From assembly GCF_000143965.1 (NCBI RefSeq), contig NC_014365.1, positions 3,375,501 through 3,439,500 on the forward strand: DNA of 64,000 nucleotides, written 5' to 3'. Positions 1-64,000 of the stretch are shown in pieces; within the stretch, counting starts at the first letter, position 1; each line of letters opens with the position of its first letter. The notes under the pieces were generated by a model. It saw nothing but the letters and a program-made list of their open reading frames with translations. It searched no databases and was not told the DNA's origin. A program made the position numbers and the translations under genes. This DNA is from Desulfarculus baarsii DSM 2075 (GTDB lineage Bacteria > Desulfobacterota > Desulfarculia > Desulfarculales > Desulfarculaceae).

Positions 1-852
1 GAGGAGTTCGACCCGGTGATGGTCATGTCGGCCGTCGAGCAAGAACGCTGCACGGCCCTCTACGGCGTGCCGACGATGTTCATCGCCGCCCTGACCCACC
101 GGCTGTTCGACAAGTTCGATTTTTCCAGCCTGCGCACCGGGATCATGGCCGGCAGCCCCTGCCCGGTCAAGACCATGCGCGAGGTCATGGAGCGCATGAA
201 CATGCGCGAGGTGACCATCTGCTACGGCCTGACCGAGAACTCGCCGGTGATGACCCAGACCCTGCCCGACGACGACGTGCGCCGCCGCACCGAGACCGTG
301 GGCAAGGCCATGCCCGGCATCGAGGTCAAGATCGTCGACCCCGAGAGCCACGTCGAACTGCCCACGGGAACCATCGGCGAGGTCTGCTGTCGGGGCTACA
401 GCGTAATGAAGGGCTATTACAACATGCCCGAGGCCACCGCCCAGGCCATCGACCACGACGGCTGGCTGCACAGCGGCGACCTGGGCGTCCTGGACGCCGA
501 TGGCTACCTGGCCATCACCGGCCGCTACAAGGACATGATCATCCGTGGCGGCGAGAACATCTATCCCCTGGAGGTGGAGGAGTTCATCCGCCACATCCCC
601 GGCGTGCGCGACGTGCAGGTGGTGGGCGTGCCCAGCCAGAAATACGGCGAGCAGGTGGGGGCCTTCATCCAGCTCGCCGAGGGGGCCGACCTGACCGCCG
701 AGGACGTGCGCGACCTCTGCCGTGGCCAGATCTCGCGCTACAAGATCCCCAAATACGTGGCCATGGTCGAGGCCTATCCGCTGACGGCCAGTGGCAAGGT
801 GCAAAAGTACAAACTGGTGGAGCAAGCCGCGGCGCTGTGGCCCAACGCCTGA
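1..852 (+). CDS. AMP-forming acyl-CoA synthetase (5' truncated by window edge)
   Basis: C-terminal 283 residues of an adenylate-forming enzyme that would activate a carboxylic acid with ATP and pass it to CoA. The reading frame is open from base 1, so the start lies outside the window. Visible family motifs are YGLTENSPV (acyl-binding/adenylation), SGDLG followed by [16 protein letters not shown] (hinge and A8 region), and [12 protein letters not shown] near the end, with the conserved adenylation lysine at codon 796-798. The fit to the FadD/medium-chain ligase branch is good, but substrate specificity cannot be read from this half. The following gene starts about 20 bases downstream on the same strand. 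Confidence 0.93.
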
Positions 853-871
853 GCGCCGCCCGAGGCGTCGA

Positions 872-1747
872 TTGAAGCATCCGCTGAGCCGGCTGGGCCT
901 GGCCCAGGTCGATTTGGGAGAACTGGAGGGTCAGTACCGGCGCGCCCACTTCCGCCAGGACTACCTGCTGGCCATGGCCGGCTTGGCCATATTCGCCGCG
1001 TCGACGGCGCTGCTTAGCGTCAACGACTTTCAGTTCATCGGCCCGACGCCAACGGCCTTCGCCTTGCTGGCCGGGCGCATCGCGCTGATCGCCTGGACGA
1101 TCTGGCTGGCGGTGACCTTTCGACGCGGCGACGATTACGCGCGCTTCGACCGCTGCCTGGTGTGGTGCGGTCTTTTCGGCGTGACGCTGGTCGCCGTCAT
1201 GCGCCTGACCAGGCCGCTGGATTATCTGCACAACTTTGCCGCCGAGGCGGCTTTCGCGCTGATCCTGTTCTTGATGTTCAGAATGCGGCGGCCCTGGCTG
1301 GCCTTGGCCCCCACCTATCTGGGCCTGTCGGGGCTGCTGACGCTGTGGTTCTGGAAGACCAGCCCCTCGTTGCCGCCACTGGTGGCGATCTCGCTGTCGT
1401 TGGTGGTGGCCATGGCTGGCGGCTACGCCATGGCCTGCTGGGCCGAGAACCTGCGGCGCAGACAATTTTTGACCCAGCGGGCCGAGGCCCAGGCCCGCCG
1501 CCAGCTCGAACGCACGGTCGAAGAACTGCGCCAGGCCCAGGCCGAGGTGCGCGCCCTTTCGGGGTTGCTGCCCATCTGCGCCAACTGCAAAAAGATCCGC
1601 GACGACAGCGGCTATTGGCAACAGATCGAAAGCTATATTTCGGCCCACACCCAGGCCCAATTCACCCACGGCCTCTGCCCCGAGTGCATCGCCAAGCTCT
1701 ACCCTCAGTTGGGCAGAGGCAAGGCCGGGGCCGATAAGAAAAACTGA
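872..1747 (+). CDS. Multi-pass membrane protein with C-terminal CxxCKKIRDD zinc-ribbon-like tail
   Basis: 291 residues from a TTG start at 872 that follows a weak CGAGG ribosome site; the frame is open further upstream (GTG-like extension inside the previous gene), but that part is arginine-rich and looks like read-through of the ligase. The first about 200 residues form five or six hydrophobic segments. A charged coiled stretch (about 200-235) leads to LLPICANCKKIRDDSGYW and a CPEC pair, a tail frequently found at the end of PAS kinases and response regulators in deltaproteobacteria. No kinase, GGDEF or receiver domain is present, so this looks like a membrane sensor stub or an input module acting with the adjacent kinase on the other strand. 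Function unknown. Confidence 0.8.
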   Translation: MKHPLSRLGLAQVDLGELEGQYRRAHFRQDYLLAMAGLAIFAASTALLSVNDFQFIGPTPTAFALLAGRIALIAWTIWLAVTFRRGDDYARFDRCLVWCGLFGVTLVAVMRLTRPLDYLHNFAAEAAFALILFLMFRMRRPWLALAPTYLGLSGLLTLWFWKTSPSLPPLVAISLSLVVAMAGGYAMACWAENLRRRQFLTQRAEAQARRQLERTVEELRQAQAEVRALSGLLPICANCKKIRDDSGYWQQIESYISAHTQAQFTHGLCPECIAKLYPQLGRGKAGADKKN

Positions 1748-1754
1748 GGCCCGT

Positions 1755-4223
1755 TCAGTCCAGGCTGGGGGCGGTGCCGTCGAGGACGTCGCGGATGACG
1801 CCCAGCAGCTCGTCGAGCTGGTAGGGCTTGGGCAAAAAACCGTCGGGCTTTTGTTCCAGGGCCTGGCCCAGCACGCCCTCGGGCGGGTATCCGCTGGCCA
1901 CCAACACCTTCACGTCGGGCTTTAGCTCGCGCATGCGCTGCAAGCAGCGCCGCCCGCCCATGCCCGGCATGCCCACGTCCAGCACCACCAGGTCGATGCG
2001 CCCGGCCATGGGCTCGAAGACGGTCAGGGCCTCCTCGCCGTTGAGGGCGGTGATGACCATGTAGCCCTCGCGCTCCAGGCCGCGCCGGGCCACGCCCAGC
2101 AGGCGCTCCTCGTCGTCGACGACCAAAATCGTCTCGTGGCCGCCCAGATCGCGGCGGGGCGCGGCGGGCTGGGCCGGGTCTAGGGCGGCGGCCGCCTCGG
2201 GCAGGGCCGGCAGATAGACGCGAAACGTCGCGCCCTGGCCGGGCGCGCTACGGCAAGCGATGCGCCCGCCGTGGCCCTTGACGATGCCATAGGCCGTCGA
2301 AAGGCCCAGGCCCGTGCCGTGGCCCACTTCCTTGGTGGTGAAAAACGGGTCGAAGATGTGGTCCAGGGTCTGTTGGTCCATGCCCTGGCCGCTGTCGGTC
2401 ACTTCCAAAAGCACGTAGGGCCCGGGGCTGAGATCGGGCCGGCCCTGGCAAAAATCCTGATCCACATCCAGGTTGCGGGTGGCGATGGCCAGGCGGCCGC
2501 CGCCGGGCATGGCGTCGGCGGCGTTGACGCCCAGGTTGATGAGCACTTGCTCGATCTGGTTGGAGTCGGCGCTGACCAGGGCCAGGTCAGGGGCCAGGTC
2601 CAGCTCGATGTGGATCATCTTGGGGATGAGGTTGCGCAGCAGCTCCACGCAGCGCTTGACGTCGCTGTTTAGGTCCATGGGGCGGGGCCGGCTTTCGACC
2701 TTGCGACTGAAGGTGAGGATCTGGCGCACCAGGGATTTGGCCCGATCGGCGGCGTAGAGCACCTGGGATATCTCGCCGGCGCAGTCACGCCCGCGGGCGG
2801 CCCGGCTGAGGGCCAGCTCGCCATAGCCCATCACCGCCCCGAGTATATTGTTGAAATCGTGGGCGATGCCGCCGGCCAACGTGCCCAGGGCCTCCATTTT
2901 TTGCGACTGGCGCAGTTGTTCCTCCAGCAGGCGTTTTTCCTCCTCGGCCTTTGTGCGTTCGGTGACGTCGCGAGCCAGGGCCAGCACCAGGTCGCGGCCG
3001 GGGATATCCAAGCTCTTGAGGGTCATTTCCAGTTGCACGGGCTGGCCGCCCTCCTTGACGCTGACCCAGTGAAAAAACTGGGGTTGGCCGCGCCGGGCCA
3101 GGGCCAGCATCCGCCGGGCCACTTCCGGCGAAGGCCGGCCGTCGGGCTGCTCGTCGGGGGAGGCGTCCCAGGCGGGCTTGCCGATCATGCGCTGGCGCTC
3201 GAAGCCCAGCAGTTCCTCGGCGGCGGGGTTGCAGTCCACCAACGCGTCGCCATCAAAGATGAAGATGGCGTCGCTGGAGGCCTCGAACAGGGCCCGGTAG
3301 CGCAGTTCGCTCTCGCGCAGGGCCTTTTGGGCGCGTTTGTCCTGGCTGACGTCGAAAAGCGTCTCGATGGCCCCCACCACCTGGCCGTCGGCGTCCTTGA
3401 GCGGGGCGGCCAGAAAATAGAGCCACGTGGGCGCGCCGCCCAGCGAGGAGAAATGGCCCTCGGCCTGAAAGGCCCCCCGGATCAACGGCGAAGGCTCCAC
3501 GCTGGGGCCGTAGACGCGGCGCATCTCGGCCAGGGGCGCGCCGTCGACGATCAGGTCGGCCAGCAGCGGCCGGTCCTTGCCATAAAAGACCTCGGCGTGG
3601 CGCTGGGAGCGGATGACCTCGTCGGCCGAAAAGTCGGTGAGGGCCTCGCAGGCCCGGTTCCAATGGGTGATGCGGTGGGCGCGGTCGATGACGAACATGG
3701 CCGTGGGGCTGGCGTCGAGGATATTGCGCAGCTCTTGCGCGCCGCGCCGCAGCTCTTCCTGCAAAAAGCGCTCATCGGTGATGTCGCCGAAAAAGCACAG
3801 CACCGCCGGCCGGCCCAGCCACTCCACGCGCACGCCGGCCACGGTCAGCCAGCGCAGGTCGCCGTCTTTGTGGATAAAACGCAACTGATAGTTCTGCGGC
3901 GCGTCGCCGCCGCGCAGGCGGGTCAGGTGCCGCTCGACGATGAGGTCGCGGTCTTCGGGGTGCAGCAGGTCGAAGATGGGCCGGCCCAGCAGTTCCTCGG
4001 GCGCGTAGCCCGAAAAGCGGCTGATGGCCTGGTTGACGAACTGGGCCTTGCCGTCCTGGAAAACGATGACGCCGTTGAGCGAGGCCTCGACGATCATGCG
4101 CAGGGCCGCCTCGCTTTGCTCCAACTCGGCCAGCCGCCGGCGCAGATCGGCCAACTCCCGGCGCGGATCGTCCGGGGCCTGACCGTCGCCGCCTGGCCGC
4201 GATGTTTTTTTCGCCTCCGGCAT
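1755..4223 (-). CDS. PAS-rich hybrid sensor histidine kinase with C-terminal receiver
   Basis: 822 residues. Domain order: short coiled start (1-40), three PAS domains (about 40-155, 165-290, 305-425; the third with [11 protein letters not shown]), HisKA with the H box [11 protein letters not shown] (phospho-acceptor His455), HATPase_c with the N box and [18 protein letters not shown], and a receiver domain with [12 protein letters not shown] (phospho-acceptor Asp749) and the conserved KPY lysine region. There are no convincing transmembrane segments, so it is probably cytoplasmic. A hybrid kinase of this type normally needs a separate phosphotransfer or output partner, which is not adjacent. 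It faces away from the SH3 protein gene, with a dyad symmetry in the shared upstream region. Confidence 0.95.
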
Positions 4224-4366
4224 GGTCGCCTCGCTGCATCGAGCTTGGACAAGGCCGGCGCGCCCGTCAGGCGATCCCGAACGCCAGGCCGGCCACCGGG
4301 TTTATCAAAACGAAATGCGCCGAAAGATGTCAACAAATTTCAGCCGCCAAGCGCGGCGTGGAGTCG

Positions 4367-4421
4367 GTGGCGGTTTGGCGCTAAAATGCATTAAAGACGC
4401 ATTTTGGCGTAACCGCGCCAC
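4367..4421. promoter_or_regulatory. Long imperfect dyad, candidate operator between divergent genes
   Basis: Inner arms CGCTAAAATGC (4379-4389) and GCATTTTGGCG (4399-4409) match at 10 of 11 positions around a 9-base AT-rich spacer. Outer GTGGCG (4367-4372) and CGCCAC (4416-4421) extend the symmetry. It sits between the kinase start (4223, minus) and the SH3 protein start (4496, plus) and is more AT-rich than its surroundings, as expected for a transcription factor site. No run of T follows, so a terminator is unlikely. The rest of the 4224-4495 gap shows only a TTTATAA stretch near 4434. Confidence 0.45.
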
Positions 4422-4495
4422 GACCGGGCGCGATTTATAAACCAAGCAAGGCGTGGGTTCGGCCGCCGGCCAACCCGCGCGGAGAGGAAAAAGCC

Positions 4496-5287
4496 GTGCC
4501 TGGCACGAAAGCTTTTGACCAAAGGCCCCGCGCCAGAAGTCGTTTGATGGCGGCGCTGGCGGTGTGGTGCGCTTTTTCGGTTTTGTGTTGGCCGCCGGCG
4601 GCTCTGGCCCGCCCACCGCACCAGCCAGACGGCGACCAGGGCCGGCCCGATGGGGCCCACTACTACAAGCCCGGCGATCAAGGCCGACCCGACGGCCCCA
4701 AATATTACAAGCCCGGCGATCAGGGCCGGCCCGACAAGCCGGCGCGCCACCACCCACCGGGGCCGGGCTACAACCAGCGGGTCGATCACCTGCCCAAGGG
4801 CTACCACCCCGTCAAGGCGGGCCGCGACCACTACTATTATTATGGCGGCCGCTATTATCGGCCCCACAACCATGGCTACGTGGTGGTCCGGCCGCCGGTG
4901 GGCGTGTGGGTGCCTTCGCTGCCGCCGGGCTACGTCAGCGTGGTCATCGGAGCGATGACCTACTTCGCCTTCATGGGCGTGTTTTACGAGCGCACGCCCA
5001 CCGGCTACGTGGTGGTGGCCCCGCCGGCCCCGGCGACCATCGCTCCGCCCACCGTGGGCGGCGCGGTGTTCGGCACGGTCACGGTGATGGCGCCCTCGCT
5101 CAACGTGCGCGGCGGGCCCAGCCACAACCAGGTGGTGATCCTGGTGCTGAACCAGGGCGAGGTGCTGTCGGTGGTGGGCAGCGTGCCGGGCTGGCTCTAC
5201 GTCGTGCTGCCCAACGGGCAATATGGCTGGGTTGACCAGAACTACACCACGCCCATCGTCCCGGCGGCCCAACCGGCGGCCGGCTGA
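4496..5287 (+). CDS. Secreted repeat protein with C-terminal SH3-like domain (DUF6515-like)
   Basis: 263 residues from a GTG start with a good ribosome site (GGAGAGG at 4481-4487). A hydrophobic signal region (about 17-38) is followed by three copies of GDQGRPD at residues 46, 60 and 74, separated by YYKP spacers, then a Tyr/His-rich part, a short hydrophobic segment (VSVVIGAMTYFAFMGVFYE) and a bacterial SH3-like domain (about 195-255) with SLNVRGGPS and YGWVDQNY. The layout resembles the DUF6515 family of periplasmic or outer-membrane associated proteins. It likely acts in the envelope, perhaps in peptidoglycan contact; the exact role is unknown. It is first in a run of same-strand envelope and regulatory genes. 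Confidence 0.78.
   Translation: MPGTKAFDQRPRARSRLMAALAVWCAFSVLCWPPAALARPPHQPDGDQGRPDGAHYYKPGDQGRPDGPKYYKPGDQGRPDKPARHHPPGPGYNQRVDHLPKGYHPVKAGRDHYYYYGGRYYRPHNHGYVVVRPPVGVWVPSLPPGYVSVVIGAMTYFAFMGVFYERTPTGYVVVAPPAPATIAPPTVGGAVFGTVTVMAPSLNVRGGPSHNQVVILVLNQGEVLSVVGSVPGWLYVVLPNGQYGWVDQNYTTPIVPAAQPAAG
4631..4735 (+). repeat. Three 42-base coding repeats (GDQGRPD units)
   Basis: Three in-frame copies of a unit encoding GDQGRPD plus a YYKP spacer, at a period of 42 bases, inside the SH3 protein gene. The third copy lacks the YYKP spacer after it. Tandem coding repeats of this sort can vary in number between strains. Confidence 0.75.
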
Positions 5288-5305
5288 TGGCTTGAAAGGA
5301 CAAGG

Positions 5306-5530
5306 ATGTTGGCGATGACCCGCTTGATTACGCCGGAAGAGCTACGCTGCCTGTTTGGCCTGACGCCGCCCAGCCCCGAGTTGGAGCGCCGCCTGGCCGA
5401 CGAAGAGGCCAGGCGGCAGGCCACGGCCATCGCCAGCGCCATCCGACACCTGGCCGCGGCCTTGGGTCGCCTCAACCGCGAGGGCTCGCTGGAGGCCGTC
5501 GGCCGACGCCACATGGAGCAATATCGATGA
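5306..5530 (+). CDS. Small hypothetical protein
   Basis: 74 residues, ATG at 5306 with GAAAGGA upstream. The protein is mostly helical by appearance, with charged heptads (PELERRLADEEARRQATAIASAI) and no signal or membrane segment. Its stop overlaps the ATG of the following lipoprotein by four bases (ATGA), indicating translational coupling. I do not recognise a family; it may be a cytoplasmic partner of the neighbouring envelope genes. Confidence 0.6.
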   Translation: MLAMTRLITPEELRCLFGLTPPSPELERRLADEEARRQATAIASAIRHLAAALGRLNREGSLEAVGRRHMEQYR

Positions 5531-5943
5531 AACGCATCTTGATTTTGCTGATGATCACTTGCCTGTTGCCGGCCTGCGCTCCCGGCCCGGGCGGCGGGCC
5601 GCCGGGCCGCGGCGAAGGCGGCGGCCCCAGCCTGGAGCAGCGGGTCGATCGCCGGGTGTCGCTGTTGGCCTCGCGGCTGCACCTGAGCCAGGAACAGGCC
5701 GCTCAACTCAGGCCGATCATCGAGGCCGACATGCGCCAGCGCCAGGCCCTGCGCGAGCAATACCAAGACCTGCCGCTCCACGAGCGCACCAAAAAACTGA
5801 GCCCGCGCCTGGACGCCCTGACCGAACGCACCGAGGCCCAACTGGCCCAGGTGCTGGGGCCCGAAGGCATGCGGTCCTATCATGAACTGATGAGCCAGCT
5901 CGAAGACGGGCGCATGCCGCGTCGGCCGCCCAGGTACTACTGA
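5527..5943 (+). CDS. Spy/CpxP-like lipoprotein
   Basis: 138 residues with a lipoprotein signal: hydrophobic core and lipobox LLPAC (Cys17). After a Gly/Pro-rich linker come two LxxxQ-type helical stretches (HLSQEQAAQLRPIIEADMRQ), the pattern of Spy/CpxP periplasmic chaperones and heavy-metal sensor proteins. The lipid anchor would hold it at the inner or outer membrane. Coupled to the small gene upstream and followed by an ECF sigma factor, so an envelope-stress role is a reasonable inference. Confidence 0.75.
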   Translation: MKRILILLMITCLLPACAPGPGGGPPGRGEGGGPSLEQRVDRRVSLLASRLHLSQEQAAQLRPIIEADMRQRQALREQYQDLPLHERTKKLSPRLDALTERTEAQLAQVLGPEGMRSYHELMSQLEDGRMPRRPPRYY

Positions 5944-5974
5944 TGAGCCCCCGGCGACGGGCCTCGAGTAACCG

Positions 5975-6604
5975 GTGCGCGGAAGCGCCCACGAGATCGG
6001 CCAGTTGACAGAAGCAACCGCGCACAGCCACGGCCCGAACGACTGGGAAATAGTCGAACGCGTCGTCGCGGGCCAGACCCGATGGTTCGAAACGCTGATC
6101 GAGCGGCACAAGGGCCTGGTGGCCCGCATCGTCGGCGCCAAGGTGCCCCACGAAGACGCGCCCGAGGTGGCGCACAAGGTGTTCATCACCGCCTTCGAGT
6201 CGTTGGCCGGCTATCGGCCGGTGGCGCCATTTGAAAACTGGCTGGCCACGCTGGCCGTGCGCGCCTGTTGCGATTATTGGCGCCAACGCCAACGCCAACG
6301 CGAAATACCCCAGGCCGCGCTCTCCGAGGAGCAACTGGCCTGGTTGGAGGCCGCCGCGGCCCAGGACGCTGGGGCGCGGTCCATGGCCGGCTTCGAGGCC
6401 CACGACCTTTTGGATTGGGCGCTGGGGCGGCTTTCACCCCAGGATCGCATGGCGCTCACGCTGCTGCACATCGAGGGGCGTTCGGTGGCCGAGGCCGCCG
6501 AGCTGATGGGCTGTAGCGGAGCCAACGTCAAGGTGCGGGCGTTTCGGGCGCGCAAGAGGCTGCGCGACGTCATCGCCGGCGAAATCGACCACCGGGGAGT
6601 GTGA
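5975..6604 (+). CDS. ECF-type RNA polymerase sigma factor
   Basis: 209 residues from a GTG start with only a weak ribosome site; an internal TTG at 6005 is an alternative. Region 2 (about residues 35-105: LIERHKGLVARIVGAK, APFENWLATLAVRACCDYWRQ) and region 4 (about 145-205: LSPQDRMALTLLHIEGRSVAEAAELMG, then the recognition helix and RKRLRD) are both present. It would direct transcription of an envelope-stress regulon. The next gene starts within a few bases of its stop and encodes a small membrane protein that could be the anti-sigma factor, although it lacks the usual HxxxCxxC zinc motif. Confidence 0.9.
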   Translation: MRGSAHEIGQLTEATAHSHGPNDWEIVERVVAGQTRWFETLIERHKGLVARIVGAKVPHEDAPEVAHKVFITAFESLAGYRPVAPFENWLATLAVRACCDYWRQRQRQREIPQAALSEEQLAWLEAAAAQDAGARSMAGFEAHDLLDWALGRLSPQDRMALTLLHIEGRSVAEAAELMGCSGANVKVRAFRARKRLRDVIAGEIDHRGV

Positions 6605-6606
6605 AG

Positions 6607-6942
6607 ATGGGTATATCTCGCCAAGGGGCCCAACGGGCCATGACGCGCCTTTTGCGGGCGCAGCCAGCGCGGCCGCCGCTGGAGCTGGACGCGCGCTGGC
6701 AAGCCGATCTCATGCAGGAAATCCTGGCCAAGGCCGCCGGTGACGCGGTCGGCCTGGCCGTGCGCTGGCGCGCGCACGCCGCCGGCCTGATGCTGCGCTT
6801 CGCCGGCGCGGGGGCCTGCCTGGCCGCGGCCCTGCTGCTCTACGTGATGATCTTCGGGCCCGACATCGACACCCAGGCCGCGGCCCTGATCCTGGACAAC
6901 CCGGCCGTGGACCCGGCGGCGGGAGGCCAGTCATGGTCTTGA
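6607..6942 (+). CDS. Small membrane protein, possible anti-sigma partner
   Basis: 111 residues; ATG 6607 is preferred because GGGGAG lies seven bases before it, though a GTG at 6601 overlaps the sigma factor stop. The N-terminal half is basic and helical, and a single transmembrane segment follows (about 60-80, AGACLAAALLLYVMIFG). Position and topology (cytoplasmic N-terminus, one membrane pass) suit an anti-sigma factor, but no zinc-binding anti-sigma motif is seen. It overlaps the next gene by ten bases. Confidence 0.65.
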   Translation: MGISRQGAQRAMTRLLRAQPARPPLELDARWQADLMQEILAKAAGDAVGLAVRWRAHAAGLMLRFAGAGACLAAALLLYVMIFGPDIDTQAAALILDNPAVDPAAGGQSWS

Positions 6943-7436
6943 GCGGCCCCGGTCGAGGCGGCAAGTGGCGGCTGTGGGCCGGGGTGCTGGCGGTGTTTTG
7001 CTGCGGCCTGGTCGTGGGCGCGGCGGGGGGCGCGCTGTGGGAGCGGACCCAGACCGTGGCCCGGCTGGAAAAGCTGCGCGGCCAAGGCGGGCCGATCCTG
7101 GCCAAGATGGCCATGGAGCGGCTGACGCGCGAGCTGAACCTGCGCGCCGAACAACGGGACAAAATCCAGCCGATCGTCGAAGCGGCCTTTGAGGAGGTCC
7201 ACGCCATCATCGACCAGACGCGGCCCAGGATGGACGCGGCCCTGCAAGGGGCCGCCGAACGGATCAAACCATTGCTGGACGCCGAGCAAGCCAAGCGCCT
7301 GGACCAGGGCGGCCAATGGCGCATGCTGCGGCCGCCGCCCCCGCCGCCCCCGCCCGCCAACGACCGGGGGCCGGCTGGGCCGCCGCCTGGTTTGCCGGGC
7401 GGCCCGCCGCCCATGGAGCGTCAACCGCCGCGCTGA
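6933..7436 (+). CDS. Membrane-anchored Spy-like (heavy-metal sensor type) protein
   Basis: 167 residues, ATG with GGGAGG upstream. One N-terminal transmembrane segment (about 12-32) is followed by a helical periplasmic domain with LNLRAEQRDKIQPIVEAA, the LxxxQ pattern of Spy/CnrX-like proteins, and a proline-rich tail of nine Pro and PPG units. It resembles the lipoprotein encoded upstream, so the cluster has two Spy-like proteins on either side of the sigma factor. CnrX-type proteins control ECF sigma release through an anti-sigma factor, which is a plausible model here. Confidence 0.72.
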   Translation: MVLSGPGRGGKWRLWAGVLAVFCCGLVVGAAGGALWERTQTVARLEKLRGQGGPILAKMAMERLTRELNLRAEQRDKIQPIVEAAFEEVHAIIDQTRPRMDAALQGAAERIKPLLDAEQAKRLDQGGQWRMLRPPPPPPPPANDRGPAGPPPGLPGGPPPMERQPPR

Positions 7437-7468
7437 AGCCGGCTTCAGTCCGCCGTGGCGGTTTTTTT
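7433..7468 (+). terminator. Rho-independent terminator after the sigma factor cluster
   Basis: A perfect 16-base palindrome CTGAAGCCGGCTTCAG (7433-7448, overlapping the stop codon) followed by CCGCC-GT-GGCGG and seven T (7462-7468). Either hairpin could form ahead of the T run. Confidence 0.65.
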
Positions 7469-7575
7469 GCGCCGTCGGCGTAACCAGGCCCCTCCGCCAA
7501 ACGATTATGATTGCATGAAGGCCGCTCAGGGAAGGGCGGCCCATGCCTGCCACACCATCAATCGGGAGGATCGCC

Positions 7576-8268
7576 GTGGCCATGGATAGCTCGGCGGCCG
7601 AACTGGGCCTGATCGAGGAGACCTGCCCTTTTTGCGGAAGCAAACAGCCCTATATCCTGGGCGACGGCCGCCGCAAGTGCCGTTCCTGCCGCGTCAAGTA
7701 TACGCCCCTGCGTCGCCCCGGCCGCCTGGACGACGCCCTGATCCAGCGTTTGGCCGGCCATTTCTGGCGCATGGACTCCATCGACCTGACCGCCGGCCAA
7801 CTGGACCTGGATCGCAAAACCGTCCAGCGCTATTTTGGCCTGCTGCGCCGGGCCATCGCCGAGCGTGGCGAACGCCGGGCGGCCATGATCGCCGCCGAGG
7901 CCAAGATCGACAGCCTCTACCTGGGCCGGTTGAGCCCGCTGGGCGGCGTCAAACGTCAAGACACGGTCACGGTCTTTGGCCAGGCCGTGCGTGATGGGCT
8001 GGTGTACCTGATCATGGCCGCGGCCATCGCCGATTGGTCGGGGTTGGATCTGCGGGGCCTGCGCCGCGTGGGTCACGATGGCCGGCCCTTGGCCGACGAG
8101 GACAACGCCTTCTGGCCCTTTGCCCGGCAGCGCCTGAAGCATTACCGCGGCGGCTACAAAAAGCAACTGCCGCTGTATCTGCGCGAGATGGAGTTCCGCT
8201 TCAACCACCGCGACGACCCGGCGGTCATGCAGAAGTTGGCGGCCATGCTGGCGGCCCGGCCGCGCTAG
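7576..8268 (+). CDS. IS1595-like (ISXO2) transposase relative, shortened
   Basis: 230 residues from GTG 7576, chosen because GGGAGGA (7564-7570) precedes it; an ATG at 7543 is less well supported. An N-terminal zinc ribbon (CPFCG...CRSC) is followed by a helix-turn-helix (LDLDRKTVQRYFGLL) and a reduced ISXO2-like domain. The first acidic residue (KIDS, Asp112) and a C-terminal block DNAFWPFARQRLKHY...EMEFRFNHR match the family end, but about 60 residues of the usual catalytic core are missing. No terminal inverted repeats were found, and the gene shares four bases with the convergent acyltransferase, so a recent insertion is unlikely. It may be a domesticated DNA-binding protein. Confidence 0.72.
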   Translation: MAMDSSAAELGLIEETCPFCGSKQPYILGDGRRKCRSCRVKYTPLRRPGRLDDALIQRLAGHFWRMDSIDLTAGQLDLDRKTVQRYFGLLRRAIAERGERRAAMIAAEAKIDSLYLGRLSPLGGVKRQDTVTVFGQAVRDGLVYLIMAAAIADWSGLDLRGLRRVGHDGRPLADEDNAFWPFARQRLKHYRGGYKKQLPLYLREMEFRFNHRDDPAVMQKLAAMLAARPR

Positions 8269-9161
8269 TTGTTTTTGGCCAGCATCTGGCCCAGGCGGCG
8301 GTCTTTTTCCCGCCACAACTCGTTGAGCCAGTCCTGGAAGCGTTGACGGTATTCCAGATCGTTGAAGTAGTCGCCCAACTGCTCCTTGGTGATGGGCATG
8401 GCCTCCACGCGCACGCGCACCTCCTGGACCTTGCCGCACAAAAGGGCCCACATGCCCTTGGCGCCCTTGGGGTAGGCGATGGTCACGTCGAGCATGTGAT
8501 TGAGACAGTGGCCCATGGACGAAAGCACCACGGCGATGCCCGCCGCCTTGGGCCGCAGCAGGTGGGCGTAGGGCGACTCCTGGGCCTGGTGCTTGCCGCG
8601 CGAAAAGCGCGTGCCCTCGACAAAGTTCATCACCGAGATGGGGATGTGCTTGAATTTCTGACAGGCCTTGGCCGTGATGGCCACGTCGCGGCCGGCCAAG
8701 TGGGGCTTCTTGGCCAGCTTGGCCTTGGAATAACGCTTCATGAAGGGGAAATCCAGGGCCCACCAGGCAAAGCCCATGACCGGCACCCAGATCAGTTCCT
8801 TCTTTAAAAAGAACTTCAAAAACGGCACCTTGCGGTTGAACACCCGTTGCAGCACCAGAATGTCGGTCCAGCTCTGGTGGTTGGCCAGCACCAGGTACCA
8901 CTGACGGCGGTCCAGGCCCTCCAACCCGCTCACCTCCCACTCTATCTTGTTGAACAGGCGCAAAATGAAGTTGTTACAGCCGATCCAACTGGTGGCGATG
9001 GTGTTGAGAACCCGGTCGCAGACCTTGCGCCAGGGCCGCCAAGGCACGACGAGCTTGGCGAAGGCGGCGAGGGTCAACACGACGACGTGGGCCAGGGTGT
9101 GCAGAATCATCAGCACGAACGCCAGAGATCCCTTTAGCCATCCGGGCAGTCGGTGGAGCAT
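8265..9161 (-). CDS. PlsC-family lysophospholipid acyltransferase (YihG-like)
   Basis: 298 residues. An N-terminal membrane segment (about 10-35) precedes the acyltransferase motif NHQSWTD (HX4D) and the FVEGTRFSRGK block that binds the glycerol-phosphate acceptor. The family transfers acyl groups to 1-acyl-glycerol-3-phosphate or related lysophospholipids at the inner membrane; length and the extended N-terminus fit the YihG type. A strong minus-strand promoter lies upstream at 9211-9238, and AGGAGAGG precedes the ATG. Convergent with, and overlapping by four bases, the transposase-like gene. Confidence 0.9.
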   Translation of the reverse strand: MLHRLPGWLKGSLAFVLMILHTLAHVVVLTLAAFAKLVVPWRPWRKVCDRVLNTIATSWIGCNNFILRLFNKIEWEVSGLEGLDRRQWYLVLANHQSWTDILVLQRVFNRKVPFLKFFLKKELIWVPVMGFAWWALDFPFMKRYSKAKLAKKPHLAGRDVAITAKACQKFKHIPISVMNFVEGTRFSRGKHQAQESPYAHLLRPKAAGIAVVLSSMGHCLNHMLDVTIAYPKGAKGMWALLCGKVQEVRVRVEAMPITKEQLGDYFNDLEYRQRFQDWLNELWREKDRRLGQMLAKNN

Positions 9162-9210
9162 CTTAGAGCCTCTCCTGGTGAATATTATTCATTTTAGATG
9201 CGGCACTTAA

Positions 9211-9238
9211 AATATAAGTTCGATTGTTGGCCTGTCAA
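9211..9238 (-). promoter_or_regulatory. Sigma-70 promoter for the acyltransferase gene
   Basis: Reading the minus strand, TTGACA (9238-9233), a 16-base spacer and TATATT (9216-9211) lie about 50 bases before the acyltransferase start. Both boxes are near consensus. Confidence 0.7.
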
Positions 9239-9250
9239 TCAATATCCCAT

Positions 9251-9312
9251 GGTTTTTTTGCCCGGTCGCGGCCCCGCCGGCCACGGCCACGGCCGGCGGG
9301 GCCAAAAAAACC
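9251..9312. repeat. Perfect 13-bp GC hairpin flanked by T7 and A7 tracts
   Basis: GGCCCCGCCGGCC (9270-9282) and its exact complement (9291-9303) enclose an 8-base loop. On the plus strand GGTTTTTTT precedes the stem and AAAAAAACC follows it directly, so the tracts are themselves complementary and extend the symmetry. Because the T run comes before rather than after the stem on both strands, it does not fit a simple terminator. It sits in the 355-base gap (9162-9516) between the divergent acyltransferase and transporter genes; no gene is seen there. Confidence 0.6.
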
Positions 9313-9516
9313 TTGCCCGCCGCCAAAGCGCCTTTGCGAAAAATTGCACCAAATGTTACTGTTTGACGGGCGCGGAGAGTCTGTGGAGAGGCTCTCGTCA
9401 GCTCGCCGTTCGCATGGAGCTTGCCCCACGATGGCGCGTGGGGTTGCGGACGACCGGGCCGCGTCAAGTTCACCCTCGCCGATTTCTTGCTGAGCACCAC
9501 TGGAGGAAAACGAGAC

Positions 9517-11091
9517 ATGACCGGTCAAGCGACCCCAACAAGTCAAGGGCCGTCGGGCGGCCTGCCTCCGATGCCAGACACCATTGTCGTGGCGCCGGAG
9601 AAAAAGAGCATCGACTGGAAAAGGCTGATCTTTCTTTTCTTGGGCCTGGGGCTTTTCGCGCTGTTTTTCGCCATGCCCGCCTTTGATCCGGCCGTGGACC
9701 CGCGCAACGAATCATTTCCCCTGACCCGTGAGGCCCAACTGGCGTTGGGCCTGTTTTTGTTGGCCAGCACCTGGTGGATCTTCGAGGTCGCGCCCATCGG
9801 CGTGACCGCCATCATGATCGGCCTGATGCAGGTTCTGTTCTACATCCGCGAGCCCGAAAAGGCCCTGGGCGACTTCCTCTCGCCGCCGGTGTGGTTCATC
9901 TTCGGCTCGCTGGTGCTGGGCATGGCCTTCACCAAGAGCGGCCTGACCAAGCGCATGGCCTACAAGATGCTCAATCTGGTGGGCGAGCGCACCTCGATGA
10001 TCATGCTGGGTTGTTTCGTCATCATCGCCCTGATGACCCACCTGATGGCCCACACCGCCGTGGCCGCGGCCATCTTCCCGTTGTTGATGGCCATCAACGC
10101 CCTCTACACCGACAAGGAAGGCCCCACCAAGTTTGGCAAGGCCCTGTTCATCGGCATGGCCTACGTGGCCGGCGCGGGCTCGATCTGCACCTACCTGGGC
10201 GCGGCCCGGGCGGTCAGCGCGGTGGGCTTCTTCAAGGAGATCACCGGCAACGACATTTCGTTCTTCGAGCTTTCGCAGTTCATGATGCCCGTGGGCTGGA
10301 TCATGGTCTTTTTGCTGTGGGGCTTTTTCATGCTGGTCTTCAAGCCCGAAAAGCCGCGCATCGAAAACCTGCGCGAGCGCGTGGCGGCCCTGGCCAAGGA
10401 GCAAGGCGCCATGACCATCAAGGAATGGCTGGTGCTGATCACCACGGTGGTCGTGGTGGGCCTTTTCATGGCCAAGAGCCTGATCCCCGCCGACGCCGCC
10501 GCCCAGAGCGGTTTCCTGGGCTTCATCAAGGGCATGGACCGGCCGGGCATCATCCTCATCGCCACGATGATCTTCTTCCTGACGGGCGTTTTGGACGTCA
10601 ACGACCTGGAGGCCATTCCCTGGAACATCGTGCTGCTCTTCGGCGGCGCCATGAGCATCGGCTACTGCCTGTGGCAGACGGGAGCGGCCAACTGGATCGC
10701 CGTGCACTGGCTCAACATGTTCACCCAGGCCCCGCCGCTTTTGTTCGTGCTTTCCATCGCCTTCTTGGTGTTGATGATGACCAACTTCATCATGAACGTG
10801 GCGGCCATCGCCATCTGCCTGCCGGTGGCCCTGGTGGTGGGCAAGTACCTCGGCGTCGAGGCCTACGTGATCCTCTTCGCCTGCCTGGTCACCGCCGGCA
10901 TGCCCTTCAACCTGCTCATCGGCGCGGCGCCCAACGCCATCGCCTACGAGTCCAAGCAGTTCACCACGGGCGAATTCTTCACCTGGGGCTGGGTGGCCAA
11001 CGTGATCCTCATGGTGGTGCTGACCCTGGCCATCCTGGTCATCTGGCCCATGATGGGGCTCAGCCTGTTCACCGCACCGGCGGCCGGCTAG
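9517..11091 (+). CDS. DASS/SLC13-family anion:sodium symporter
   Basis: 524 residues; ATG 9517 has TGGAGGAAAA upstream, and an upstream extension of the frame is not needed. A short polar N-terminus is followed by about eleven or twelve hydrophobic segments. Family features include the two half-repeats with THLMAHTAVAAAI and NFIMNVAAIAI at the places where DASS proteins bind sodium and the carboxylate or sulfate-type anion. It would import a divalent anion such as a dicarboxylate or sulfate at the inner membrane. It opens a four-gene unit with a CBS protein, a PEP/pyruvate-binding protein and a beta-helix protein. Confidence 0.92.
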   Translation: MTGQATPTSQGPSGGLPPMPDTIVVAPEKKSIDWKRLIFLFLGLGLFALFFAMPAFDPAVDPRNESFPLTREAQLALGLFLLASTWWIFEVAPIGVTAIMIGLMQVLFYIREPEKALGDFLSPPVWFIFGSLVLGMAFTKSGLTKRMAYKMLNLVGERTSMIMLGCFVIIALMTHLMAHTAVAAAIFPLLMAINALYTDKEGPTKFGKALFIGMAYVAGAGSICTYLGAARAVSAVGFFKEITGNDISFFELSQFMMPVGWIMVFLLWGFFMLVFKPEKPRIENLRERVAALAKEQGAMTIKEWLVLITTVVVVGLFMAKSLIPADAAAQSGFLGFIKGMDRPGIILIATMIFFLTGVLDVNDLEAIPWNIVLLFGGAMSIGYCLWQTGAANWIAVHWLNMFTQAPPLLFVLSIAFLVLMMTNFIMNVAAIAICLPVALVVGKYLGVEAYVILFACLVTAGMPFNLLIGAAPNAIAYESKQFTTGEFFTWGWVANVILMVVLTLAILVIWPMMGLSLFTAPAAG

Positions 11092-11124
11092 GGCGTTTGG
11101 CTTTAGGTCAAGGAGACGAAAGAC

Positions 11125-11628
11125 ATGAACAAGCCTAGTGAACAGAAAAAAGACGTCCGGGCCCTGGTCATTCCTCTGACCGAATACCCGCACATGCCAT
11201 ATTGGGCCACCCTCAAGGAGGCCATCGTCCAACTGACCGTGGCCCAGCAGGCCGTGGCCCCCGGCGGCCGGCGCAAAACGATCCTCGTTTTCGACGAGGC
11301 CTATCGCCTGCGGGGCATGCTGGCCCTCAAGGACGTGCTGCGGGGCGTCGAGCCCAAGTTCAGCCAGAAATACGGCCAGGGCATCCCGGTGTTCTGGGAA
11401 GACCTTTTCGCCCAAAACGCCAAGGCCCAGTTGGTCAAGCCCATCAGCGAGTTCATGAGCCCGGTGGCGGCCACGGTCGAGGCCGGCGACAGCCTGGTCA
11501 AGGCCTCCCACGTCATGCTCGACGCCGGGCTGACCTTGCTGCCGGTGATGGATGGCGGCTCGGTCCTGGGCGTGATCAAGCTGGAGGACATCTTCCAGGA
11601 GATCAGCATGGCCATTTTGTCCATGTAA
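11125..11628 (+). CDS. CBS-domain protein
   Basis: 167 residues, ATG with AAGGAG upstream. Two CBS motifs are visible: one about residues 12-75 (ILVFDEAYRLRGMLALKDVLRG) and a clearer one about 103-165 (ISEFMSPVAATVEAGDSLVKASHVML, then LPVMDGGSVLGVIKLEDIF). CBS pairs usually bind adenosine nucleotides. Lying between a transporter and a PEP/pyruvate-binding enzyme, it may report energy charge to either. No catalytic domain is attached. Confidence 0.88.
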   Translation: MNKPSEQKKDVRALVIPLTEYPHMPYWATLKEAIVQLTVAQQAVAPGGRRKTILVFDEAYRLRGMLALKDVLRGVEPKFSQKYGQGIPVFWEDLFAQNAKAQLVKPISEFMSPVAATVEAGDSLVKASHVMLDAGLTLLPVMDGGSVLGVIKLEDIFQEISMAILSM

Positions 11629-11649
11629 GCCACCGACAAGGTCGCGGCA

Positions 11650-14280
11650 ATGAAGCTGCCTTGGCAAAAAAAATCCGTCGCGGACGGCGGCCGGGAGGCA
11701 ATCCCGGTCGTCGCTCACGGCGGCGTCGCCCCGCCGGCCGACGATAACTCCGGCCGTCAGGACGCCTACTGCCCGTTTTCACGTCGCTACGCCCTGTTCA
11801 AGGGCCTGCTGGCCGACAATAACCGCGCCCTGGAGATCATGGCCGAGCTTCAAGGCAAGATGCACGGCCAATCGTCTTTCAACCGCGCCTTTGTCATCGA
11901 CCGCGTCCAAGCCCTCCAGCGCCACGTCTCCGACATCGTCACCGCCCTCAAGGAAATGGGCCCGGGCCGTTACGACGCCCTCGACGAGGCCCTGGCCGCC
12001 GTAAGCGCGCGCATCCGCGCGGCCACCGGCCGGCCCACGCGCATGACCGACGGCCCGGTGCTGGTCTGGTTCGACGACCTGGATCAAAGCCTGGAAAATC
12101 TGGCCGGCTTCAAGGCGGCCCATCTGGGCGAGATGCGCTCGATCCTGGGCCTGCCCGTGCCCGACGGCTTCGCCCTGACCGCCTCGGCCTACAAATATTT
12201 CATGGATTACAACGATCTGTGGCCCAGGCTGCGCCAGCTGCTGGCCGGCTGCGATCTGGACGATCTCGAGCAGGTCATGACCACCAGCAAGGCCATGCGC
12301 CGCCTGGTGCTGGAGGCCGATCTGCCGGCGCTGCTGGCCGAGCAACTCAACGAGGCCTGCCGCGAACTGGCCCGGCTTTCGCCCGTGGGCTTCGCCCTGC
12401 GCTCCAGCGCCCTGATGGAAGACAACGAACCGGGCCTGGCCGGCCAATACGAAACGCTCTTGAATGTCCCGCCCGAGGACGCCCCTTGCGGCTACAAGCG
12501 CATCCTGGCCAGCCAGTTCAACGCCCAGGCCCTGCGCCGCGCCGCCCGCCGCGAAATGAACCTGGAAGACCTGGCCATGGGCGTGGCCGTGATGGCCATG
12601 GCCGCGGCCCAGTGCTCGGGCGTGCTTTATTCGCTAAATCCCAACGATCCCCAGCGGCAAGTGGTCATGATCAGCGCCGTGCGCGGCCTGGGCGTGGGCG
12701 CGGTGGGCGGGGCGGTGCACTCCAGCCTGTTCATCACCAACAAGGCCGAGCCCATCGAGATCATCAGCGAGGAGATCGCCCCCCAAGAGACCATGGTCGT
12801 GCCCGCGCCCGAATCCAACGTCTATGAAGTGGACGTGCCGGCCCATCTGGCCGAGGAGGCCTGCCTCGATCACGACCAGGTTCGCCGCCTGGCCCGGGTG
12901 GGCCTGATGCTTGAGGAGCACTACGGCCGGCCGGTGGACGTGGAATGGTCTCTGTCCGAGCGGGGTGAGCTGGCCCTTTTGCAGGTGCGGCCGCTACGCA
13001 TCATCCTCAAGGCCTTGCCCCCCATCGACTACCAACGCCAGGTTGAGGGCCACGCGGTGCTCTTGCGGGGCGGCGTCACCGCTTCGCCGGGCGTGGCCAG
13101 CGGCCGGGTGGTCATCTTGCATGGCGACGACGAACTGGCCAAGGTGGCCAAAGGCGACGTCATCGTCGCGCCCAGTAGCCTGCCCGAATACGCCGTGGCC
13201 CTGGAGCACGCCGGCGCGGTGGTCACCGAGATCGGCGGCGCGGCCAGCCACCTGGCCGCCGTGGCCCGCGAGACCGGCGCGCCGGCCCTGTTTGGCGCGC
13301 CCGAGGCCACCAAGCTGCTGGCCGAGGGCCAAATCGTCACCGTCGACGCCGATCGCCAGACCGTCTTCGAGGGCCGGGTCGAAAACCTGCTGCGCCTGCA
13401 CAAGCGACGCATGCTGGCCCTGGGCGAAACGCCGGCCTTCCAGACCCTGGACCAAACCCTCTCGGTGGTCACGCCCCTGCACCTGACCGACCCCCGCGCG
13501 GCCAATTTCACCCCCGAGCATTGCCGCAGCCTGCACGACATCACCCGCTACGCCCACGAAATGGCCATGCGCGAGATGTTCCGCTACGCCGAGGAAAAAC
13601 CCGGCGACGCCAAGGAGGCCAGGCCCCGGCGGCTGCGGGCCGATTTCCCGCTGGAGCTTCTGCTCATCGACATCGGCGGCGGCCTGCGCGCCGGGGGCAA
13701 CCCCCGCGAAGTGACCATGGACGAGGTCATCTCCGCGCCCATGCGGGCCCTGGTGCGCGGCATCGCCTCCATACCCTGGCGCGGCCCTGGCCCGGCCGCA
13801 CCCGAGGCCCTGGCCCGCTCCAAGGAGCAGCGCCTCAAGGAGGCCAGCCAGATCGCGTCAAAACCAAATTACGCCATTTTGTCCGAGAACTACCTGAACC
13901 TGTCGTCGCGCCTGGGCTTCCATTTCTCCACCCTCGACACCTACTGCTCGGCCCAGGCCAACGACAACTACATCCGTTTCATGTTCAACGGCGGTGGGGC
14001 CGACCCCGACCGCCGCCGCCGCCGCACCAGGTTTGTCGGCGAAGTCCTGCGACGCAGCGGTTTCCGCGTCCAACTCCACGAAGATCAACTCCAGAGCCGG
14101 GTGGACAAATACCCCCAAGACAGCCTGGAGGAGATGCTCGAACTGATCGGTCGGCTGTGGGTCTACACCAGGCAAATGGACATGCTCATGTTCAGCGACG
14201 CCGTCGTCGACTGGTACATCGACGAGTTCATGCGCCAGCACGGCGTGGAGGCGGCCCGCGCCTCGTCGGGCAAGACCTAG
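11650..14280 (+). CDS. PEP/pyruvate-binding (PPDK/PEP-synthase-like) protein without C-terminal barrel
   Basis: 876 residues. An N-terminal helical part (about 30-130) is followed by a PPDK_N ATP-grasp region with ALRSSALMEDNEPGLAGQYE (Arg251) and DVEWSL...LLQVRPL (Asp430, Glu432), then a PEP-utilising mobile domain with TEIGGAASHLA, in which His534 is the expected phospho-carrier. The C-terminal about 290 residues do not look like the usual PEP/pyruvate TIM barrel: the catalytic Cys motif (xCGQ) is absent. Instead there is a region with NYAILSENYLNLSSRLGFHF and an Arg-rich patch. So it may carry out ATP-dependent His phosphorylation but act on another acceptor. Not a standard ppsA or ppdK. 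Confidence 0.85.
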   Translation: MKLPWQKKSVADGGREAIPVVAHGGVAPPADDNSGRQDAYCPFSRRYALFKGLLADNNRALEIMAELQGKMHGQSSFNRAFVIDRVQALQRHVSDIVTALKEMGPGRYDALDEALAAVSARIRAATGRPTRMTDGPVLVWFDDLDQSLENLAGFKAAHLGEMRSILGLPVPDGFALTASAYKYFMDYNDLWPRLRQLLAGCDLDDLEQVMTTSKAMRRLVLEADLPALLAEQLNEACRELARLSPVGFALRSSALMEDNEPGLAGQYETLLNVPPEDAPCGYKRILASQFNAQALRRAARREMNLEDLAMGVAVMAMAAAQCSGVLYSLNPNDPQRQVVMISAVRGLGVGAVGGAVHSSLFITNKAEPIEIISEEIAPQETMVVPAPESNVYEVDVPAHLAEEACLDHDQVRRLARVGLMLEEHYGRPVDVEWSLSERGELALLQVRPLRIILKALPPIDYQRQVEGHAVLLRGGVTASPGVASGRVVILHGDDELAKVAKGDVIVAPSSLPEYAVALEHAGAVVTEIGGAASHLAAVARETGAPALFGAPEATKLLAEGQIVTVDADRQTVFEGRVENLLRLHKRRMLALGETPAFQTLDQTLSVVTPLHLTDPRAANFTPEHCRSLHDITRYAHEMAMREMFRYAEEKPGDAKEARPRRLRADFPLELLLIDIGGGLRAGGNPREVTMDEVISAPMRALVRGIASIPWRGPGPAAPEALARSKEQRLKEASQIASKPNYAILSENYLNLSSRLGFHFSTLDTYCSAQANDNYIRFMFNGGGADPDRRRRRTRFVGEVLRRSGFRVQLHEDQLQSRVDKYPQDSLEEMLELIGRLWVYTRQMDMLMFSDAVVDWYIDEFMRQHGVEAARASSGKT

Positions 14281-14321
14281 GCCAACCCCAAACATCTGAC
14301 CCCCAGCAAGGCGCCAGAGCA

Positions 14322-15746
14322 ATGAACGAGATCCAAAACCTGACCGAAAGAATCATCGACCGCGTCAACATCAACCTCAGGGAGCACCACTTCGACGTGG
14401 GGCCGTACGTGCGGGGCATTGTCTCGCCCGAAAAATACATGAAATTCTATGCCTTCTATGGCCTGACCTCGCGGCACCCCGTCAGCCTCAGCTTCAAGAA
14501 CAGCGCCTTGGCCGGCAGCTATTTTCTGGGCAAGTGCCAGGTCGATTTTTCCATCGTCTACAAAACCGACGTGCGCGGCGACGAACTGAAGCAAAAAGGC
14601 GACGTCTTCAAGTTCCGCGGCTTCGAGATCCCCCTGCATGACGACGAGCGCATCCGCATCCAGGACAGCATCATGCACAAGACCCTGGTGCACAATTTCT
14701 CCCACGACCCCGAGTCGCCCGAAGAGTTTTTCATCGTCAGCTCCGTGAGCCTGCACTACGCCAACATCCACGGCGCACCGGTGGAGGGCAGCTTTTTCGG
14801 GCCCTTCGCCACGGTGGACCTGACCACCGTCCACGACAGCGTGGTCGGGGCCTATTCCTACGTGCAGACCGGCGAACTGATGCACAAGCGCATCGAGCCG
14901 GGCCAGGTCTGGATCGCCTCCAAGGAGGACGGCTTCGATTTCCGCTACAGCTATTCGCCCGACGTCCTGGCGCGCTACGTCAAGGTCAACGAAGGGGCCG
15001 ACCCCAGCGGCATTTTCATGGATTTCATCAACGAGCGCAAAAACGACTTCGAGGGCGCCTTCGCCCTGGCCCCCTACGACTACAACCAGGACGTGCCGCG
15101 CGGGGCCTCGGTCAGCAACTATTCGGTGCTCCTGGGCCGCACCAGCCTCAGCGAAAACGTGCTGGTGGCCCAGCGCTGCTACCTGCTCGACGCCCAGATG
15201 GGCGTGGGGGCCAACGCCCAGGAAAACTGCTTTGTCATCAACTCCAAACTGGCCGGTTACAACGTCACCGCCCACGGCGGCAAGATCATCAACGCCGACA
15301 TGGACCGCCAGTGCTTCGTGGGCTTCAACTCCTTCCTGCGCGGCCTGGAGCAACAGCCCCTGAAGGTCGGCCCGGGCTGCATCGTCATGCCCCACACCAT
15401 CATCGACCTGCGCGAGCCCCTGGAGATCCCCGGCGGCCAGGTGGTCTGGGGTCATATCCGCGACAAGCGCGACCTGGAAACCAACAGCATGTCCATCGAA
15501 AACCTGGCCAAGATCCAGGGCGAGATCAGCATGGGCGGCATGCGCTTCCAGGGGGCCGGCGGCGTGCTGGTCGAGGCCTTCAAGCACCGCATCGAGCACA
15601 TCCTGGAGGCCAACGGCGCCTTCTACGACGGCGACAACAATCGCGGCCACGCCCAGGATCACGAGCGCGTCTCTTTCAACATCCTCCAGCCCTACCGCGA
15701 CGGCGCGCGGGCCGGCATCTACCCCACCACCATCATCCAGCCCTGA
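14322..15746 (+). CDS. Left-handed beta-helix (hexapeptide-type) protein of the transporter unit
   Basis: 474 residues from ATG 14322; the frame is open upstream through the previous gene but that part is a shadow. The N-terminal half is mixed (EKYMKFYAFYGLT, SFKNSALAGSYFLGKCQVDFS); from about residue 150 repeated hydrophobic hexads (GSFFGPFATVDLTTVHDSVVGAYSYV, later VLVAQRCYLLDAQMGVGANAQENC) point to a left-handed parallel beta-helix. Such folds often occur in acyl or nucleotidyl transferases, but I see no clear catalytic His. Function unknown; its place as the last gene before a strong terminator ties it to the transporter, CBS and PEP-binding genes. Confidence 0.8.
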   Translation: MNEIQNLTERIIDRVNINLREHHFDVGPYVRGIVSPEKYMKFYAFYGLTSRHPVSLSFKNSALAGSYFLGKCQVDFSIVYKTDVRGDELKQKGDVFKFRGFEIPLHDDERIRIQDSIMHKTLVHNFSHDPESPEEFFIVSSVSLHYANIHGAPVEGSFFGPFATVDLTTVHDSVVGAYSYVQTGELMHKRIEPGQVWIASKEDGFDFRYSYSPDVLARYVKVNEGADPSGIFMDFINERKNDFEGAFALAPYDYNQDVPRGASVSNYSVLLGRTSLSENVLVAQRCYLLDAQMGVGANAQENCFVINSKLAGYNVTAHGGKIINADMDRQCFVGFNSFLRGLEQQPLKVGPGCIVMPHTIIDLREPLEIPGGQVVWGHIRDKRDLETNSMSIENLAKIQGEISMGGMRFQGAGGVLVEAFKHRIEHILEANGAFYDGDNNRGHAQDHERVSFNILQPYRDGARAGIYPTTIIQP

Positions 15747-15752
15747 AACGAC

Positions 15753-15785
15753 CGTGGGGAGGCCACAATGGCCTCCCCACGTTTT
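15753..15785 (+). terminator. Strong rho-independent terminator of the SLC13 unit
   Basis: Perfect 12-bp stem CGTGGGGAGGCC / GGCCTCCCCACG with loop ACAAT (15765-15769) followed by TTTT. It starts seven bases after the beta-helix gene stop. Confidence 0.9.
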
Positions 15786-15802
15786 GCGCCGCCGCCCGCC
15801 GC

Positions 15803-16003
15803 TCAGGCCCCCGACGGCCGGGCCTCAACCATCTTGAAGCCCAGTTCGTCACCGCAGACCCGGCAATAATAGGCGTATTTCTCGCCGTCCGGCAAAACCA
15901 GCAGCAGCTTCAGACGCACCGGCTGGGCTTGGCCGCATTTGGCGCAAAACAGGCTTTGAGCCTCCAGGCCGCCGAAGCCGGCCCCGCCGCGCTGGTCGTC
16001 CAT
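15803..16003 (-). CDS. Small zinc-ribbon protein
   Basis: 66 residues from ATG 16003, chosen because GGAGG lies just upstream; a longer frame exists but has no such site. Two CxxC pairs (CAKC and CRVC) about 30 residues apart frame a short beta region, the pattern of a zinc ribbon. Stand-alone ribbons of this kind often bind nucleic acid or a protein partner. A candidate promoter lies at 16120-16148. No family name is offered. Confidence 0.68.
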   Translation of the reverse strand: MDDQRGGAGFGGLEAQSLFCAKCGQAQPVRLKLLLVLPDGEKYAYYCRVCGDELGFKMVEARPSGA

Positions 16004-16119
16004 GGCCAAACCTCCATCGCTCGCAAATTGCTTGCCGTGCAAGGCGCGCCCTCTGGCGGGCCATCGGTGGCCCGCTCCGGCCACTGCCTGGCCGCATGGC
16101 GTTTCAGGCCGATAACATC

Positions 16120-16148
16120 ATGTTAATACATCGTATTTATTGATTCAA
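16120..16148 (-). promoter_or_regulatory. Candidate sigma-70 promoter for the zinc-ribbon gene
   Basis: On the minus strand TTGAAT, a 17-base spacer and TAACAT, in a locally AT-rich patch in front of the zinc-ribbon gene. Confidence 0.4.
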
Positions 16149-16164
16149 CCATGCAAGGGCCCCG

Positions 16165-16500
16165 TCACGTGCCGATAGCCAGCTCTTCCAGCAGCCGATC
16201 GGCGAAACGCAGGGCGAAATCGCGCTGGGCCTTGCTGGCGTAGCCGATGCAAGGGCAGCGCATGCCCTTGGCCGAGCGCACCAAAAACTCCAGACGCAGG
16301 CAATCGCCGTCCAAGACCACGGCCAGGCGGTGGGGCCCGCAGCTCTGGGCGTGGGCCAATTGCTCGGCGCTCAGCAGGTCTGGCGGCAGATTGAGCCAAT
16401 AGACGTCGCCCAGGTTGCTGGGCTCCAGCACCCGCGCCAGGTGCTCGCGAAGCCTGTCCATGTCGGCGGCGGCGATCTCGTCGAGCAAAAGCGAACGCAT
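16165..16500 (-). CDS. Hypothetical protein, coupled to small membrane protein
   Basis: 111 residues from ATG 16500, whose A is shared with the stop of the gene upstream (TGATG). A mixed alpha/beta protein with one CPC and no signal or membrane segment; the LAVVLDGDCLRLEFLVR stretch looks like paired beta strands. I do not recognise the family. The one-base overlap points to co-translation with the membrane protein and, behind it, pyrE. Confidence 0.62.
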   Translation of the reverse strand: MRSLLLDEIAAADMDRLREHLARVLEPSNLGDVYWLNLPPDLLSAEQLAHAQSCGPHRLAVVLDGDCLRLEFLVRSAKGMRCPCIGYASKAQRDFALRFADRLLEELAIGT

Positions 16501-16865
16501 CAGCCTTGCTCCTCGCCGGGGCCGCCGCGCTCGTCGGCCTCCAGCCGCCGGCCGGTGACAAAGGCGTCGATGACGCCATAAAGCCACAGCGGCAGGGCAA
16601 TGGCCATCATCAGCCACAGCCAGCCCAGACCGCCGGCGGCCAGGCGCTCGACGATGGCCATCCAGGGGCCCAGCTCCGGGCTGGCCTGATCGAGGGTGGC
16701 GATGGCCGCCCACAGCTTGGTGGTCAGCAGCGCGAAAAAGATCAGAAACAACAGGCTGGAGGCCGAAACCATCAGGCCGGCCTTGCGCACCTGCTTGTTG
16801 TGGAGCTGGCCCACGCCGGGCATGATCAGGGCGCTGAGCAGCGCCGCGCGGATGGCCCTGCCCAT
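16500..16865 (-). CDS. Small integral membrane protein (TM2/DUF5683-like)
   Basis: 121 residues, ATG with GGGAGGG upstream. Starts with ALLSALIMPGVGQLHNKQVRKA, the Pro-Gly-x-Gln hairpin seen in TM2 and DUF5683-type proteins, and has three hydrophobic segments (about 8-20, 30-50, 85-108) with a charged C-terminus. Function unknown. It lies three bases behind pyrE and overlaps the next gene, so the three form one transcription unit. Confidence 0.72.
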   Translation of the reverse strand: MGRAIRAALLSALIMPGVGQLHNKQVRKAGLMVSASSLLFLIFFALLTTKLWAAIATLDQASPELGPWMAIVERLAAGGLGWLWLMMAIALPLWLYGVIDAFVTGRRLEADERGGPGEEQG

Positions 16866-16868
16866 GGC

Positions 16869-17624
16869 TCAGCCCTCCCGGCCGTAGACGGCCAGGTATT
16901 GCGCCAACCGATCCATCAGTTCGTCGTCCAGGGGCCGCCACTGGCCCTCCACCAGCACGTTCTGGCCGCTTTCGCGCAAAAACCCGGCCGCCTGGCGGAT
17001 GCCCAGCAGCGACCACACCGGCAGGCCGGTCTTTTGGCCAAAGGCCGCCAGGGCGTCGGCCCCCCGCGCGCCCTCGACGACCTTGCCGGCGGCGTCGTGC
17101 ACGGCCTGGGTCTGCTGGCGGTCCACCGCCAGCGCCACGCCGACCACGCGGGGCGCCTCCGCGCCGAAGTGGGCCGCCACCTTGTCCAGCAGCTCCAGCT
17201 TGGTGGCCATGGAGGTGCCCACGTCGTCGATGATCAGCGCCCGGCTGGCCGGGCCCAGCGCGCCGGTGACGAACATGCCCGCCTTGCCGGCGTGCTCGCC
17301 GTGGGTCTTGGCCTCCTTGCGATCGTAGTCAAAGGCCAGATCCAGGCCGTGCTCCAGGTGCAGGGCCATGGCCGCGGCCTGGGCCATGGCGCTGCCTTTG
17401 TACGATGGCCCCAAAAGCACGTCCACCTGGCCGGCCAGGCCCTGGTCCACGAACCAATCGGCAAAGCAACGGCCCAACTCCCACGAGAGGCGGCCGGTGC
17501 GAAACACCCCCAGGTTGACGAAATACGGCGTGGGCCGGCCATCCTTGAGCCGCAGGCCCTGGCGGAACAGCAGAGCCCCGCTCTGGGCCAGCAGGGTGGC
17601 CAGCCTCTTTTGATAGTCTTTCAT
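16869..17624 (-). CDS. pyrE: Orotate phosphoribosyltransferase
   Basis: 251 residues. It would join orotate to PRPP to give OMP in pyrimidine synthesis. The N-terminal part has LFRQGLRLKDGRPTPYFVNL, typical of OPRT substrate binding, and the PRPP-binding motif is RALIIDDVGTSMAT (about residues 131-144). The C-terminal 70 residues extend beyond the usual core, as in the longer OPRT branch. ATG 17624 is preceded by GGGGAGA. It begins a small minus-strand unit with two hypothetical genes. Confidence 0.88.
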   Translation of the reverse strand: MKDYQKRLATLLAQSGALLFRQGLRLKDGRPTPYFVNLGVFRTGRLSWELGRCFADWFVDQGLAGQVDVLLGPSYKGSAMAQAAAMALHLEHGLDLAFDYDRKEAKTHGEHAGKAGMFVTGALGPASRALIIDDVGTSMATKLELLDKVAAHFGAEAPRVVGVALAVDRQQTQAVHDAAGKVVEGARGADALAAFGQKTGLPVWSLLGIRQAAGFLRESGQNVLVEGQWRPLDDELMDRLAQYLAVYGREG

Positions 17625-17695
17625 GCCATCTCCCCAAAAAAGTGCGCTTTCGACCGCCAGCTATAGCAAAGCCAGGGCCATCGCGCAAGGGCGGC

Positions 17696-18586
17696 TCAGG
17701 CCGGCCGCACGTCGAATTTTTCGATCATCAGCGCCGGCCGGTAGGACTCCTTGGCCGCGCGCAGGCCCTCCAGGCCCAGGTCTTGCTCGCGGTTGACGTA
17801 TTTGACCTGGCCAAAGGCCGCCGCCGCGAAGTCGCGGTTGATCACGGCGTAGAGCCCGGGCAGGTCGGGGTTGGCCTTTTCGATGTGAATGACGGCGGTG
17901 TCGTCGTTTAGCATCTCGCCCAGGCTGAAGGCCTCCACCCGGCCCTGGACGCAGATGGCCCCGCCCACGTAGTCGAGCTTGTCAAAGTTGCTGAGAGCCT
18001 CCTTGATGGCCACGTCCTCGTTGATCAGGCTGGGATCGCCGCCGCATTCGCGCATTTGGCACCAGTGCTCCTGCATCTCCAGCACCTGTTCGACCAGCTC
18101 CATGTCCAGGGGCTTGTATTGATGGGGCACCGATTTGACAAACTGGTTGTAGTGGTTTTTCTTGCGGTGGTAGCGCCGACCGGCCAGATTGATCAAGTCC
18201 TCGGCCAGATAAACATAGTCGAACTGATCGCGATCGGGCCGGGCCTGGTAGGCCGGGCCGGCGGCGAAGGCCTGGACGAACGCGGCGTCGGCCCGGCGGA
18301 TCACCGGCTCGTGGCCGGCCCGCGCCAGGGCCTCCAGGGCCTGGGCCATGGCCGCGGCCTTGTCGCCGGGGCCCACCGGTTGCATGGCGAAGGGCGCGCC
18401 GCCGATGGGGTCCATGATGATCTGCAAACAGCCCTGGATCATGGCCCAGCGCGGCCGGTAATGGCCCCGCCACATGAACAGGTTGGTGAAGCTCAGTTCG
18501 GAAACGCGCGGGCGCGCGTCCCGCAGCAGGGGCTGGAGCGCGCCGATGTCGGCCAGCTCCAGGGGTTTGTAGTCTTGGATGTTCAT
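17696..18586 (-). CDS. DUF2156 (phosphatidylglycerol lysyltransferase C-terminal-like) protein
   Basis: 296 residues, ATG with GGGAG upstream. Looks like a full-length DUF2156 protein, a tandem GNAT-like fold related to the aminoacyl-tRNA-dependent domain of MprF: AGRRYHRKKNHYNQFVK in the middle and GLYAVINRDFAAAAFGQVKYVNREQDLGLEGLR near the end are family signatures. No membrane flippase part is attached. It may transfer an aminoacyl group to a lipid or other acceptor, but the substrate is unknown. Confidence 0.85.
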   Translation of the reverse strand: MNIQDYKPLELADIGALQPLLRDARPRVSELSFTNLFMWRGHYRPRWAMIQGCLQIIMDPIGGAPFAMQPVGPGDKAAAMAQALEALARAGHEPVIRRADAAFVQAFAAGPAYQARPDRDQFDYVYLAEDLINLAGRRYHRKKNHYNQFVKSVPHQYKPLDMELVEQVLEMQEHWCQMRECGGDPSLINEDVAIKEALSNFDKLDYVGGAICVQGRVEAFSLGEMLNDDTAVIHIEKANPDLPGLYAVINRDFAAAAFGQVKYVNREQDLGLEGLRAAKESYRPALMIEKFDVRPA

Positions 18587-18711
18587 CGCGCTCCCGTTGG
18601 CCCGGCGGGCCGTGCTGGTGGTTGCGAACTGTTTTTATATACTTTAACCCCTGGCGGGCCGCCCGGCAAACGGGCCGTGCCGCGTGCGATCGGCGGCGTC
18701 CGCTGGCGGCG

Positions 18712-18740
18712 TTGACAAGCCTTGGGCAAGGTGGGATATT
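18712..18740 (+). promoter_or_regulatory. Sigma-70 promoter for glyA
   Basis: TTGACA (18712-18717), a 17-base spacer and GATATT (18735-18740), about 32 bases before the glyA start. The -35 box is perfect. Confidence 0.7.
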
Positions 18741-18772
18741 TACCACTTCACCACGCCACGAGGACAAGACCC

Positions 18773-20014
18773 ATGGACCAACTCCGCGAAACCGACTCCC
18801 AGATCGCCGAACTGATCCAGCGCGAGGCCGCCCGTCAGGCCAACGTGCTGCGCATGATCCCCTCCGAAAACTACGCCTCGGCGGCGGTGCTGACCGCCAC
18901 CGGCTCGATTTTGGCCAACAAATATTCCGAGGGCTACCCGCGCAAGCGCTACTATCAGGGCCAGGAATTCATCGACCAGATCGAGGAAGTGGCCGTGCAA
19001 AGGGCCAGGGCCCTGTTCGGGGCCGAACACGCCAACGTCCAGCCCTACTCGGGCAGCCCCGCCAACATGGCCGTCTACCTGGGCCTGCTGGGGGCCGAGG
19101 GCCGCGTGATGGGCATGGATCTGGCCGCCGGCGGCCACCTGACCCACGGGGCCAAGGTCAGCTTCTCGGGCTCCTACTACGACGTGCGCCAATACGGCCT
19201 CAGCCGCGAAAACGGCCTCATCGACTACGAGGCCGCCCGCCGCCTGGCCCGCGAGTTCCGGCCCCAGCTCATCTTCTGCGGCGCCTCCAGCTATCCCCGG
19301 ATTATCGATTTCGCCATTTTCGGCGAGATAGCCCGGGAAGTCGGGGCGTTTCTGGCCGCCGACATCAGCCACATCTCGGGCCTGTGCGTCACCGGGCTGC
19401 ATCCGCACCCCCTGCCCCACGCCGACGTGATCACCACCACCACCCACAAGATGCTGCGCGGCCCGCGCGGCGGCATGATCCTCTGTCGGGCCGGCCTGGC
19501 CCCGGCCATCGACAAGGCCGTCTTCCCCGGCCTGCAGGGCGGACCCCACAATCACGTCACCGCGGCCATCGCCGTGGCCCTCAAGGAGGCCTCGGGGACA
19601 GCGTTCGTGGAATATTGCCGCCAGATCGTGGCCAACGCCAAGGCCCTGGCCGACGAACTGATGGCCCGGGGCTTCAAGCTGATCACCGGCGGCACCGACA
19701 ACCATTTGGCGCTGATCGACGCCTCCTGTCGCGGCCTGACCGGCAAGATCCTGGCCCAGGCCATGGAAAAGGCCGGCATCGTGGCCAACGCCAACAAGAT
19801 CCCCTTCGACCCCCGCTCGGCCAACGACCCCAGCGGCGTGCGCCTGGGCACGCCGGCCCTGACCAGCCGTGGCATGAAGGAGCCCGAGATGCGGCGGGTG
19901 GCCGCGTTGATCGACCGCGTAACCGACGTGGTCGGCGACGAGGCGGCCCTGGCCAAGATCCGCGCCGAGGTCGAGGAAATGTGCGCCGCGTTCCCCGCGC
20001 CGGGCATAGCGTAA
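18773..20014 (+). CDS. glyA: Serine hydroxymethyltransferase
   Basis: 413 residues from ATG 18773 (GAGGA upstream). It interconverts serine and glycine with tetrahydrofolate, feeding one-carbon units. Hallmarks: MIPSENYASAAV at the start, NKYSEGYPRKRYYQG, and the PLP-lysine motif TTTTHKMLRGPRGG with Lys226, close to the position in E. coli. Length is normal. Transcribed alone from its own promoter; the gene downstream on this strand is far away, behind the hairpin-rich non-coding region. Confidence 0.97.
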   Translation: MDQLRETDSQIAELIQREAARQANVLRMIPSENYASAAVLTATGSILANKYSEGYPRKRYYQGQEFIDQIEEVAVQRARALFGAEHANVQPYSGSPANMAVYLGLLGAEGRVMGMDLAAGGHLTHGAKVSFSGSYYDVRQYGLSRENGLIDYEAARRLAREFRPQLIFCGASSYPRIIDFAIFGEIAREVGAFLAADISHISGLCVTGLHPHPLPHADVITTTTHKMLRGPRGGMILCRAGLAPAIDKAVFPGLQGGPHNHVTAAIAVALKEASGTAFVEYCRQIVANAKALADELMARGFKLITGGTDNHLALIDASCRGLTGKILAQAMEKAGIVANANKIPFDPRSANDPSGVRLGTPALTSRGMKEPEMRRVAALIDRVTDVVGDEAALAKIRAEVEEMCAAFPAPGIA

Positions 20015-20204
20015 CGGGCGGTTTAATTTTTTGAACCACGCTTTTACTTGTGATGACGGCATGTTGACCGCAACGATCTTCGCCGGGCCTGGCTTGGCGG
20101 TACAAAAATTTGAACCAGTGGCGACGCGGGCAGAGGACAATGGCCAGGCCAATGCCGGGCCATCAACCGATAACATGCCGATATTAAACGCTAAATACGA
20201 AAAC
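20015..20204. other. Non-coding gap after glyA
   Basis: No gene is supported here. A GGTT-AATTTTTTG-AACC fold just after the glyA stop could be a weak terminator, and GGCATGTT (20059) and AACATGCC (20172) form a distant inverted pair. Confidence 0.5.
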
Positions 20205-20274
20205 AAAAAGGGTTGCGCCAAAGCTGGCACCGCGCTTGCAACGTCCTAGAGGCGACCAGCTTCCAACCCTTTTT
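20205..20274 (+). ncRNA. Structured element with nested stems and T run, possible small RNA or terminator
   Basis: AAAAAGGGTTG (20205-20215) pairs perfectly with CAACCCTTTTT (20264-20274), and inside it AAGCTGG (20221-20227) pairs with CCAGCTT (20256-20262), leaving a 28-base apical loop. The outer right arm ends in five T, so an RNA read from the plus strand would end like a terminator. No promoter is clear just upstream. It could be the 3' end of a small RNA or a bidirectional terminator. Confidence 0.45.
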
Positions 20275-20284
20275 CTCCTTTCCA

Positions 20285-20320
20285 GAGAGCGCCGGCGCCC
20301 ACCGGCGCTCTCCCAGTTTT
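20285..20320 (+). terminator. Perfect 11-bp hairpin followed by T4
   Basis: GAGAGCGCCGG (20285-20295) and CCGGCGCTCTC (20302-20312) with a 6-base loop, followed four bases later by TTTT. A second, more conventional terminator-like element within 50 bases of the structured element upstream. Confidence 0.55.
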
Positions 20321-20358
20321 AGCCACCCGCGTTGGCCGCCAGGCCAGGCCCCAAAAAC

Positions 20359-20596
20359 TTACGCCAGCGTAAATCGGCCACATAAAACGAGAGTGCTGCA
20401 CGGGGGCGTCCTGCCCCGTGCAGCATCGGCTTGGCAAAAGCGCGGTTTTGCCAAGCCTCACAAATCGCTCGCCTAATCAGGCTCGCGATTTGGCGCGCCG
20501 TCCATGGCGCGCTTCGGCCGCTGCACGTTAGAATTTATGTTTCACAGGTTATCATCTGTTTTTACAACATTTGTTATGTTTCACCGTGCAGCGGCC
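20359..20596. repeat. Chain of consecutive perfect hairpins sharing the GCTGCACG arm
   Basis: In order: TTACGC/GCGTAA (20359-20372); TGCTGCACGGGG/CCCCGTGCAGCA (20394-20425); GGCTTGGCAAAA/TTTTGCCAAGCC (20428-20457, loop GCGCGG); CAAATCGC/GCGATTTG (20461-20492, with an inner GCC/GGC stem); GCGCGCC/GGCGCGC (20493-20512); and GGCCGCTGCACG/CGTGCAGCGGCC (20516-20596) around a 57-base AT-rich loop. The octamer GCTGCACG or its complement occurs four times, in the second and last hairpins, as if bracketing the array. The AT-rich loop carries TTATGTTTCAC twice (20535 and 20574). No gene is present. Confidence 0.7.
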
Positions 20597-20628
20597 TCAA
20601 AACCAACGCCGCCGAAAGCCGCGCGCCG

Positions 20629-20663
20629 AAAAAAAACGCCAGGCCCCCTCGAGGGCCCGGCGT
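20629..20663 (-). terminator. Terminator of the HD/FmdE transcript
   Basis: Read on the minus strand: ACGCCGGGCCC pairs with GGGCCTGGCGT (one G-U pair) and is followed by eight T (complement of A8 at 20629-20636). It lies about 20 bases after the HD gene stop. Confidence 0.85.
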
Positions 20664-20684
20664 GTTGTTTGGCCGCGATCGCCT

Positions 20685-21275
20685 TCAGCGCGGCTGGCGG
20701 TCGCCGTTACGCACCCACAGCTCCTCGCGGTCCTCGAACCACCAGTCCGACCACTTGGCCTCCAAGACGGCCTCGGCCAACTGGCGGCCAGCCTGGGTGC
20801 GGATGCGCTTGAGGGCGTAGAACAGCCAGCGTTCGGCGTTGGGATTGCCCTGGTCCCATTGTTCCTTCAGTTCGACCATGAAGTCGATCTGGTCGGCGTC
20901 GTGGGCCAACTGGGCCTCGGGGCTCTGGCCGGCGTTGAACTCCTCGACCAGTTCACGCACCCGCCCGGCCAGGGCCGGGGCCAGCCGTCTGGTGGCGTGG
21001 TCCAGGGCCTTGGCCTCGTCGGCCTGGCAATAGCGCTTGTTGACGTAGTTGAGATCGCCCGTGCGGGCCTCGGCCAGATCGTGGTGCAAAAGCATCAGCG
21101 CCACCCTGGCCGCGTCCAGGCCTGGTTGCTCCAGGGCCAGCCAATAGCCGATCAGCGCCGCGCGAAAGCTGTGCTCGGCCACGGTCTCGCGGCCGCCGCC
21201 CAAAAAGGCGTAGCCGGTGCGGACCATCTTTTTGAGCATGCCCGCCTCGAAGACGAAATCGGCCAAAGCCTTCAC
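20685..21275 (-). CDS. HD-domain phosphohydrolase (YfbR/HDDC-like 5'-nucleotidase)
   Basis: 196 residues from GTG 21275, which overlaps the FmdE-like gene stop by four bases (GTGA). The HD metal site is visible as ETVAEHSFRAAL, LMLLHHDLAEARTGD and a later AHDADQIDFMVE, matching the HD_3 family that includes YfbR deoxynucleotidase. It probably removes phosphate from a nucleotide or related small molecule in the cytoplasm. A longer upstream frame is only read-through of the neighbour. Confidence 0.85.
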   Translation of the reverse strand: MKALADFVFEAGMLKKMVRTGYAFLGGGRETVAEHSFRAALIGYWLALEQPGLDAARVALMLLHHDLAEARTGDLNYVNKRYCQADEAKALDHATRRLAPALAGRVRELVEEFNAGQSPEAQLAHDADQIDFMVELKEQWDQGNPNAERWLFYALKRIRTQAGRQLAEAVLEAKWSDWWFEDREELWVRNGDRQPR

Positions 21276-21829
21276 GACTGCTGGCCCTCCTTGGCCGCGC
21301 AGGCCCGGCACAAGCGACGCTCGCCGATCAACACCGTGCGGCTGGGCTGGGTCATCTCGCCGCAGGAGTCGCAAGGCTGGCTGCGTTCGATCACGGCCTC
21401 GGCCGGCGGTGGAACGTCCACCTCGCGCAAGGCGAAAAGCGCGTCCTCGGGGGCCGTCAACAGGGCCTGGATGAAGCCCTGGCGGTCCATGGAGCCGTCG
21501 GGCAGGCTTTTGCGCAGCTTGTCGCCGACAAACAGCGCCCGCACGGCCCGGCCGCTCTGGCGATCGTGGAGGGTGAAGGCCTGTTTGCCGTGGTCGAGCC
21601 AGCGCAGGTTGCCCTTGCCCAGGGTGGTCGAAAGCAAGGCCTGAAAGGCGTCGACGCTGCACGAGTCGTTTTCGACGATGGCCACCAGTTCCTCGTCCTC
21701 GGCGCGGCCGGCGTCCAGCCGCGCTTGCAGGGCCTTGACCGCGCGGTAGCCGATGAGCAGGCCGGGACAGAGATGACCGTGAAAATCCACGGCGCGTCGC
21801 AGATCGGCGGGCAGTGCTTGCATGTCCAT
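21272..21829 (-). CDS. FmdE-family protein with C-terminal zinc ribbon
   Basis: 185 residues from ATG 21829, supported by GAAAGGA upstream. The FmdE signature FHGHLCPGLLIGYRA (about residues 14-28) with its His and Cys metal ligands is followed by VENDSCSVDAFQALLSTTLGKGNL; the C-terminus holds two CxxC pairs (CDSCGE, CRAC), a TraR/ribbon-like end often seen in this family. FmdE-like proteins are linked to formylmethanofuran dehydrogenase in archaea but are widespread in sulfate reducers, where the role is unsettled. Co-translated with the HD hydrolase. Confidence 0.85.
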   Translation of the reverse strand: MDMQALPADLRRAVDFHGHLCPGLLIGYRAVKALQARLDAGRAEDEELVAIVENDSCSVDAFQALLSTTLGKGNLRWLDHGKQAFTLHDRQSGRAVRALFVGDKLRKSLPDGSMDRQGFIQALLTAPEDALFALREVDVPPPAEAVIERSQPCDSCGEMTQPSRTVLIGERRLCRACAAKEGQQS

Positions 21830-21913
21830 CTTGGCCGTCCTTTCGGGCAAAGGGTGCATGGCCAAGATGATATCCCCGTCGCCGCCTCGTCGCAAGCGGC
21901 CAGGGCGGCGGCC

Positions 21914-22900
21914 TCAGCCGGCGCAGGCCCGGACTTGATTGCGGCCCAGGCTTTTGGCCTGGTAGAGGGCTTGGTCGGCGGTTTGGATCAGCGTCGCGGC
22001 CTCTTGGCCCGGCCCCGGCGCGAGCGCCGCCGCGCCGACACTCACCGTGACGTGGTCGGCCACGGACGCATGGCCGTGAGGCAGGCCCAGCGCGCTCACC
22101 GCGGTCAGCACGCGTCGGGCCACATCCGTCGCGCCGTCCGGGTCCGCGCCGGGCAGGATCACCGCGAACTCCTCGCCGCCGTAGCGGGCGGCCAAGTCGC
22201 CCGGCCTGGACACGCAATCGCGGATGGCTTGGGCCACTTGCTTGAGACAGACGTCGCCCTGTTGGTGACCGTGGGCGTCGTTGTAGGCCTTGAAAAAATC
22301 TATGTCGATCATCAGTAGGCCCAACGGCTCTCCGCGACTTTGGGCGCGCCGCCATTCCCGGGCCAGGGCCTCGTCGAAATAGCGACGATTGGCCAAGCCG
22401 GTCAGGCCGTCGACCATGGCCATCTTACGAAGCAATTCGTTGGCGGTTTTTAGCTTGCCGTTGGCGACTGTCAACGCGTCGGTGAGGAGCGTCAAGTCCC
22501 GTTCGCGGGCCTTGCGTTGGTCGGTTTCTCGCTTGAGGCGCGTAGCCGAGCGCACTCTGGCCGAGATGTCAATGGCCTTGAGCGGCTTGCTCAAAAAATC
22601 CATGGCCCCGGCCTCAAAGGCCTTTTGGAGAAGGCTTTCGTCTTTTAGGGCGGTGACGATAATGATGGGCAGGTCGCGGCCAGCCTCGGCGCCCTTGATC
22701 ATCCGGCAGGCTGAAATGCCGTCCATGGAAGGCATTTCCACATCCAAAAGAACCACATCGATATCATCGCGCTTGCGCAAAATCTCCATGGCCTCGCTGG
22801 CCGAGCCAGCCAGAATGGCCTCGGGCAGACCTTGGTCGCGCAGCATGGTCTGCATGGCCATCTGCTGGAAGCGGGAATCGTCGACGATCAAAATGCACAT
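21914..22900 (-). CDS. REC-GGDEF response regulator (diguanylate cyclase)
   Basis: 328 residues from ATG 22900. The N-terminal receiver domain has ILIVDDSR and VVLLDVEMPSMDG (phospho-acceptor Asp53), followed by a coiled linker and a GGDEF domain with the active-site motif ARYGGEEFAVILPG, so c-di-GMP synthesis is expected. GGAGG lies 16 bases before this ATG; a TTG at 22927, which begins two bases before that GGAGG, is the alternative start. The partner kinase is not adjacent; c-di-GMP often controls exopolysaccharide, which fits the neighbouring clusters. Confidence 0.92.
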   Translation of the reverse strand: MCILIVDDSRFQQMAMQTMLRDQGLPEAILAGSASEAMEILRKRDDIDVVLLDVEMPSMDGISACRMIKGAEAGRDLPIIIVTALKDESLLQKAFEAGAMDFLSKPLKAIDISARVRSATRLKRETDQRKARERDLTLLTDALTVANGKLKTANELLRKMAMVDGLTGLANRRYFDEALAREWRRAQSRGEPLGLLMIDIDFFKAYNDAHGHQQGDVCLKQVAQAIRDCVSRPGDLAARYGGEEFAVILPGADPDGATDVARRVLTAVSALGLPHGHASVADHVTVSVGAAALAPGPGQEAATLIQTADQALYQAKSLGRNQVRACAG

Positions 22901-22945
22901 TTTTGGTAGGACGAACCTCCGGCTCAATATGCGTCATATGCTTAA

Positions 22946-22973
22946 ATAATAAACCATCGTCGACGGCCGGCAA
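22946..22973 (-). promoter_or_regulatory. Candidate sigma-70 promoter for the GGDEF regulator
   Basis: Minus strand: TTGCCG, a 16-base spacer and TATTAT, about 45 bases before the start codon. Confidence 0.5.
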
Positions 22974-23022
22974 GGGCAAATCGCCGGCGGCCAGGCGCAG
23001 GCACGCCCCGCGCCGCATCCGC

Positions 23023-24840
23023 TTACTTGCGGGGCTGGTCCACCGGCCGGCCCTCCTTGGCAATGGCGGCGATGATGCCCTTTTCGGCCAATTTTTCCAC
23101 CACGGCCTGGGCGATGAGTTCATGGGCCGTGGCGTTGGGGTGCCAGTCTTTTTCACCGGCCCACAGCGCCTGGCTCATGGCGTTGAGTTGGCGCTTTTTC
23201 AGGTAAGCTTCGTAGATCGGCGTCATGTCCACGGCGGCCAGGCCCACCTTGCGGGCGGCCTGGGTGACGAAGGCGGCCTCTTTTTCGTATGTCTCGGGCC
23301 GGCCCAGTTCGATGCAAATGGGGTTGTAGACCACCAGGCCATAGGCCCCGTCGGCGCGCAGCATGGCCGAGAGGTCGTCGAAGCCGGCGATTACGGCGTC
23401 TTGACCGATGCTCTTGGCGTAGTGGGCGCTGACCCGTTGTCGCCATTTTTCGTCGGCGGTCAGTTCGTGAGGCTTTTTCTCACGGATGTCGTCCAGGTGA
23501 CGGGTGCTGACGAACTGGTCGGCGTCGACGAAGGCGTCACGCCACAGCGGGGCCAGGCTCAGGCGCAATTGGCGCAGGATATAGCTGCGCTCCAGGGTCC
23601 AGGGCCGCACGGGCTCGAGCATCAGGCCGGGAAAGCCAAAGTCGTTTTGCATAAAGATCAGCAGCACCAGCTTGGGCTGAAAGCGGCGGCCCATCTTGCG
23701 GTAGACCGCCACCTCGTTGGCGGTGTTGTAGCTGGGGCAGCCCAAATTGAGCGTCTCCACCGGCCGGCCCAGCTTTTGGGCCAGGGCCTGGCCCACGCGC
23801 GTCAGGGCCAAGTCTTCGTGCGAGACGCCCCAGCCGAACATCACCGAATCGCCCAGGCCCATCACCCGCAGCACCCCCGGCGCGGCCGTCGGCTCGACCG
23901 CCGGCCCGCGCATGAAATAGGCGTTGGTCTTCAGCGGATGCTTGGCGAAGTAGCCGTCAAGGTTGGGCTTCAGGTTGTAGATGATCTCCAGGTCGGGGTT
24001 GGGCTGGATCATCGTCACGTAGGTGTAGGACGTCCCCCTGGCGTCGGGGGCCTGGGCGCTGTGCTGGGCGGCCAGATTGCGCGCCTGGGGGGCCATGATC
24101 AGATATTGTCGGAACAGCAACTCGGCGCAGCCCATCAGCACCAGTGAACTGACGCCCAACAGCGCCGTGGCGCCGGCCGTCCAGGCCAAACCACGGCCGG
24201 CCCAAACCCAAAAAAACACCGCCGCCAACAGCAGCCCGGCCAGGCCCCAGAGCAAGGCCGGCCTGGCCAGCAGCTCCCAACCCAGGCGCGCCGGGTAAAA
24301 GCCGACGCCGCGCAGCAGGCGCAGCCTAGACGGCGCGGCCCACGAACCCGCCTCGTTGGTGATGGTCAGGACGTTGTCGGCCTGATCCAGGGCAATGACC
24401 GCGCGCATGGTCAGCGCCGGGTTGAAGCGCTCGTAGGGCCCGGGCCGGCCCTGGCCCGTCGCGGCCTGGACCTTGGCCTGCTCCCGGCCGTTGACCGAAA
24501 AACGCAAGACCGGCGGGGCCGCCTCGTGTGTTTCGTTGAACAAAAGCTCGACGATGTATTCGCCCGGCTCGGCGTGAAACTCCACGCGCACCGCACGGGG
24601 CCGGCCGCCGGCCCAGGCGTCGGCCGGGCCGGGGATGACGCTGGGCAACAGCCCGCCGGGCATCTTGACCAGCGGCGCGGCGTCGGATTGCCGCCAAAAC
24701 CTGTCCCAGTCGCCACGGCGCGTCGAGGCCAACACCTGCTGGCGCACGTCGCGGGCCAGGCCCAGCCAGGCCAGGCCGGCCAGGCAGGCGACCAGGCAAA
24801 GCAACGATACGAGCCTCGAAATAACTTTCATGCCGTTCAT
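23023..24840 (-). CDS. Membrane-anchored SGNH hydrolase
   Basis: 605 residues from ATG 24840 (24831 is also possible). An N-terminal transmembrane segment, a beta-rich extracytoplasmic domain (about 45-180) and a hydrophobic hairpin (about 190-235) precede the SGNH domain: GLGDSVMFGWGVS (Ser332), MQNDFGFPG, and DWHPNATAHE (Asp565, His567). SGNH proteins in this setting typically add or remove acetyl groups on polysaccharides. Last gene of a minus-strand run starting at the hexapeptide acyltransferase, consistent with O-acetyl handling of a surface glycan. Confidence 0.85.
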   Translation of the reverse strand: MNGMKVISRLVSLLCLVACLAGLAWLGLARDVRQQVLASTRRGDWDRFWRQSDAAPLVKMPGGLLPSVIPGPADAWAGGRPRAVRVEFHAEPGEYIVELLFNETHEAAPPVLRFSVNGREQAKVQAATGQGRPGPYERFNPALTMRAVIALDQADNVLTITNEAGSWAAPSRLRLLRGVGFYPARLGWELLARPALLWGLAGLLLAAVFFWVWAGRGLAWTAGATALLGVSSLVLMGCAELLFRQYLIMAPQARNLAAQHSAQAPDARGTSYTYVTMIQPNPDLEIIYNLKPNLDGYFAKHPLKTNAYFMRGPAVEPTAAPGVLRVMGLGDSVMFGWGVSHEDLALTRVGQALAQKLGRPVETLNLGCPSYNTANEVAVYRKMGRRFQPKLVLLIFMQNDFGFPGLMLEPVRPWTLERSYILRQLRLSLAPLWRDAFVDADQFVSTRHLDDIREKKPHELTADEKWRQRVSAHYAKSIGQDAVIAGFDDLSAMLRADGAYGLVVYNPICIELGRPETYEKEAAFVTQAARKVGLAAVDMTPIYEAYLKKRQLNAMSQALWAGEKDWHPNATAHELIAQAVVEKLAEKGIIAAIAKEGRPVDQPRK

Positions 24841-24854
24841 GCCGTGCCGTCCCG

Positions 24855-25883
24855 TCAGTCCAAAAAGATATCCGGCCAACGATCGTTGGCCTCATTGTAA
24901 GTCAGCCGGGCCGCCTGATCCCAGGGCTTGGAAGTGTTCCAGATAAAAATTTCATAATCGGCGATGTCGTGCTCGTGGCCGCCGGCCGAGGCGGCCCAGA
25001 CCAGCCAGCGTCCGTCGGCCGAGAGCTTGGGAAAATACTCGTGGCTGAAATCGCCGGGCAGATCCATGAACACCGTGGGCGCGACGCGCCCCACCGGCGA
25101 GGTCATCAGCCGATTGCCGCCGTTGCCGCCATTTTCCACCCAGATCAGGCCCTTGCCGTCGGGCGTGAAAATCAGCTTGCAGCCGTCGCCGAAATTGACG
25201 GCCTTGTCCGGCGTTCGCGGATCGAAGACCAGGCAACCCCTGGCCGCGCCGCGGGCGGTGAGGGCCAAGAGGTTGGCCTGGGCCGGCGAGAGCATGGGCG
25301 TGACGATGACGCCACCGACCGGTGGCCCATCACCGTCGTAGATCACTCTTTCGGTCCCCGTGCCGACGCTTTTCACGACGACTTTGTTCCCGCGCATGAA
25401 GCTGACAACGTCTTCGTCCACCCACAGCGGAAAATTGCCGGCTCTGGCCAGCATGGTTTGTTCGCCGGTGTTCAGATCCATCAGCCAAACGTCCCATTGG
25501 TTGTAATCGCGCTCGGAGACCCACTGTTTTTGGCTGCGGGCAAAAACCAGCCTTTTTCCGTCGGGAGAAAACCGGGGGAAAAAATCCACGTGGTCGTTGT
25601 CGGTCAGGCGGATGATTTCGCCCACGGGCAGGCGCAACATATATAATTCGTGGTTGCCGCTGCGGCTCGAAGACCACACCACCCGGCATTTCAGGCCATC
25701 GGTCTTTTGGTTTAATTCGGCCATGGCGGCCTGGTCCAGATCGCCGTCCTGGGGGCGCAGCCACAGATAGCCAAAGCTGGAATAGACCAGCCGCGGCGCG
25801 AAGTAGGCCGCCGCGGCCAGGCCAAGGGTCAGGGCCAACGCCAGCAATGGCCAAAGCCGGCGCAATCTTTTCTTTCCGGGCAT
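24855..25883 (-). CDS. TolB-like beta-propeller protein, membrane anchored
   Basis: 342 residues from ATG 25883. One N-terminal transmembrane or signal segment (about 10-30) and then WD40/PD40-type repeats: LTDNDHVDFFPRFSPDGKRLVFAR, LIFTPDGKGLIWVENG and FPKLSADGRWLVWAAS are typical TolB propeller blades. It is probably a periplasmic binding or scaffold protein. Fourteen bases separate it from the SGNH hydrolase gene, so they are likely co-expressed. No enzymatic residue is evident. Confidence 0.82.
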   Translation of the reverse strand: MPGKKRLRRLWPLLALALTLGLAAAAYFAPRLVYSSFGYLWLRPQDGDLDQAAMAELNQKTDGLKCRVVWSSSRSGNHELYMLRLPVGEIIRLTDNDHVDFFPRFSPDGKRLVFARSQKQWVSERDYNQWDVWLMDLNTGEQTMLARAGNFPLWVDEDVVSFMRGNKVVVKSVGTGTERVIYDGDGPPVGGVIVTPMLSPAQANLLALTARGAARGCLVFDPRTPDKAVNFGDGCKLIFTPDGKGLIWVENGGNGGNRLMTSPVGRVAPTVFMDLPGDFSHEYFPKLSADGRWLVWAASAGGHEHDIADYEIFIWNTSKPWDQAARLTYNEANDRWPDIFLD

Positions 25884-25888
25884 TTGCT

Positions 25889-26905
25889 TCAATCCCGTTT
25901 CTTCAGGCCGAGCCACGCCAGGGCTAAACCGCCAAGGCAATAGTCGATGGCCTGAGTTGTCAAATGCAGAGCGAAGGGGATCATCGCCGCCTGGGCCTGG
26001 GCCAATCCGGCGGCCAGCAGGGTCGCGCCCATCACGCCCTCGTAGGCCCCAAAACCGGCGATGCCGCTGACGGGCAGGCTGGCCGTGGCCTCGGCCGCCA
26101 ATAGGGCGAAGAGCACCAGCGGAAAACCAAGGGCGTCGACCACCGCTTGGCCAAACTGGCCGGCAAAGCCCATGATCAAAACATACAGCCCCACGTACTT
26201 TCCCAGCCTTATGGCCACGGACACGCCCAACAGCCGCCAAAATACGCCGCTTTGCCGCACGCGCGTCACGTCGGCGGCCATGGCCAGGGCCTCGGCGGCC
26301 GCCTTTTGCAAAAACGCGCGCTGGCGGCCGCCAAGCCTAGCGGCTCGACGACCGGCCACCGCCGCGCCCCAGTTCAGCAGGCGCTCCAGCATGACCAGCG
26401 CCGCCACCCCGGCCACGGCCAGGACGGCCAAAAGACCATACAACGCCAAACCGGAATCGCCGGTTTGACGAGCGTGCAGCCAAATGGCCAAACCAAACAG
26501 GGGCAGCATGCCAAAGATGTCGAAAACAAAGCTATAGGCGAACGAAGAAACGCAGGAGGAAAGCTCCACCTTGAGCTTGCGGTTGAGAAAAACGATGTAG
26601 GCCAGGCTGCCGCTACGGGCGGGCAGAAGGTCCACGAACAGGTTGCTCGCGAAGGTTACGAGCAGCAAATCCTTCATGCCGGGCGGCGAAACGGCGCTCG
26701 ACGCCCGCAGAAGCAGGCGGTAGCGCGCGGCCCGCAAGGCCATCGAGGCCAGGTACAAGGCCAGAAAACCGAAAAGGCAACGAGCGTCCAGCCCTCCGAA
26801 GATGGCTATCCAGTCTTCCCAGGTGGTCGTCCTGGCCAAAAAGTAAAATAGCCCTCCCGTGACGGCCAGCGCCACGGCAAGAGAAGTCAGCTTGCGCAGG
26901 TTCAT
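25889..26905 (-). CDS. UPF0104/AglD-type lipid flippase-like membrane protein
   Basis: 338 residues from ATG 26905; a longer frame upstream looks untranslated. About eight transmembrane segments with the lysylphosphatidylglycerol-synthetase transmembrane region pattern, including SNLFVDLLPARSGSLAYIVFL and GFGAYEGVMGATLLAAGL. No catalytic cytoplasmic domain is attached. Such proteins are often found with glycosyltransferases and may move lipid-linked sugars. Five bases separate it from the propeller gene. Confidence 0.85.
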   Translation of the reverse strand: MNLRKLTSLAVALAVTGGLFYFLARTTTWEDWIAIFGGLDARCLFGFLALYLASMALRAARYRLLLRASSAVSPPGMKDLLLVTFASNLFVDLLPARSGSLAYIVFLNRKLKVELSSCVSSFAYSFVFDIFGMLPLFGLAIWLHARQTGDSGLALYGLLAVLAVAGVAALVMLERLLNWGAAVAGRRAARLGGRQRAFLQKAAAEALAMAADVTRVRQSGVFWRLLGVSVAIRLGKYVGLYVLIMGFAGQFGQAVVDALGFPLVLFALLAAEATASLPVSGIAGFGAYEGVMGATLLAAGLAQAQAAMIPFALHLTTQAIDYCLGGLALAWLGLKKRD

Positions 26906-26951
26906 TTCAGCCCAACCGACCGCCGGCCCGCTGGCCAACCGGCCAAGGTTG

Positions 26952-27944
26952 TCAGCCTTTCTTTTTCGCCGCCATGGTGAAGCAGTTGAATCGCAGGCCA
27001 AAGAGAATCCAGGCGGATTGGCTCATGGCCCGGGAAAGGGCCCCCGGCCTGGGGAACGGAGGCACATCATCGTCCTTGGGGCCGATGTCTTTGGATATGC
27101 CGGTCATGAAGTCGGCCACGGCGCGCATCACCGGAAAACCGTCGAAAGTGGCGCGGAAGCGGGCATACTCCGGCTGCCGGAAAGCGTAGAAATAATCGCG
27201 GACGCGCAACGGCGCGAAGGCGCCGATATATTCCAGGCCGCACTGGTCAAACCAACGCAGAACCTCGCCGGCCGTATGCAGGCTTTCGTGGGGAAAGCCA
27301 AAGATGTCGTAGGCGATGTTTTTGGTGTTGACGCCATGATAGCGGGCGTCGAGCTTTTTGAGCGTGCGCGGGAAAAGTCTTTCTCCCCACCGCACCCGCT
27401 TGTGAATGTCGTCGCCGCCCAGCCACTTGCAGATGGTCTGCTTGCCGCGCAGGATGCGCCGGCTGTACTGGCTGTAGAGGCTGACCACCACCACGCCGCC
27501 CGGTTTGGTGATCCGCGCCAGGTGCGCGAAGCCGCGCAGGGGGTCGCCGGTGTGGTGCAACACGCCCACCGAATAGGAATAATCGAAATAATTGTCCGGC
27601 AGTTCACAGTTAAGGATGTCCATTTTTTGGAACCGGGCGTTGTCTAGCCCGGCCTCCTGGCGCCGCTTTTCGGCCAGGGCCAACGAGCCGTCGGACAGGT
27701 CGATGCCCGTCACCTCGGCCGCGCCGTTCTGGGCGTACCAAAGGGCGTATTCGCCGGTGCCGCAACCCATGTCCAGCACCTTTTTGCCTTGGTAGTCTTG
27801 CGGCCGCACACCCAGGCATTTAAGCCGCCAACCCATTTCCTCGTCGGCGTCGCGATGGGAAGGCCAGGGCACCTCGGAGTACATGCCCACCACTGTTTCT
27901 TGTATTTTTTTGATTTCCGGGGAAATCTCTTGGCGCATAGTCAT
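26952..27944 (-). CDS. Class I SAM-dependent methyltransferase
   Basis: 330 residues. The SAM-binding glycine motif KVLDMGCGTGEYALWYA (about residues 55-70), the acidic TGIDLSDGSL and the later SVGVLHHTGDP follow the class I order, and a C-terminal about 130-residue extension is specific to this subgroup. ATG 27944 and ATG 27938 both lie close behind GAGGA; 27938 has the better spacing. It probably methylates a sugar or lipid, given its place next to acyltransferase and flippase genes. Confidence 0.87.
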   Translation of the reverse strand: MTMRQEISPEIKKIQETVVGMYSEVPWPSHRDADEEMGWRLKCLGVRPQDYQGKKVLDMGCGTGEYALWYAQNGAAEVTGIDLSDGSLALAEKRRQEAGLDNARFQKMDILNCELPDNYFDYSYSVGVLHHTGDPLRGFAHLARITKPGGVVVVSLYSQYSRRILRGKQTICKWLGGDDIHKRVRWGERLFPRTLKKLDARYHGVNTKNIAYDIFGFPHESLHTAGEVLRWFDQCGLEYIGAFAPLRVRDYFYAFRQPEYARFRATFDGFPVMRAVADFMTGISKDIGPKDDDVPPFPRPGALSRAMSQSAWILFGLRFNCFTMAAKKKG

Positions 27945-27982
27945 CGTTCCTCGTCAGGCGCCATGGGCCACAGGCCTGACCA

Positions 27983-28750
27983 CTATTGTCTAAAAGCCGC
28001 CACCCTGGCAGGCACGCCCATGCATATCGCCAGCGGCGGAGCGTCTTTGGTGAGCACCGCGCCAGCGGCCCCCACCGCGCCCTTGCCCATGCGAACGCCA
28101 TCCAATACAGTCACGTTGGCCCCAAGCCACACGTCGTCTTCAATGACCACGCCACCCGTCCGGCGCACGCCCTGCATGCTCATGGGCGCATCCAGGCGAT
28201 CGATGTTGTAGTTGCCGCCGCCCACGATGTAGCACATGGGCCCGATAGCCGCGTCCGCCCCTACCACCACCGGGTTGTCGTCCGCCGAATGAATGATGGT
28301 CCGCGCCCCGACGCCGGTGCGCTCGCCTATGCGGACGCTACCGTTTTTGCACGAAATCATCACGTCGTTGGACAAATTGACATCGTCGCCCAAGATAAGG
28401 GGATCGTGGCGTTGCGGGTTGCGCGCATCCAGAATGCAGCCCTCGCTGATCACCACGTTGCGCCCCAGATGAATGCGTCCCGGATGCCTGACCACCACGC
28501 GGGCGCCGATGGCCACGCCCCTGCCACACGAGCCGAACATGCGGGGCCAAAACAGCTTGCGCAGAAAAAGCCCCAAAGCCCCTGGCAAGGCGCCAACCAG
28601 CAGGCACCATTCGTAGTAAATAAGTTTCCATGCCGAGCGGCTGCCCACCACCACGTCTTGATAGCGGCTGAGCATGGTGCCGCCTTCGGTGGCCGCGCTG
28701 TGGGTTTTGGCTCCGCCGTTGCGCGGAGGGGTCGGCGGCGTCTGGGTCAT
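27983..28750 (-). CDS. Hexapeptide-repeat acyltransferase
   Basis: 255 residues, ATG with GGAGAAG upstream; an internal ATG at 28675 is possible. The C-terminal two thirds is a left-handed beta-helix with GRNVVISEGCILDARN, GDDVNLSNDVMISC, the typical acceptor-site His region (IIHSADDNPV), and DDVWLGANVTVLDGVRMGKGAVGAAGAVLTKD, very like WbbJ/maltose O-acetyltransferase types. An N-terminal hydrophobic stretch (about 50-65) may bind the membrane. Expected to acetylate a sugar in a surface glycan. A promoter lies just upstream. Confidence 0.88.
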   Translation of the reverse strand: MTQTPPTPPRNGGAKTHSAATEGGTMLSRYQDVVVGSRSAWKLIYYEWCLLVGALPGALGLFLRKLFWPRMFGSCGRGVAIGARVVVRHPGRIHLGRNVVISEGCILDARNPQRHDPLILGDDVNLSNDVMISCKNGSVRIGERTGVGARTIIHSADDNPVVVGADAAIGPMCYIVGGGNYNIDRLDAPMSMQGVRRTGGVVIEDDVWLGANVTVLDGVRMGKGAVGAAGAVLTKDAPPLAICMGVPARVAAFRQ

Positions 28751-28819
28751 GCCACGCGGCTTCTCCGGCCAGCATCAGCCGGCAATTAGGCAATTCACCA
28801 ATAATCAAAGACGGATATA

Positions 28820-28848
28820 CTAATATCACAAGAGCGTGGCCATGTCTA
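28820..28848 (-). promoter_or_regulatory. Candidate sigma-70 promoter for the acyltransferase-to-SGNH operon
   Basis: Minus strand: TAGACA, a 17-base spacer and TATTAG, between the asparagine synthetase gene end and the acyltransferase start. It would let the five downstream genes be expressed separately from asnB. Confidence 0.55.
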
Positions 28849-28851
28849 GTT

Positions 28852-30729
28852 TCATAGCGCGGCGCCCTCCATGAAGCGGCGGTGCCACAGGGCCGCGTTG
28901 ATCAGCGCCCACAGCACGTGGTTGTGGTTGTGCTTTTCGGCCAGATGCTCATCCATCAGCCGGCGCACGGCGTTGGGCTGAAAATAGTTCTTGATCAGCG
29001 GGCTGGCGCCCAGCAGCTCTTCCATCAGCGGCCGCAGTTGGGCCTTGTCGCGCAAAAGGTTCTTGACCGGCAGCGAGTAGCCCTGCTTGCCCCGGTGGAC
29101 GATGCGCTCGGGCACCAGGCCGCTGATGGCCTGGCGCAGGATGTGCTTGGTCTCCAGACCGCGCAGCTTGAAGTCGCCGGGCATCTGGGCGCTGAGCTCG
29201 ATCAGCTCGTGGTCCAAAAACGGCACGCGCACCTCCAGGGCGGTGGACATCGACATCTTGTCCACCTTCATCAGCACCGAGTCGACCATGTTGAGCTTGA
29301 GGTCGAGGTAGACCTCGCGGTCGAGGCGTTTGCGGCTGTCGCAACCGGCCAGGATGCTTTTGACCGGGCCAAAGGCGTCGAAATCCACCGCCGCGCGCAC
29401 CTGGTCGTTGAACAGGGCCTCGGCCTGGCCCGGGGCCAGAAAGTATTGCCAGCGGATGTGTTCGCCCTCGGCGGGCAGCACGGCCCCTTCCATGAAGCGC
29501 TTGAACATGTTGACCGCGCCCTTTTTCTGGGGCCGATCCTTGAACAGGCGGCTGACGGCCCAGCCCAGGCGGGCCGCGCCGGGCAGGTACTTCAGGGGCC
29601 TGGTCAGCTTGGAGGCCAGAAAACGATCGTAGCCGCAGAAGACCTCGTCGCCGCCCTCGCCGGAAAGCACCACCGTGACTTGTTTTTTGGCCTCGCGGCA
29701 GATCAGCATCAGCGGGATGGCCGACAAATCCGTCATCGGCTCGTCCAGGTGGTAGACCGCCGCCTCCAGGTCGTCGACGCTTAGGCCGGGGATCATCAAC
29801 ACCGTGGGCAGGGTGTCGTAGTGCTTGGCCATGTCCTCGGCGTACTCCAACTCGCTGAAGGTCGGGTCGGGGTAGCCGATGATGAAGGTGCGCAGCGGGT
29901 CCACGTCCAGGGCGCGCATCTGGGCCACCACGGTGGTGGAGTCCAGCCCGCCCGAGAGAAACACGCCCAGGGGCACATCGGACATCAGCCGGCGGCGCAC
30001 GGCGGTCTTGATCATGGACCGCAGCTCCTCGACGGCCTCGCCGGGCTGCTTGAAGCGCGGGGCGAAGTGGACGTCCCAATAGGGCCGCTCGCTCAGCGCG
30101 CCGCTGTCGAGGTCGAACAGGGCGTAATGGGCCTGGCGCAGCTTTTTGACGCCCTCGAAGAGCGTGCGCGGCGCGGGGGTGAACTCGTAGCCCAGGTATT
30201 GATAAAGCGCGGTGAGATCCACGCCGCGCTGGTAGCCGGGCCATTGCAGGATGGCCTTGATCTCGTTGGCGAAGATGAGCTTTTTGCCGTCGTGGTGGTA
30301 GTAGAGCGGCTTGATGCCCAGGCGGTCGCGGCCCAGCATGATCCGCCGCCGGCGGGTGTCGAGGATGGCGAAGCAATACATGCCCAGGAGCTTCTTGATG
30401 CAATCCTCGCCCCACTGCTCGTAGGCGTGCAAGATGGCCTCGGAGTCGGAGCCCGAATAAAACCTGTGGCCGGCGCTGATCAATTCGCGGCGCAGGGCCA
30501 GGTGGTTGTAGATCTCGCCGTTGGCCACCAGAAAAATGTCGCCGGCCTCGTTGACCATGGGCTGGCGGCCTTTTTCCGAAAGGTCGATGATCGATAGCCT
30601 GGTCTGACCCAGGGTCGCCCCGCCGCCGACGTGGCAGTCCTGGTCGTCGGGGCCACGATGGTGCAGGGTGTTCATCATCGATCGGACCAGGCCTTGGTCC
30701 TCCCAGGAAAAACCGCAGATGCCGCACAT
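28852..30729 (-). CDS. asnB: Asparagine synthase (glutamine-hydrolysing) type amidotransferase
   Basis: 625 residues from ATG 30729, so that the mature protein begins with Cys2 (MCGICGF), the glutaminase nucleophile. The N-terminal glutamine amidotransferase domain (HHRGPDDQ, GQTRLSIIDLS) is followed by the ATP-binding synthetase domain with FLSGGLDSTTV and VLSGEGGDEVFCGYDR. Both half-reactions are therefore expected. Members inside polysaccharide clusters often amidate a sugar acid rather than make free asparagine; the adjacent decoration genes favour that. Confidence 0.92.
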   Translation of the reverse strand: MCGICGFSWEDQGLVRSMMNTLHHRGPDDQDCHVGGGATLGQTRLSIIDLSEKGRQPMVNEAGDIFLVANGEIYNHLALRRELISAGHRFYSGSDSEAILHAYEQWGEDCIKKLLGMYCFAILDTRRRRIMLGRDRLGIKPLYYHHDGKKLIFANEIKAILQWPGYQRGVDLTALYQYLGYEFTPAPRTLFEGVKKLRQAHYALFDLDSGALSERPYWDVHFAPRFKQPGEAVEELRSMIKTAVRRRLMSDVPLGVFLSGGLDSTTVVAQMRALDVDPLRTFIIGYPDPTFSELEYAEDMAKHYDTLPTVLMIPGLSVDDLEAAVYHLDEPMTDLSAIPLMLICREAKKQVTVVLSGEGGDEVFCGYDRFLASKLTRPLKYLPGAARLGWAVSRLFKDRPQKKGAVNMFKRFMEGAVLPAEGEHIRWQYFLAPGQAEALFNDQVRAAVDFDAFGPVKSILAGCDSRKRLDREVYLDLKLNMVDSVLMKVDKMSMSTALEVRVPFLDHELIELSAQMPGDFKLRGLETKHILRQAISGLVPERIVHRGKQGYSLPVKNLLRDKAQLRPLMEELLGASPLIKNYFQPNAVRRLMDEHLAEKHNHNHVLWALINAALWHRRFMEGAAL

Positions 30730-30774
30730 GGGCCGAAACCACCTTTTCCGGCCGGCCCGCCAGGCCGCGCCAAC

Positions 30775-30807
30775 AAAAATCGGTCGGCCGCCCACGGGCG
30801 ACCGACC
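30775..30807 (-). terminator. Terminator between the lipoprotein gene and asnB
   Basis: Minus strand: GGTCGGTCGCCC, a 2-base loop, GGGCGGCCGACC (one U-G pair), then GATTTTT. It ends the lipoprotein transcript and, if asnB is read from further upstream, would act as an attenuator. Confidence 0.7.
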
Positions 30808-30862
30808 ATTATTCTAACCCATCAGCCGATAAAAGCCAGCAAACCCCGCCGGCGGGCCCGGA

Positions 30863-31339
30863 TTACTGCTTGACCATCGTGCAGGAATAGCGGCTGTACT
30901 GGCCGCCGTCGCCGTTGTAGTGCCGGTCTAGTATGCCCACGGCCGAAGTTTTTCCGGGCTGGGTGGTCAAGGCGAACTTGAGCAACTGTTTGCTGTCGCC
31001 GCAGAAGCCATAGGCGCGGATGCGCAGGTTGTAGGCGTCGGATTGGATATAGGCCGTGACGGTGCGCGTGGTGTAGGAGCAGTTGTCCACCGTGACGTAG
31101 ATGGGGTTACCCGCCGAGTCGAAGCTCATCGTGCCGACGAACCGCCCGGCGTCGTAGCGCCAGTAGCCAGCCAAGTCGGCCTTGGAGAAGGCCGTCTCGG
31201 GGGTGGGGGTGGGCTCCAGCGTCGGCGTTTCGGTGGGCGAGGAGCCGCCGCCGCCGCCGCCGCCGCCGCCACAGGCGGCCAAGGCCAAAAGGGTGAACGC
31301 GAGCAAAGCCAGGAGTATTGAAGCAAATTTCTTATTCAT
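30863..31339 (-). CDS. Lipoprotein with polyglycine linker, function unknown
   Basis: 158 residues. Signal peptide and lipobox LALAAC are followed directly by nine glycines, SSPTETPTLEPTPTPET (a Thr/Pro linker) and a small beta-rich domain with four Cys (DNCSYTTRTVT, YGFCGDSKQLLKF, SRYSCTMVKQ). The glycine run is encoded by a CCG/GGC trinucleotide tract near 31243-31270 on the plus strand, which could change length. Likely a secreted surface domain on a flexible tether. No family recognised. Confidence 0.8.
   Translation of the reverse strand: MNKKFASILLALLAFTLLALAACGGGGGGGGGSSPTETPTLEPTPTPETAFSKADLAGYWRYDAGRFVGTMSFDSAGNPIYVTVDNCSYTTRTVTAYIQSDAYNLRIRAYGFCGDSKQLLKFALTTQPGKTSAVGILDRHYNGDGGQYSRYSCTMVKQ
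31243..31270. repeat. CCG trinucleotide tract coding polyglycine
   Basis: Consecutive CCG/GCC triplets in the lipoprotein gene encode nine Gly. Short trinucleotide tracts can slip in length, here without breaking the frame. Confidence 0.7.
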
Positions 31340-31908
31340 CCTCAGCAACCTCAACGGGGATTTTTGGGAATCTTCGGTCACCAACCGATTTAATCGCGGC
31401 GTCGGCCCCCACCCCCAGCGTAACCACACGGGTGGCGCCAACGCCACGACGAAGTTTTTAGTTAATTTGGTTTGGCGTTGTTTTGCTACGTCAAAACCAC
31501 TTCCACCCCTGTCGGGCAACGCGGCAGCCTCGCGCACGGCCGCCAATGATCGCCCATGCGAGCCATCAAAGGCAAACGCCACCCGCCCTCCGGTCGGGGC
31601 AAGGCTTGGCCGCCCTGGCCGCCGACCGGCTCTCGGACATGGCGCGGATTGGCGTTCCTACGCGGTCGGGCCATCGGAGCAAGCCCCGAAGGCCCGGCGG
31701 TCGTGTCCCTGGCGCGGCTGCCCTAATTCTTTCGCCCACAAGCACCCGCGCCACCGCGTGTCCACGCGCGGCAAAGTAAGCATAATCTCGAATCAGGCCA
31801 TGTCCAAGTCATAAATGCAAATTTAAGAAGTTTTCGATAATTATTGCGTCGACCATGGCCATGGCCTGGGCGGCCGCCGCGGCCGGCGGACGGTTTGGGC
31901 CGAGCGCG
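31340..31908. other. Non-coding gap between lipoprotein and UPF0104 genes
   Basis: No credible gene. The minus side offers GCTGAGG just before the lipoprotein ATG; an AT-rich patch (about 31770-31850) precedes the promoter described next. Confidence 0.5.
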
Positions 31909-31937
31909 TTGACGGGGCCGGCGGACCATGCTACCTT
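31909..31937 (+). promoter_or_regulatory. Sigma-70 promoter for the UPF0104 gene
   Basis: TTGACG (31909-31914), 17-base spacer, TACCTT (31932-31937), about 55 bases before the chosen start. Because the -10 box covers an ATG at 31928, that upstream start is unlikely. Confidence 0.65.
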
Positions 31938-31993
31938 CGCGCCACGGCGATTATCGCCATGCCTGCCGCCGGGAGGGCGCCTTGGCCCGCACC

Positions 31994-32959
31994 ATGAAAC
32001 TGCTCGCGCGGCCCTTGCTGGGCCTGACCATCCTGGGCCTGTTGCTGTGGCTGCTGGTCGACGTTGATCAAGCCCTGGTCGTGGTCGCCGGGGCGGATTG
32101 GCGCTATTTCATCCTGATCATCCTGGTCATGGCCGCCGACCGCCTGTTGATGGCCTACAAATGGCGTTTGTTGGTGGTCTGCCGCGGCCTGCCTTTGAGC
32201 CTGGGCCGGGCGATCAGTTCGTATTTCCTGGCCACCTTCGCCGGCTGTTTTCTGCCCTCGACCATCGGGGCCGACGCCCTGCGCATCGCCGCCGTGACCG
32301 GCCCCGGCCTGCCCAGCGCCAAACTCACGGCCTCGGTGGTCATGGAGCGGGGCCTGGGTTTCGTGGCGGCCGCGCTGGCGGCGTTGCTGGGCCTTTTTTT
32401 GCTGGCCGGCCTGGCCGCCGACCTACCTGGGGAATTCTTTTACGTGGCCGTTGGCCTGCTGGCGGCCTCGGCGCTGGCGGTGGTCGTCTCGCTCAGCGGC
32501 CTGGCCGCCCGGCTTTCGCGCCGGGCCGAGGGCCGGCTGGCCGACGGCGGCCGCTTAAGTCGTTGGCTGGCCGAGTTACTGGCCGCCTATCGGCAATACT
32601 CCGGCCACGGCCCGGTGCTGGGCTGGTTTTTCGCGCTGACGCTGCTGGAGCAGGGCGCACTGATCGTCACCAACTGGCTGGCGGCCCGGGCCTTTGGCCT
32701 GGAGCTTGGTTTTTTGCAGGCCGCGGCGGTGACGCCGGTGGCGGTGCTGCTGGCCCGGCTGCCCATCTCGATCTCTTCGTTCGGCCTGATGGAGGGCCTG
32801 TACGTGGCCTTTTTCAGCCTGGTGGGCGTGGGGGCCACCGAGGCCTTTCTGCTGGGCCTGACGCAAAACATGGCCTCACTGATCAGCGCCCTGCCGGGGC
32901 TGACCCCCTATTTGGGCGCGCGCCGGCGCGGCCCGGCCAGCCGCGCGGGCGGCGATTGA
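31994..32959 (+). CDS. UPF0104/lysylphosphatidylglycerol synthase transmembrane-like protein
   Basis: 321 residues from ATG 31994; a TTG at 31982 has the better-placed GGGAGGG and is an equal option. About eight transmembrane segments, with SSYFLATFAGCFLPSTIGADALR and RLPISISSFGLMEGLYVAFFSL marking the UPF0104/AglD fold. Second such protein in the window, on the opposite strand to the first. Probably moves or shields a lipid-linked glycan. It is followed, after about 120 bases, by two giant GT-C-like proteins. Confidence 0.85.
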   Translation: MKLLARPLLGLTILGLLLWLLVDVDQALVVVAGADWRYFILIILVMAADRLLMAYKWRLLVVCRGLPLSLGRAISSYFLATFAGCFLPSTIGADALRIAAVTGPGLPSAKLTASVVMERGLGFVAAALAALLGLFLLAGLAADLPGEFFYVAVGLLAASALAVVVSLSGLAARLSRRAEGRLADGGRLSRWLAELLAAYRQYSGHGPVLGWFFALTLLEQGALIVTNWLAARAFGLELGFLQAAAVTPVAVLLARLPISISSFGLMEGLYVAFFSLVGVGATEAFLLGLTQNMASLISALPGLTPYLGARRRGPASRAGGD

Positions 32960-33076
32960 CCAAGCGCTGTTTACTCCTGGCCAACTATTTGTTAATGTGT
33001 TGTAAATACGGCTTATTGAATGGACGCAACCACTTCGCGCGCATTCACGCCACCGCCAACGGTTGAGGATCGATCG

Positions 33077-36000
33077 ATGCGCCCAAGCCTGCTTTCGGAA
33101 AACGGCTCTGGTCAGATCGGCTGGAAAACCGGCTGCCTGGCCCTGGTGTTGGTGGCCCTGGGCCTGCGCCTATGGGGCGTCAACTGGGCCGGCGACGGCT
33201 CCGACCCGGGGGCCTTGCGAGTCATCGACAACATCGCCGACGGCAACCTGCTCTATCAGATAGACCCGGCCAACCCGGCCTGGGACCAACTTTTTTTCTT
33301 TGGCGCGGCCATGTTCAAGCGCTTGGTCTGGCTGGCCTGGTCGGCCCTGGCCTCGCTCACCGGCCTGGTTTCGTCGATCTTTCTGGTGCAGATGCCCACG
33401 CCGATCATCGGCCGCGTCTTCGCGGCGCTGACCGGGGCGCTGGCGGTCTACTTCGTCTGGCGGCTGGCCCGCAAGATCTTCCGCCAGCCCGGCACGGGGT
33501 TCCTGGCCGCGGCCCTGACGTGCTTCAGCCCGCTGCTGGTGGCCCAGGGCCACTTCGTTGGTCGCGGTTCGGCGGCGGCCCTGGCCGCGGCGGCCTGCCT
33601 GTTGTTCGTTGTCGACATCGCCCGTGGCGGCGGGCGCACGCGCTACGCGGCCGGCGGCTTTTGCCTGGGCCTGGCCTGCACGGTCGAACTGGGCCTGTGC
33701 CTGCTGACGCCACTGTTCGTCGCCGCCCACGTCATGCGCGTGGTCTTGGGCAAGCAATACAAGGCCAGGCCGCTTTTTGGCCTGCCGGCGATCTTCCTCA
33801 CCGGCCTGGCCATCGGCCTGAGCCTGGGTTTCCCGGCGCTATTGACGGGCAAGGTCGGCCTGGCCAGCATGTGGAGCCAGTTGATCCTGCCGGCCGAGGC
33901 GGCGTGGTCCGGCCCCTGGGTCGACGGCCCGACCGGCGGCCGCCTGGCCGTGAGCCTGGCGCTGATCGGCGACGCCATCGGCTGGGAGATCGTGGCGCTG
34001 TACCTGATCGGCCTGGGCCTGTGCGCCGCCCGCCGCAACAAGGCGGGCATGCTGACGGCGGCCTTTCCGCTCTATTATTGGCCGCTGGCCACGTTCTTTT
34101 TGGCCGGCGATCTCGAACGCCTGCTGCCGGCCATGCTGCCGGCCATGGTCGCGGTGGCCTCTTTGACGCCGGTGACGGCCGCCGAGGCCCTGAGCCGTCA
34201 TCAGCCGGCCCGGGCCTTTGGCATCGTGCTGCTGAGCATCGTGCTGTGCCTGCCGGCGGCCTGGCGTTCGGCCGGGCTGGGCTATCTGTTCTGGCAGACC
34301 CAGCCGGCCCAGTCGGCCGCTCAATGGCTGGCCGACAACCTGCCCGAGGACGCCACGCTTCATCACGGCCCGTCCGCGCCCCAAGCGCCCCAGGCCCAAA
34401 ACCAGCCCCTGGCCCGGCTGGAGACCGACAGACCCTTCGCCGCGGGCGCCTACACCGTGCTCAGCGCCCGCGACGCCGACCGCCTCTTTCGGCCCTGGAC
34501 CGGCCGGGCCTACGACCAGGCCGCCGAGCAATACCGCTTGATCGCCGACAACTTCCAGCCGATAAAGACCTTTGACCTCAAGGACATGCCGCCCCAGGCC
34601 CAGCGGCCCGGCCGGCGGCGCTTCCCCGAGGCCCTCAGCCCCAGCCTGTGGGTCTACGCCAACCTGCCGGCCCGGCCCATCGGCCAGCCCCTGGGCCTGA
34701 CGCCAGCGCCCAGCCTGGGGCGCTTGCCGCACAATGTCTGCTACCGGAACGCCCCGGCCTACTCCAGGGACGACACAGTCATCGACCTGCCCGACGGCGG
34801 CGTGGCCACACGCACTCTGCGCGCCGCCCGCCCGTTGGACGCGCTGGTTGTCGAAGCGGTCAACCTGGACGAAAAACCGGCCGTGGTCGGCCTGGCTCAG
34901 GGCCCCGACAACGCCCAAAGCCAGACCCTGGAGCCGGGCCAGGTCTGGCGGGCGCTGATCCCGGCGCGCAACTGGCCGCCGACCACGCCACGGGTCTATC
35001 CGCTGAAGGTCTCCGCCCAGCCAGGCAGACACGTCGTGGCCAGGATCATCGACGATCCGCTGACCCTGGGCGCCCAGGCCCTGGAGGGCCGGCGCTGGGC
35101 CGAGGCCGAGGACTATCTGACCCAGGCCATGGCCCGCTGGCCCAAAGCCATCCTGCCCCGGGCCCTGTTGGCGGCCGTGCTGCTGGAGGCCGACAAGCGC
35201 GCCGAGGCCGCCGCCCTGCTCAAAGGCCGCGAACAACAGATGCAGATGCTCTCGCGCCTGGCCCTGCATGGCGCGCCCCTGGAGCAGTGGGCGGCCCTGC
35301 TGGGCGACTGGGGCGGTTACCACGCCGCGTTGCTGCTCAACGCCCAGACCAAATCCTACGACGTGGAGATGCACCGCGGCCGCCGCGACGGCGCGGTGGT
35401 CAGCCGCCAGACCGAGGCCTTCGCCGCCGAGCTGCGCTGGCCGGCCGGCGGCGCGGGGCCGGTCACCCGCGTGCTGCTCGAGGAGCCCTTCCCCGCCGCG
35501 CCGTTGCTGGTCCGTTGCCAGATCATCGGCGCCCAGGGCCAACTGCGCGGCGAAGGCGTGGCCGCCCAACTCAAGCTGGTGCGCCGCGACGGCCAAAAGC
35601 GCCAGACCGTGGCCCGCCTGGCCATCACCGACGAGCAACTGGCCCAGGCCACTCCCCTGGAAGCCGCGTTGTCGGCCATCCCGCAAAGCCCGGCCGATCG
35701 CTGGGAGCTCGTCCTGGAGTCCATGCGGCCCTGGCCATTGACCATCGGCCAGGCGCGCGTCACCGTCGACCCGCGCCAACACCTGCGCCAATGCGCGCGC
35801 TGGGCCATGCTGGCCTGGGGCCAGACGCTGCTGGAGCAAAACCGCCTGCCCATGGCCATTCGCGCCCTCGACGACATGGCGCTCATCGACGCGGACTTCG
35901 CCCCCGGCCTCAACAGCCGCGCCCGGGCGCTGATCGCCGGCGGTCGCGCCGCCGAGGCCGCTCAATGCCTCTCCAAGGCCCAGGCGCTTTTGGCCAATGA

Positions 36001-36502
36001 ACCGAAACAGTTGCAGATAGCCCGCGAACTGGCGCGCAAGCTGGGCGACGACGATCTGGGCCGCCGCCTGGCCGATCGCCTCACCGAGCTGACCCCGCCG
36101 CCCCAGGCCAAGGTGCGCTTCAAGGGCGGGCCGACCCTGATCGGCTACGAGATCGACCAGACGCCGACCAACAGCGGCCGCAGCCTGCGCCTGCGGCTCT
36201 ATTGGCTATTCGCTCGCCAGCCCGAGCGCGACTATCACGTCTCGGCCCGGCTCGAGGGCCCCACGCGCATCGACCTCAGCCACCGTTTCATGGGCGGGCT
36301 CCAGCGCATGGACCGCGTCCTGCCCGGCCAACTGCTCGTCGACGAAACATCCCTGGAGCTGGCCCACGACATGCCCGAGGGGCTCTACAGCCTGGTGCTG
36401 AGCCTGGACGAAAACGTCAAGGGCGGCCGTTCGCTGGTGGTGCAGGACGGCAACATGGCCGGCCGGCGCTTCCTGACCCTGCCTGGCGTGAGCCTGCCGT
36501 GA
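33077..36502 (+). CDS. Very large GT-C-like membrane protein with C-terminal soluble domains
   Basis: 1141 residues from ATG 33077 (GAGGA upstream; ATG 33020 has no such site). About ten transmembrane segments occupy residues 20-420, with the family-like acidic residue after the first segment (GVNWAGDGSDPGALRVIDN). After that a long extracytoplasmic part contains an ADNLPEDATL stretch typical of PMT/ArnT-like proteins, helical TPR-like units (about 680-740) and beta-rich ends. Probably transfers a sugar from a lipid donor on the outer face of the membrane; the soluble half may hold the acceptor. Overlaps the next gene by GTGA. Confidence 0.78.
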   Translation: MRPSLLSENGSGQIGWKTGCLALVLVALGLRLWGVNWAGDGSDPGALRVIDNIADGNLLYQIDPANPAWDQLFFFGAAMFKRLVWLAWSALASLTGLVSSIFLVQMPTPIIGRVFAALTGALAVYFVWRLARKIFRQPGTGFLAAALTCFSPLLVAQGHFVGRGSAAALAAAACLLFVVDIARGGGRTRYAAGGFCLGLACTVELGLCLLTPLFVAAHVMRVVLGKQYKARPLFGLPAIFLTGLAIGLSLGFPALLTGKVGLASMWSQLILPAEAAWSGPWVDGPTGGRLAVSLALIGDAIGWEIVALYLIGLGLCAARRNKAGMLTAAFPLYYWPLATFFLAGDLERLLPAMLPAMVAVASLTPVTAAEALSRHQPARAFGIVLLSIVLCLPAAWRSAGLGYLFWQTQPAQSAAQWLADNLPEDATLHHGPSAPQAPQAQNQPLARLETDRPFAAGAYTVLSARDADRLFRPWTGRAYDQAAEQYRLIADNFQPIKTFDLKDMPPQAQRPGRRRFPEALSPSLWVYANLPARPIGQPLGLTPAPSLGRLPHNVCYRNAPAYSRDDTVIDLPDGGVATRTLRAARPLDALVVEAVNLDEKPAVVGLAQGPDNAQSQTLEPGQVWRALIPARNWPPTTPRVYPLKVSAQPGRHVVARIIDDPLTLGAQALEGRRWAEAEDYLTQAMARWPKAILPRALLAAVLLEADKRAEAAALLKGREQQMQMLSRLALHGAPLEQWAALLGDWGGYHAALLLNAQTKSYDVEMHRGRRDGAVVSRQTEAFAAELRWPAGGAGPVTRVLLEEPFPAAPLLVRCQIIGAQGQLRGEGVAAQLKLVRRDGQKRQTVARLAITDEQLAQATPLEAALSAIPQSPADRWELVLESMRPWPLTIGQARVTVDPRQHLRQCARWAMLAWGQTLLEQNRLPMAIRALDDMALIDADFAPGLNSRARALIAGGRAAEAAQCLSKAQALLANEPKQLQIARELARKLGDDDLGRRLADRLTELTPPPQAKVRFKGGPTLIGYEIDQTPTNSGRSLRLRLYWLFARQPERDYHVSARLEGPTRIDLSHRFMGGLQRMDRVLPGQLLVDETSLELAHDMPEGLYSLVLSLDENVKGGRSLVVQDGNMAGRRFLTLPGVSLP

Positions 36503-39500
36503 GCCTGGGCGCGCAACGGTTCCCGAACTGGCTTAAGCTCCTGGGCCTGGTCGCCTTGCTTTTGCTTTTGGCCCTGGCCCACACCTGGCCCCTGGCCCGC
36601 CACCTCGACGAGGCCATCCCCTATGGCCTGACGCCCGGCCCCGGCTACGAATCCGTGCCGATGATCCCCGGCGATCACATGCAGTTTTTTTATTGGTGCT
36701 GGCTGGCCGGCGACAACCTGCTGGGGCCGTCGCGTTTTCCGTCCAACCCCTACGAGTTCAACAGCAGCGTGACGCCCAGCGGCCTGGCGGTCTACGCCAA
36801 CTTCCCGCTGTCGCTGATCTTTGTCGCCTTCAGCCACCTGGGCCCGGCCCTGGCCTACAACGCCATGGCGCTGATCTGTTACGTGCTGGTGGGCCTGTGC
36901 TGCCTGGCCTGGGCCCGCCAGGTGCTGGGCCACTGGCTGGCGGCCTTGCCGGCGGCGCTGCTGCTGACGCTGATGCCCTTTCGCGCCGCCCAGGCCCTTT
37001 CGGGCCACATCTACGGCTTTGTGATCTTTTTGCTGCCCCTGGCCTTGTGGTGCCTGGAGCGGGGCTGGCGGGCCCGGCCGGGCCGCGCCGAGGCCTGGGG
37101 TCTGGCCGCCGGCCTGGCCCTGTTGGCCGCGGCGCTGATGGAAAACCACCTCATCTATTATTCGTGCCTGCTCTTGGCCGTCTACGCGCCGGCGCGCCTG
37201 CTGTTGGCCGGCCAGGACGACCGGCCCCAGGCCGAGGAAGGCATGGCTGTCGGCGTAGTCGTGGGGCCGCTGTTGGCCGGGCTGGCCCTGGGCTTCTGCG
37301 CCCAGATGGCCCTGGCCCGCGCCGGCCAGGCCGCCTTCTGGTCGCAGGGGCTAACGGTCTCGCTGGTGGGCCACGTCTTGGCCACCAGCGGCCTGTGGCT
37401 GGCCGGTTCGTGGCTGGCCGCCGCCCTGACCAGCCTCTCGCCGGCCCAGGCGGCCCGAGTCGTGGCCCGCTTTTTCTGGCCGCTGAGCCTGGCCCCGCTT
37501 TACGCCATCCAATACGCCCTGGACATCCCCCACCTGGGCGCGGGGCTGATGGCGCTACTTATAGCCATCGGGGCCTGGCTGAGCTTGCCGAGGCTGTGGC
37601 GAGCCCGCCGTTGGCCCGGCCTGGCGGCTGGTTGGCAGCGGCCGCTGTGGCCGCTGGGTCTGTGCCTGGGCGGGGCGGTGGCCTTTTTGCTGCGCATGAA
37701 GGCCACGCTGATGCAGGGCAGCATCGTCGACCAGGGCCGGGGCCTGGATGAGGTGCGCTTGTTTTCGCCCCGGCCAGCCGACCTGCTGAGCGCCGACGTG
37801 CCGCACAGCGAGCAGATCGTCTTTTTGGGCCTGGCCTTCGTGCTGCTGTGGGCGGCGGGTTTTGTCATGCTGCTGGCGCGGCGGCCGGCCAAGGCCCAGG
37901 GCGCGGCCTCGGCGGCGGTGCTGGGGGTGTTGGGGCTGTTGGCTCTGTTGCTGAGCTTCGGGCCCAACCTGCCCCAACTGCCGCTCTACGAGTTATTGTA
38001 CAAATATCTGCCGTTTTTCAAATACCCCCGCGTGCCCGGCCGGATGATCCTCATCGCGGCGATGCTTTTGGCCTTGCCGGCCGGCTGGGCCCTGTGGCGG
38101 GCCAGCCTGGCCCTGGGCGGGCGCTGGGCCGCGCCGGCGCTGGGCCTGGCCTGCGCGGCGCTGATGGGCTGGAGCCTGTGGCCGGCCCAGCAAGTCGGCC
38201 TGTGCCCGCTGACCCCGCCCGGCGCGGTGGAGCGGGCCGTCGCCGCCGAACTGCCCACCGGCCCCGACGCGGCCAAGCGCGTGCTGGGCCTGCCCATCTG
38301 GCCCGGCGACAGCCATCAGTCCTCGGCCTACGAGATGCTCATCACCCGCACCAGGGCCGTCATGCCCAACGGTTACGCGCCCTACGTGCCCCGGGCCTAT
38401 CTGGAGCAAGTCTATGGGCCGCTTTACCCGCTGGATTACGGCTTGGTCGACGCCGGCGCGCTGGCCGCCCTGGCCGAACAAAAAATCGGCGGCATCGTCT
38501 TTTACGACGACGACATGGTCTACGCCCGCAAGGTCAGCCCCTTCCCGCCGGCCCTGGCCCGCCAGCGCCTGGAGGCCTCGGGTCTGGTCCGCCTGGCGGC
38601 TCAGGAAGGCAACGGCTTTTTTTATCTGCCCCGCGCCGCGGCCCGGCCCGACCCCGCGCCGGGCCGGGTCATATCGCCGGTGATCAGCTTGTGGGAGGCC
38701 AACTGGCTGGGCCGCGACACCGGCCGGCTGGTCGACGACCCGGCGGCCTCGGGCTGGGGCCTGCTCTTCGCCGAGGGCGCGGGGCCGTTGGCGCCGCTGG
38801 GCCCGCGCCTGGCCGGGGCCAAGGGCAACGTGGCCAAGGCCCAGGCCAGCCGGGACAAGCCGGGCTTTTTGGCCCATGGCCCGCACAAGATCTTCCCGCC
38901 GGGCGAGTATCTGGCGCGCTTTCGCCTGCGGCGAGGGCCGGGAGCCTCTTCGGCCGGGGCGGTGGAGGTGGCCGCCGACGGCGGCAAGGCCATCCTGGCC
39001 CGGCGCGAGCTTTTGCCCGAGGCCCTGCCGGCCGACGGCCGCTGGCATGACGTGGCCCTTGACTTCGCTCTCGACGGGTTGCGGTCGCTGGAATTTCGCG
39101 TCTGGTTTGGCGGAGGGGCCGACCTGGAGCTGGACGTGGTGCTGGCCGGCTTCGCCGGGGCCACGCCGGGGCCGGCGTTTTACCCGGCCTGGCAGTTGTG
39201 GCGGCAGGCGGGCGAGTTGGTGGCCGACCACCGCGCGCCCGGCGGCTGGGCCGTGGAGGCCACGCCGGGGCTGACCCCACCGCTCTACCTGATGCACGGC
39301 CCCCAACAGACCTACGGGCCGGGGCGTTATCGGGCCACGTTCCGTCTGGCCGCCGCCGCTCAGCCCGCCCCGCCGGGCCGGGCGGCCCTGTTGGTGGTGG
39401 CCGGCGACCTGGGGCGGCGGCCGTTGGGCCACCGGGCGGTGGATGTCGCCGAGTTGACGGCCGATTATCGCGATTTCGCGGTGGAGTTTCGCTTGCCGCG

Positions 39501-39588
39501 TCGCGGCGAGATCGGCCTGCGGGCGCTGTTGGAGCGCGGCGCGGGCCTGCGCCTGGCCGGGGCCGGCGTGGAGCGTCTGGGCGATTGA
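36499..39588 (+). CDS. Second giant GT-C-like membrane protein
   Basis: 1029 residues from GTG 36499, coupled to the previous gene by GTGA. First about 600 residues contain roughly twelve transmembrane segments with loops such as IPGDHMQFFYWCWLAGDN and FNSSVTPSGLAVYANFPLS after segment one, as in GT-C/oligosaccharyl-type transferases (DUF6541/6044-like). The C-terminal 400 residues include two similar beta-rich domains (HGPHKIFPPGEYLARFRLR and HGPQQTYGPGRYRATFRLA), which look like a duplicated carbohydrate-binding fold. Substrate unknown. Confidence 0.78.
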   Translation: MSLGAQRFPNWLKLLGLVALLLLLALAHTWPLARHLDEAIPYGLTPGPGYESVPMIPGDHMQFFYWCWLAGDNLLGPSRFPSNPYEFNSSVTPSGLAVYANFPLSLIFVAFSHLGPALAYNAMALICYVLVGLCCLAWARQVLGHWLAALPAALLLTLMPFRAAQALSGHIYGFVIFLLPLALWCLERGWRARPGRAEAWGLAAGLALLAAALMENHLIYYSCLLLAVYAPARLLLAGQDDRPQAEEGMAVGVVVGPLLAGLALGFCAQMALARAGQAAFWSQGLTVSLVGHVLATSGLWLAGSWLAAALTSLSPAQAARVVARFFWPLSLAPLYAIQYALDIPHLGAGLMALLIAIGAWLSLPRLWRARRWPGLAAGWQRPLWPLGLCLGGAVAFLLRMKATLMQGSIVDQGRGLDEVRLFSPRPADLLSADVPHSEQIVFLGLAFVLLWAAGFVMLLARRPAKAQGAASAAVLGVLGLLALLLSFGPNLPQLPLYELLYKYLPFFKYPRVPGRMILIAAMLLALPAGWALWRASLALGGRWAAPALGLACAALMGWSLWPAQQVGLCPLTPPGAVERAVAAELPTGPDAAKRVLGLPIWPGDSHQSSAYEMLITRTRAVMPNGYAPYVPRAYLEQVYGPLYPLDYGLVDAGALAALAEQKIGGIVFYDDDMVYARKVSPFPPALARQRLEASGLVRLAAQEGNGFFYLPRAAARPDPAPGRVISPVISLWEANWLGRDTGRLVDDPAASGWGLLFAEGAGPLAPLGPRLAGAKGNVAKAQASRDKPGFLAHGPHKIFPPGEYLARFRLRRGPGASSAGAVEVAADGGKAILARRELLPEALPADGRWHDVALDFALDGLRSLEFRVWFGGGADLELDVVLAGFAGATPGPAFYPAWQLWRQAGELVADHRAPGGWAVEATPGLTPPLYLMHGPQQTYGPGRYRATFRLAAAAQPAPPGRAALLVVAGDLGRRPLGHRAVDVAELTADYRDFAVEFRLPRRGEIGLRALLERGAGLRLAGAGVERLGD

Positions 39589-39892
39589 CCAACGGGCCGC
39601 GCCGGCAATAGCCTAATTTTTCAGGCACATTTTTGAGGACGCGCGCTTTTTGTTCACAGCGGGGCGTTGCTTGGCAAGTTACTTTGTGGCCAACACCGCG
39701 CAAACAGTGATCAAACGGCTCATGGCCATGGGGCGGACGACGGGCCGGAGCACCAATCACCGATTGCGAATCACACCTAAATAACGGCCTAACCCACCGA
39801 TATCTGTTTTAATTAACCAATAAGTCGTTGCAATTTACGCGGCGGTGGTTCATTCTTTTAGGCGTGGAGTACTCACCCTAGGGAGGAGCCCG
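39589..39892. other. Leader region of the exosortase/EPS operon
   Basis: No gene. AT-rich compared with its surroundings, with GCCT-AATTTTTC-AGGC followed by ATTTTT (39612-39635), a weak terminator for the upstream gene, and TTGCAA (39828-39833) 17 bases before CATTCT, a weak promoter match. A GGGAGGAG ribosome site ends it. Confidence 0.45.
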
Positions 39893-40492
39893 ATGCCACG
39901 CGGTCGTCTGTTCGCGGCTATTCTATGCTTTTTCACATTGGTGACTTGTTTGTCGACCGGTCCGGCCAGCGCCGCCGAGGAGCCCCGGGCCATGCCCGAG
40001 ATGGAAAAAGAATACGTCATCGGGCCCAGCGACATCCTGGAGGTGCAGGTCTGGCGCGAGGAGAACCTCACCCGCACCGACCGCCTGGTCCTGCCCGACG
40101 GCACCTTCACTCTGCCGCTGATCGACAACGTGCCCGCCGGCGGCAAAACCATCCTGGAGTTGAAGGCCCACATCGAAAAGGCCCTGGCCAAGTTCGTCGA
40201 CGCGCCCAAGGTCTATATCACCGTCAAGCAACCCAGCAGCCACTCGTTCAACATCCTGGGCAACGTCAAGGAGCCGGGCCGCTACCCCATGCTGGCCCCC
40301 ACCACGGTCTTGCAGGGCATTTCCATGGCCAAAGGCTTCAACGAGTGGGCCAGCCGCAACAAGACGGTGATCATCCGCGGTTATGGCGACAAGCAGAAGA
40401 TCATGCCTTTCGAGTATGACGACGTCGTCGACGGCGACAAACCCGAACAGAACTTCATCATGCACCCCGGCGACACCATCGTGGTGCCCTGA
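39893..40492 (+). CDS. Polysaccharide export (Wza/XrtA-associated) periplasmic protein
   Basis: 199 residues from ATG 39893 (GGGAGGAG upstream); an in-frame GTG upstream is not needed. Signal peptide (about 1-27) followed by the Poly_export domain (YVIGPSDILEVQVWREENL) and an SLBB-like domain (FNILGNVKEPGRYPMLAPTTVLQGISMA). Expected to form or cap the export channel for the polysaccharide. First gene of the operon. Shorter than Wza and lacking an obvious lipobox Cys. Confidence 0.9.
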   Translation: MPRGRLFAAILCFFTLVTCLSTGPASAAEEPRAMPEMEKEYVIGPSDILEVQVWREENLTRTDRLVLPDGTFTLPLIDNVPAGGKTILELKAHIEKALAKFVDAPKVYITVKQPSSHSFNILGNVKEPGRYPMLAPTTVLQGISMAKGFNEWASRNKTVIIRGYGDKQKIMPFEYDDVVDGDKPEQNFIMHPGDTIVVP

Positions 40493-40516
40493 ACCCGGCG
40501 GAGAGCCTTGACCGTC

Positions 40517-41863
40517 ATGTCGCGCGCCCCAGTCAGCCCCAAGCGCATCGGCCGCCCTCTCGGCGCGGCGGCGGCGCTGTTCGGCCTGCTGCTGGCCCTG
40601 GGTTGGGCCGGGCCGGCCGGCGCGCTGATCGTCACGCCGGGCATTTCGGCCGGCGTGGGCTACGACGACAACGTGCGGCTGCAAAGGCCGGCGCGAGCTG
40701 ATTTCTTTGGCATGGTCAGCCCCAGCCTGCGCCTGGAGGCCGGCGACCCGGCCCATCGCTTCACGGCCGAGGGCGGGGTGGATTACGCCTATTATCACCG
40801 CCTGAGCCAATACACCAAGCTGGACACGGCCCGGGCCTCGGTGCGCTATCACAAGGAATTTTCCGGCGCGACCAAACTCGACATCTACAACAACTACGTC
40901 AGCACCTACGACCCGGCCGAAGTCTCCGAAACCGGCCAACTGGTGCGCGTCCAGCCCACCGAAAGCCTGCGCACCACCAACACCACCGGCGTCGGCTTCT
41001 GGCACTACACCGACCCCATCAGCCACTTCGGCGGCGACTACCAGTTCGCCTACGCCAGCGGCACCGGCGAGGGCGACGAGGAAGCCAAGATGCAGCGGGC
41101 GATGCTGCGCTGGCTGCAGGCCTGGACGCCCGAGCATCATTTGCAGCTCGACGCCACCGGTCGTTATGACATCTGGGAGACCAGCCCCGACATCCAGGAA
41201 GCCGGCGGCAGCGCCACCTGGTATTGGTTGTGGGACCAACGGCGCACGTTCTCGCTGGCCGCCGGCGGCAGCATGGTGCGGGCCAAGGGTGACGACCAAC
41301 AGCTCCAGCAGGCCCGCGACTACGATGTCTACTGGACGACCGCCGGCTTCAGCCACCGCTACAGCCCGGCTTTCCAGTGGTCGGCCAGCCTGGGCTGGTC
41401 CTACGTCAGCGGCGACGGGGCCTCCAACGCCGCGGCCGGTTCGGGCTATCCCACGGCCCAACTCGCGGCGACCTACCGCCAGGAGCGCTGGTCCCTGGAG
41501 GCCTACGGCAAGGCCACCCTGGACGAATACGACGCCGTGGGCGAAAACTCCGGCCTGACCAAGACCCAAGCCGTGGGCGCGCGCTGGCTGCGCGACCTGG
41601 CCCGCCATTGGCGCCTGACCCTCTACGCCGACTACATCCGCGACGATTATCAGCAAGACCCGGCCCAGGCCGCCACCAGCATCAGCCGCGGCGTGGTCGA
41701 CACCACCCGCCTGGGCGCGCTGCTCAGTTGGGAGGTCATGCGCGACCTGACGATGTATCTGGACTATCGCCACCTGGACCGCAACGCCGAAAACGACGAA
41801 GACGACCGACGCCAGAACCGCGTCTTTTTACACATGGATTATCGCTACCCCGTGCTGTGGTGA
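40517..41863 (+). CDS. Outer-membrane beta-barrel protein of the EPS/XrtA system
   Basis: 448 residues (ATG 40517; TTG 40508 is an alternative start). Signal peptide ends near LIVTPGISAGVGYDDNV, then alternating Tyr/Trp/Asp-rich strands throughout (YRQERWSLEAYGKATLDEYD) with a C-terminal aromatic end (YRYPVLW), as in TIGR03016-like and BcsC-like barrels. A likely secretion pore or exosortase-system barrel. The preceding gene encodes its export partner. Confidence 0.82.
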   Translation: MSRAPVSPKRIGRPLGAAAALFGLLLALGWAGPAGALIVTPGISAGVGYDDNVRLQRPARADFFGMVSPSLRLEAGDPAHRFTAEGGVDYAYYHRLSQYTKLDTARASVRYHKEFSGATKLDIYNNYVSTYDPAEVSETGQLVRVQPTESLRTTNTTGVGFWHYTDPISHFGGDYQFAYASGTGEGDEEAKMQRAMLRWLQAWTPEHHLQLDATGRYDIWETSPDIQEAGGSATWYWLWDQRRTFSLAAGGSMVRAKGDDQQLQQARDYDVYWTTAGFSHRYSPAFQWSASLGWSYVSGDGASNAAAGSGYPTAQLAATYRQERWSLEAYGKATLDEYDAVGENSGLTKTQAVGARWLRDLARHWRLTLYADYIRDDYQQDPAQAATSISRGVVDTTRLGALLSWEVMRDLTMYLDYRHLDRNAENDEDDRRQNRVFLHMDYRYPVLW

Positions 41864-41869
41864 CGGCCC

Positions 41870-43507
41870 TTGGCCCAAGCGACCATTGACATAAGTAAAT
41901 ACCTGGCCATCCTCAAGCGACGCTGGGTGCTGGCTGTGGCGGTCTTTCTGGCCGTGCTGGCGGTGGGCGTGTTTTATTGCCTGTTCTGGCCGCCGATCTA
42001 CCAGGCCACCTGCCTGGTGGTGGTCCAACCGCAAAAGGTGCCCGGCGACATCATCCGCACCACCGTCACCTCCAAGATCGCCGACCGCCTGCAGATCATC
42101 ACCCAGCAGGTGCTCAGCCGCACCAGGCTCACCGAGATCATCGACCGCTTCGACCTCTACCCGGCGGCCAAGGGCAAGGCCACGCCCGACGACCTGGCCG
42201 AACAGATGCGCAAGGACATCACCATCAAGATCACCCGCGAGAACTACTTCACCATCACCTTCGTCTACAACGACCCCAAGCTGGTGGCCGCCGTCACCAA
42301 CGCCCTGGCCGCCTTCTACGTCGACAGCAACCTGCGCATCCGCGAGGAAGACGCCGTGGGCACCGCCCGCTTCCTCACCCGCGAGATGGAGCGCATGCGC
42401 GCCCAACTGCGCGAATGGGAAAGCCGCATCACCGAGTTCAAGCTCCAGCACCTGCACGAACTGCCCACCGCCCGCGACGAAAACCTGGGTCTGTTGTCCC
42501 AGCTCAACCTGAAGATGGGCAGCCTTGTCGACGCCATCCAAAAGGAACGCACCCGCCTGACCTACACCGAGGCTCAACTGGGCGAGGAGCAGTGGCGGCT
42601 GGAGTCGTTGAAGATGCACCGGGCCGAGTTGCTGCGCCGCGGCGCCGCGCCTTCCAGCGAGGGCGACGACGAAAACGACCCCTCCGCCCTCAAGGCGCGC
42701 CTGGACCGCCTGCGGGTGCAATACACCGAGGATCACCCCGACATCCAGCGGGCCCTGCGCCAACTGGCCCGGGCCGAGGAGGCGCAGAAGGCGCGCAGGC
42801 AAAAGATCCTGGCCGAGGCCAAGGACAAGGGCATCAGCGTCGAGGACGCCACGGCCCAGGCCGCCGACCTGCAAATGGCCAGCGTCCGCCAGAGCTTGGA
42901 GCGCATCTCCGGCTACATCGCCGAGGCCAAGGTCAACATCGCCCAGTTCCAGGAGCAGCAGGCCGAGGTCCAGACCCAGATGGCCCAGGTCCAGACCTGG
43001 ATCCGCAACGCCCCCAAGGTGCAGGAAGAACTGACCGAGCTGACCCGTGGCTACGAGGAGCTCAACACCGCCTATCAAAAGATGCACGCCAAGTGGCTCG
43101 ACGCCAAGATGTCGGCCAACCTGGAGCGCACCCAGCGCGGCGAGCAGTTCGAGGTCGTCGATCCGGCCGAGGCGCCCGACCAGCCCTATCAGCCCGATGT
43201 CAAGCGCGTGGTGCCCTTCAGCCTGGGCCTGGCCATGGCCCTGGGCCTGGGCCTGTCCTTCGGCCTGGCCTACCTGGACACCTCGTTCACCGCGGTGGCC
43301 CAGATGGAAGAACTGGCCTCGCTGCCGGTGCTGGTGGTGGTGCCGCCCCTGGAGACCTACGACGAGATAGAGGCCAAACGACGCAAGATGGCTATCTTGG
43401 CCGCCATCTATGCTTCATTGTTCATGTTTTTGCTGGCTTTGGTGGCTGTTTTGGCCATGGGCAAGGGCCCGGCGCTCAAAAAGCTCATCCTCGGCCTTGT
43501 GAGCTGA
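41870..43507 (+). CDS. Wzz/XrtA-type polysaccharide chain-length determinant
   Basis: 545 residues, TTG start six bases behind the barrel gene. Two transmembrane segments (about 18-38 and 500-520) flank a long periplasmic coiled-coil with the Wzz/GNVR signature and a PDQPYQPDVKRVVPFSLGL end. Corresponds to TIGR03007. Such proteins control polymer length together with a tyrosine kinase, here encoded two genes downstream. No kinase domain is fused. Confidence 0.9.
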   Translation: MAQATIDISKYLAILKRRWVLAVAVFLAVLAVGVFYCLFWPPIYQATCLVVVQPQKVPGDIIRTTVTSKIADRLQIITQQVLSRTRLTEIIDRFDLYPAAKGKATPDDLAEQMRKDITIKITRENYFTITFVYNDPKLVAAVTNALAAFYVDSNLRIREEDAVGTARFLTREMERMRAQLREWESRITEFKLQHLHELPTARDENLGLLSQLNLKMGSLVDAIQKERTRLTYTEAQLGEEQWRLESLKMHRAELLRRGAAPSSEGDDENDPSALKARLDRLRVQYTEDHPDIQRALRQLARAEEAQKARRQKILAEAKDKGISVEDATAQAADLQMASVRQSLERISGYIAEAKVNIAQFQEQQAEVQTQMAQVQTWIRNAPKVQEELTELTRGYEELNTAYQKMHAKWLDAKMSANLERTQRGEQFEVVDPAEAPDQPYQPDVKRVVPFSLGLAMALGLGLSFGLAYLDTSFTAVAQMEELASLPVLVVVPPLETYDEIEAKRRKMAILAAIYASLFMFLLALVAVLAMGKGPALKKLILGLVS

Positions 43508-43510
43508 CCG

Positions 43511-45076
43511 ATGTACAACGAATTTTTCGGGCTGACCGAAACGCCCTTCGCCATAGAGCCCAACGCCCGCTTCATCGTTTTGACCGACGACTACCGCGAG
43601 GCCCTGGCCACGCTGATCTACGCCATCGAGCAGCAGGAGGGCTGGGCCGCCTTTGTCGGCTCGCCCGGCGTGGGCAAGACGACCCTGATCATCGCCCTGC
43701 TCCAGGAGCTCAGTGAACGCATCGTCCCGGCGGTGATCACCAACCCCCGCCTGGAGCCCATCGATTTCATGAACATGGTCGCCCTGGAGCTGGGGCTCAG
43801 TGGCCCCTTTACCAGCAAGGGCCAGTTTCTGGTGGCCTTCCGGCAGCTTATCCAGCAATGCCGCGCGGCGGGCAAGATCTTGCTGCTGGTCATCGACGAG
43901 GCCCAGTCGATCACCCCCGAACTGCTGGAGGAGATCCGCCTGCTGGCCAACATCGACGACGGCGCACCCAAGGCGCTCAACATCGTCCTGGCCGGCCAGA
44001 TGGAGATGCTCGCCCTGCTGGGCAGGCCCGATTCGGCGGCCCTGCGCCAACGGCTGCGCCATTTCTACACCCTGCGGGCGCTGAGCCTGGACGAAGTGCG
44101 CACCTACATCCGCCACCGCCTGCGGGTGGCCGGCGGCAGCCCGGACATCTTCACCGAGCGGGCGGTGATGCTGGTCCATCAGCACAGCGCGGGCGTGCCC
44201 AGGGTGGTCAACGTGCTCTGCGACGAGGCCATGCTGGTGGCCTTCGCCAAGGGCGTGCGCAAGGTCGACGAGGCCGAGGTGCGCGAAGCCGCCGCCGGCC
44301 TGACCATGCTCTTGGGCGGGGCCACTCCGCTCGAACCGCCCACGGCCGAGCCCCAAGCCCAGGCCGCGCCCCAACCGGCCGAGGCCGCGCCGGCCCAACC
44401 CAGGCCACAAGCCGCGCCGCCCGACGAGCCGCCAGCCCGGCCCAGGCCGCAGGCCGCGCCCCAATCGGCCACGCCGCCACCCGAACCGGGCCGGTCCCGC
44501 CCACGGCCTGCCGCCGAAAGCGCGCCGCCGCCGGCCAGGATGCAGCCGCCCCCCGGCGACATCTGGGCGGCCATGGATCAGGACGACGAACCCGAGCCAA
44601 CGCCGCCGCCCCGGGCCAGGCCGGCCGCCAGCCGCCGCGACAGGCCCGAGCCACGCCCCGAACAAAACGCCAAACGGCCGGCCCAACCCCGGCCCAGGAT
44701 CAAAAGCGCCACGCGGGCCGAACAGACGCCGCCACGTCGAACTGCGGCCGTCCGCTCCGAGCCCGGCGTGCTCGGACGCTTTTTCGGCAGCATGGGCAAG
44801 GACGCCCAGGGCGGTTTCCTGCGGCGGTTGATCATGCTGCTGGCGATCGTGGCGCTGCTGGCGGCGATTTATTGGTTCATGCAAAGCGGCGCGGCCGTGC
44901 GCGTCGGTCGCTTTTTCGCGCCCTATCTGGGCCTGGGCGGCCAAAGCGCCATCCTCATGCCCGAGGATGTCGCCGCCCAGCCGCTTGGCGACTCCGGGGC
45001 CGCCGCCCAACGCCAGCGCCTGGAGGCCTGGGGGCCGGTGGTCACCTACGACGAAAAGGCGGGCCCCAATGGGTAG
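43511..45076 (+). CDS. ExeA/GspA-like AAA ATPase of the XrtA system
   Basis: 521 residues. N-terminal AAA domain with Walker A GSPGVGKTT (Lys56), Walker B ILLLVIDEAQ and sensor FYTLRALSLDEV; matches TIGR03015-like ATPases of exosortase clusters. After about residue 265 comes a long Pro/Ala-rich linker and then a transmembrane segment (about 438-458) and a short periplasmic tail. Probably anchors and powers the assembly machinery. Overlaps the kinase-like gene by eight bases. Confidence 0.88.
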   Translation: MYNEFFGLTETPFAIEPNARFIVLTDDYREALATLIYAIEQQEGWAAFVGSPGVGKTTLIIALLQELSERIVPAVITNPRLEPIDFMNMVALELGLSGPFTSKGQFLVAFRQLIQQCRAAGKILLLVIDEAQSITPELLEEIRLLANIDDGAPKALNIVLAGQMEMLALLGRPDSAALRQRLRHFYTLRALSLDEVRTYIRHRLRVAGGSPDIFTERAVMLVHQHSAGVPRVVNVLCDEAMLVAFAKGVRKVDEAEVREAAAGLTMLLGGATPLEPPTAEPQAQAAPQPAEAAPAQPRPQAAPPDEPPARPRPQAAPQSATPPPEPGRSRPRPAAESAPPPARMQPPPGDIWAAMDQDDEPEPTPPPRARPAASRRDRPEPRPEQNAKRPAQPRPRIKSATRAEQTPPRRTAAVRSEPGVLGRFFGSMGKDAQGGFLRRLIMLLAIVALLAAIYWFMQSGAAVRVGRFFAPYLGLGGQSAILMPEDVAAQPLGDSGAAAQRQRLEAWGPVVTYDEKAGPNG

Positions 45077-46022
45077 GATGGACGACCTGCTGCGCAAGGC
45101 CGGCCACGGCCTCAGCCGGCCCAGCCCCGAGGACGAGGCCAAGCCGCCCCGCTTCACCCGGCCGACGCCGCCGGCCGACGCGCCGCCGCCCCGACGCGAA
45201 CAATCGAGCCAGTTTTGGGACGCGCCGCCGCCGGTGGACGACGACCTCCCGCCCTACGACCCCGATCTGGACGGCCCGCTGGAGGGCGAGGAGGGCCTGC
45301 GCATCGTCGACGCGCCGCCCCAGCGCGAACCGCTCTCCGACGAGGACAAACAGCGCCTGGTCAGCCTGTTCGCGCCGGCCAGCCCCCAGGCCAAGCGCAT
45401 AGACATGCTGCGCTCGCAATTGTTGTACCCCTTTCACGGCGATCCACCGCGCACGATCATGATCACCAGCGCCGCCCCCCGCGAGGGCCGCAGCCTGCTG
45501 ACCACCAACCTGGCCATCAGCTTCGCCCGCGGCCTGCAGGAGTTTGTCCTGGTCATCGACTGCCACCTGGCCGCGCCGGCCATCCACCGCCTGTTGCAGG
45601 TGCCCCTGCGGCCGGGGCTGACCGATTATCTGGAGCACGGCGCGGCCCTGCCCGAGGTCATCCACTGGACGGCCGTGGACAAGCTCTCGGTGATCCCGGC
45701 CGGCCGGCCATCCCAGCGCACCGCCGAGATCCTGGCCACCGACAAGATGGTCGACATGATGTTCGAGCTGCGCGAACGTTACAGCGACCGTTACATCATC
45801 CTCGACACCCCGCCCGTGCAGGAGGTCGACGACCCGGCCGTTTTGGCCCGCGTGGTCGAAGGCATCGTCTTCGTGGCCCTGGGCGGGGTCACCGAGCGCG
45901 ACCAAGTCTTGCGGGCCATGCGCTCGCTGCCCGAGGAAAAGATCGTCGGCATGGTGCTCAACGATCCCCAGGCGGCGGTGCTGGACGCCCCCGCTCTGGC
46001 TGGTTTGTCCGAGACGCTCTGA
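45069..46022 (+). CDS. BY-kinase-like ATPase with altered Walker A
   Basis: 317 residues from ATG 45069 (45078 is possible). Proline- and Asp-rich N-terminal 95 residues precede a MinD/BY-kinase fold: ITSAAPREGRSLLTTNLA, FVLVIDCHLAAPAIHRLL (Walker A') and RYIILDTPPVQE (Walker B). The invariant Walker A lysine is replaced by Arg141, and no tyrosine cluster ends the protein, so kinase activity is doubtful. Fits TIGR03018 by context. It may work as a docking partner for the Wzz protein. Confidence 0.85.
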   Translation: MGRMDDLLRKAGHGLSRPSPEDEAKPPRFTRPTPPADAPPPRREQSSQFWDAPPPVDDDLPPYDPDLDGPLEGEEGLRIVDAPPQREPLSDEDKQRLVSLFAPASPQAKRIDMLRSQLLYPFHGDPPRTIMITSAAPREGRSLLTTNLAISFARGLQEFVLVIDCHLAAPAIHRLLQVPLRPGLTDYLEHGAALPEVIHWTAVDKLSVIPAGRPSQRTAEILATDKMVDMMFELRERYSDRYIILDTPPVQEVDDPAVLARVVEGIVFVALGGVTERDQVLRAMRSLPEEKIVGMVLNDPQAAVLDAPALAGLSETL

Positions 46023-46034
46023 ACGGAGGGGCAT

Positions 46035-47486
46035 ATGCGCATACCGTCCAGCCGGCCCTCGCCCTACCTGGTGGGATTCTTGCTGATCGAGGCCGGCCTG
46101 ATGGCCCTGGGCTCGCTGCTGGCGGTCTATCTGCGCACCGGCGACACCGCCGAGCTGTTCACCTGGCGCTACTCGTGGCACCGGGTGGTGCTGGTGCCGC
46201 TGGTGTTGCAGGTCACGTTCTATTATTCCGACCTGCACAACTTCCGCGTCGCCCACTCGTTCGTCTGGACGGTGATCAGGGTGATCCAGGCCACGGCCCT
46301 GGGCATGCTGGCGCTGGCGGCGATCTACTATTTCGCGCCGCGGCTGTTCCTGGGCCGCGGCGTATTGCTGATGAGCTTTTTCATCATCGCCGGCCTCTGC
46401 ATCGTCTGGCGGGGGCTCTACAAATGGGCCCTTACCCGCGACGTGCTCTCCACGCGCATCATCCTTTTGGGCTCGGGCCACATGGCCGACTGCATCCTCG
46501 AGGAGCTGACCGCCCGCTCCGACAATCCTTACCGCGTGGCCGCCCTGGTCCAGCCCGAATCATTCCCCGAGCGCCGCGAGGACGAACGCTGCTCCGGCCC
46601 GAGCCGCGACGCCGGCCCCAACCTGATGGAATTCTGGGCGCATTTGGTGCGCGCTCCGCTCTACGACGACCCCGGCGAGCTTTTGGGGTTGGTGCGCCAT
46701 CATCAGGCCGACATGATCGTGGTGGCCATGGCCGAACGCCGCCAGCGCACGCCCCTCGAAGAGCTGCTGCGCTGCCGCATGGCCGGGGTGCCCGTGCTCA
46801 CCGGCGAGGACTTTTACGAGCAGATCGCCGGGCGCATCCTGGCCGAGCGCATCAATCCCAGTTGGCTGATCTATTCCACCGGCTTTCGCACCAGCCTGCT
46901 GCGCCTGGCCGCCAAACGCGCCATGGACCTGCTGCTGGCCGCGCTGGGCCTGATCCTCAGCGCGCCGCTGACGCTGCTGGTGGCCCTGGCCGTGCGCCTG
47001 GACAGCAAGGGCCCGATCATCTATCGCCAGGAGCGCGTGGGCCAAAATAACCGCGTTTTCACCATCCTCAAGTTCCGCTCGATGACCGTGGGCGCCGAAG
47101 ACGGCAGCGGCCCGGTCTGGGCCCAGGAAAACGACCCCCGCGTGACCCGCGTCGGGCGGATCATCCGCGTGCTGCGCCTCGACGAGATCCCCCAGATGTG
47201 GAACGTCCTGCGCGGCGACATGAGCTTTGTCGGCCCCCGGCCCGAGCGACCGGTCTTTGTCGAGCAGCTTTCGGCCAAGTTGCCCTATTATCGCCAACGC
47301 CACAATATCAAGCCCGGCATCACCGGCTGGGCCCAGCTCTGCCACCCCTACGGCGCCTCGGTGGCCGCCGCCCTCGAAAAGCTCAACTACGATCTCTATT
47401 ACATCAAGCACACCAACCTGACCCTGGACATCCAGATCATCATCCAGACCGTCAAGGTGATGATCACCGGCGGAGGCGGCCAATGA
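46035..47486 (+). CDS. Exopolysaccharide polyprenyl glycosylphosphotransferase (EpsB/WcaJ-like)
   Basis: 483 residues, ATG with GGAGG upstream. Four N-terminal transmembrane segments, a cytoplasmic Rossmann-like part (GSGHMADCILEEL), then a fifth membrane segment and the bacterial sugar transferase domain: KRAMDLLLAALGLI, IYRQERVGQNNRVFTILKFRSM, LDEIPQMWNVLRGDMSFVGPRPE. It starts glycan assembly by moving a sugar-1-phosphate onto undecaprenyl phosphate. Corresponds to TIGR03013/TIGR03025. Overlaps the exosortase gene by four bases. Confidence 0.95.
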   Translation: MRIPSSRPSPYLVGFLLIEAGLMALGSLLAVYLRTGDTAELFTWRYSWHRVVLVPLVLQVTFYYSDLHNFRVAHSFVWTVIRVIQATALGMLALAAIYYFAPRLFLGRGVLLMSFFIIAGLCIVWRGLYKWALTRDVLSTRIILLGSGHMADCILEELTARSDNPYRVAALVQPESFPERREDERCSGPSRDAGPNLMEFWAHLVRAPLYDDPGELLGLVRHHQADMIVVAMAERRQRTPLEELLRCRMAGVPVLTGEDFYEQIAGRILAERINPSWLIYSTGFRTSLLRLAAKRAMDLLLAALGLILSAPLTLLVALAVRLDSKGPIIYRQERVGQNNRVFTILKFRSMTVGAEDGSGPVWAQENDPRVTRVGRIIRVLRLDEIPQMWNVLRGDMSFVGPRPERPVFVEQLSAKLPYYRQRHNIKPGITGWAQLCHPYGASVAAALEKLNYDLYYIKHTNLTLDIQIIIQTVKVMITGGGGQ

Positions 47487-48337
47487 GCCAACCCGCCGTC
47501 AGGCCGGGCTTTTCCCAGGCCCTTCCCTGGATGCTCTGCGCCGGGGCGCTTATCTGGCTTTATGGGCCGACCTGCCTGGCCATGGCCCGGGTCTGGGCCG
47601 ACGACCCCAACTACTCCCACGGCTTTCTCGTGCCGCTGATCTCGGCCTGGCTGCTGTGGCGCGACCGCCAAGAGTTGGCCCGCCTGGCCGCCGGCCCGGA
47701 CTGGCGGGGCCTGACCCTGGTCATCGCGGCGCTTTTGGTTTATCTGCTGGGCCGGCTGGGCCACGAGCTGTTTTTACAGCGGGCCAGCATGGTTATGCTG
47801 CTGTGGGGGCTGGCTGTCCTGCTGTGGGGCTGGCCGCTGGCCCGGCGGGCGGCCTTCGCCATCTGGTATCTGCTGCTGATGATCCCCTGGCCCTACGTGC
47901 TCTACGACTCGCTGGCCTTTCCGCTGCGCCTGCTGGCCGCCGAACTGGCCGGCGGGGCGCTGCGCCTGCTGGGCCTGCCGGTGCTGGTGGAGGGCAACGT
48001 CATCCATCTGCCCAACATCGTGCTAAACGTCGTCGACGCCTGCTCGGGCATCCGGGGACTGGTCTCGCTGCTGGCCGCCGGGCTGATCGTGGGCCGGCTG
48101 ATGCTGCCAGGCTTCTGGCGACGGTTGATCCTGGCCCTGCTGGCCTTGCCGGCGGCGGTGCTGACCAACGCCGCGCGCATCACCCTGGCCGGCGTGCTGG
48201 CCGAGCGCCTGGGCCCGCAAACCCTGGATGGCCTGATGCACGACGCCGTGGGCTGGCTGGTGTTCATGAGCGCCTTTGGCCTGCTGTGCCTGGCGGCCTG
48301 GCTGCTGGCCCGGCCCGGCCGGAGGGCCGCGCCATGA
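47483..48337 (+). CDS. xrtA: Exosortase (XrtA type)
   Basis: 284 residues from ATG 47483, coupled by ATGA. About eight transmembrane segments with the catalytic set VVDACSGIRGL (Cys187), NAARITLAG (Arg232) and MHDAVGWLVF (His253). It cleaves and transfers PEP-CTERM proteins at the membrane. Its place between the sugar transferase and EpsI is the normal XrtA order. No protein with a PEP-CTERM tail is encoded in the window. Confidence 0.94.
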   Translation: MSQPAVRPGFSQALPWMLCAGALIWLYGPTCLAMARVWADDPNYSHGFLVPLISAWLLWRDRQELARLAAGPDWRGLTLVIAALLVYLLGRLGHELFLQRASMVMLLWGLAVLLWGWPLARRAAFAIWYLLLMIPWPYVLYDSLAFPLRLLAAELAGGALRLLGLPVLVEGNVIHLPNIVLNVVDACSGIRGLVSLLAAGLIVGRLMLPGFWRRLILALLALPAAVLTNAARITLAGVLAERLGPQTLDGLMHDAVGWLVFMSAFGLLCLAAWLLARPGRRAAP

Positions 48338-49014
48338 ACAAGCGGCGTCAAGGGGCCCTGTGGCTGGCGGTGGGCCTGATGTTTTTGACGGCGGCCTTGG
48401 CCGGCCTGGCCGTGCAGGCGCGGCCCACGCCCACGCGCGCGCCGCTGAGCGCGCTGCCCCAGCGCCTGGGCCCGTGGCTCGCCACCGCCGGCGACCAGCG
48501 CCTGGACCAGGCGGCCTTGGCCCTGTTGAACCCCAGCCAGCACCTGCTGCGCTCCTACGCCCAGGGCCAAGACGACTTCTGCGCGGTGTTCGTGGCCTTT
48601 TTCGACAGCCAGCGCGAGGGCCGCATGATCCATTCGCCCCTGCACTGCCTGCCCGGCGAGGGCTGGGTGGTCAGCCGGCGCGAGCGGGTGAGGGTGGACG
48701 GCCCCGGCGGGCCGTGGACGGTCAATCACCTGATCCTGACCCGCGGCCTGGACGAACTGAGCGTGCTCTATTGGTATCAGGGCCGGGGCCGCGTGGCGGC
48801 CAGCGAATACGTCGACCGGGCCAGGCTGATCTGGGACGGCCTGCGCCACGGCCGTAGCGACGGCGCTCTGGCGCGGGTGATCTCGCTGAACCAACCCGCG
48901 CCGGCGGCGGCCCTGGCCATGCAAAAAGCCTTTGCCGCGCGGCTGATCCCCGCCCTGGCGGCGATCCTGCCGGCCGGGCCCGACCAGCCGATCGGGGAGG
49001 GCGACGGGCTTTGA
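48334..49014 (+). CDS. epsI: EpsI-family exosortase-associated protein
   Basis: 226 residues, ATG overlapping the exosortase stop by four bases. One N-terminal membrane segment and an extracytoplasmic domain with VFVAFFDSQREGRMIHSPLHCLPGEGW, the EpsI signature (TIGR02914), and NHLILTRGLDELSVLYWYQ. In many genomes EpsI is fused to the exosortase; here it is separate. Role in sorting or polymer release not settled. Confidence 0.92.
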   Translation: MNKRRQGALWLAVGLMFLTAALAGLAVQARPTPTRAPLSALPQRLGPWLATAGDQRLDQAALALLNPSQHLLRSYAQGQDDFCAVFVAFFDSQREGRMIHSPLHCLPGEGWVVSRRERVRVDGPGGPWTVNHLILTRGLDELSVLYWYQGRGRVAASEYVDRARLIWDGLRHGRSDGALARVISLNQPAPAAALAMQKAFAARLIPALAAILPAGPDQPIGEGDGL

Positions 49015-50270
49015 GTTTTTTCTTCACGCTGCTGTTGACGGCGCTTATCTACATCCGGCCCCAGGAATACGTCGAGGCCATCAAGGGCTGGCCGCTGGTG
49101 GACTACACCGCCGCCGCCTGCCTGGCCGGCGTGTTTCTGGAGGGCGGCTTTGCGGCGGCCAAGCTCAAGCGCTCGCCGGTGCCGGCGATGCTGTTGTTCT
49201 TTTGGATCTGGATTGGCCTGAGCTGGCTGCCCAACGGCTGGCTGGGCGGCGTCACCGGCAAGTTCATCGCCTTTTCGCCGGTGGCCATCAATTGCTATCT
49301 GATCATCCTGACCATCGACTCCTTCGCCAAACTCAAAACATACATATGGACGCTGGTGCTGCTGTGTTCGTTCCTGGTGGCCGAGGCCATGGTGCAGTTC
49401 TACACCGGCGTGGGGCTCACCGGCTCCACGGGCATCCAGCAAAAGGGCGTGGATCAGGCCATCGGCGTGGGCATCTTCGCCGACCCCAACGACCTGGCCC
49501 TCAACATCGTGCCTTTGACGGCCTTTCTGCTGCCGGCCTTTCACCGGGGCCTTATGAGCCGCGGTTGGCTGCCGGGCGTTGTTTTGCTGGCCCCGTTCGT
49601 CAACGCCATCATCCTCACCCGCTCGCGGGGCGGCTTGCTGGGCCTGGCCTCGGTGGCCTGGATGTATCTGCGCAGCCGGGCGGGCATGATCATCGCCGGC
49701 GTGGGCGTGGCCATGGTCCTGGCCCTGATGACCGCCGTGCCCCGCTTCGAGAGCATCGACACCCAGGAATCATCGGCCCGCGCTCGGCTGGACCACTGGG
49801 CTTACGGCCTGAGCCTGTTCAAATCCAGCCCCATCTTCGGCGTGGGCCAGGGCAACTTCATCGACGCCGGCAGCTACACCCACACCGCGCACAATTCGTT
49901 CATCCTGGTGCTGGCCGAGACGGGCTTTGTGGGCGCTTTTTTGTGGGTGGGCATGATCTTCTGTTCGTTCAAACAGTTGCGGGCCATGCGCCTGGACGAC
50001 CGCGCGCCGCCCTGGGTCGAGAATTTTTGCCACTCGATGGAGACGGCCCTGGTGGGCTGGATGACCTGCGCGTTTTTTCTCAGCCAGTCGTTCAAGCCGC
50101 TGCTGTTCATGTTCATGGCCATGGCGGTGGCGGCCATGAACGTGGTGAGCAACATCGGCGCGGAGCAGATCGTGGCCTGGGATGGCAAGCTGGCCCTGAT
50201 CATCGCGGGGCTGACGGTTTTCATGATCATCTTCATGCACTTAGCCGTGCGTTTTTTGTTCAACATGTGA
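49011..50270 (+). CDS. O-antigen ligase-like (exosortase A-associated) membrane protein
   Basis: 419 residues from TTG 49011 with GGGGAGGG upstream, overlapping EpsI by four bases. About eleven transmembrane segments and the Wzy_C/O-ligase loop with RSRGGLLG and SSPIFGVGQGNFIDAGSYTH...HNSFILVLAETG. Matches TIGR03097. It would polymerise or ligate glycan on the outer leaflet. Confidence 0.9.
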   Translation: MSFFFTLLLTALIYIRPQEYVEAIKGWPLVDYTAAACLAGVFLEGGFAAAKLKRSPVPAMLLFFWIWIGLSWLPNGWLGGVTGKFIAFSPVAINCYLIILTIDSFAKLKTYIWTLVLLCSFLVAEAMVQFYTGVGLTGSTGIQQKGVDQAIGVGIFADPNDLALNIVPLTAFLLPAFHRGLMSRGWLPGVVLLAPFVNAIILTRSRGGLLGLASVAWMYLRSRAGMIIAGVGVAMVLALMTAVPRFESIDTQESSARARLDHWAYGLSLFKSSPIFGVGQGNFIDAGSYTHTAHNSFILVLAETGFVGAFLWVGMIFCSFKQLRAMRLDDRAPPWVENFCHSMETALVGWMTCAFFLSQSFKPLLFMFMAMAVAAMNVVSNIGAEQIVAWDGKLALIIAGLTVFMIIFMHLAVRFLFNM

Positions 50271-50294
50271 GGCTGCAATCTTGGCGAGACGATC

Positions 50295-51656
50295 ATGAAC
50301 TACGGCGATTTCTGGTCCAAGGCGCTGTTTCCGTTCTATGAACGGCTGCGCGGCCGGCCCACGCCGGCCATCCAGGCCGTGCTGGCCCAGAGCCAGTTTT
50401 TCAGCGCCGACGAGCTTGCCCGGCGGCAGCGGGCCGATTTGCGGCTTTTGCTGGAGCACGCCAAGGCCAGCACGCCCTTTTACGGCCAGTGGTTCGCCCA
50501 GACGGGCCAGAGCCCGGAACAAATCGCCGAATCGGGCGATCTTTCGGCCCTGCCGCTGGTGGACAAGGCCATGCTCATGGCCCACCCCGATCACTTTCGC
50601 GCCGCGCCCGCGCCGCCGGGCAGCTATCAAAAGCGCACCGGCGGCTCCACCGGTCGGCCGCTGGTTTTTGCCATGGACCCCGGCTCGGACCACTGGCGCA
50701 CGGCGGTCTATCGCCGGGGCTACGGCTGGGCCGGCTGCCGCGAGGGCGATCGTCAGCTATATCTCTGGGGCGGCGACGTGGCCCCGGTCTCGACGGTTTA
50801 TCGTCTGCGCCGCGAGGCCTTTCGCCGCCTGGCCCGCATGCGCTTTCACTCCAGCTTCGGCCTGGGCCCCGACCAACTCGACGCCGTCTTGGCCGACATC
50901 GACCGCTTCAAGCCGCTCTGCGTGGTCGGCTACACCTCGGCCCTGGACGCCCTGGCCCGTCACGCCGCCGCGCGCGGTTGGCGGCCCAAGCGACCGCCAC
51001 GTTCGGTGATCAGCGGCGCCGAGGCCCTGCGGCCCCAGGAGCGCCAGCGCATCGAGCGCGCCCTGGCCGCGCCGGTGTTCGAGACCTACGGCTGCCGCGA
51101 GTTCATGCTCATCGCCGCCCAGTGCCCAGAGCGCCGCGGCCTGCACGTCTCGGCCGAAAACCTCGTCGTCGAGGTGCTGGCCGAGGGCCGGCCGGCCCGG
51201 CCCGGCGAGTTGGGCGAGGTCGTTGTCACCGATCTGCACAATTTTGCCCAGCCCTTTATTCGCTACAAAACCGGCGATCTGGCCCGGCCCGCCGCCGGAC
51301 CTTGCCCCTGCGGCCGCGGCCTGCCCCTGCTGGAGGGCATCGAGGGCCGCATCCTCGACATGATCCGCGCGCCGGGCGGGCGCCTGCTGCCAGGCGAATT
51401 TTTCCCCCATCTGCTGAAAAACTTCGACGCCATCGCCGAGTTTCAGGCCCGCCAGGACAGCCCGGAGCATCTGTTCATCGACGTGGTGCTGCGCCAGGAG
51501 CTGAGCCAGACCGATCGCCAACTGATCCAGCGGGCCCTGGCCGCCGCCGCGCCGGGCTTGGCCGCCGAAATCCGCCCGGTGGAGGCCATCGCGCCCACGC
51601 CGGCCGGCAAACGCCGCGTGACCATCGGTCTGCCGCCGCAAGGGGACCGGCCGTGA
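50295..51656 (+). CDS. CapK/phenylacetate-CoA ligase-like adenylate-forming protein
   Basis: 453 residues. Adenylation signature RTGGSTGRPLVF, ETYGCREFMLIAAQCPE, and RYKTGDLARP...GRILDMIRAPGG; ends with the family-like TPAGKRRVTIG. CapK-type proteins in polysaccharide clusters are thought to activate an acyl or amino acid for glycan modification. The ATG has no strong ribosome site. Coupled to the next gene by GTGA. Confidence 0.88.
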   Translation: MNYGDFWSKALFPFYERLRGRPTPAIQAVLAQSQFFSADELARRQRADLRLLLEHAKASTPFYGQWFAQTGQSPEQIAESGDLSALPLVDKAMLMAHPDHFRAAPAPPGSYQKRTGGSTGRPLVFAMDPGSDHWRTAVYRRGYGWAGCREGDRQLYLWGGDVAPVSTVYRLRREAFRRLARMRFHSSFGLGPDQLDAVLADIDRFKPLCVVGYTSALDALARHAAARGWRPKRPPRSVISGAEALRPQERQRIERALAAPVFETYGCREFMLIAAQCPERRGLHVSAENLVVEVLAEGRPARPGELGEVVVTDLHNFAQPFIRYKTGDLARPAAGPCPCGRGLPLLEGIEGRILDMIRAPGGRLLPGEFFPHLLKNFDAIAEFQARQDSPEHLFIDVVLRQELSQTDRQLIQRALAAAAPGLAAEIRPVEAIAPTPAGKRRVTIGLPPQGDRP

Positions 51657-52705
51657 CGCGGGCCATGGACATCTGGCTGGGGCCCTATCTGCGCCAACGC
51701 CTGCGCCCCCGGCCCCTGCCCGTGGGCCGGCCGCTGCGCCTGTGCCTGGCCGTGGCCGATCACTTCGAGCCCTATTGGGGCCAGGCCTCCCAGGCCACGG
51801 CCCGGGCGCGCCTGGCCGCCTGGGAGGAGCAACTGCCCATCCTGGCCGACGGCCTGGCCGATTGCCGGGGCCAAGCGCCCCAGCACGACTTTTTTTATCC
51901 CATCGAGGATTATCAGCCCTGGCTGCTCGACGGCCTGGCCGCCCTATGCGCCAAGGGCCTGGGCCAAGTGGAGGTGCATTTGCATCACCACGGCCAGAGC
52001 ACGGCCCAGCTCGAAGACATGCTGCTGGCGGCGGCCCAGACCATGCACCAGCGTCACGGCCTGCTGCGCCGCGACCAGCAAGGCCGCATCGCCTACGGCT
52101 TTATCCACGGCAACTGGGCCCTGGACAACTCGCGGCCCGATGGCCAGTGGTGCGGCCGCGACGACGAGATATCCATTCTGGCCCGCACCGGCTGCTACGC
52201 CGATTTCACCATGCCCTCGGCCCCGGACCGCACCCAGACCCGCGCCATCAACGCCATCTACTACGCCACCGACGACCCGGCCCGGCCCAAAAGCCACGAT
52301 CGCGGCGTTCCCGCCCGGGTCGGCCAGGCCCCGGCCGGCGATCTGCTGCTGATCCAGGGCGTGCTGGGCCTGGACTGGCGACGGCGCAAATGGGGCCTGC
52401 TGCCCCGGCTGGAAAACTCCGATCTCAGCGGCGGCAACCCGCCCACGCCGGAACGCGCGCCGCTGTGGTTGCGCCTGGCCCCCTGCGTCGAGGGGGCCGA
52501 GGACGTGCGCTTCATCAAACTGCACTGCCACGGCGCGCCCGAGAAAAATCAGTCCGCCCTGCTGGGCCGGGCCATGCGCGCGCTGCTGGAGCATATGTTG
52601 CGATGGTACAATGATGGGGTGCGTCACAAACTAGCCTTCATGAATTGCTGGGAGATGGCCCAGGCCATCCACGCGTTGGAAAGAGGCGAAAGTCTGTCAT
52701 GGTGA
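51653..52705 (+). CDS. Polysaccharide deacetylase-like protein
   Basis: 350 residues from GTG 51653 (ATG 51665 is an alternative). LCLAVADHFEPYWG at the start, VEVHLHHHGQ, FIHGNWALDN and VRFIKLHCHGA suggest the metal-binding strands of a NodB-like (beta/alpha) barrel. No signal peptide is apparent, which is unusual for a periplasmic deacetylase. Coupled to CapK-like and heparinase-like genes. Confidence 0.7.
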   Translation: MTRAMDIWLGPYLRQRLRPRPLPVGRPLRLCLAVADHFEPYWGQASQATARARLAAWEEQLPILADGLADCRGQAPQHDFFYPIEDYQPWLLDGLAALCAKGLGQVEVHLHHHGQSTAQLEDMLLAAAQTMHQRHGLLRRDQQGRIAYGFIHGNWALDNSRPDGQWCGRDDEISILARTGCYADFTMPSAPDRTQTRAINAIYYATDDPARPKSHDRGVPARVGQAPAGDLLLIQGVLGLDWRRRKWGLLPRLENSDLSGGNPPTPERAPLWLRLAPCVEGAEDVRFIKLHCHGAPEKNQSALLGRAMRALLEHMLRWYNDGVRHKLAFMNCWEMAQAIHALERGESLSW

Positions 52706-55332
52706 TCGGCAAACGCATCCTCGCCGCGCTGTTTTTGCTGGCGGCGGCCGTGGCCGCCGCGCCGGGCCTGGCCCAGACCGGGCCGCGCACCGGGCCCATG
52801 GCCATGCCGCCCCGGCCCGAGGCGCTGGCCACCACCGCCCCGGCCATGGACGCCCCGGACTTGTTCGCGCCCGGCCCACGCCGCCTGGCCGCCCTGCGTG
52901 ACTTGGCCGCCCAGGCCAGCCCTCAATGGCGGCGGCTGATCCGCTGGGCCACCGCCCCCGAGCGCCAGGACGGCAAGCGAGCCGACGGCCCCAACCTGGC
53001 CCTGGCCGCGCTGACCCTGGCCGAGGCCGACGGTCGGCAGAGCAGCGCCCTTAGTCACCTGGCCGCCCGCGCCGCCGCCGACGGGGCCCGCGCCGGCCGC
53101 GTCGAACAATTGAACGGGGCCACGATCATCGACGGCGGCCTGCCCTGGAAACCCGAGGAAATCACGGCCGAGGGCTATGACCTGCTGGCCTTTGACGGCC
53201 CGGAGGCCGCCATCGCCATCAAGAAAATCACCTCGACCCAGATCGCCTTGGCCAGCGCGCCACCGACCCAGGCCCGGCAAGGCGCGGAATACCTGCTGCT
53301 GATCTCGGACATGGAGCGGGCCGGCCAGGTGGCCGAGGACGTGGCCCTGACCCTGGCCTGGGGCGCGCGGAGCATCGACGCCGAACAACAAAAGCTTGGC
53401 GCGCGCTGGCTGCTGGCCCAGGCCAAGGTGGCCGCCGGGCGGCCCATGGGCTGCTTCGACAACCAGTCGGCCGCCGCCCTGAAGATCATGGCCCTGGCCG
53501 GCCGGGTGGCGGAAAAGCTTTACCCCCAGCCGGCCCAGGCCATGGCCCAACTGGCCATGGAGCGCTTCGAGCGCCTGTGGCGACCGGCCCTGGAGGGCAT
53601 GGGCCAAGGCGGCGGCTGGTTTGGCGGGGCCAACGCCGGGGCCAGGGCCGGGCTGGACCTGCTGCTGACCGCCGCCTGCCAGCCAGCCGGGCCGGCGCGG
53701 CAAAAGCTGCTGGACACGCCATGGTTCCGCGATCGCCTGGCGGCCTTGACCAACAGCCTTTTGCCCCACGTCGACCAGGGCCCGCACGGCCCTTACCGGG
53801 GCCTCCGCCCCAGTGGCGGCGAGGTCATGCCCCCTGATCAGGCCGCCGACCTGGCGCGCATCCAGATGCTTCTGGCCCGGACCTTGCTGCCCGGTGCGGC
53901 CTTTGCCGACGTGGCCCAGGCCATGCTGCTGGCCGGCGACGCCCCCGGCGTGACCGACCACCGGTTGCTGGGCCTGGAATTTCTGTTGCTCGACATCGAC
54001 GACCCCGGCCTGGCCCTGGCCGTGGCCCCGCTGGACCACTTGGCCAGCGCCGTGGGCCGGGCCTGTTCGCGCAGCGGTTGGAGCGCCTGGGACACCCTGG
54101 TGGCCTTTGACTGCGGGCCCCACTTTGTCGACGGCCAGCGCCTGGACGCGGCCAGCCTGCAGATCTACCTTAACGGCCCGTTGCTGCCGCGCGGCGGGGC
54201 CGAAGACGGCCGCCTCTCGCCCCACGCCATGAATTACGCCCTGCGCTCGGTGGCCGCCAACACCATCCTGATCCACGACCCCACCGAGTATTCCTGGCCC
54301 GACATGGGCGCGGGCGAGATGCCGCGGGGAACCTACGCCAACGACGGCGGCCAGCGGGCCTGGGCCCTGTTCGGCCCCGACGGCAAGCCCCGCGTCAAGG
54401 CCCCCTGGACGGCCTCGGGCTGGGAAAACGGCGCGGCCCCGTGGACGGTGCTGGAGCCGGTCTACAACGTGGCGGCGATCACCGCCCAGGGCGGCGGCGA
54501 ATCCTGGGCCTATTTCAAGGGCCAGGCCACGGCGGCCTACCAGGGCCAGACGGCCAAGGCCAAGCGCGTCGAGCGCCACGTGTTTCATCTGCGGCCCGGC
54601 GGGCCTGACGACGCCACCTCGGCCCAGGCGGTGGTGGTCGTCGACGACGTGATCGTGGCCCGGCCGGAGCTGCGGCCCAGCTTCGTGCTGCACTTCAGCC
54701 AGCCGCCGGTGGTCGAGGGCCAGATGACCCAGCTCGCCCCCGGCCGCCTCTCCGGCCAGGCCAGGATGCTGCGCGCCCAGACCGACGGCGCGCGGCTGTG
54801 GGTGGTCGGCCTGCGGCAAGACGCCCAGCGGGTGGAGCTTTTCGGCCCGCCGGCCGTGGCCTGGGTCGACGGCAGGGGCTATCCGCCCGCCGCGCCGGCC
54901 ACGGACGCGGCCCCCTGGCGGGTGGAGCTGACGCCCACCGGGCCGGACGATGGCCAGGCCTTCGCGCTGGTGCACGCCCTGCTGCCGGCCCCGGCCGACG
55001 CCCCGGCCCCGCCCGAGTTGAGCCGTCTGGTTTCGCCCGATCCCCGGCTGGCCGGCGCGGTCATTCACGACCGTTTCTGGCCCAGGGTCGTGGTGGCCAA
55101 CCTGGAGCCCGGCGACCGGCCCATCGCCTACCAATACCCGGCCGGGCGTTCGCGGCACCTGGTGGCCGGACTGAGGCCCGAGGCCGAATACGCCGTCACG
55201 GCCGACGGCCGCCTGCTGACCATCACCCCGGGCAAAGGGCTCAAATCCAGCGCCGGCGGCCTGTTGGCCTTCAAGCTGACCCCGGTGGCGGGCAAAGCGC
55301 CGACCGCCGTGGCCGAACCGGACATGAAATGA
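52699..55332 (+). CDS. Heparinase II/III-like secreted protein
   Basis: 877 residues from ATG 52699, overlapping the previous stop by seven bases. Signal peptide (about 1-26), an alpha-helical first half (Ala/Leu-rich repeats like LALAALTLAEADGRQSSAL) and a beta-rich second half with HFVDGQRLDAASLQIYLNG, related to the heparinase HxxLDxGSFxxY block; the expected His is changed to Gln (GQRLD). May bind or cut polysaccharide in the periplasm. Confidence 0.72.
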   Translation: MVIGKRILAALFLLAAAVAAAPGLAQTGPRTGPMAMPPRPEALATTAPAMDAPDLFAPGPRRLAALRDLAAQASPQWRRLIRWATAPERQDGKRADGPNLALAALTLAEADGRQSSALSHLAARAAADGARAGRVEQLNGATIIDGGLPWKPEEITAEGYDLLAFDGPEAAIAIKKITSTQIALASAPPTQARQGAEYLLLISDMERAGQVAEDVALTLAWGARSIDAEQQKLGARWLLAQAKVAAGRPMGCFDNQSAAALKIMALAGRVAEKLYPQPAQAMAQLAMERFERLWRPALEGMGQGGGWFGGANAGARAGLDLLLTAACQPAGPARQKLLDTPWFRDRLAALTNSLLPHVDQGPHGPYRGLRPSGGEVMPPDQAADLARIQMLLARTLLPGAAFADVAQAMLLAGDAPGVTDHRLLGLEFLLLDIDDPGLALAVAPLDHLASAVGRACSRSGWSAWDTLVAFDCGPHFVDGQRLDAASLQIYLNGPLLPRGGAEDGRLSPHAMNYALRSVAANTILIHDPTEYSWPDMGAGEMPRGTYANDGGQRAWALFGPDGKPRVKAPWTASGWENGAAPWTVLEPVYNVAAITAQGGGESWAYFKGQATAAYQGQTAKAKRVERHVFHLRPGGPDDATSAQAVVVVDDVIVARPELRPSFVLHFSQPPVVEGQMTQLAPGRLSGQARMLRAQTDGARLWVVGLRQDAQRVELFGPPAVAWVDGRGYPPAAPATDAAPWRVELTPTGPDDGQAFALVHALLPAPADAPAPPELSRLVSPDPRLAGAVIHDRFWPRVVVANLEPGDRPIAYQYPAGRSRHLVAGLRPEAEYAVTADGRLLTITPGKGLKSSAGGLLAFKLTPVAGKAPTAVAEPDMK

Positions 55333-55388
55333 AAAAACCCGCCCCACGATGCCTGGCGGCGGCGAACAATGCGACGTGGAGGAAGGCG

Positions 55389-57800
55389 ATGATCGGTTCG
55401 ACTGGCGGCCGCAAGCCCCTGGGCGCGGCCTGGGGGGTGGCCTTGGGTTTGGCCCTGGGCTTGATCCTGTGCGCGACGGCGGCCCTGGCCGACGGCCAAG
55501 CGTTTCTGGCCAAAGGCAAGGCCTACTTCGAGGCGGGCAAATTCAAGGAAGCATCGGTGGAGCTACGCAACGCCATCAAAGACGATCCGCGCCTGGCCGA
55601 CGCTCATTATTACCTGGGCCTGACCTACCTCAAGCTGGGTGACCCGGTCCAGGCCTACCGCGTGTTGTTCAACGTCGTGCAGCTAGACGACAACAACCTC
55701 GACGCCAAGATCAAGCTGGGCCAGGTCTCGCTGTTGGCCCGGCGCGGCGACGAGGCCGCGGAGTTGGCCAACAACGTGCTCAAGCGCCAGCCCAAAAACA
55801 TCGACGCCCTGATCCTGCTGGGTCAGGCCTACAGCAGCCAGGACAAGGCCGAAGAGGCCGTGCGCGCCCTCGGCCAAGCCAAGCAGCTCGACCCCAAGCG
55901 CTCCGACGTTTACGTGCTGCTGGCCCAGGAATACATCAAGCTCGACCGCTACGATCAGGCCCTGGCCGACCTGGCCCAGTCCGTCGCCCTGGCCCCGGAC
56001 ATGCTCACCCCGCGCCTGCTGACGCTTCAGGTTTACATGAAGCAAAACAAGCTGGACCAGGCCGAAAAAACCCTGCGCGAGGCCATCGCCATGCGGCCCC
56101 AGGAGGCCCGGCTTCAGTTGATGCTGGTGGAGTTGCTCATGCGCCGACAAAAGTCCGACGAGGCCGGCAAAACCCTGCGGGAAATCATCGCCCGCCACCC
56201 CGAGAACGAATCGTACCGCCTCTCGCTGGCCCGTTTCTACGAGACCACCGGCCAGGAGAAAAAGGCCGAGGAGACCTATCTGGAAGCCGTGCGCATGGCC
56301 CCGGACTCCATCTGGCCCAGCATCCTCACCGCCACGTTCTACGCCTCGCGGGGCCAGGGTCACAAGGCCCAGGCCTATCTGGACCAGGCCAAGAAAATCG
56401 CCCCCGATTCGCCCGTGCCGCCGACCGCCATGGCCGAACTGAACCTGGAGCAGGGTCGCGTGGAGTTGGCCCAAAAGCAGATCAAGCAGGTCTTGGCCCG
56501 CTGGCCCAAAAACGCCGCCGCCCTGACCTTGCAGGGCCGCATCCAGCTTGAGGACGGCCAGGCCCAACAGGCCGTGGCCAGCTTCACCCAGGTCATCGGC
56601 GACATGCCCGAAAGCCCCGAGGCCTATTTCTATAGGGCCATGGCTTATCAGGCCCTGGGCGAACGCCAGTTGGCCCAGGCCGACGTGGCCAAAACCATCT
56701 CCCTGGCCCCCGAAAACATCCGAGCCCGCTTTTTCATGGCCAGCCTCCAGGCCCAGGGCGGCGAGGTCACCCAGGCCATCGGCGAGGTCAACGAGATCAT
56801 CAAGCAGGAGCCCAAAAACGCCGAGGCCATGAGCATGCGCGGCCAGCTTTACATGAGCCAGGGCAACCTGAGCCAGGCCGAGGCCGACTTCAACGCCTTG
56901 ACGCGCCTGCGGCCGGACATGGCCGTGGGCTACTACCTCATGGGCCGTCTGCTGGAGACGCGCAAGGATCCGGTCAAGGCCGCGGCTCAATACGAGCTGG
57001 CCCTGGCCAAGGATCCCGACTACCTGCCGGCCCTGCGCCGCGTGGTCTTCCTCGACCTGCAACAAGGCCAGGCCCAACGGGCCGTGGCCCGCGTGGAGAG
57101 CCAGTTGGCCAAGGCCAAGCGCAAGGACGCCGTGCACACCTTCCTGGCCGACGTCTATCAGCGCCTGGGCCAAACCGCGATTTCGCGCCAGCAGTACGAA
57201 CGGGCCTTGGCCATCAACCCCGAAAACACCTCGGCCATGCTGGGCCTGGCCACCCTCAGCCGCTTCGACGGCGATCTGGACAAAGCCAGCCAACTGCTCG
57301 ACCGCGTGCTCGTCCTGGAGCCGACCAGCCTGGTGGCCCTGGTCTCGCGGGGGCAACTCCACGAACAGGCCGACCAGCCGACCCAGGCCGAGGCCGACTA
57401 TCGCCAGGCCCTGCGTCAAAACGCCGATTTCGTCCCGGCCATCAACAACCTGGCCTATCTGCTGGCCGGCCAGGGCGGCGACAAGAACCTCAACGAGGCG
57501 CTGACCCTGGCCCAGCGGGCCAAGCGCCTCTCGCCCAGTGATCCCAGGGTGTTGGACACCCTGGGTTGGGTGCTCAGCCTGCGCGGCGCTCACGCCAGCG
57601 CCCTGCCCGAGTTGGAAGAGGCCCGCAAGCTCGCCCCCACCGACGCCTCGGTGTATTATCACCTGGGCAGCACCCTGGCCAAGATGGGCCGGGCCAATGA
57701 GGCCAAAAAGGCCCTGCGCGACGGTCTCGCGCAAAAGGGCGACCAAACCACCCGCCAGGAGATCCAGAAGCTCTTGCAAGAGCTGGGCGGCGGCGAGTAG
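55389..57800 (+). CDS. PrsT-like TPR protein of the XrtA system
   Basis: 803 residues from ATG 55389, with GGAGGAAGG just before it; an ATG at 55329 overlaps the previous gene and is less likely. Signal segment (about 12-34) and then about 20 TPR units from residue 35 to the end (FLAKGKAYFEAGKFKEASVELRNAI onward). Matches TIGR02917. Periplasmic scaffold for assembly or sorting. Confidence 0.9.
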   Translation: MIGSTGGRKPLGAAWGVALGLALGLILCATAALADGQAFLAKGKAYFEAGKFKEASVELRNAIKDDPRLADAHYYLGLTYLKLGDPVQAYRVLFNVVQLDDNNLDAKIKLGQVSLLARRGDEAAELANNVLKRQPKNIDALILLGQAYSSQDKAEEAVRALGQAKQLDPKRSDVYVLLAQEYIKLDRYDQALADLAQSVALAPDMLTPRLLTLQVYMKQNKLDQAEKTLREAIAMRPQEARLQLMLVELLMRRQKSDEAGKTLREIIARHPENESYRLSLARFYETTGQEKKAEETYLEAVRMAPDSIWPSILTATFYASRGQGHKAQAYLDQAKKIAPDSPVPPTAMAELNLEQGRVELAQKQIKQVLARWPKNAAALTLQGRIQLEDGQAQQAVASFTQVIGDMPESPEAYFYRAMAYQALGERQLAQADVAKTISLAPENIRARFFMASLQAQGGEVTQAIGEVNEIIKQEPKNAEAMSMRGQLYMSQGNLSQAEADFNALTRLRPDMAVGYYLMGRLLETRKDPVKAAAQYELALAKDPDYLPALRRVVFLDLQQGQAQRAVARVESQLAKAKRKDAVHTFLADVYQRLGQTAISRQQYERALAINPENTSAMLGLATLSRFDGDLDKASQLLDRVLVLEPTSLVALVSRGQLHEQADQPTQAEADYRQALRQNADFVPAINNLAYLLAGQGGDKNLNEALTLAQRAKRLSPSDPRVLDTLGWVLSLRGAHASALPELEEARKLAPTDASVYYHLGSTLAKMGRANEAKKALRDGLAQKGDQTTRQEIQKLLQELGGGE

Positions 57801-57826
57801 CGATCGATTCAGATGGGGGCGTGGCC

Positions 57827-59503
57827 ATGAGGCGAATCGGAAAAGCGACCATCATCCTGGCTATCGTGCTGGCCGCCTGGCCGGCCATGGCCGGGCCGCC
57901 AACCAGCCCGGCCCATGCCGGCTTGTTCGCGCCGGCCCAGACCAAGGGCGAACTGCCCATCGAGGTGCGGGCCAACCCGCAGGTTCTGGGCCAGATCATC
58001 GTGGCCAGCTTTGGCCTGCCCTTCCCGCCGGGTTACGTCTCCGACCCCAAAAACATCGCCCTGTTCGACAACCTGGGCATGGAGATGCCCATCCGCGTGG
58101 ACGTGCTGGCCCGCTGGCCCCAGCCCGTGCCCGGCGCGGGCAGCATCCGCGCGGCGCGCATCCAGTTCCGCACGCTCATGGGCGCCAGCACCCCGCGCAC
58201 CTACGTGGTCCGCTGGGGCGCTCCCCGCGCCGAAAACGAGCTCGACGCCTGGCCCGGCCGCACCGATTGGGTTTCTCTGGACAACGGCGGCTATCCGGCC
58301 GGCGCGATCAGCGAGCCGCCCCTGATGGTGACCCTGCCCGCCGCCTGGTTGGGCAAGTGCCTGCTCAAGGGGCCCCTGCGGCCGGCCTTCGAGGATTGCG
58401 CCTCCGACCTCTACGACCGGGCCATGCACTATCACTTCAAGGTGGCCGTCAACGAAGTCTCGCCCGAGCTGCCGGCCAAGCGACACATCGATTTCGCCAA
58501 CGATCACGAGCCGTGGCTCTACGACCGAGGCGCGACCTTTTTCGTGACCTACTTTCGTAGCGGCAAGTTCGAGCACTTCAACCAGGCCCACCGGGCCGCC
58601 CAATACTACGCCTCGCGCATCGGCCCCGACGGCGGCTTCGGCCTGCTGCCCGCCGAGCGCCGCCACGACGTGAAATACGCCTACATCGAATGCCTGCTTT
58701 TTGATTATTGGCTCACCGGCGACGAAACGCTTTTGGCCACGGCCAAGGCCATCGCGCCGGCCTTTGGCGGCTGGAATTATCGCTACAAGCCCGACGGCGG
58801 TTTCTGGACCGAGCGTAACCTGGCCTTTTCGCTTTTGGGCGCCACTGCCTATTACGAAATGACCGGCGACCCCAAGGCCCTGGCCACGGCCCGCGATATC
58901 TTCGAGGCCGGCTACCAGCTCCAGCAAGACCCGCCGCCCGGCGCGCCGCGCGGCACGGGTTGCCTGCCCCACCTGGGCCGGGCCCACGACGCCAGGGGCC
59001 TGGAGGACGCCTGGGTTTGCAGCCCGTGGATGAGCGCGCTCTACCTCGACGCCATGCTGCGCTATTACCTGATCAGCGGCGACGCGCGCGTGGAGCGCGC
59101 GGCCATGGACCTGGGCCGCTTCATCGCCGTCCACGGCCTGCACCAGGCCAACATGCACGCCAACAGGCCCGATGTCACCGTGCCTTATTACCTGATCAAC
59201 CCAGACGGCGGGCCGGTGCGCGCCGAGGTGGATCCCTGGTCGGGCCGCATGCACGCTCCCGAGGTCTACTTCATGCTGGTGGCGGCCGACTATTTCGGCC
59301 GCAAGCTGGGCCGGCCCGATCCGGCCGTGGCCCAGGCCATGGCCCGCCTGCGGCCCACGGTGGATTGGGTCTTCGAGCCGGCCGTGCAGGCCCACAACCG
59401 CGACGCCGCCGGCATGCCCAAGTTGCCCCTCTCGCCGCCGCGCCGCTTCAACTGGTGGTTTCGCGTCACCGCCGGCACCGACTGGTACCAGAGCCAGAAA
59501 TGA
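57827..59503 (+). CDS. Secreted alpha/alpha-barrel (six-hairpin glycosidase-like) protein
   Basis: 558 residues from ATG 57827 (GTG 57821 is possible). Signal peptide, a beta-rich domain (about 25-180) and helix pairs with YASRIGPDGGFGLLPAERRHDVKYAYIECLLFDYWLTGDETLL, DAWVCSPWMSALYLDAML and HGLHQANMHANRPDVTVPYYL. Looks like a polysaccharide lyase or glycoside hydrolase fold; catalytic residues not assigned. Last gene of the operon; converges with a glycosyltransferase gene 18 bases away. Confidence 0.75.
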   Translation: MRRIGKATIILAIVLAAWPAMAGPPTSPAHAGLFAPAQTKGELPIEVRANPQVLGQIIVASFGLPFPPGYVSDPKNIALFDNLGMEMPIRVDVLARWPQPVPGAGSIRAARIQFRTLMGASTPRTYVVRWGAPRAENELDAWPGRTDWVSLDNGGYPAGAISEPPLMVTLPAAWLGKCLLKGPLRPAFEDCASDLYDRAMHYHFKVAVNEVSPELPAKRHIDFANDHEPWLYDRGATFFVTYFRSGKFEHFNQAHRAAQYYASRIGPDGGFGLLPAERRHDVKYAYIECLLFDYWLTGDETLLATAKAIAPAFGGWNYRYKPDGGFWTERNLAFSLLGATAYYEMTGDPKALATARDIFEAGYQLQQDPPPGAPRGTGCLPHLGRAHDARGLEDAWVCSPWMSALYLDAMLRYYLISGDARVERAAMDLGRFIAVHGLHQANMHANRPDVTVPYYLINPDGGPVRAEVDPWSGRMHAPEVYFMLVAADYFGRKLGRPDPAVAQAMARLRPTVDWVFEPAVQAHNRDAAGMPKLPLSPPRRFNWWFRVTAGTDWYQSQK

Positions 59504-59521
59504 ACCCGCCCGCGCCGGGGC

Positions 59522-60316
59522 CTATTTTTTGGCCGTGACCAGCTCGTAGCCAACTTTCAACAACATCACCAGCGTGAGCTTGGCCAGATAGTACCAACGG
59601 GCCGGCCCGCGAAAATGCCGCCGCGCCAGGCGCAGGTCGCAGCGCCACGACAGCAGGCGCAGGCGGATGTTTTCGGGGCGGGGATAGTTGCGATAATTGA
59701 GAACCACGCCGGGCTGGTGGATCATCTTGCCCCGGCGAAAGACTTCGGCGTTGAGGTAGGCGTCGTCGGAGCGCGTGAACGAAGGGTCCAGCGGACCGAT
59801 GTCGCGCAGCACCGCCATGCGCGCCATCAGGCTGGCCCCGATCACCGGGCAGATGACGCTGGCGATGAGCTGGCCCATGGTGCGAAAGGGCCGCGAGCGC
59901 CGCGTGCGGTAGACATTGCCCGCGAAATCCATGTAGTTGGCGTCGGCGTAGACGGCCACGGCGTCGGGCCGGGCCAGGAGGGCGCTCACGCGCAGGCTCA
60001 GGCTGGCGGGCGGCCAGGTGTCGTCGGCGTCGAGGATGGCCACGAGTTGGCCGCGCGCGCGGGCCAGGCCGGCGTTGAGGGCGGCCGGCTTACCACCGTT
60101 GGCCTGGCTGATCAGGCTGACGCGGCCATCGGCGTGGGGGCCGCCGGGCAGGTAGCGCCGGGCGACCTGGGCGGTCTGATCGGTGGAGCCGTCGTCGATG
60201 ATGATGGCCTCGAAGCGGGGATAATCCTGGGCCAAGAGGCTCTCCACGGCCTGGCCCAGGGTGTCGGCCATGTTATAGGCCGGAATCAACACCGAAACTA
60301 GGGGCTCTTGGTCCAT
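59522..60316 (-). CDS. GT2-family glycosyltransferase
   Basis: 264 residues. GT-A fold: VSVLIPAYNMADTLGQAVESLL, EAIIIDDGSTDQT, NGGKPAALNAGLARARG and LVAILDADDTWPP, the last giving the DxD metal site. The C-terminus has a short hydrophobic segment (LAKLTLVMLLKVGYELV). A cytoplasmic sugar transferase of the cluster. Confidence 0.93.
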   Translation of the reverse strand: MDQEPLVSVLIPAYNMADTLGQAVESLLAQDYPRFEAIIIDDGSTDQTAQVARRYLPGGPHADGRVSLISQANGGKPAALNAGLARARGQLVAILDADDTWPPASLSLRVSALLARPDAVAVYADANYMDFAGNVYRTRRSRPFRTMGQLIASVICPVIGASLMARMAVLRDIGPLDPSFTRSDDAYLNAEVFRRGKMIHQPGVVLNYRNYPRPENIRLRLLSWRCDLRLARRHFRGPARWYYLAKLTLVMLLKVGYELVTAKK

Positions 60317-60416
60317 GGCCGGCCTCCGCTGGCGGTCCGAGGTGGGCTGTCTTGGGCCTGGGATGCGTCATACATTAATGTTAGCACGGCCGGCCGCCGG
60401 CGCGGCGCGATTTGCC

Positions 60417-60444
60417 TTGACTTGCCGGCAACCGGGGCAATACT
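60417..60444 (+). promoter_or_regulatory. Sigma-70 promoter for the GT4 gene
   Basis: TTGACT, a 16-base spacer and AATACT, about 36 bases before the TTG start. Confidence 0.55.
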
Positions 60445-60480
60445 GAGAACCTGGGCGCGAAATCAACCGGGAGCGGGGCC

Positions 60481-61731
60481 TTGCGGCGATTCTTGTTCAT
60501 CACCTACGCCTTTCCGCCCATGGGTGGGGCCGGCGTGCAGCGGCCGGTCAAGTTCGTCAAGTATATCGGCCGCCACGGCTGGCGGCCGGTGGTGGTCACC
60601 GCCGCCAATCACTCCGGCCCCACCCGCGACGCCAGCCTGAGCGGCGACCTGCCGCCGGATTTGCTCATCGAACGCGTCAAAAGCCTGGAGCCCGCCGTGG
60701 GCCAGGCGACCTTTGGCGGCGCGGGCGGCGATGGCGCGACGTTGCGCTCCCTGGCCGGCCGCCTGGCCAACAACCTGCTTTTCCCCGACCGCCACGTGCT
60801 CTGGCTGGCCACGGCCCTGGGCCCGACCCTGGCCGTGGCTCGGCGTCAGCGGGTGCAGGCCGTTTACGTCAGCGGCCCGCCGTTTTCCAGCTTTTTTTTG
60901 GCCGAGCAGGTGGCGCGCAAGCTCAATCTGCCGTTGTTGTTGGATTTTCGCGACGAGTGGAGCGGCTATTACAGCAAGGGCTTCCAGCCCGGGGCCCATG
61001 GTTTGTGGGACAGGCTGGTCAGCGCCCAGGAGCGACGGCTGGTGAACCGAGCCGCCGTGGTCACCGCCGCCAGCCCGGCCTATTGCCGGCGCTTTCGCTT
61101 CCTCTACGGCGGGTTCGACAAATACGTCTGGATCCCCAACGGCTACGACCCCGACGACTTCGCCGGCCAGCTACCCGGCCCATTGCCGCGTCAGGCCGGC
61201 CGCCTGCACATCGTCTACGCCGGCACGGTCTTTGGCGTGACCAGCCTGGAGCCCCTGTGGCGGGGCCTGCGCCTGCTGCCGCCGGGCATGCGCCAACACA
61301 TCACCGTGGAGATCTGCGGCCGGGTGACCGGCGGCGAGGTGACCGAACCACGCATCCCCGGCCTGCGCGTGGAGGCCAAGGGCTATCTGCCCCACGCCCA
61401 GGTCATCGAGCGGATGATGCGGGCCGACGCCCTGCTGCTGACCCTGGCCGATCTGCCCGGCTCCGAGCGGGTCATTCCGGGCAAGATTTTTGAATACGCC
61501 GCCGCCGGTCGGCCGCTGCTGGCCATCTGCCCGCCCGGCGAGGCCGCCGCCCTGGTCGAGGCCATCGGCGGGACGCGGGTGGCCCCCAACAAGCCCCATG
61601 CCGTGGCCGACGTGTTGGCCGCCTGGCTCAATCAGCCGCCGCCGCCGCGCCAAACGCCGCCGCCCGAGTTCGACCGCGCGCGCCTGACCATGCTCCTGGC
61701 CCAGGCCCTGGATAAAGCCGTGGGCCGTTAG
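60481..61731 (+). CDS. GT4-family glycosyltransferase
   Basis: 416 residues from TTG 60481 (GGGAG nine bases upstream). Starts FLFITYAFPPMGGAGVQRPVKF, the donor-side loop of GT4 enzymes; GVTSLEPLWRGL, ERVIPGKIFEYAAAGRPLLAI carry the C-terminal sugar-nucleotide site with its Glu. Converges with and overlaps by four bases the next GT gene. Confidence 0.92.
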   Translation: MRRFLFITYAFPPMGGAGVQRPVKFVKYIGRHGWRPVVVTAANHSGPTRDASLSGDLPPDLLIERVKSLEPAVGQATFGGAGGDGATLRSLAGRLANNLLFPDRHVLWLATALGPTLAVARRQRVQAVYVSGPPFSSFFLAEQVARKLNLPLLLDFRDEWSGYYSKGFQPGAHGLWDRLVSAQERRLVNRAAVVTAASPAYCRRFRFLYGGFDKYVWIPNGYDPDDFAGQLPGPLPRQAGRLHIVYAGTVFGVTSLEPLWRGLRLLPPGMRQHITVEICGRVTGGEVTEPRIPGLRVEAKGYLPHAQVIERMMRADALLLTLADLPGSERVIPGKIFEYAAAGRPLLAICPPGEAAALVEAIGGTRVAPNKPHAVADVLAAWLNQPPPPRQTPPPEFDRARLTMLLAQALDKAVGR

Positions 61732-62852
61732 GCCAACGCCTCGGCATAGAGCCCGGCGTAGGCCTGGGCCATGGCCGCCAGGCTGAAGCGCTCCACAACA
61801 ATGCGCCGACCGCGCGCGCCCAGGCGGGCAGCCAGGGCCGGATCCGCGGCCAGCGCGGCCAGCGCCCGGCCCAGGGCCGCGGCCTGGCCAGCCGGCGCAA
61901 GAAAGCCGTTGACGCCCTCGGCGACGAGTTCCACCGTGCCGCCGACGGCGGTGGCCGCCACCGGCAGGCCCACGGACATGGCCTCCAGAATGGCCATGGA
62001 CAGGCCCTCGCTGCGCGAGCTGTTGACAAAGGCGTCGGCGGCGGCCAAAACCGCCGGCACGTCGCGGCGTTCGCCCACCAGTCGCGCCCGCCCGGCCAGA
62101 CCCCGCGCCCGGATCAACTCCTCCAGCGCCGGTCGCTGATCGCCCTCGCCCACCAGCAACAGCCGCGCGTGGGGCGCTTGGACCAACTCAAAGGCCGCCA
62201 GCGCCGCGGGCAGGTCTTTTTCGCGGGCCAGGCGACCCACGGCCACGATGACGAAATCATCCGGCGTCAAACCCAACTCGACCCGCACCCTGGCCCGGGC
62301 CACGTCGTCGGGCCGCAGCAGATCGGTGTCGACGCCGTTGTGGATCAAGCGCAGGCGCTCTCTGGGCAGGCGATCGACCGTGGCGGCCACGGCCAAGGCG
62401 TCGCCCCCCACGCAAACGGTGTAGCGACACAGCCGCCCGGCCAGGCGGCTGAGCGCCCGATAGCGCCGCTGGGGGCCCCAGGTCTGGTCGGTGCGGCTCT
62501 GGCCGTGGCGCGTGCCGATCACCGGCCGGCCCAGGATCAACCCGGCCAGGCCGGCGTAGAGCATGGGGCCCTGGTTGTGGGCGTGGATGATCGCCGCGCC
62601 CGTGGCCCTGGCCACGGCGGCAAGCCGCCAGGCCACCTCCGGCCGCAGGCCAGGGGCCTTGCCCAGCAGGTGCACCTTGGCCCCGACCGCCTCCACCGCC
62701 GGCTGCAACGCGCCGCCGCCGCTCATCACCGCCACCTGGGCGCGCAGGCCCACCGAGGGCGCGCTACGCGCCAACTCCAACACGACCCGCTCCAGCCCGC
62801 CGGTGGCCAAAGATGCGCAGACATGTAGCACGGTTATGTTTTTTTCTGTCAC
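61728..62852 (-). CDS. GT4-family glycosyltransferase
   Basis: 374 residues from GTG 62852. N-terminal VLHVCASLATGGLERVVLEL and C-terminal NSSRSEGLSMAILEAMSVGLPVAATAVGG mark a GT-B, GT4 enzyme (TIGR03088-like). Cytoplasmic. Preceded by a hairpin in the leader and a strong promoter. Confidence 0.93.
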   Translation of the reverse strand: MTEKNITVLHVCASLATGGLERVVLELARSAPSVGLRAQVAVMSGGGALQPAVEAVGAKVHLLGKAPGLRPEVAWRLAAVARATGAAIIHAHNQGPMLYAGLAGLILGRPVIGTRHGQSRTDQTWGPQRRYRALSRLAGRLCRYTVCVGGDALAVAATVDRLPRERLRLIHNGVDTDLLRPDDVARARVRVELGLTPDDFVIVAVGRLAREKDLPAALAAFELVQAPHARLLLVGEGDQRPALEELIRARGLAGRARLVGERRDVPAVLAAADAFVNSSRSEGLSMAILEAMSVGLPVAATAVGGTVELVAEGVNGFLAPAGQAAALGRALAALAADPALAARLGARGRRIVVERFSLAAMAQAYAGLYAEALA

Positions 62853-62864
62853 GAGCGCCTCGGT

Positions 62865-62884
62865 CGGTAGAAAAAATCCTACCG
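62865..62884 (-). promoter_or_regulatory. Leader hairpin before the GT4 gene
   Basis: CGGTAG and CTACCG pair around an 8-base loop, just upstream of the GTG start. On the minus strand the loop is GATTTTTT. Confidence 0.45.
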
Positions 62885-62906
62885 TTCACATGGTTGCATG
62901 AGCCGA

Positions 62907-62934
62907 TTAATAGTCATATTATTAAAATTGTCAA
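62907..62934 (-). promoter_or_regulatory. Sigma-70 promoter for the minus-strand GT4 gene
   Basis: Minus strand: TTGACA, a 16-base spacer and TATTAA, in an AT-rich patch. Its -35 box overlaps that of the opposite promoter. Confidence 0.65.
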
Positions 62935-62956
62935 TAAGATAGATGTTTGATTTAAG
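62928..62956 (+). promoter_or_regulatory. Sigma-70 promoter for the small membrane protein gene
   Basis: TTGTCA (62928-62933), a 17-base spacer and TTTAAG (62951-62956), close before the GGAGG ribosome site. Confidence 0.5.
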
Positions 62957-62979
62957 CTAATCAACGGAGGCGACTCGTG

Positions 62980-63180
62980 ATGCGGCGTTCGCATAAATTC
63001 CTGGCCGCCATTCTGGCCTTGCTGGGCCTGACGGCCATAAGCTCCTTCGTGCCGCTTCTGGACGCTTTTTCCCACGCCAACCGCGAAGGCGGCATGATGC
63101 TGGTGCTGTCGCTGATGATCATGCTCCTCGGCCTTGGCGTGTGGCTGATTGCGCTTGCCTGGCGGCTTTATCGACGATAG
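62980..63180 (+). CDS. Small two-helix membrane protein
   Basis: 66 residues, ATG 62980 with GGAGG nine bases upstream (GTG 62977 possible). Two hydrophobic segments (about 8-28 and 40-62) with a short polar turn and a basic end RLYRR. Family unknown. Followed by a glycosyltransferase on the same strand. Confidence 0.65.
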   Translation: MRRSHKFLAAILALLGLTAISSFVPLLDAFSHANREGGMMLVLSLMIMLLGLGVWLIALAWRLYRR

Positions 63181-63241
63181 CATCCGAATAAAGAGGGTTG
63201 TCGTAAAAATTTCCGTTCATGGTGGAGGGCTCGGGGAAAAG

Positions 63242-64000
63242 GTGGAGCAATCGTCGCCGCAAAGCGCCGAAACCAACCGCGCCGGCGGCGTCCTGGGCGT
63301 GTTGGCCCTGACCAGCCAGTACCCCAATCCGGCCCAACCGGGAGCGGCGTCTTTCAACAGACAGCTTTTCGCGGCCTTGGCCAAGCTGTGCCGGCTGTCA
63401 CTGGTGGCTCCCACGCCGTGGCCGCTGTGGCTGCGCGGCCGAGGCGCGGGCCGGCCGGCCGCCGGTTTTCCCGTGCGCCGGCCATGCTACTTCTATCCGC
63501 CTGGTTTCGCGCGTCAGCTCCATGGCTGGTGCTATTATTTTTCGGCCCGACGGGCCGTGCTGGCGGCGGCACGCGCCTCGCGCCCGGATGTGCTGTTGGC
63601 CACCTGGGCCTATCCCGACGGCTGGGCCGGCCTGCGCCTGGCCCACGCCCTGGGCCTACCCCTGGTCCTGAAACTCCACGGCAGCGATGTCAACGACCAA
63701 CCCAACGACCCGCGCCGCCGGCCACTGATCGAGGCGGCCCTGGCCGGAGCGGCGGCGGTGGTTTGCCCCAGCCAGGCCCTGGCCCAGCGGGCGCGCGAGT
63801 TGGGCGCGGCGGCCGCGAAAGTCTTTGTCGCGCCAAACGGCGTGGACACGGCGCTTTTTCAGCCGCGCGACAAAGCCGCCTGCCGCCGCGAACTGGGCCT
63901 GGCCACCGATGGCCCGCTTTTGCTTTTCGTGGGTCGGCTGGTGGAGGTCAAGCAGCCGTGGCTGGCCATCGAGGCCCTGGGACGCCTGCCCGAGGCCAGG
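63242..64000 (+). CDS. GT4-family glycosyltransferase (3' truncated by window edge)
   Basis: 253 codons from GTG 63242, the frame still open at the edge; other in-frame starts are possible because the frame is open upstream. Visible: ALTSQYPNPAQPGAASFNRQ, VLLATWAYPDGWAG, LVLKLHGSDVN, VFVAPNGVDTALFQP and LLLFVGRLVEVK, all standard for the GT4 fold up to the second domain. Part of the glycan cluster. Confidence 0.88.
   Translation, partial: MEQSSPQSAETNRAGGVLGVLALTSQYPNPAQPGAASFNRQLFAALAKLCRLSLVAPTPWPLWLRGRGAGRPAAGFPVRRPCYFYPPGFARQLHGWCYYFSARRAVLAAARASRPDVLLATWAYPDGWAGLRLAHALGLPLVLKLHGSDVNDQPNDPRRRPLIEAALAGAAAVVCPSQALAQRARELGAAAAKVFVAPNGVDTALFQPRDKAACRRELGLATDGPLLLFVGRLVEVKQPWLAIEALGRLPEAR

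Follow-up and report, generated by a model that had tools for sequence, protein, structure and literature searches.

A candidate sulfate-uptake operon of Desulfarculus baarsii links DASS transporter and CBS genes to genes for a barrel-less dikinase and a beta-helix protein

The closest described system is a gene cluster in which a DASS-type sulfate transporter is found with CBS-domain proteins and two-component systems, reported for Desulfosarcina variabilis and 26 sulfate reducers (PMC11887813). Clusters of this type were assigned to regulated sulfate uptake and their DASS proteins were abundant in proteomes; the sensing mechanism of the DASS-CBS pair was left as speculation (PMC11887813, 2025). 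In addition, DASS genes respond to the sulfate level in D. autotrophicum (PMC5840216). The locus described here lies in a window of 64,000 nucleotides (i.e., the whole stretch of DNA analyzed) from D. baarsii DSM 2075. As in the published cluster, a DASS gene was paired with a CBS gene in a dissimilatory sulfate reducer, in this case with a 33-bp gap. In contrast to the CBS-DASS order of the published cluster, the order in the window operon was DASS-CBS. The published cluster also contains a Cache-domain histidine kinase and a response regulator, whereas the window operon had no adjacent two-component genes, and the nearest histidine kinase in the window (1755-4223, minus strand) carried PAS rather than Cache domains. 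The main text of PMC11887813 makes no mention of PEP-synthase-like (PEP-like) and beta-helix genes, both present in the window operon, and we found no paper in the openly accessible literature that joined these four genes. An earlier note on this DNA knew of no described system with exactly this gene set. That statement was only partly true, because the DASS-CBS pair had already been described as a sulfate-uptake cluster in sulfate reducers. The importer-sensor pair was reported in 2025, and its PEP-like and beta-helix partners have apparently gone unreported.

The four genes spanned 9517-15746, all on the plus strand, and were separated by intergenic gaps of 33, 21, and 41 bp (Table 1). The linkage of four same-strand genes with short gaps, as the earlier note had described it, was confirmed, and the four gene identities given there were correct based on family and structure matches (Pfam and PDB). 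The terminator proposed after gene 4 corresponded to a terminator-like hairpin with a 13-bp stem at 15753-15781 (-28.3 kcal/mol and z of -6.05 in folding). Only four T nucleotides were located behind the stem, and a terminator consensus scan that required five T nucleotides did not list the hairpin. A GGAGG sequence was found shortly upstream of the gene 1 ATG. A sigma-70 scan identified no plus-strand promoter ahead of gene 1, and a search of 8800-16200 for riboswitches and other known RNAs yielded none.

Table 1. Features of the four-gene locus (nucleotide positions in the window; residues of the gene 3 protein)
Feature	Nucleotides	Residues	Strand	Details
Gene 1, DASS/SLC13-family anion transporter	9517..11091		+	524 aa
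Gene 2, small CBS-pair protein	11125..11628		+	167 aa
Gene 3, barrel-less PEP-synthase-like dikinase	11650..14280		+	876 aa
Gene 3, N-terminal helical bundle		42-126	+	
Gene 3, ATP-grasp PPDK_N domain	12097..12999	150-450	+	K155, R251, E432, Q445 invariant
Gene 3, PEP-utilizers mobile (swivelling phospho-His) domain	13147..13356	500-569	+	
Gene 3, predicted phospho-acceptor H534	13249-13251 (codon)		+	
Gene 3, C-terminal alpha/beta domain	13432..14277	about 595-876	+	replaces PEP/pyruvate barrel; alpha/beta domain proper about 595-865
Gene 4, left-handed beta-helix (hexapeptide) protein	14322..15746		+	474 aa
Terminator-like hairpin	15753..15781		+	13-bp perfect stem, 3-nt loop, then TTTT

The gene 1 protein matched PF00939 (Na_sulph_symp) with an E value of 2.5e-44 (152.5 bits; cut-off of 27) and narrowly missed NCBIfam TIGR00785 (197.9 bits; cut-off of 198.6). 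The nearest solved relative was the dicarboxylate carrier VcINDY, which shared the SLC13 fold and PF00939 with gene 1 over about 440 alignable residues; this fold and family are likewise those of the DASS transporters of sulfate reducers (PMC5840216). However, alignment with VcINDY indicated that both SNT cation/substrate motifs were replaced in gene 1, by AHT (178-180) and MNV (426-428), and these replacements were invariant among 40 relatives. Because both SNT motifs were lost and DASS members transport many different anions, the substrate and the coupling ion could not be read from the sequence.

The gene 2 protein matched PF00571 (1.4e-9), and only its second CBS motif was scored. In an alignment of CBS relatives, the ribose-type Asp residues of both CBS motifs (D70 and D155) were nearly invariant. 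Gene 2 probably encodes an adenine-nucleotide sensor or regulator of the transporter, and the likely nucleotide-sensing role suggested earlier appears to be right. A CBS gene was located within 6 kb of the DASS gene in 66/79 related Desulfobacterota DASS loci and was adjacent to it in 65/79. Among the loci of dikinase paralogues, no CBS proteins were found near DASS-free PEP-like paralogues, so a direct CBS-PEP link was unsupported.

Gene 3 matched the Pfam families PPDK_N (2e-71) and PEP-utilizers (1.7e-18), had no PEP/pyruvate barrel domain according to Pfam, and fell below every NCBIfam cut-off. The ATP-grasp and mobile phospho-His domains of PEP synthase, pyruvate phosphate dikinase, and rifampin phosphotransferase were retained, with all key residues. 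In contrast to these enzymes, gene 3 lacked the barrel and had its own N-terminal helices and C-terminal domain; solved PEP synthases aligned with gene 3 only to about residue 580 in a PDB profile search. Catalytic residues K155, R251, E432, Q445, and H534 were invariant across 61 aligned sequences, which is consistent with the phospho-His chemistry that the earlier note had predicted for a barrel-less enzyme. The same alignment revealed invariant residues in the C-terminal domain (H629, D630, R633, H636, H758, D812, and D844). This domain matched no Pfam family, and a Foldseek fold search with the AlphaFold model of gene 3 (pLDDT of 85.7) returned no clear PDB match for it. The dikinase family (about 860 aa, with its own C-terminal domain) was present in 139/395 Desulfobacterota genomes, many genomes carried two or more PEP-like copies, and a PEP-like gene was located within 6 kb of DASS in only 24/79 of the related loci. 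The window dikinase and five others formed one clade, all of them DASS linked (tree support of 99-100%).

The only Pfam match of gene 4 was to the hexapeptide loop. However, the protein matched PDB 3c8v over its full length (phmmer E value of 1.2e-175), and its AlphaFold model (pLDDT of 78) aligned with 3c8v in Foldseek with a TM score of 0.89 and 56% identity. This "putative acetyltransferase" from Desulfovibrio desulfuricans G20 is thus a full-length homologue with the same fold, and we found no difference between the two; in the openly accessible literature, 3C8V was found solely in one unrelated design paper. The beta-helix profile also weakly matched the gamma-carbonic anhydrase 1v3w (2.9e-5). 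Of the three zinc-binding His residues of 1v3w, a single one had an aligned counterpart in the beta-helix family (H318), and with two of the three absent, a canonical gamma-carbonic anhydrase was ruled out. A beta-helix gene was located within 6 kb of DASS in 18/79 related Desulfobacterota DASS loci. When beta-helix loci were sampled irrespective of DASS, 18/36 (8 families) were within 6 kb of a DASS gene, compared to about 0.5% expected. The recurrence of the 3C8V family beside DASS and CBS genes is new here, and its role can be given only as a prediction.

Next to these pairings, the DASS-CBS-PEP order of the window was found in four other genomes of the same family (five with the window), and two genomes of another family carried all four genes, rearranged, within about 10-12 kb. 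The exact DASS-CBS-PEP-beta-helix run was seen only in the window genome. The DASS-CBS pair was widespread, and beta-helix genes accompanied DASS or CBS genes in many families. The genes were therefore not neighbours in this genome only, since pairs and triples of them recurred elsewhere.

As a whole, the locus was best explained as a putative sulfate-uptake operon with a CBS adenylate or energy gate, a dikinase relay or modifier, and a beta-helix accessory, a reading that we hold with moderate confidence. The DASS protein would import sulfate for respiration, a step with good indirect support. The CBS protein may bind an adenine nucleotide (AMP, ATP, or APS) and gate the transporter by energy charge. 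The ATP-grasp domain of gene 3 is predicted to pass a phosphate from ATP to H534 with release of AMP, and the H534 phosphate would then be swung to an acceptor, located either in the C-terminal domain of the dikinase itself or on a partner protein. Because sulfate activation yields exactly AMP and pyrophosphate, the most likely role of the dikinase, though a weakly supported one, would be to relay the energy state to the transporter or to modify it. The beta-helix protein may be an accessory to the DASS-CBS pair. Since ATP must be invested by sulfate reducers before any is gained, the way in which they meter the entry of sulfate is a fundamental question for the cycling of carbon and sulfur in sediments. 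The survey adds two conserved, testable partners, namely, a dikinase family whose genes adjoin those of sulfur-anion transporters and a beta-helix family for which a structure has been solved.

The earlier note had offered, as one model, import of a carboxylate tied to energy charge and phospho-transfer; in such a model, the DASS protein would import a dicarboxylate and the PEP-like enzyme would act on it. Many DASS-family members are dicarboxylate carriers, as is VcINDY. However, both of the SNT motifs with which VcINDY binds Na+ and carboxylate were gone, and the common neighbour families included no recurrent carboxylate-metabolism gene. Moreover, dsrA scored over the cut-off in 70/72 Desulfobacterota genomes with this DASS (34 expected), a co-occurrence that is partly shared ancestry. 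The two remaining genomes were 62-67% complete. Outside the phylum, six genomes carried this DASS (Latescibacterota, Zixiibacteriota, and "Hatepunaea"); 6/6 had dsr genes, and 4/6 were over the dsrA cut-off. Because of this co-occurrence and the published assignment of DASS-CBS clusters to sulfate (PMC11887813), the cargo is much more likely to be sulfate than a carboxylate, and gene 1 probably encodes a sulfate importer. Dicarboxylate cargo was disfavored, and we consider that model unlikely; the earlier interpretation was thus supported in its identities, linkage, and chemistry but not in its cargo. It is very unlikely that gene 3 encodes a phenylphosphate-synthase-like enzyme that is activated by the CBS protein as a subunit and phosphorylates an organic substrate imported by the transporter. 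The third subunit of the Thauera phenylphosphate synthase carries CBS domains. Phenylphosphate and phenylphosphoamidate synthases are PEP-synthase-like phospho-His enzymes (PMC7500099). Nevertheless, the probable true pairs in our survey were split genes beside a UbiD-like carboxylase (locus L022) and matched gene 3 in two common domains only, whereas gene 3 is a single chain with a different C-terminal domain. In addition, CBS tracked DASS rather than PEP, and no UbiD gene was found near the window operon.

A further alternative keeps sulfate as the cargo and has the transporter exchange external sulfate for internal bicarbonate, with a neighbouring carbonic anhydrase supplying the counter-ion and the beta-helix protein filling that slot here. 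Complete oxidation of acetate yields two bicarbonates per sulfate, and the Na+-site motifs were lost in DASS. An LCIB-type carbonic anhydrase (PF18599; 1.1e-52) adjoined DASS in 6 loci, a true beta-carbonic anhydrase (PF00484; 4.9e-35) that retained the catalytic Cys/Asp-Arg/His-Cys residues was within 6 kb in 8 loci, and a carbonic anhydrase and a beta-helix gene occurred together in 0 loci (P = 0.018, ancestry ignored). The weak 1v3w match also fits. However, two of the three zinc His residues were missing from the beta-helix family, carbonic anhydrases were found in just 14/79 DASS loci from few families, and exchange by such a DASS is hypothetical. We regard this alternative as quite improbable. 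Lastly, a DASS-CBS sulfate importer could have been placed beside unrelated PEP-like and beta-helix genes by chance. The exact four-gene order was found in the window genome only, and most DASS genes had no PEP-like gene nearby and, likewise, no beta-helix gene. Yet each pairing recurred over several families, far above an expectation of sub-1% to a few percent, the DASS link was kept within PEP clades, and the genes shared short gaps and a single common hairpin. Chance placement was rejected on the recurrence of the pairings and has little likelihood.

Within the sulfate-uptake reading, a more specific and doubtful proposal is that sulfate reducers have dedicated barrel-less phospho-His dikinases, encoded next to DASS and TauE/TSUP transporters of sulfur oxyanions, which sense the AMP and pyrophosphate released in sulfate activation, and that the phosphate load on H534, via the C-terminal domain, would set transporter activity together with the CBS sensor. 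If true, this would be a phosphorelay matching sulfate entry to the cell's capacity to pay for activation. The conserved dikinase family adjoined DASS or TauE/TSUP transporters across sulfate reducers, an observation that is new here and from which a role can only be predicted. Specifically, TauE/TSUP transporters were found near 31/53 of the dikinase paralogues elsewhere, and response regulators were found near 41/53. At the homologous DASS loci, histidine kinases were present in 49/79 and response regulators in 54/79.

Genes 1 to 4 occupied one strand of a complete genome of 3,655,731 bp, spanning 9517-15746 with intergenic gaps of 33, 21, and 41 bp, and a hairpin lay 3' of gene 4.

Features of the four-gene operon and its upstream region
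Feature	Position	Strand	Description
Upstream gene	7543-8268		Weak match to IS1595-type transposase zinc-ribbon
Inverted repeat	9268-9305		Strong, GC-rich; T-run before, A-run after; between operon and divergent acyltransferase gene; folding energy not unusual given composition (z -1.5)
Gene 1	9517-11091	+	DASS/SLC13 transporter
Gene 2	11125-11628	+	Small CBS protein
Gene 3	11650-14280	+	ATP-grasp and phospho-His protein without PEP-synthase barrel
Gene 4	14322-15746	+	Beta-helix protein; full-length homologue PDB 3c8v
Hairpin	15753-15781		Perfect 13-bp stem, -28.3 kcal/mol, z -6.05, then TTTT

We searched 395 Desulfobacterota genomes with genes 4, 1, and 3, each separately, retrieved the surroundings of the matches, predicted genes, and assigned family scores using profiles constructed in this analysis. 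Within 6 kb of the 79 distinct DASS genes, we found a CBS gene in 66 cases (<400 bp away in 65), a PEP-synthase-like dikinase (PEP) gene in 24, and a beta-helix gene in 18. Histidine kinases were present in that range for 49 of the DASS genes, response regulators for 54, and an additional transporter, of CitMHS type, for 28. All of these counts were slightly enriched because loci were retrieved via DASS, beta-helix, or (two loci) PEP matches. A cleaner test used 36 beta-helix loci chosen irrespective of DASS. Half of these (18/36, spanning 8 families) had a DASS gene within 6 kb, against a chance expectation of about 0.5%, with the reservation that the loci were not independent because relatives share ancestry. 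The CBS gene directly adjoined the beta-helix gene in 4 further loci of the 36.

The earlier note had proposed that the four genes form one unit. Co-occurrence was indeed conserved for DASS-CBS, DASS-CBS-PEP, and beta-helix/DASS, but among the loci examined the complete four-gene run was present in the window only. Besides the window, the DASS-CBS-PEP run was present in four genomes of the same family (L098, L100, L104, and L156; L160 and L164 were apparently second copies of L156 and L104), and two loci from another family (L075 and L096) held all four genes within about 10-12 kb. Close relatives of the gene 1 DASS occurred in metagenome assemblies named Desulfarculus. We conclude that the association is real and conserved, and that it adds to a sulfate-uptake cluster described recently. 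What is new is not the DASS-CBS pair itself; it is the dikinase and beta-helix families as recurring partners, together with a testable regulatory idea.

A gene in which a response-regulator receiver is fused to a cytidylate-kinase-like domain (L141:3931-5157) was located within 6 kb of DASS in 18/79 loci, and it also adjoined the sole SulP gene of the window's genome (L274; G000:C1:40000-56000). This SulP gene was accompanied by histidine kinase and response regulator genes, an arrangement resembling the SulP cluster described in PMC11887813.

The dissimilatory sulfate reduction marker dsrA was over the cut-off in 187 of the 395 genomes and in 70 of the 72 with a gene 1-type DASS (34 expected); the two exceptions were assemblies only 62-67% complete. 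The corresponding figures were 33/35 for genomes with the beta-helix gene and about 132/139 for those with the PEP gene. Outside the phylum, six genomes had a gene 1-type DASS, and all six had dsr genes (dsrA over the cut-off in four, weaker or partial matches in two). Clusters of DASS, CBS, and two-component genes have been described as sulfate-uptake clusters, with DASS proteins abundant in proteomes (PMC11887813), and the DASS genes of Desulfobacterium autotrophicum are sulfate-responsive (PMC5840216). Given this co-occurrence and these reports, sulfate was the best-supported candidate cargo of gene 1, a reading that draws on family knowledge and the literature. Caution is warranted, since both SNT motifs of the dicarboxylate carrier VcINDY were replaced in gene 1, by AHT (within HxMAHT, residues 175-180) and MNV (within NFIMNVA, residues 423-429), and the replacements were invariant across 40 relatives. 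Their loss suggests that the subfamily may use a changed coupling ion or act as an exchanger. The window's genome contained three further PF00939 matches.

Family knowledge and the literature suggest that gene 2 may sense nucleotides; CBS proteins have been proposed as sensors of APS, ATP, sulfate, or sulfide (PMC11887813). No CBS genes were found near DASS-free PEP paralogues, which argues that the CBS protein is primarily the transporter's partner.

In gene 3, K155, R251, E432, Q445, and H534 were kept without exception in 61 aligned homologues and corresponded to PEP synthase residues at the nucleotide site and the phospho-His; by analogy with that family and its literature, H534 would be the phosphorylated residue. 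The predicted model (pLDDT 85.7) began with a helical bundle at the N terminus, followed by ATP-grasp and swivel domains and, at the C terminus, an alpha/beta domain. A structure search with the model returned no clear PDB match for this last domain, in which H629, D630, R633, H636, H758, D812, and D844 were invariant. In a FastTree phylogeny, gene 3 formed a clade with five other proteins (99-100% support), all of them DASS-linked. The DASS label clustered on the tree (11 changes versus 25.9 in shuffles) and nevertheless switched several times. Among the DASS-free paralogues, a TauE/TSUP transporter lay within 6 kb in 31/53 and response regulators in 41/53. TSUP members are putative sulfate transporters (PMC5840216), and the dikinase family thus travels with sulfur-anion transporters and signalling genes. 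Conceivably, the dikinase has the transporter as its target and reads the AMP and pyrophosphate that sulfate activation yields.

The DASS-free dikinase loci L237-L273 often had TauE/SafE (TSUP) transporters, an unannotated membrane-like protein of ~230 aa, kinases, and response regulators nearby, often in pairs. In a relative (L022), a split PEP-synthase-like gene pair adjoined a UbiD-like carboxylase gene and probably serves phenylphosphate-synthase-type phenol activation.

The gene 4 family contained the invariant blocks NAQE, TAHG, FVGFN, MPHT, and NIHG, which mark gene 4 as a working protein. Its profile weakly matched gamma-carbonic anhydrases and LpxD, and Foldseek ranked 3c8v first, followed by hexapeptide acyltransferases and gamma-carbonic anhydrases. 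Just one of the three zinc His residues was kept, so we rejected a canonical gamma-carbonic anhydrase. Unexpectedly, genuine carbonic anhydrases with two other folds lay beside DASS, LCIB-type at 6 loci and beta-type within 6 kb at 8 (L118, L120, L124, L126, L127, and L130; L099, L102, L106, L110, L113, L143, L149, and L151). A carbonic anhydrase and a beta-helix gene never shared a DASS locus (p 0.018, ancestry ignored), and we regard this mutual exclusion as a lead rather than a result.

Several DASS-distant beta-helix genes adjoined universal stress protein (USP) genes. In two genomes, the dikinase gene and USP-beta-helix genes flanked an ADP-forming acyl-CoA synthetase/GNAT fusion (L061:4821-7505 and L063).
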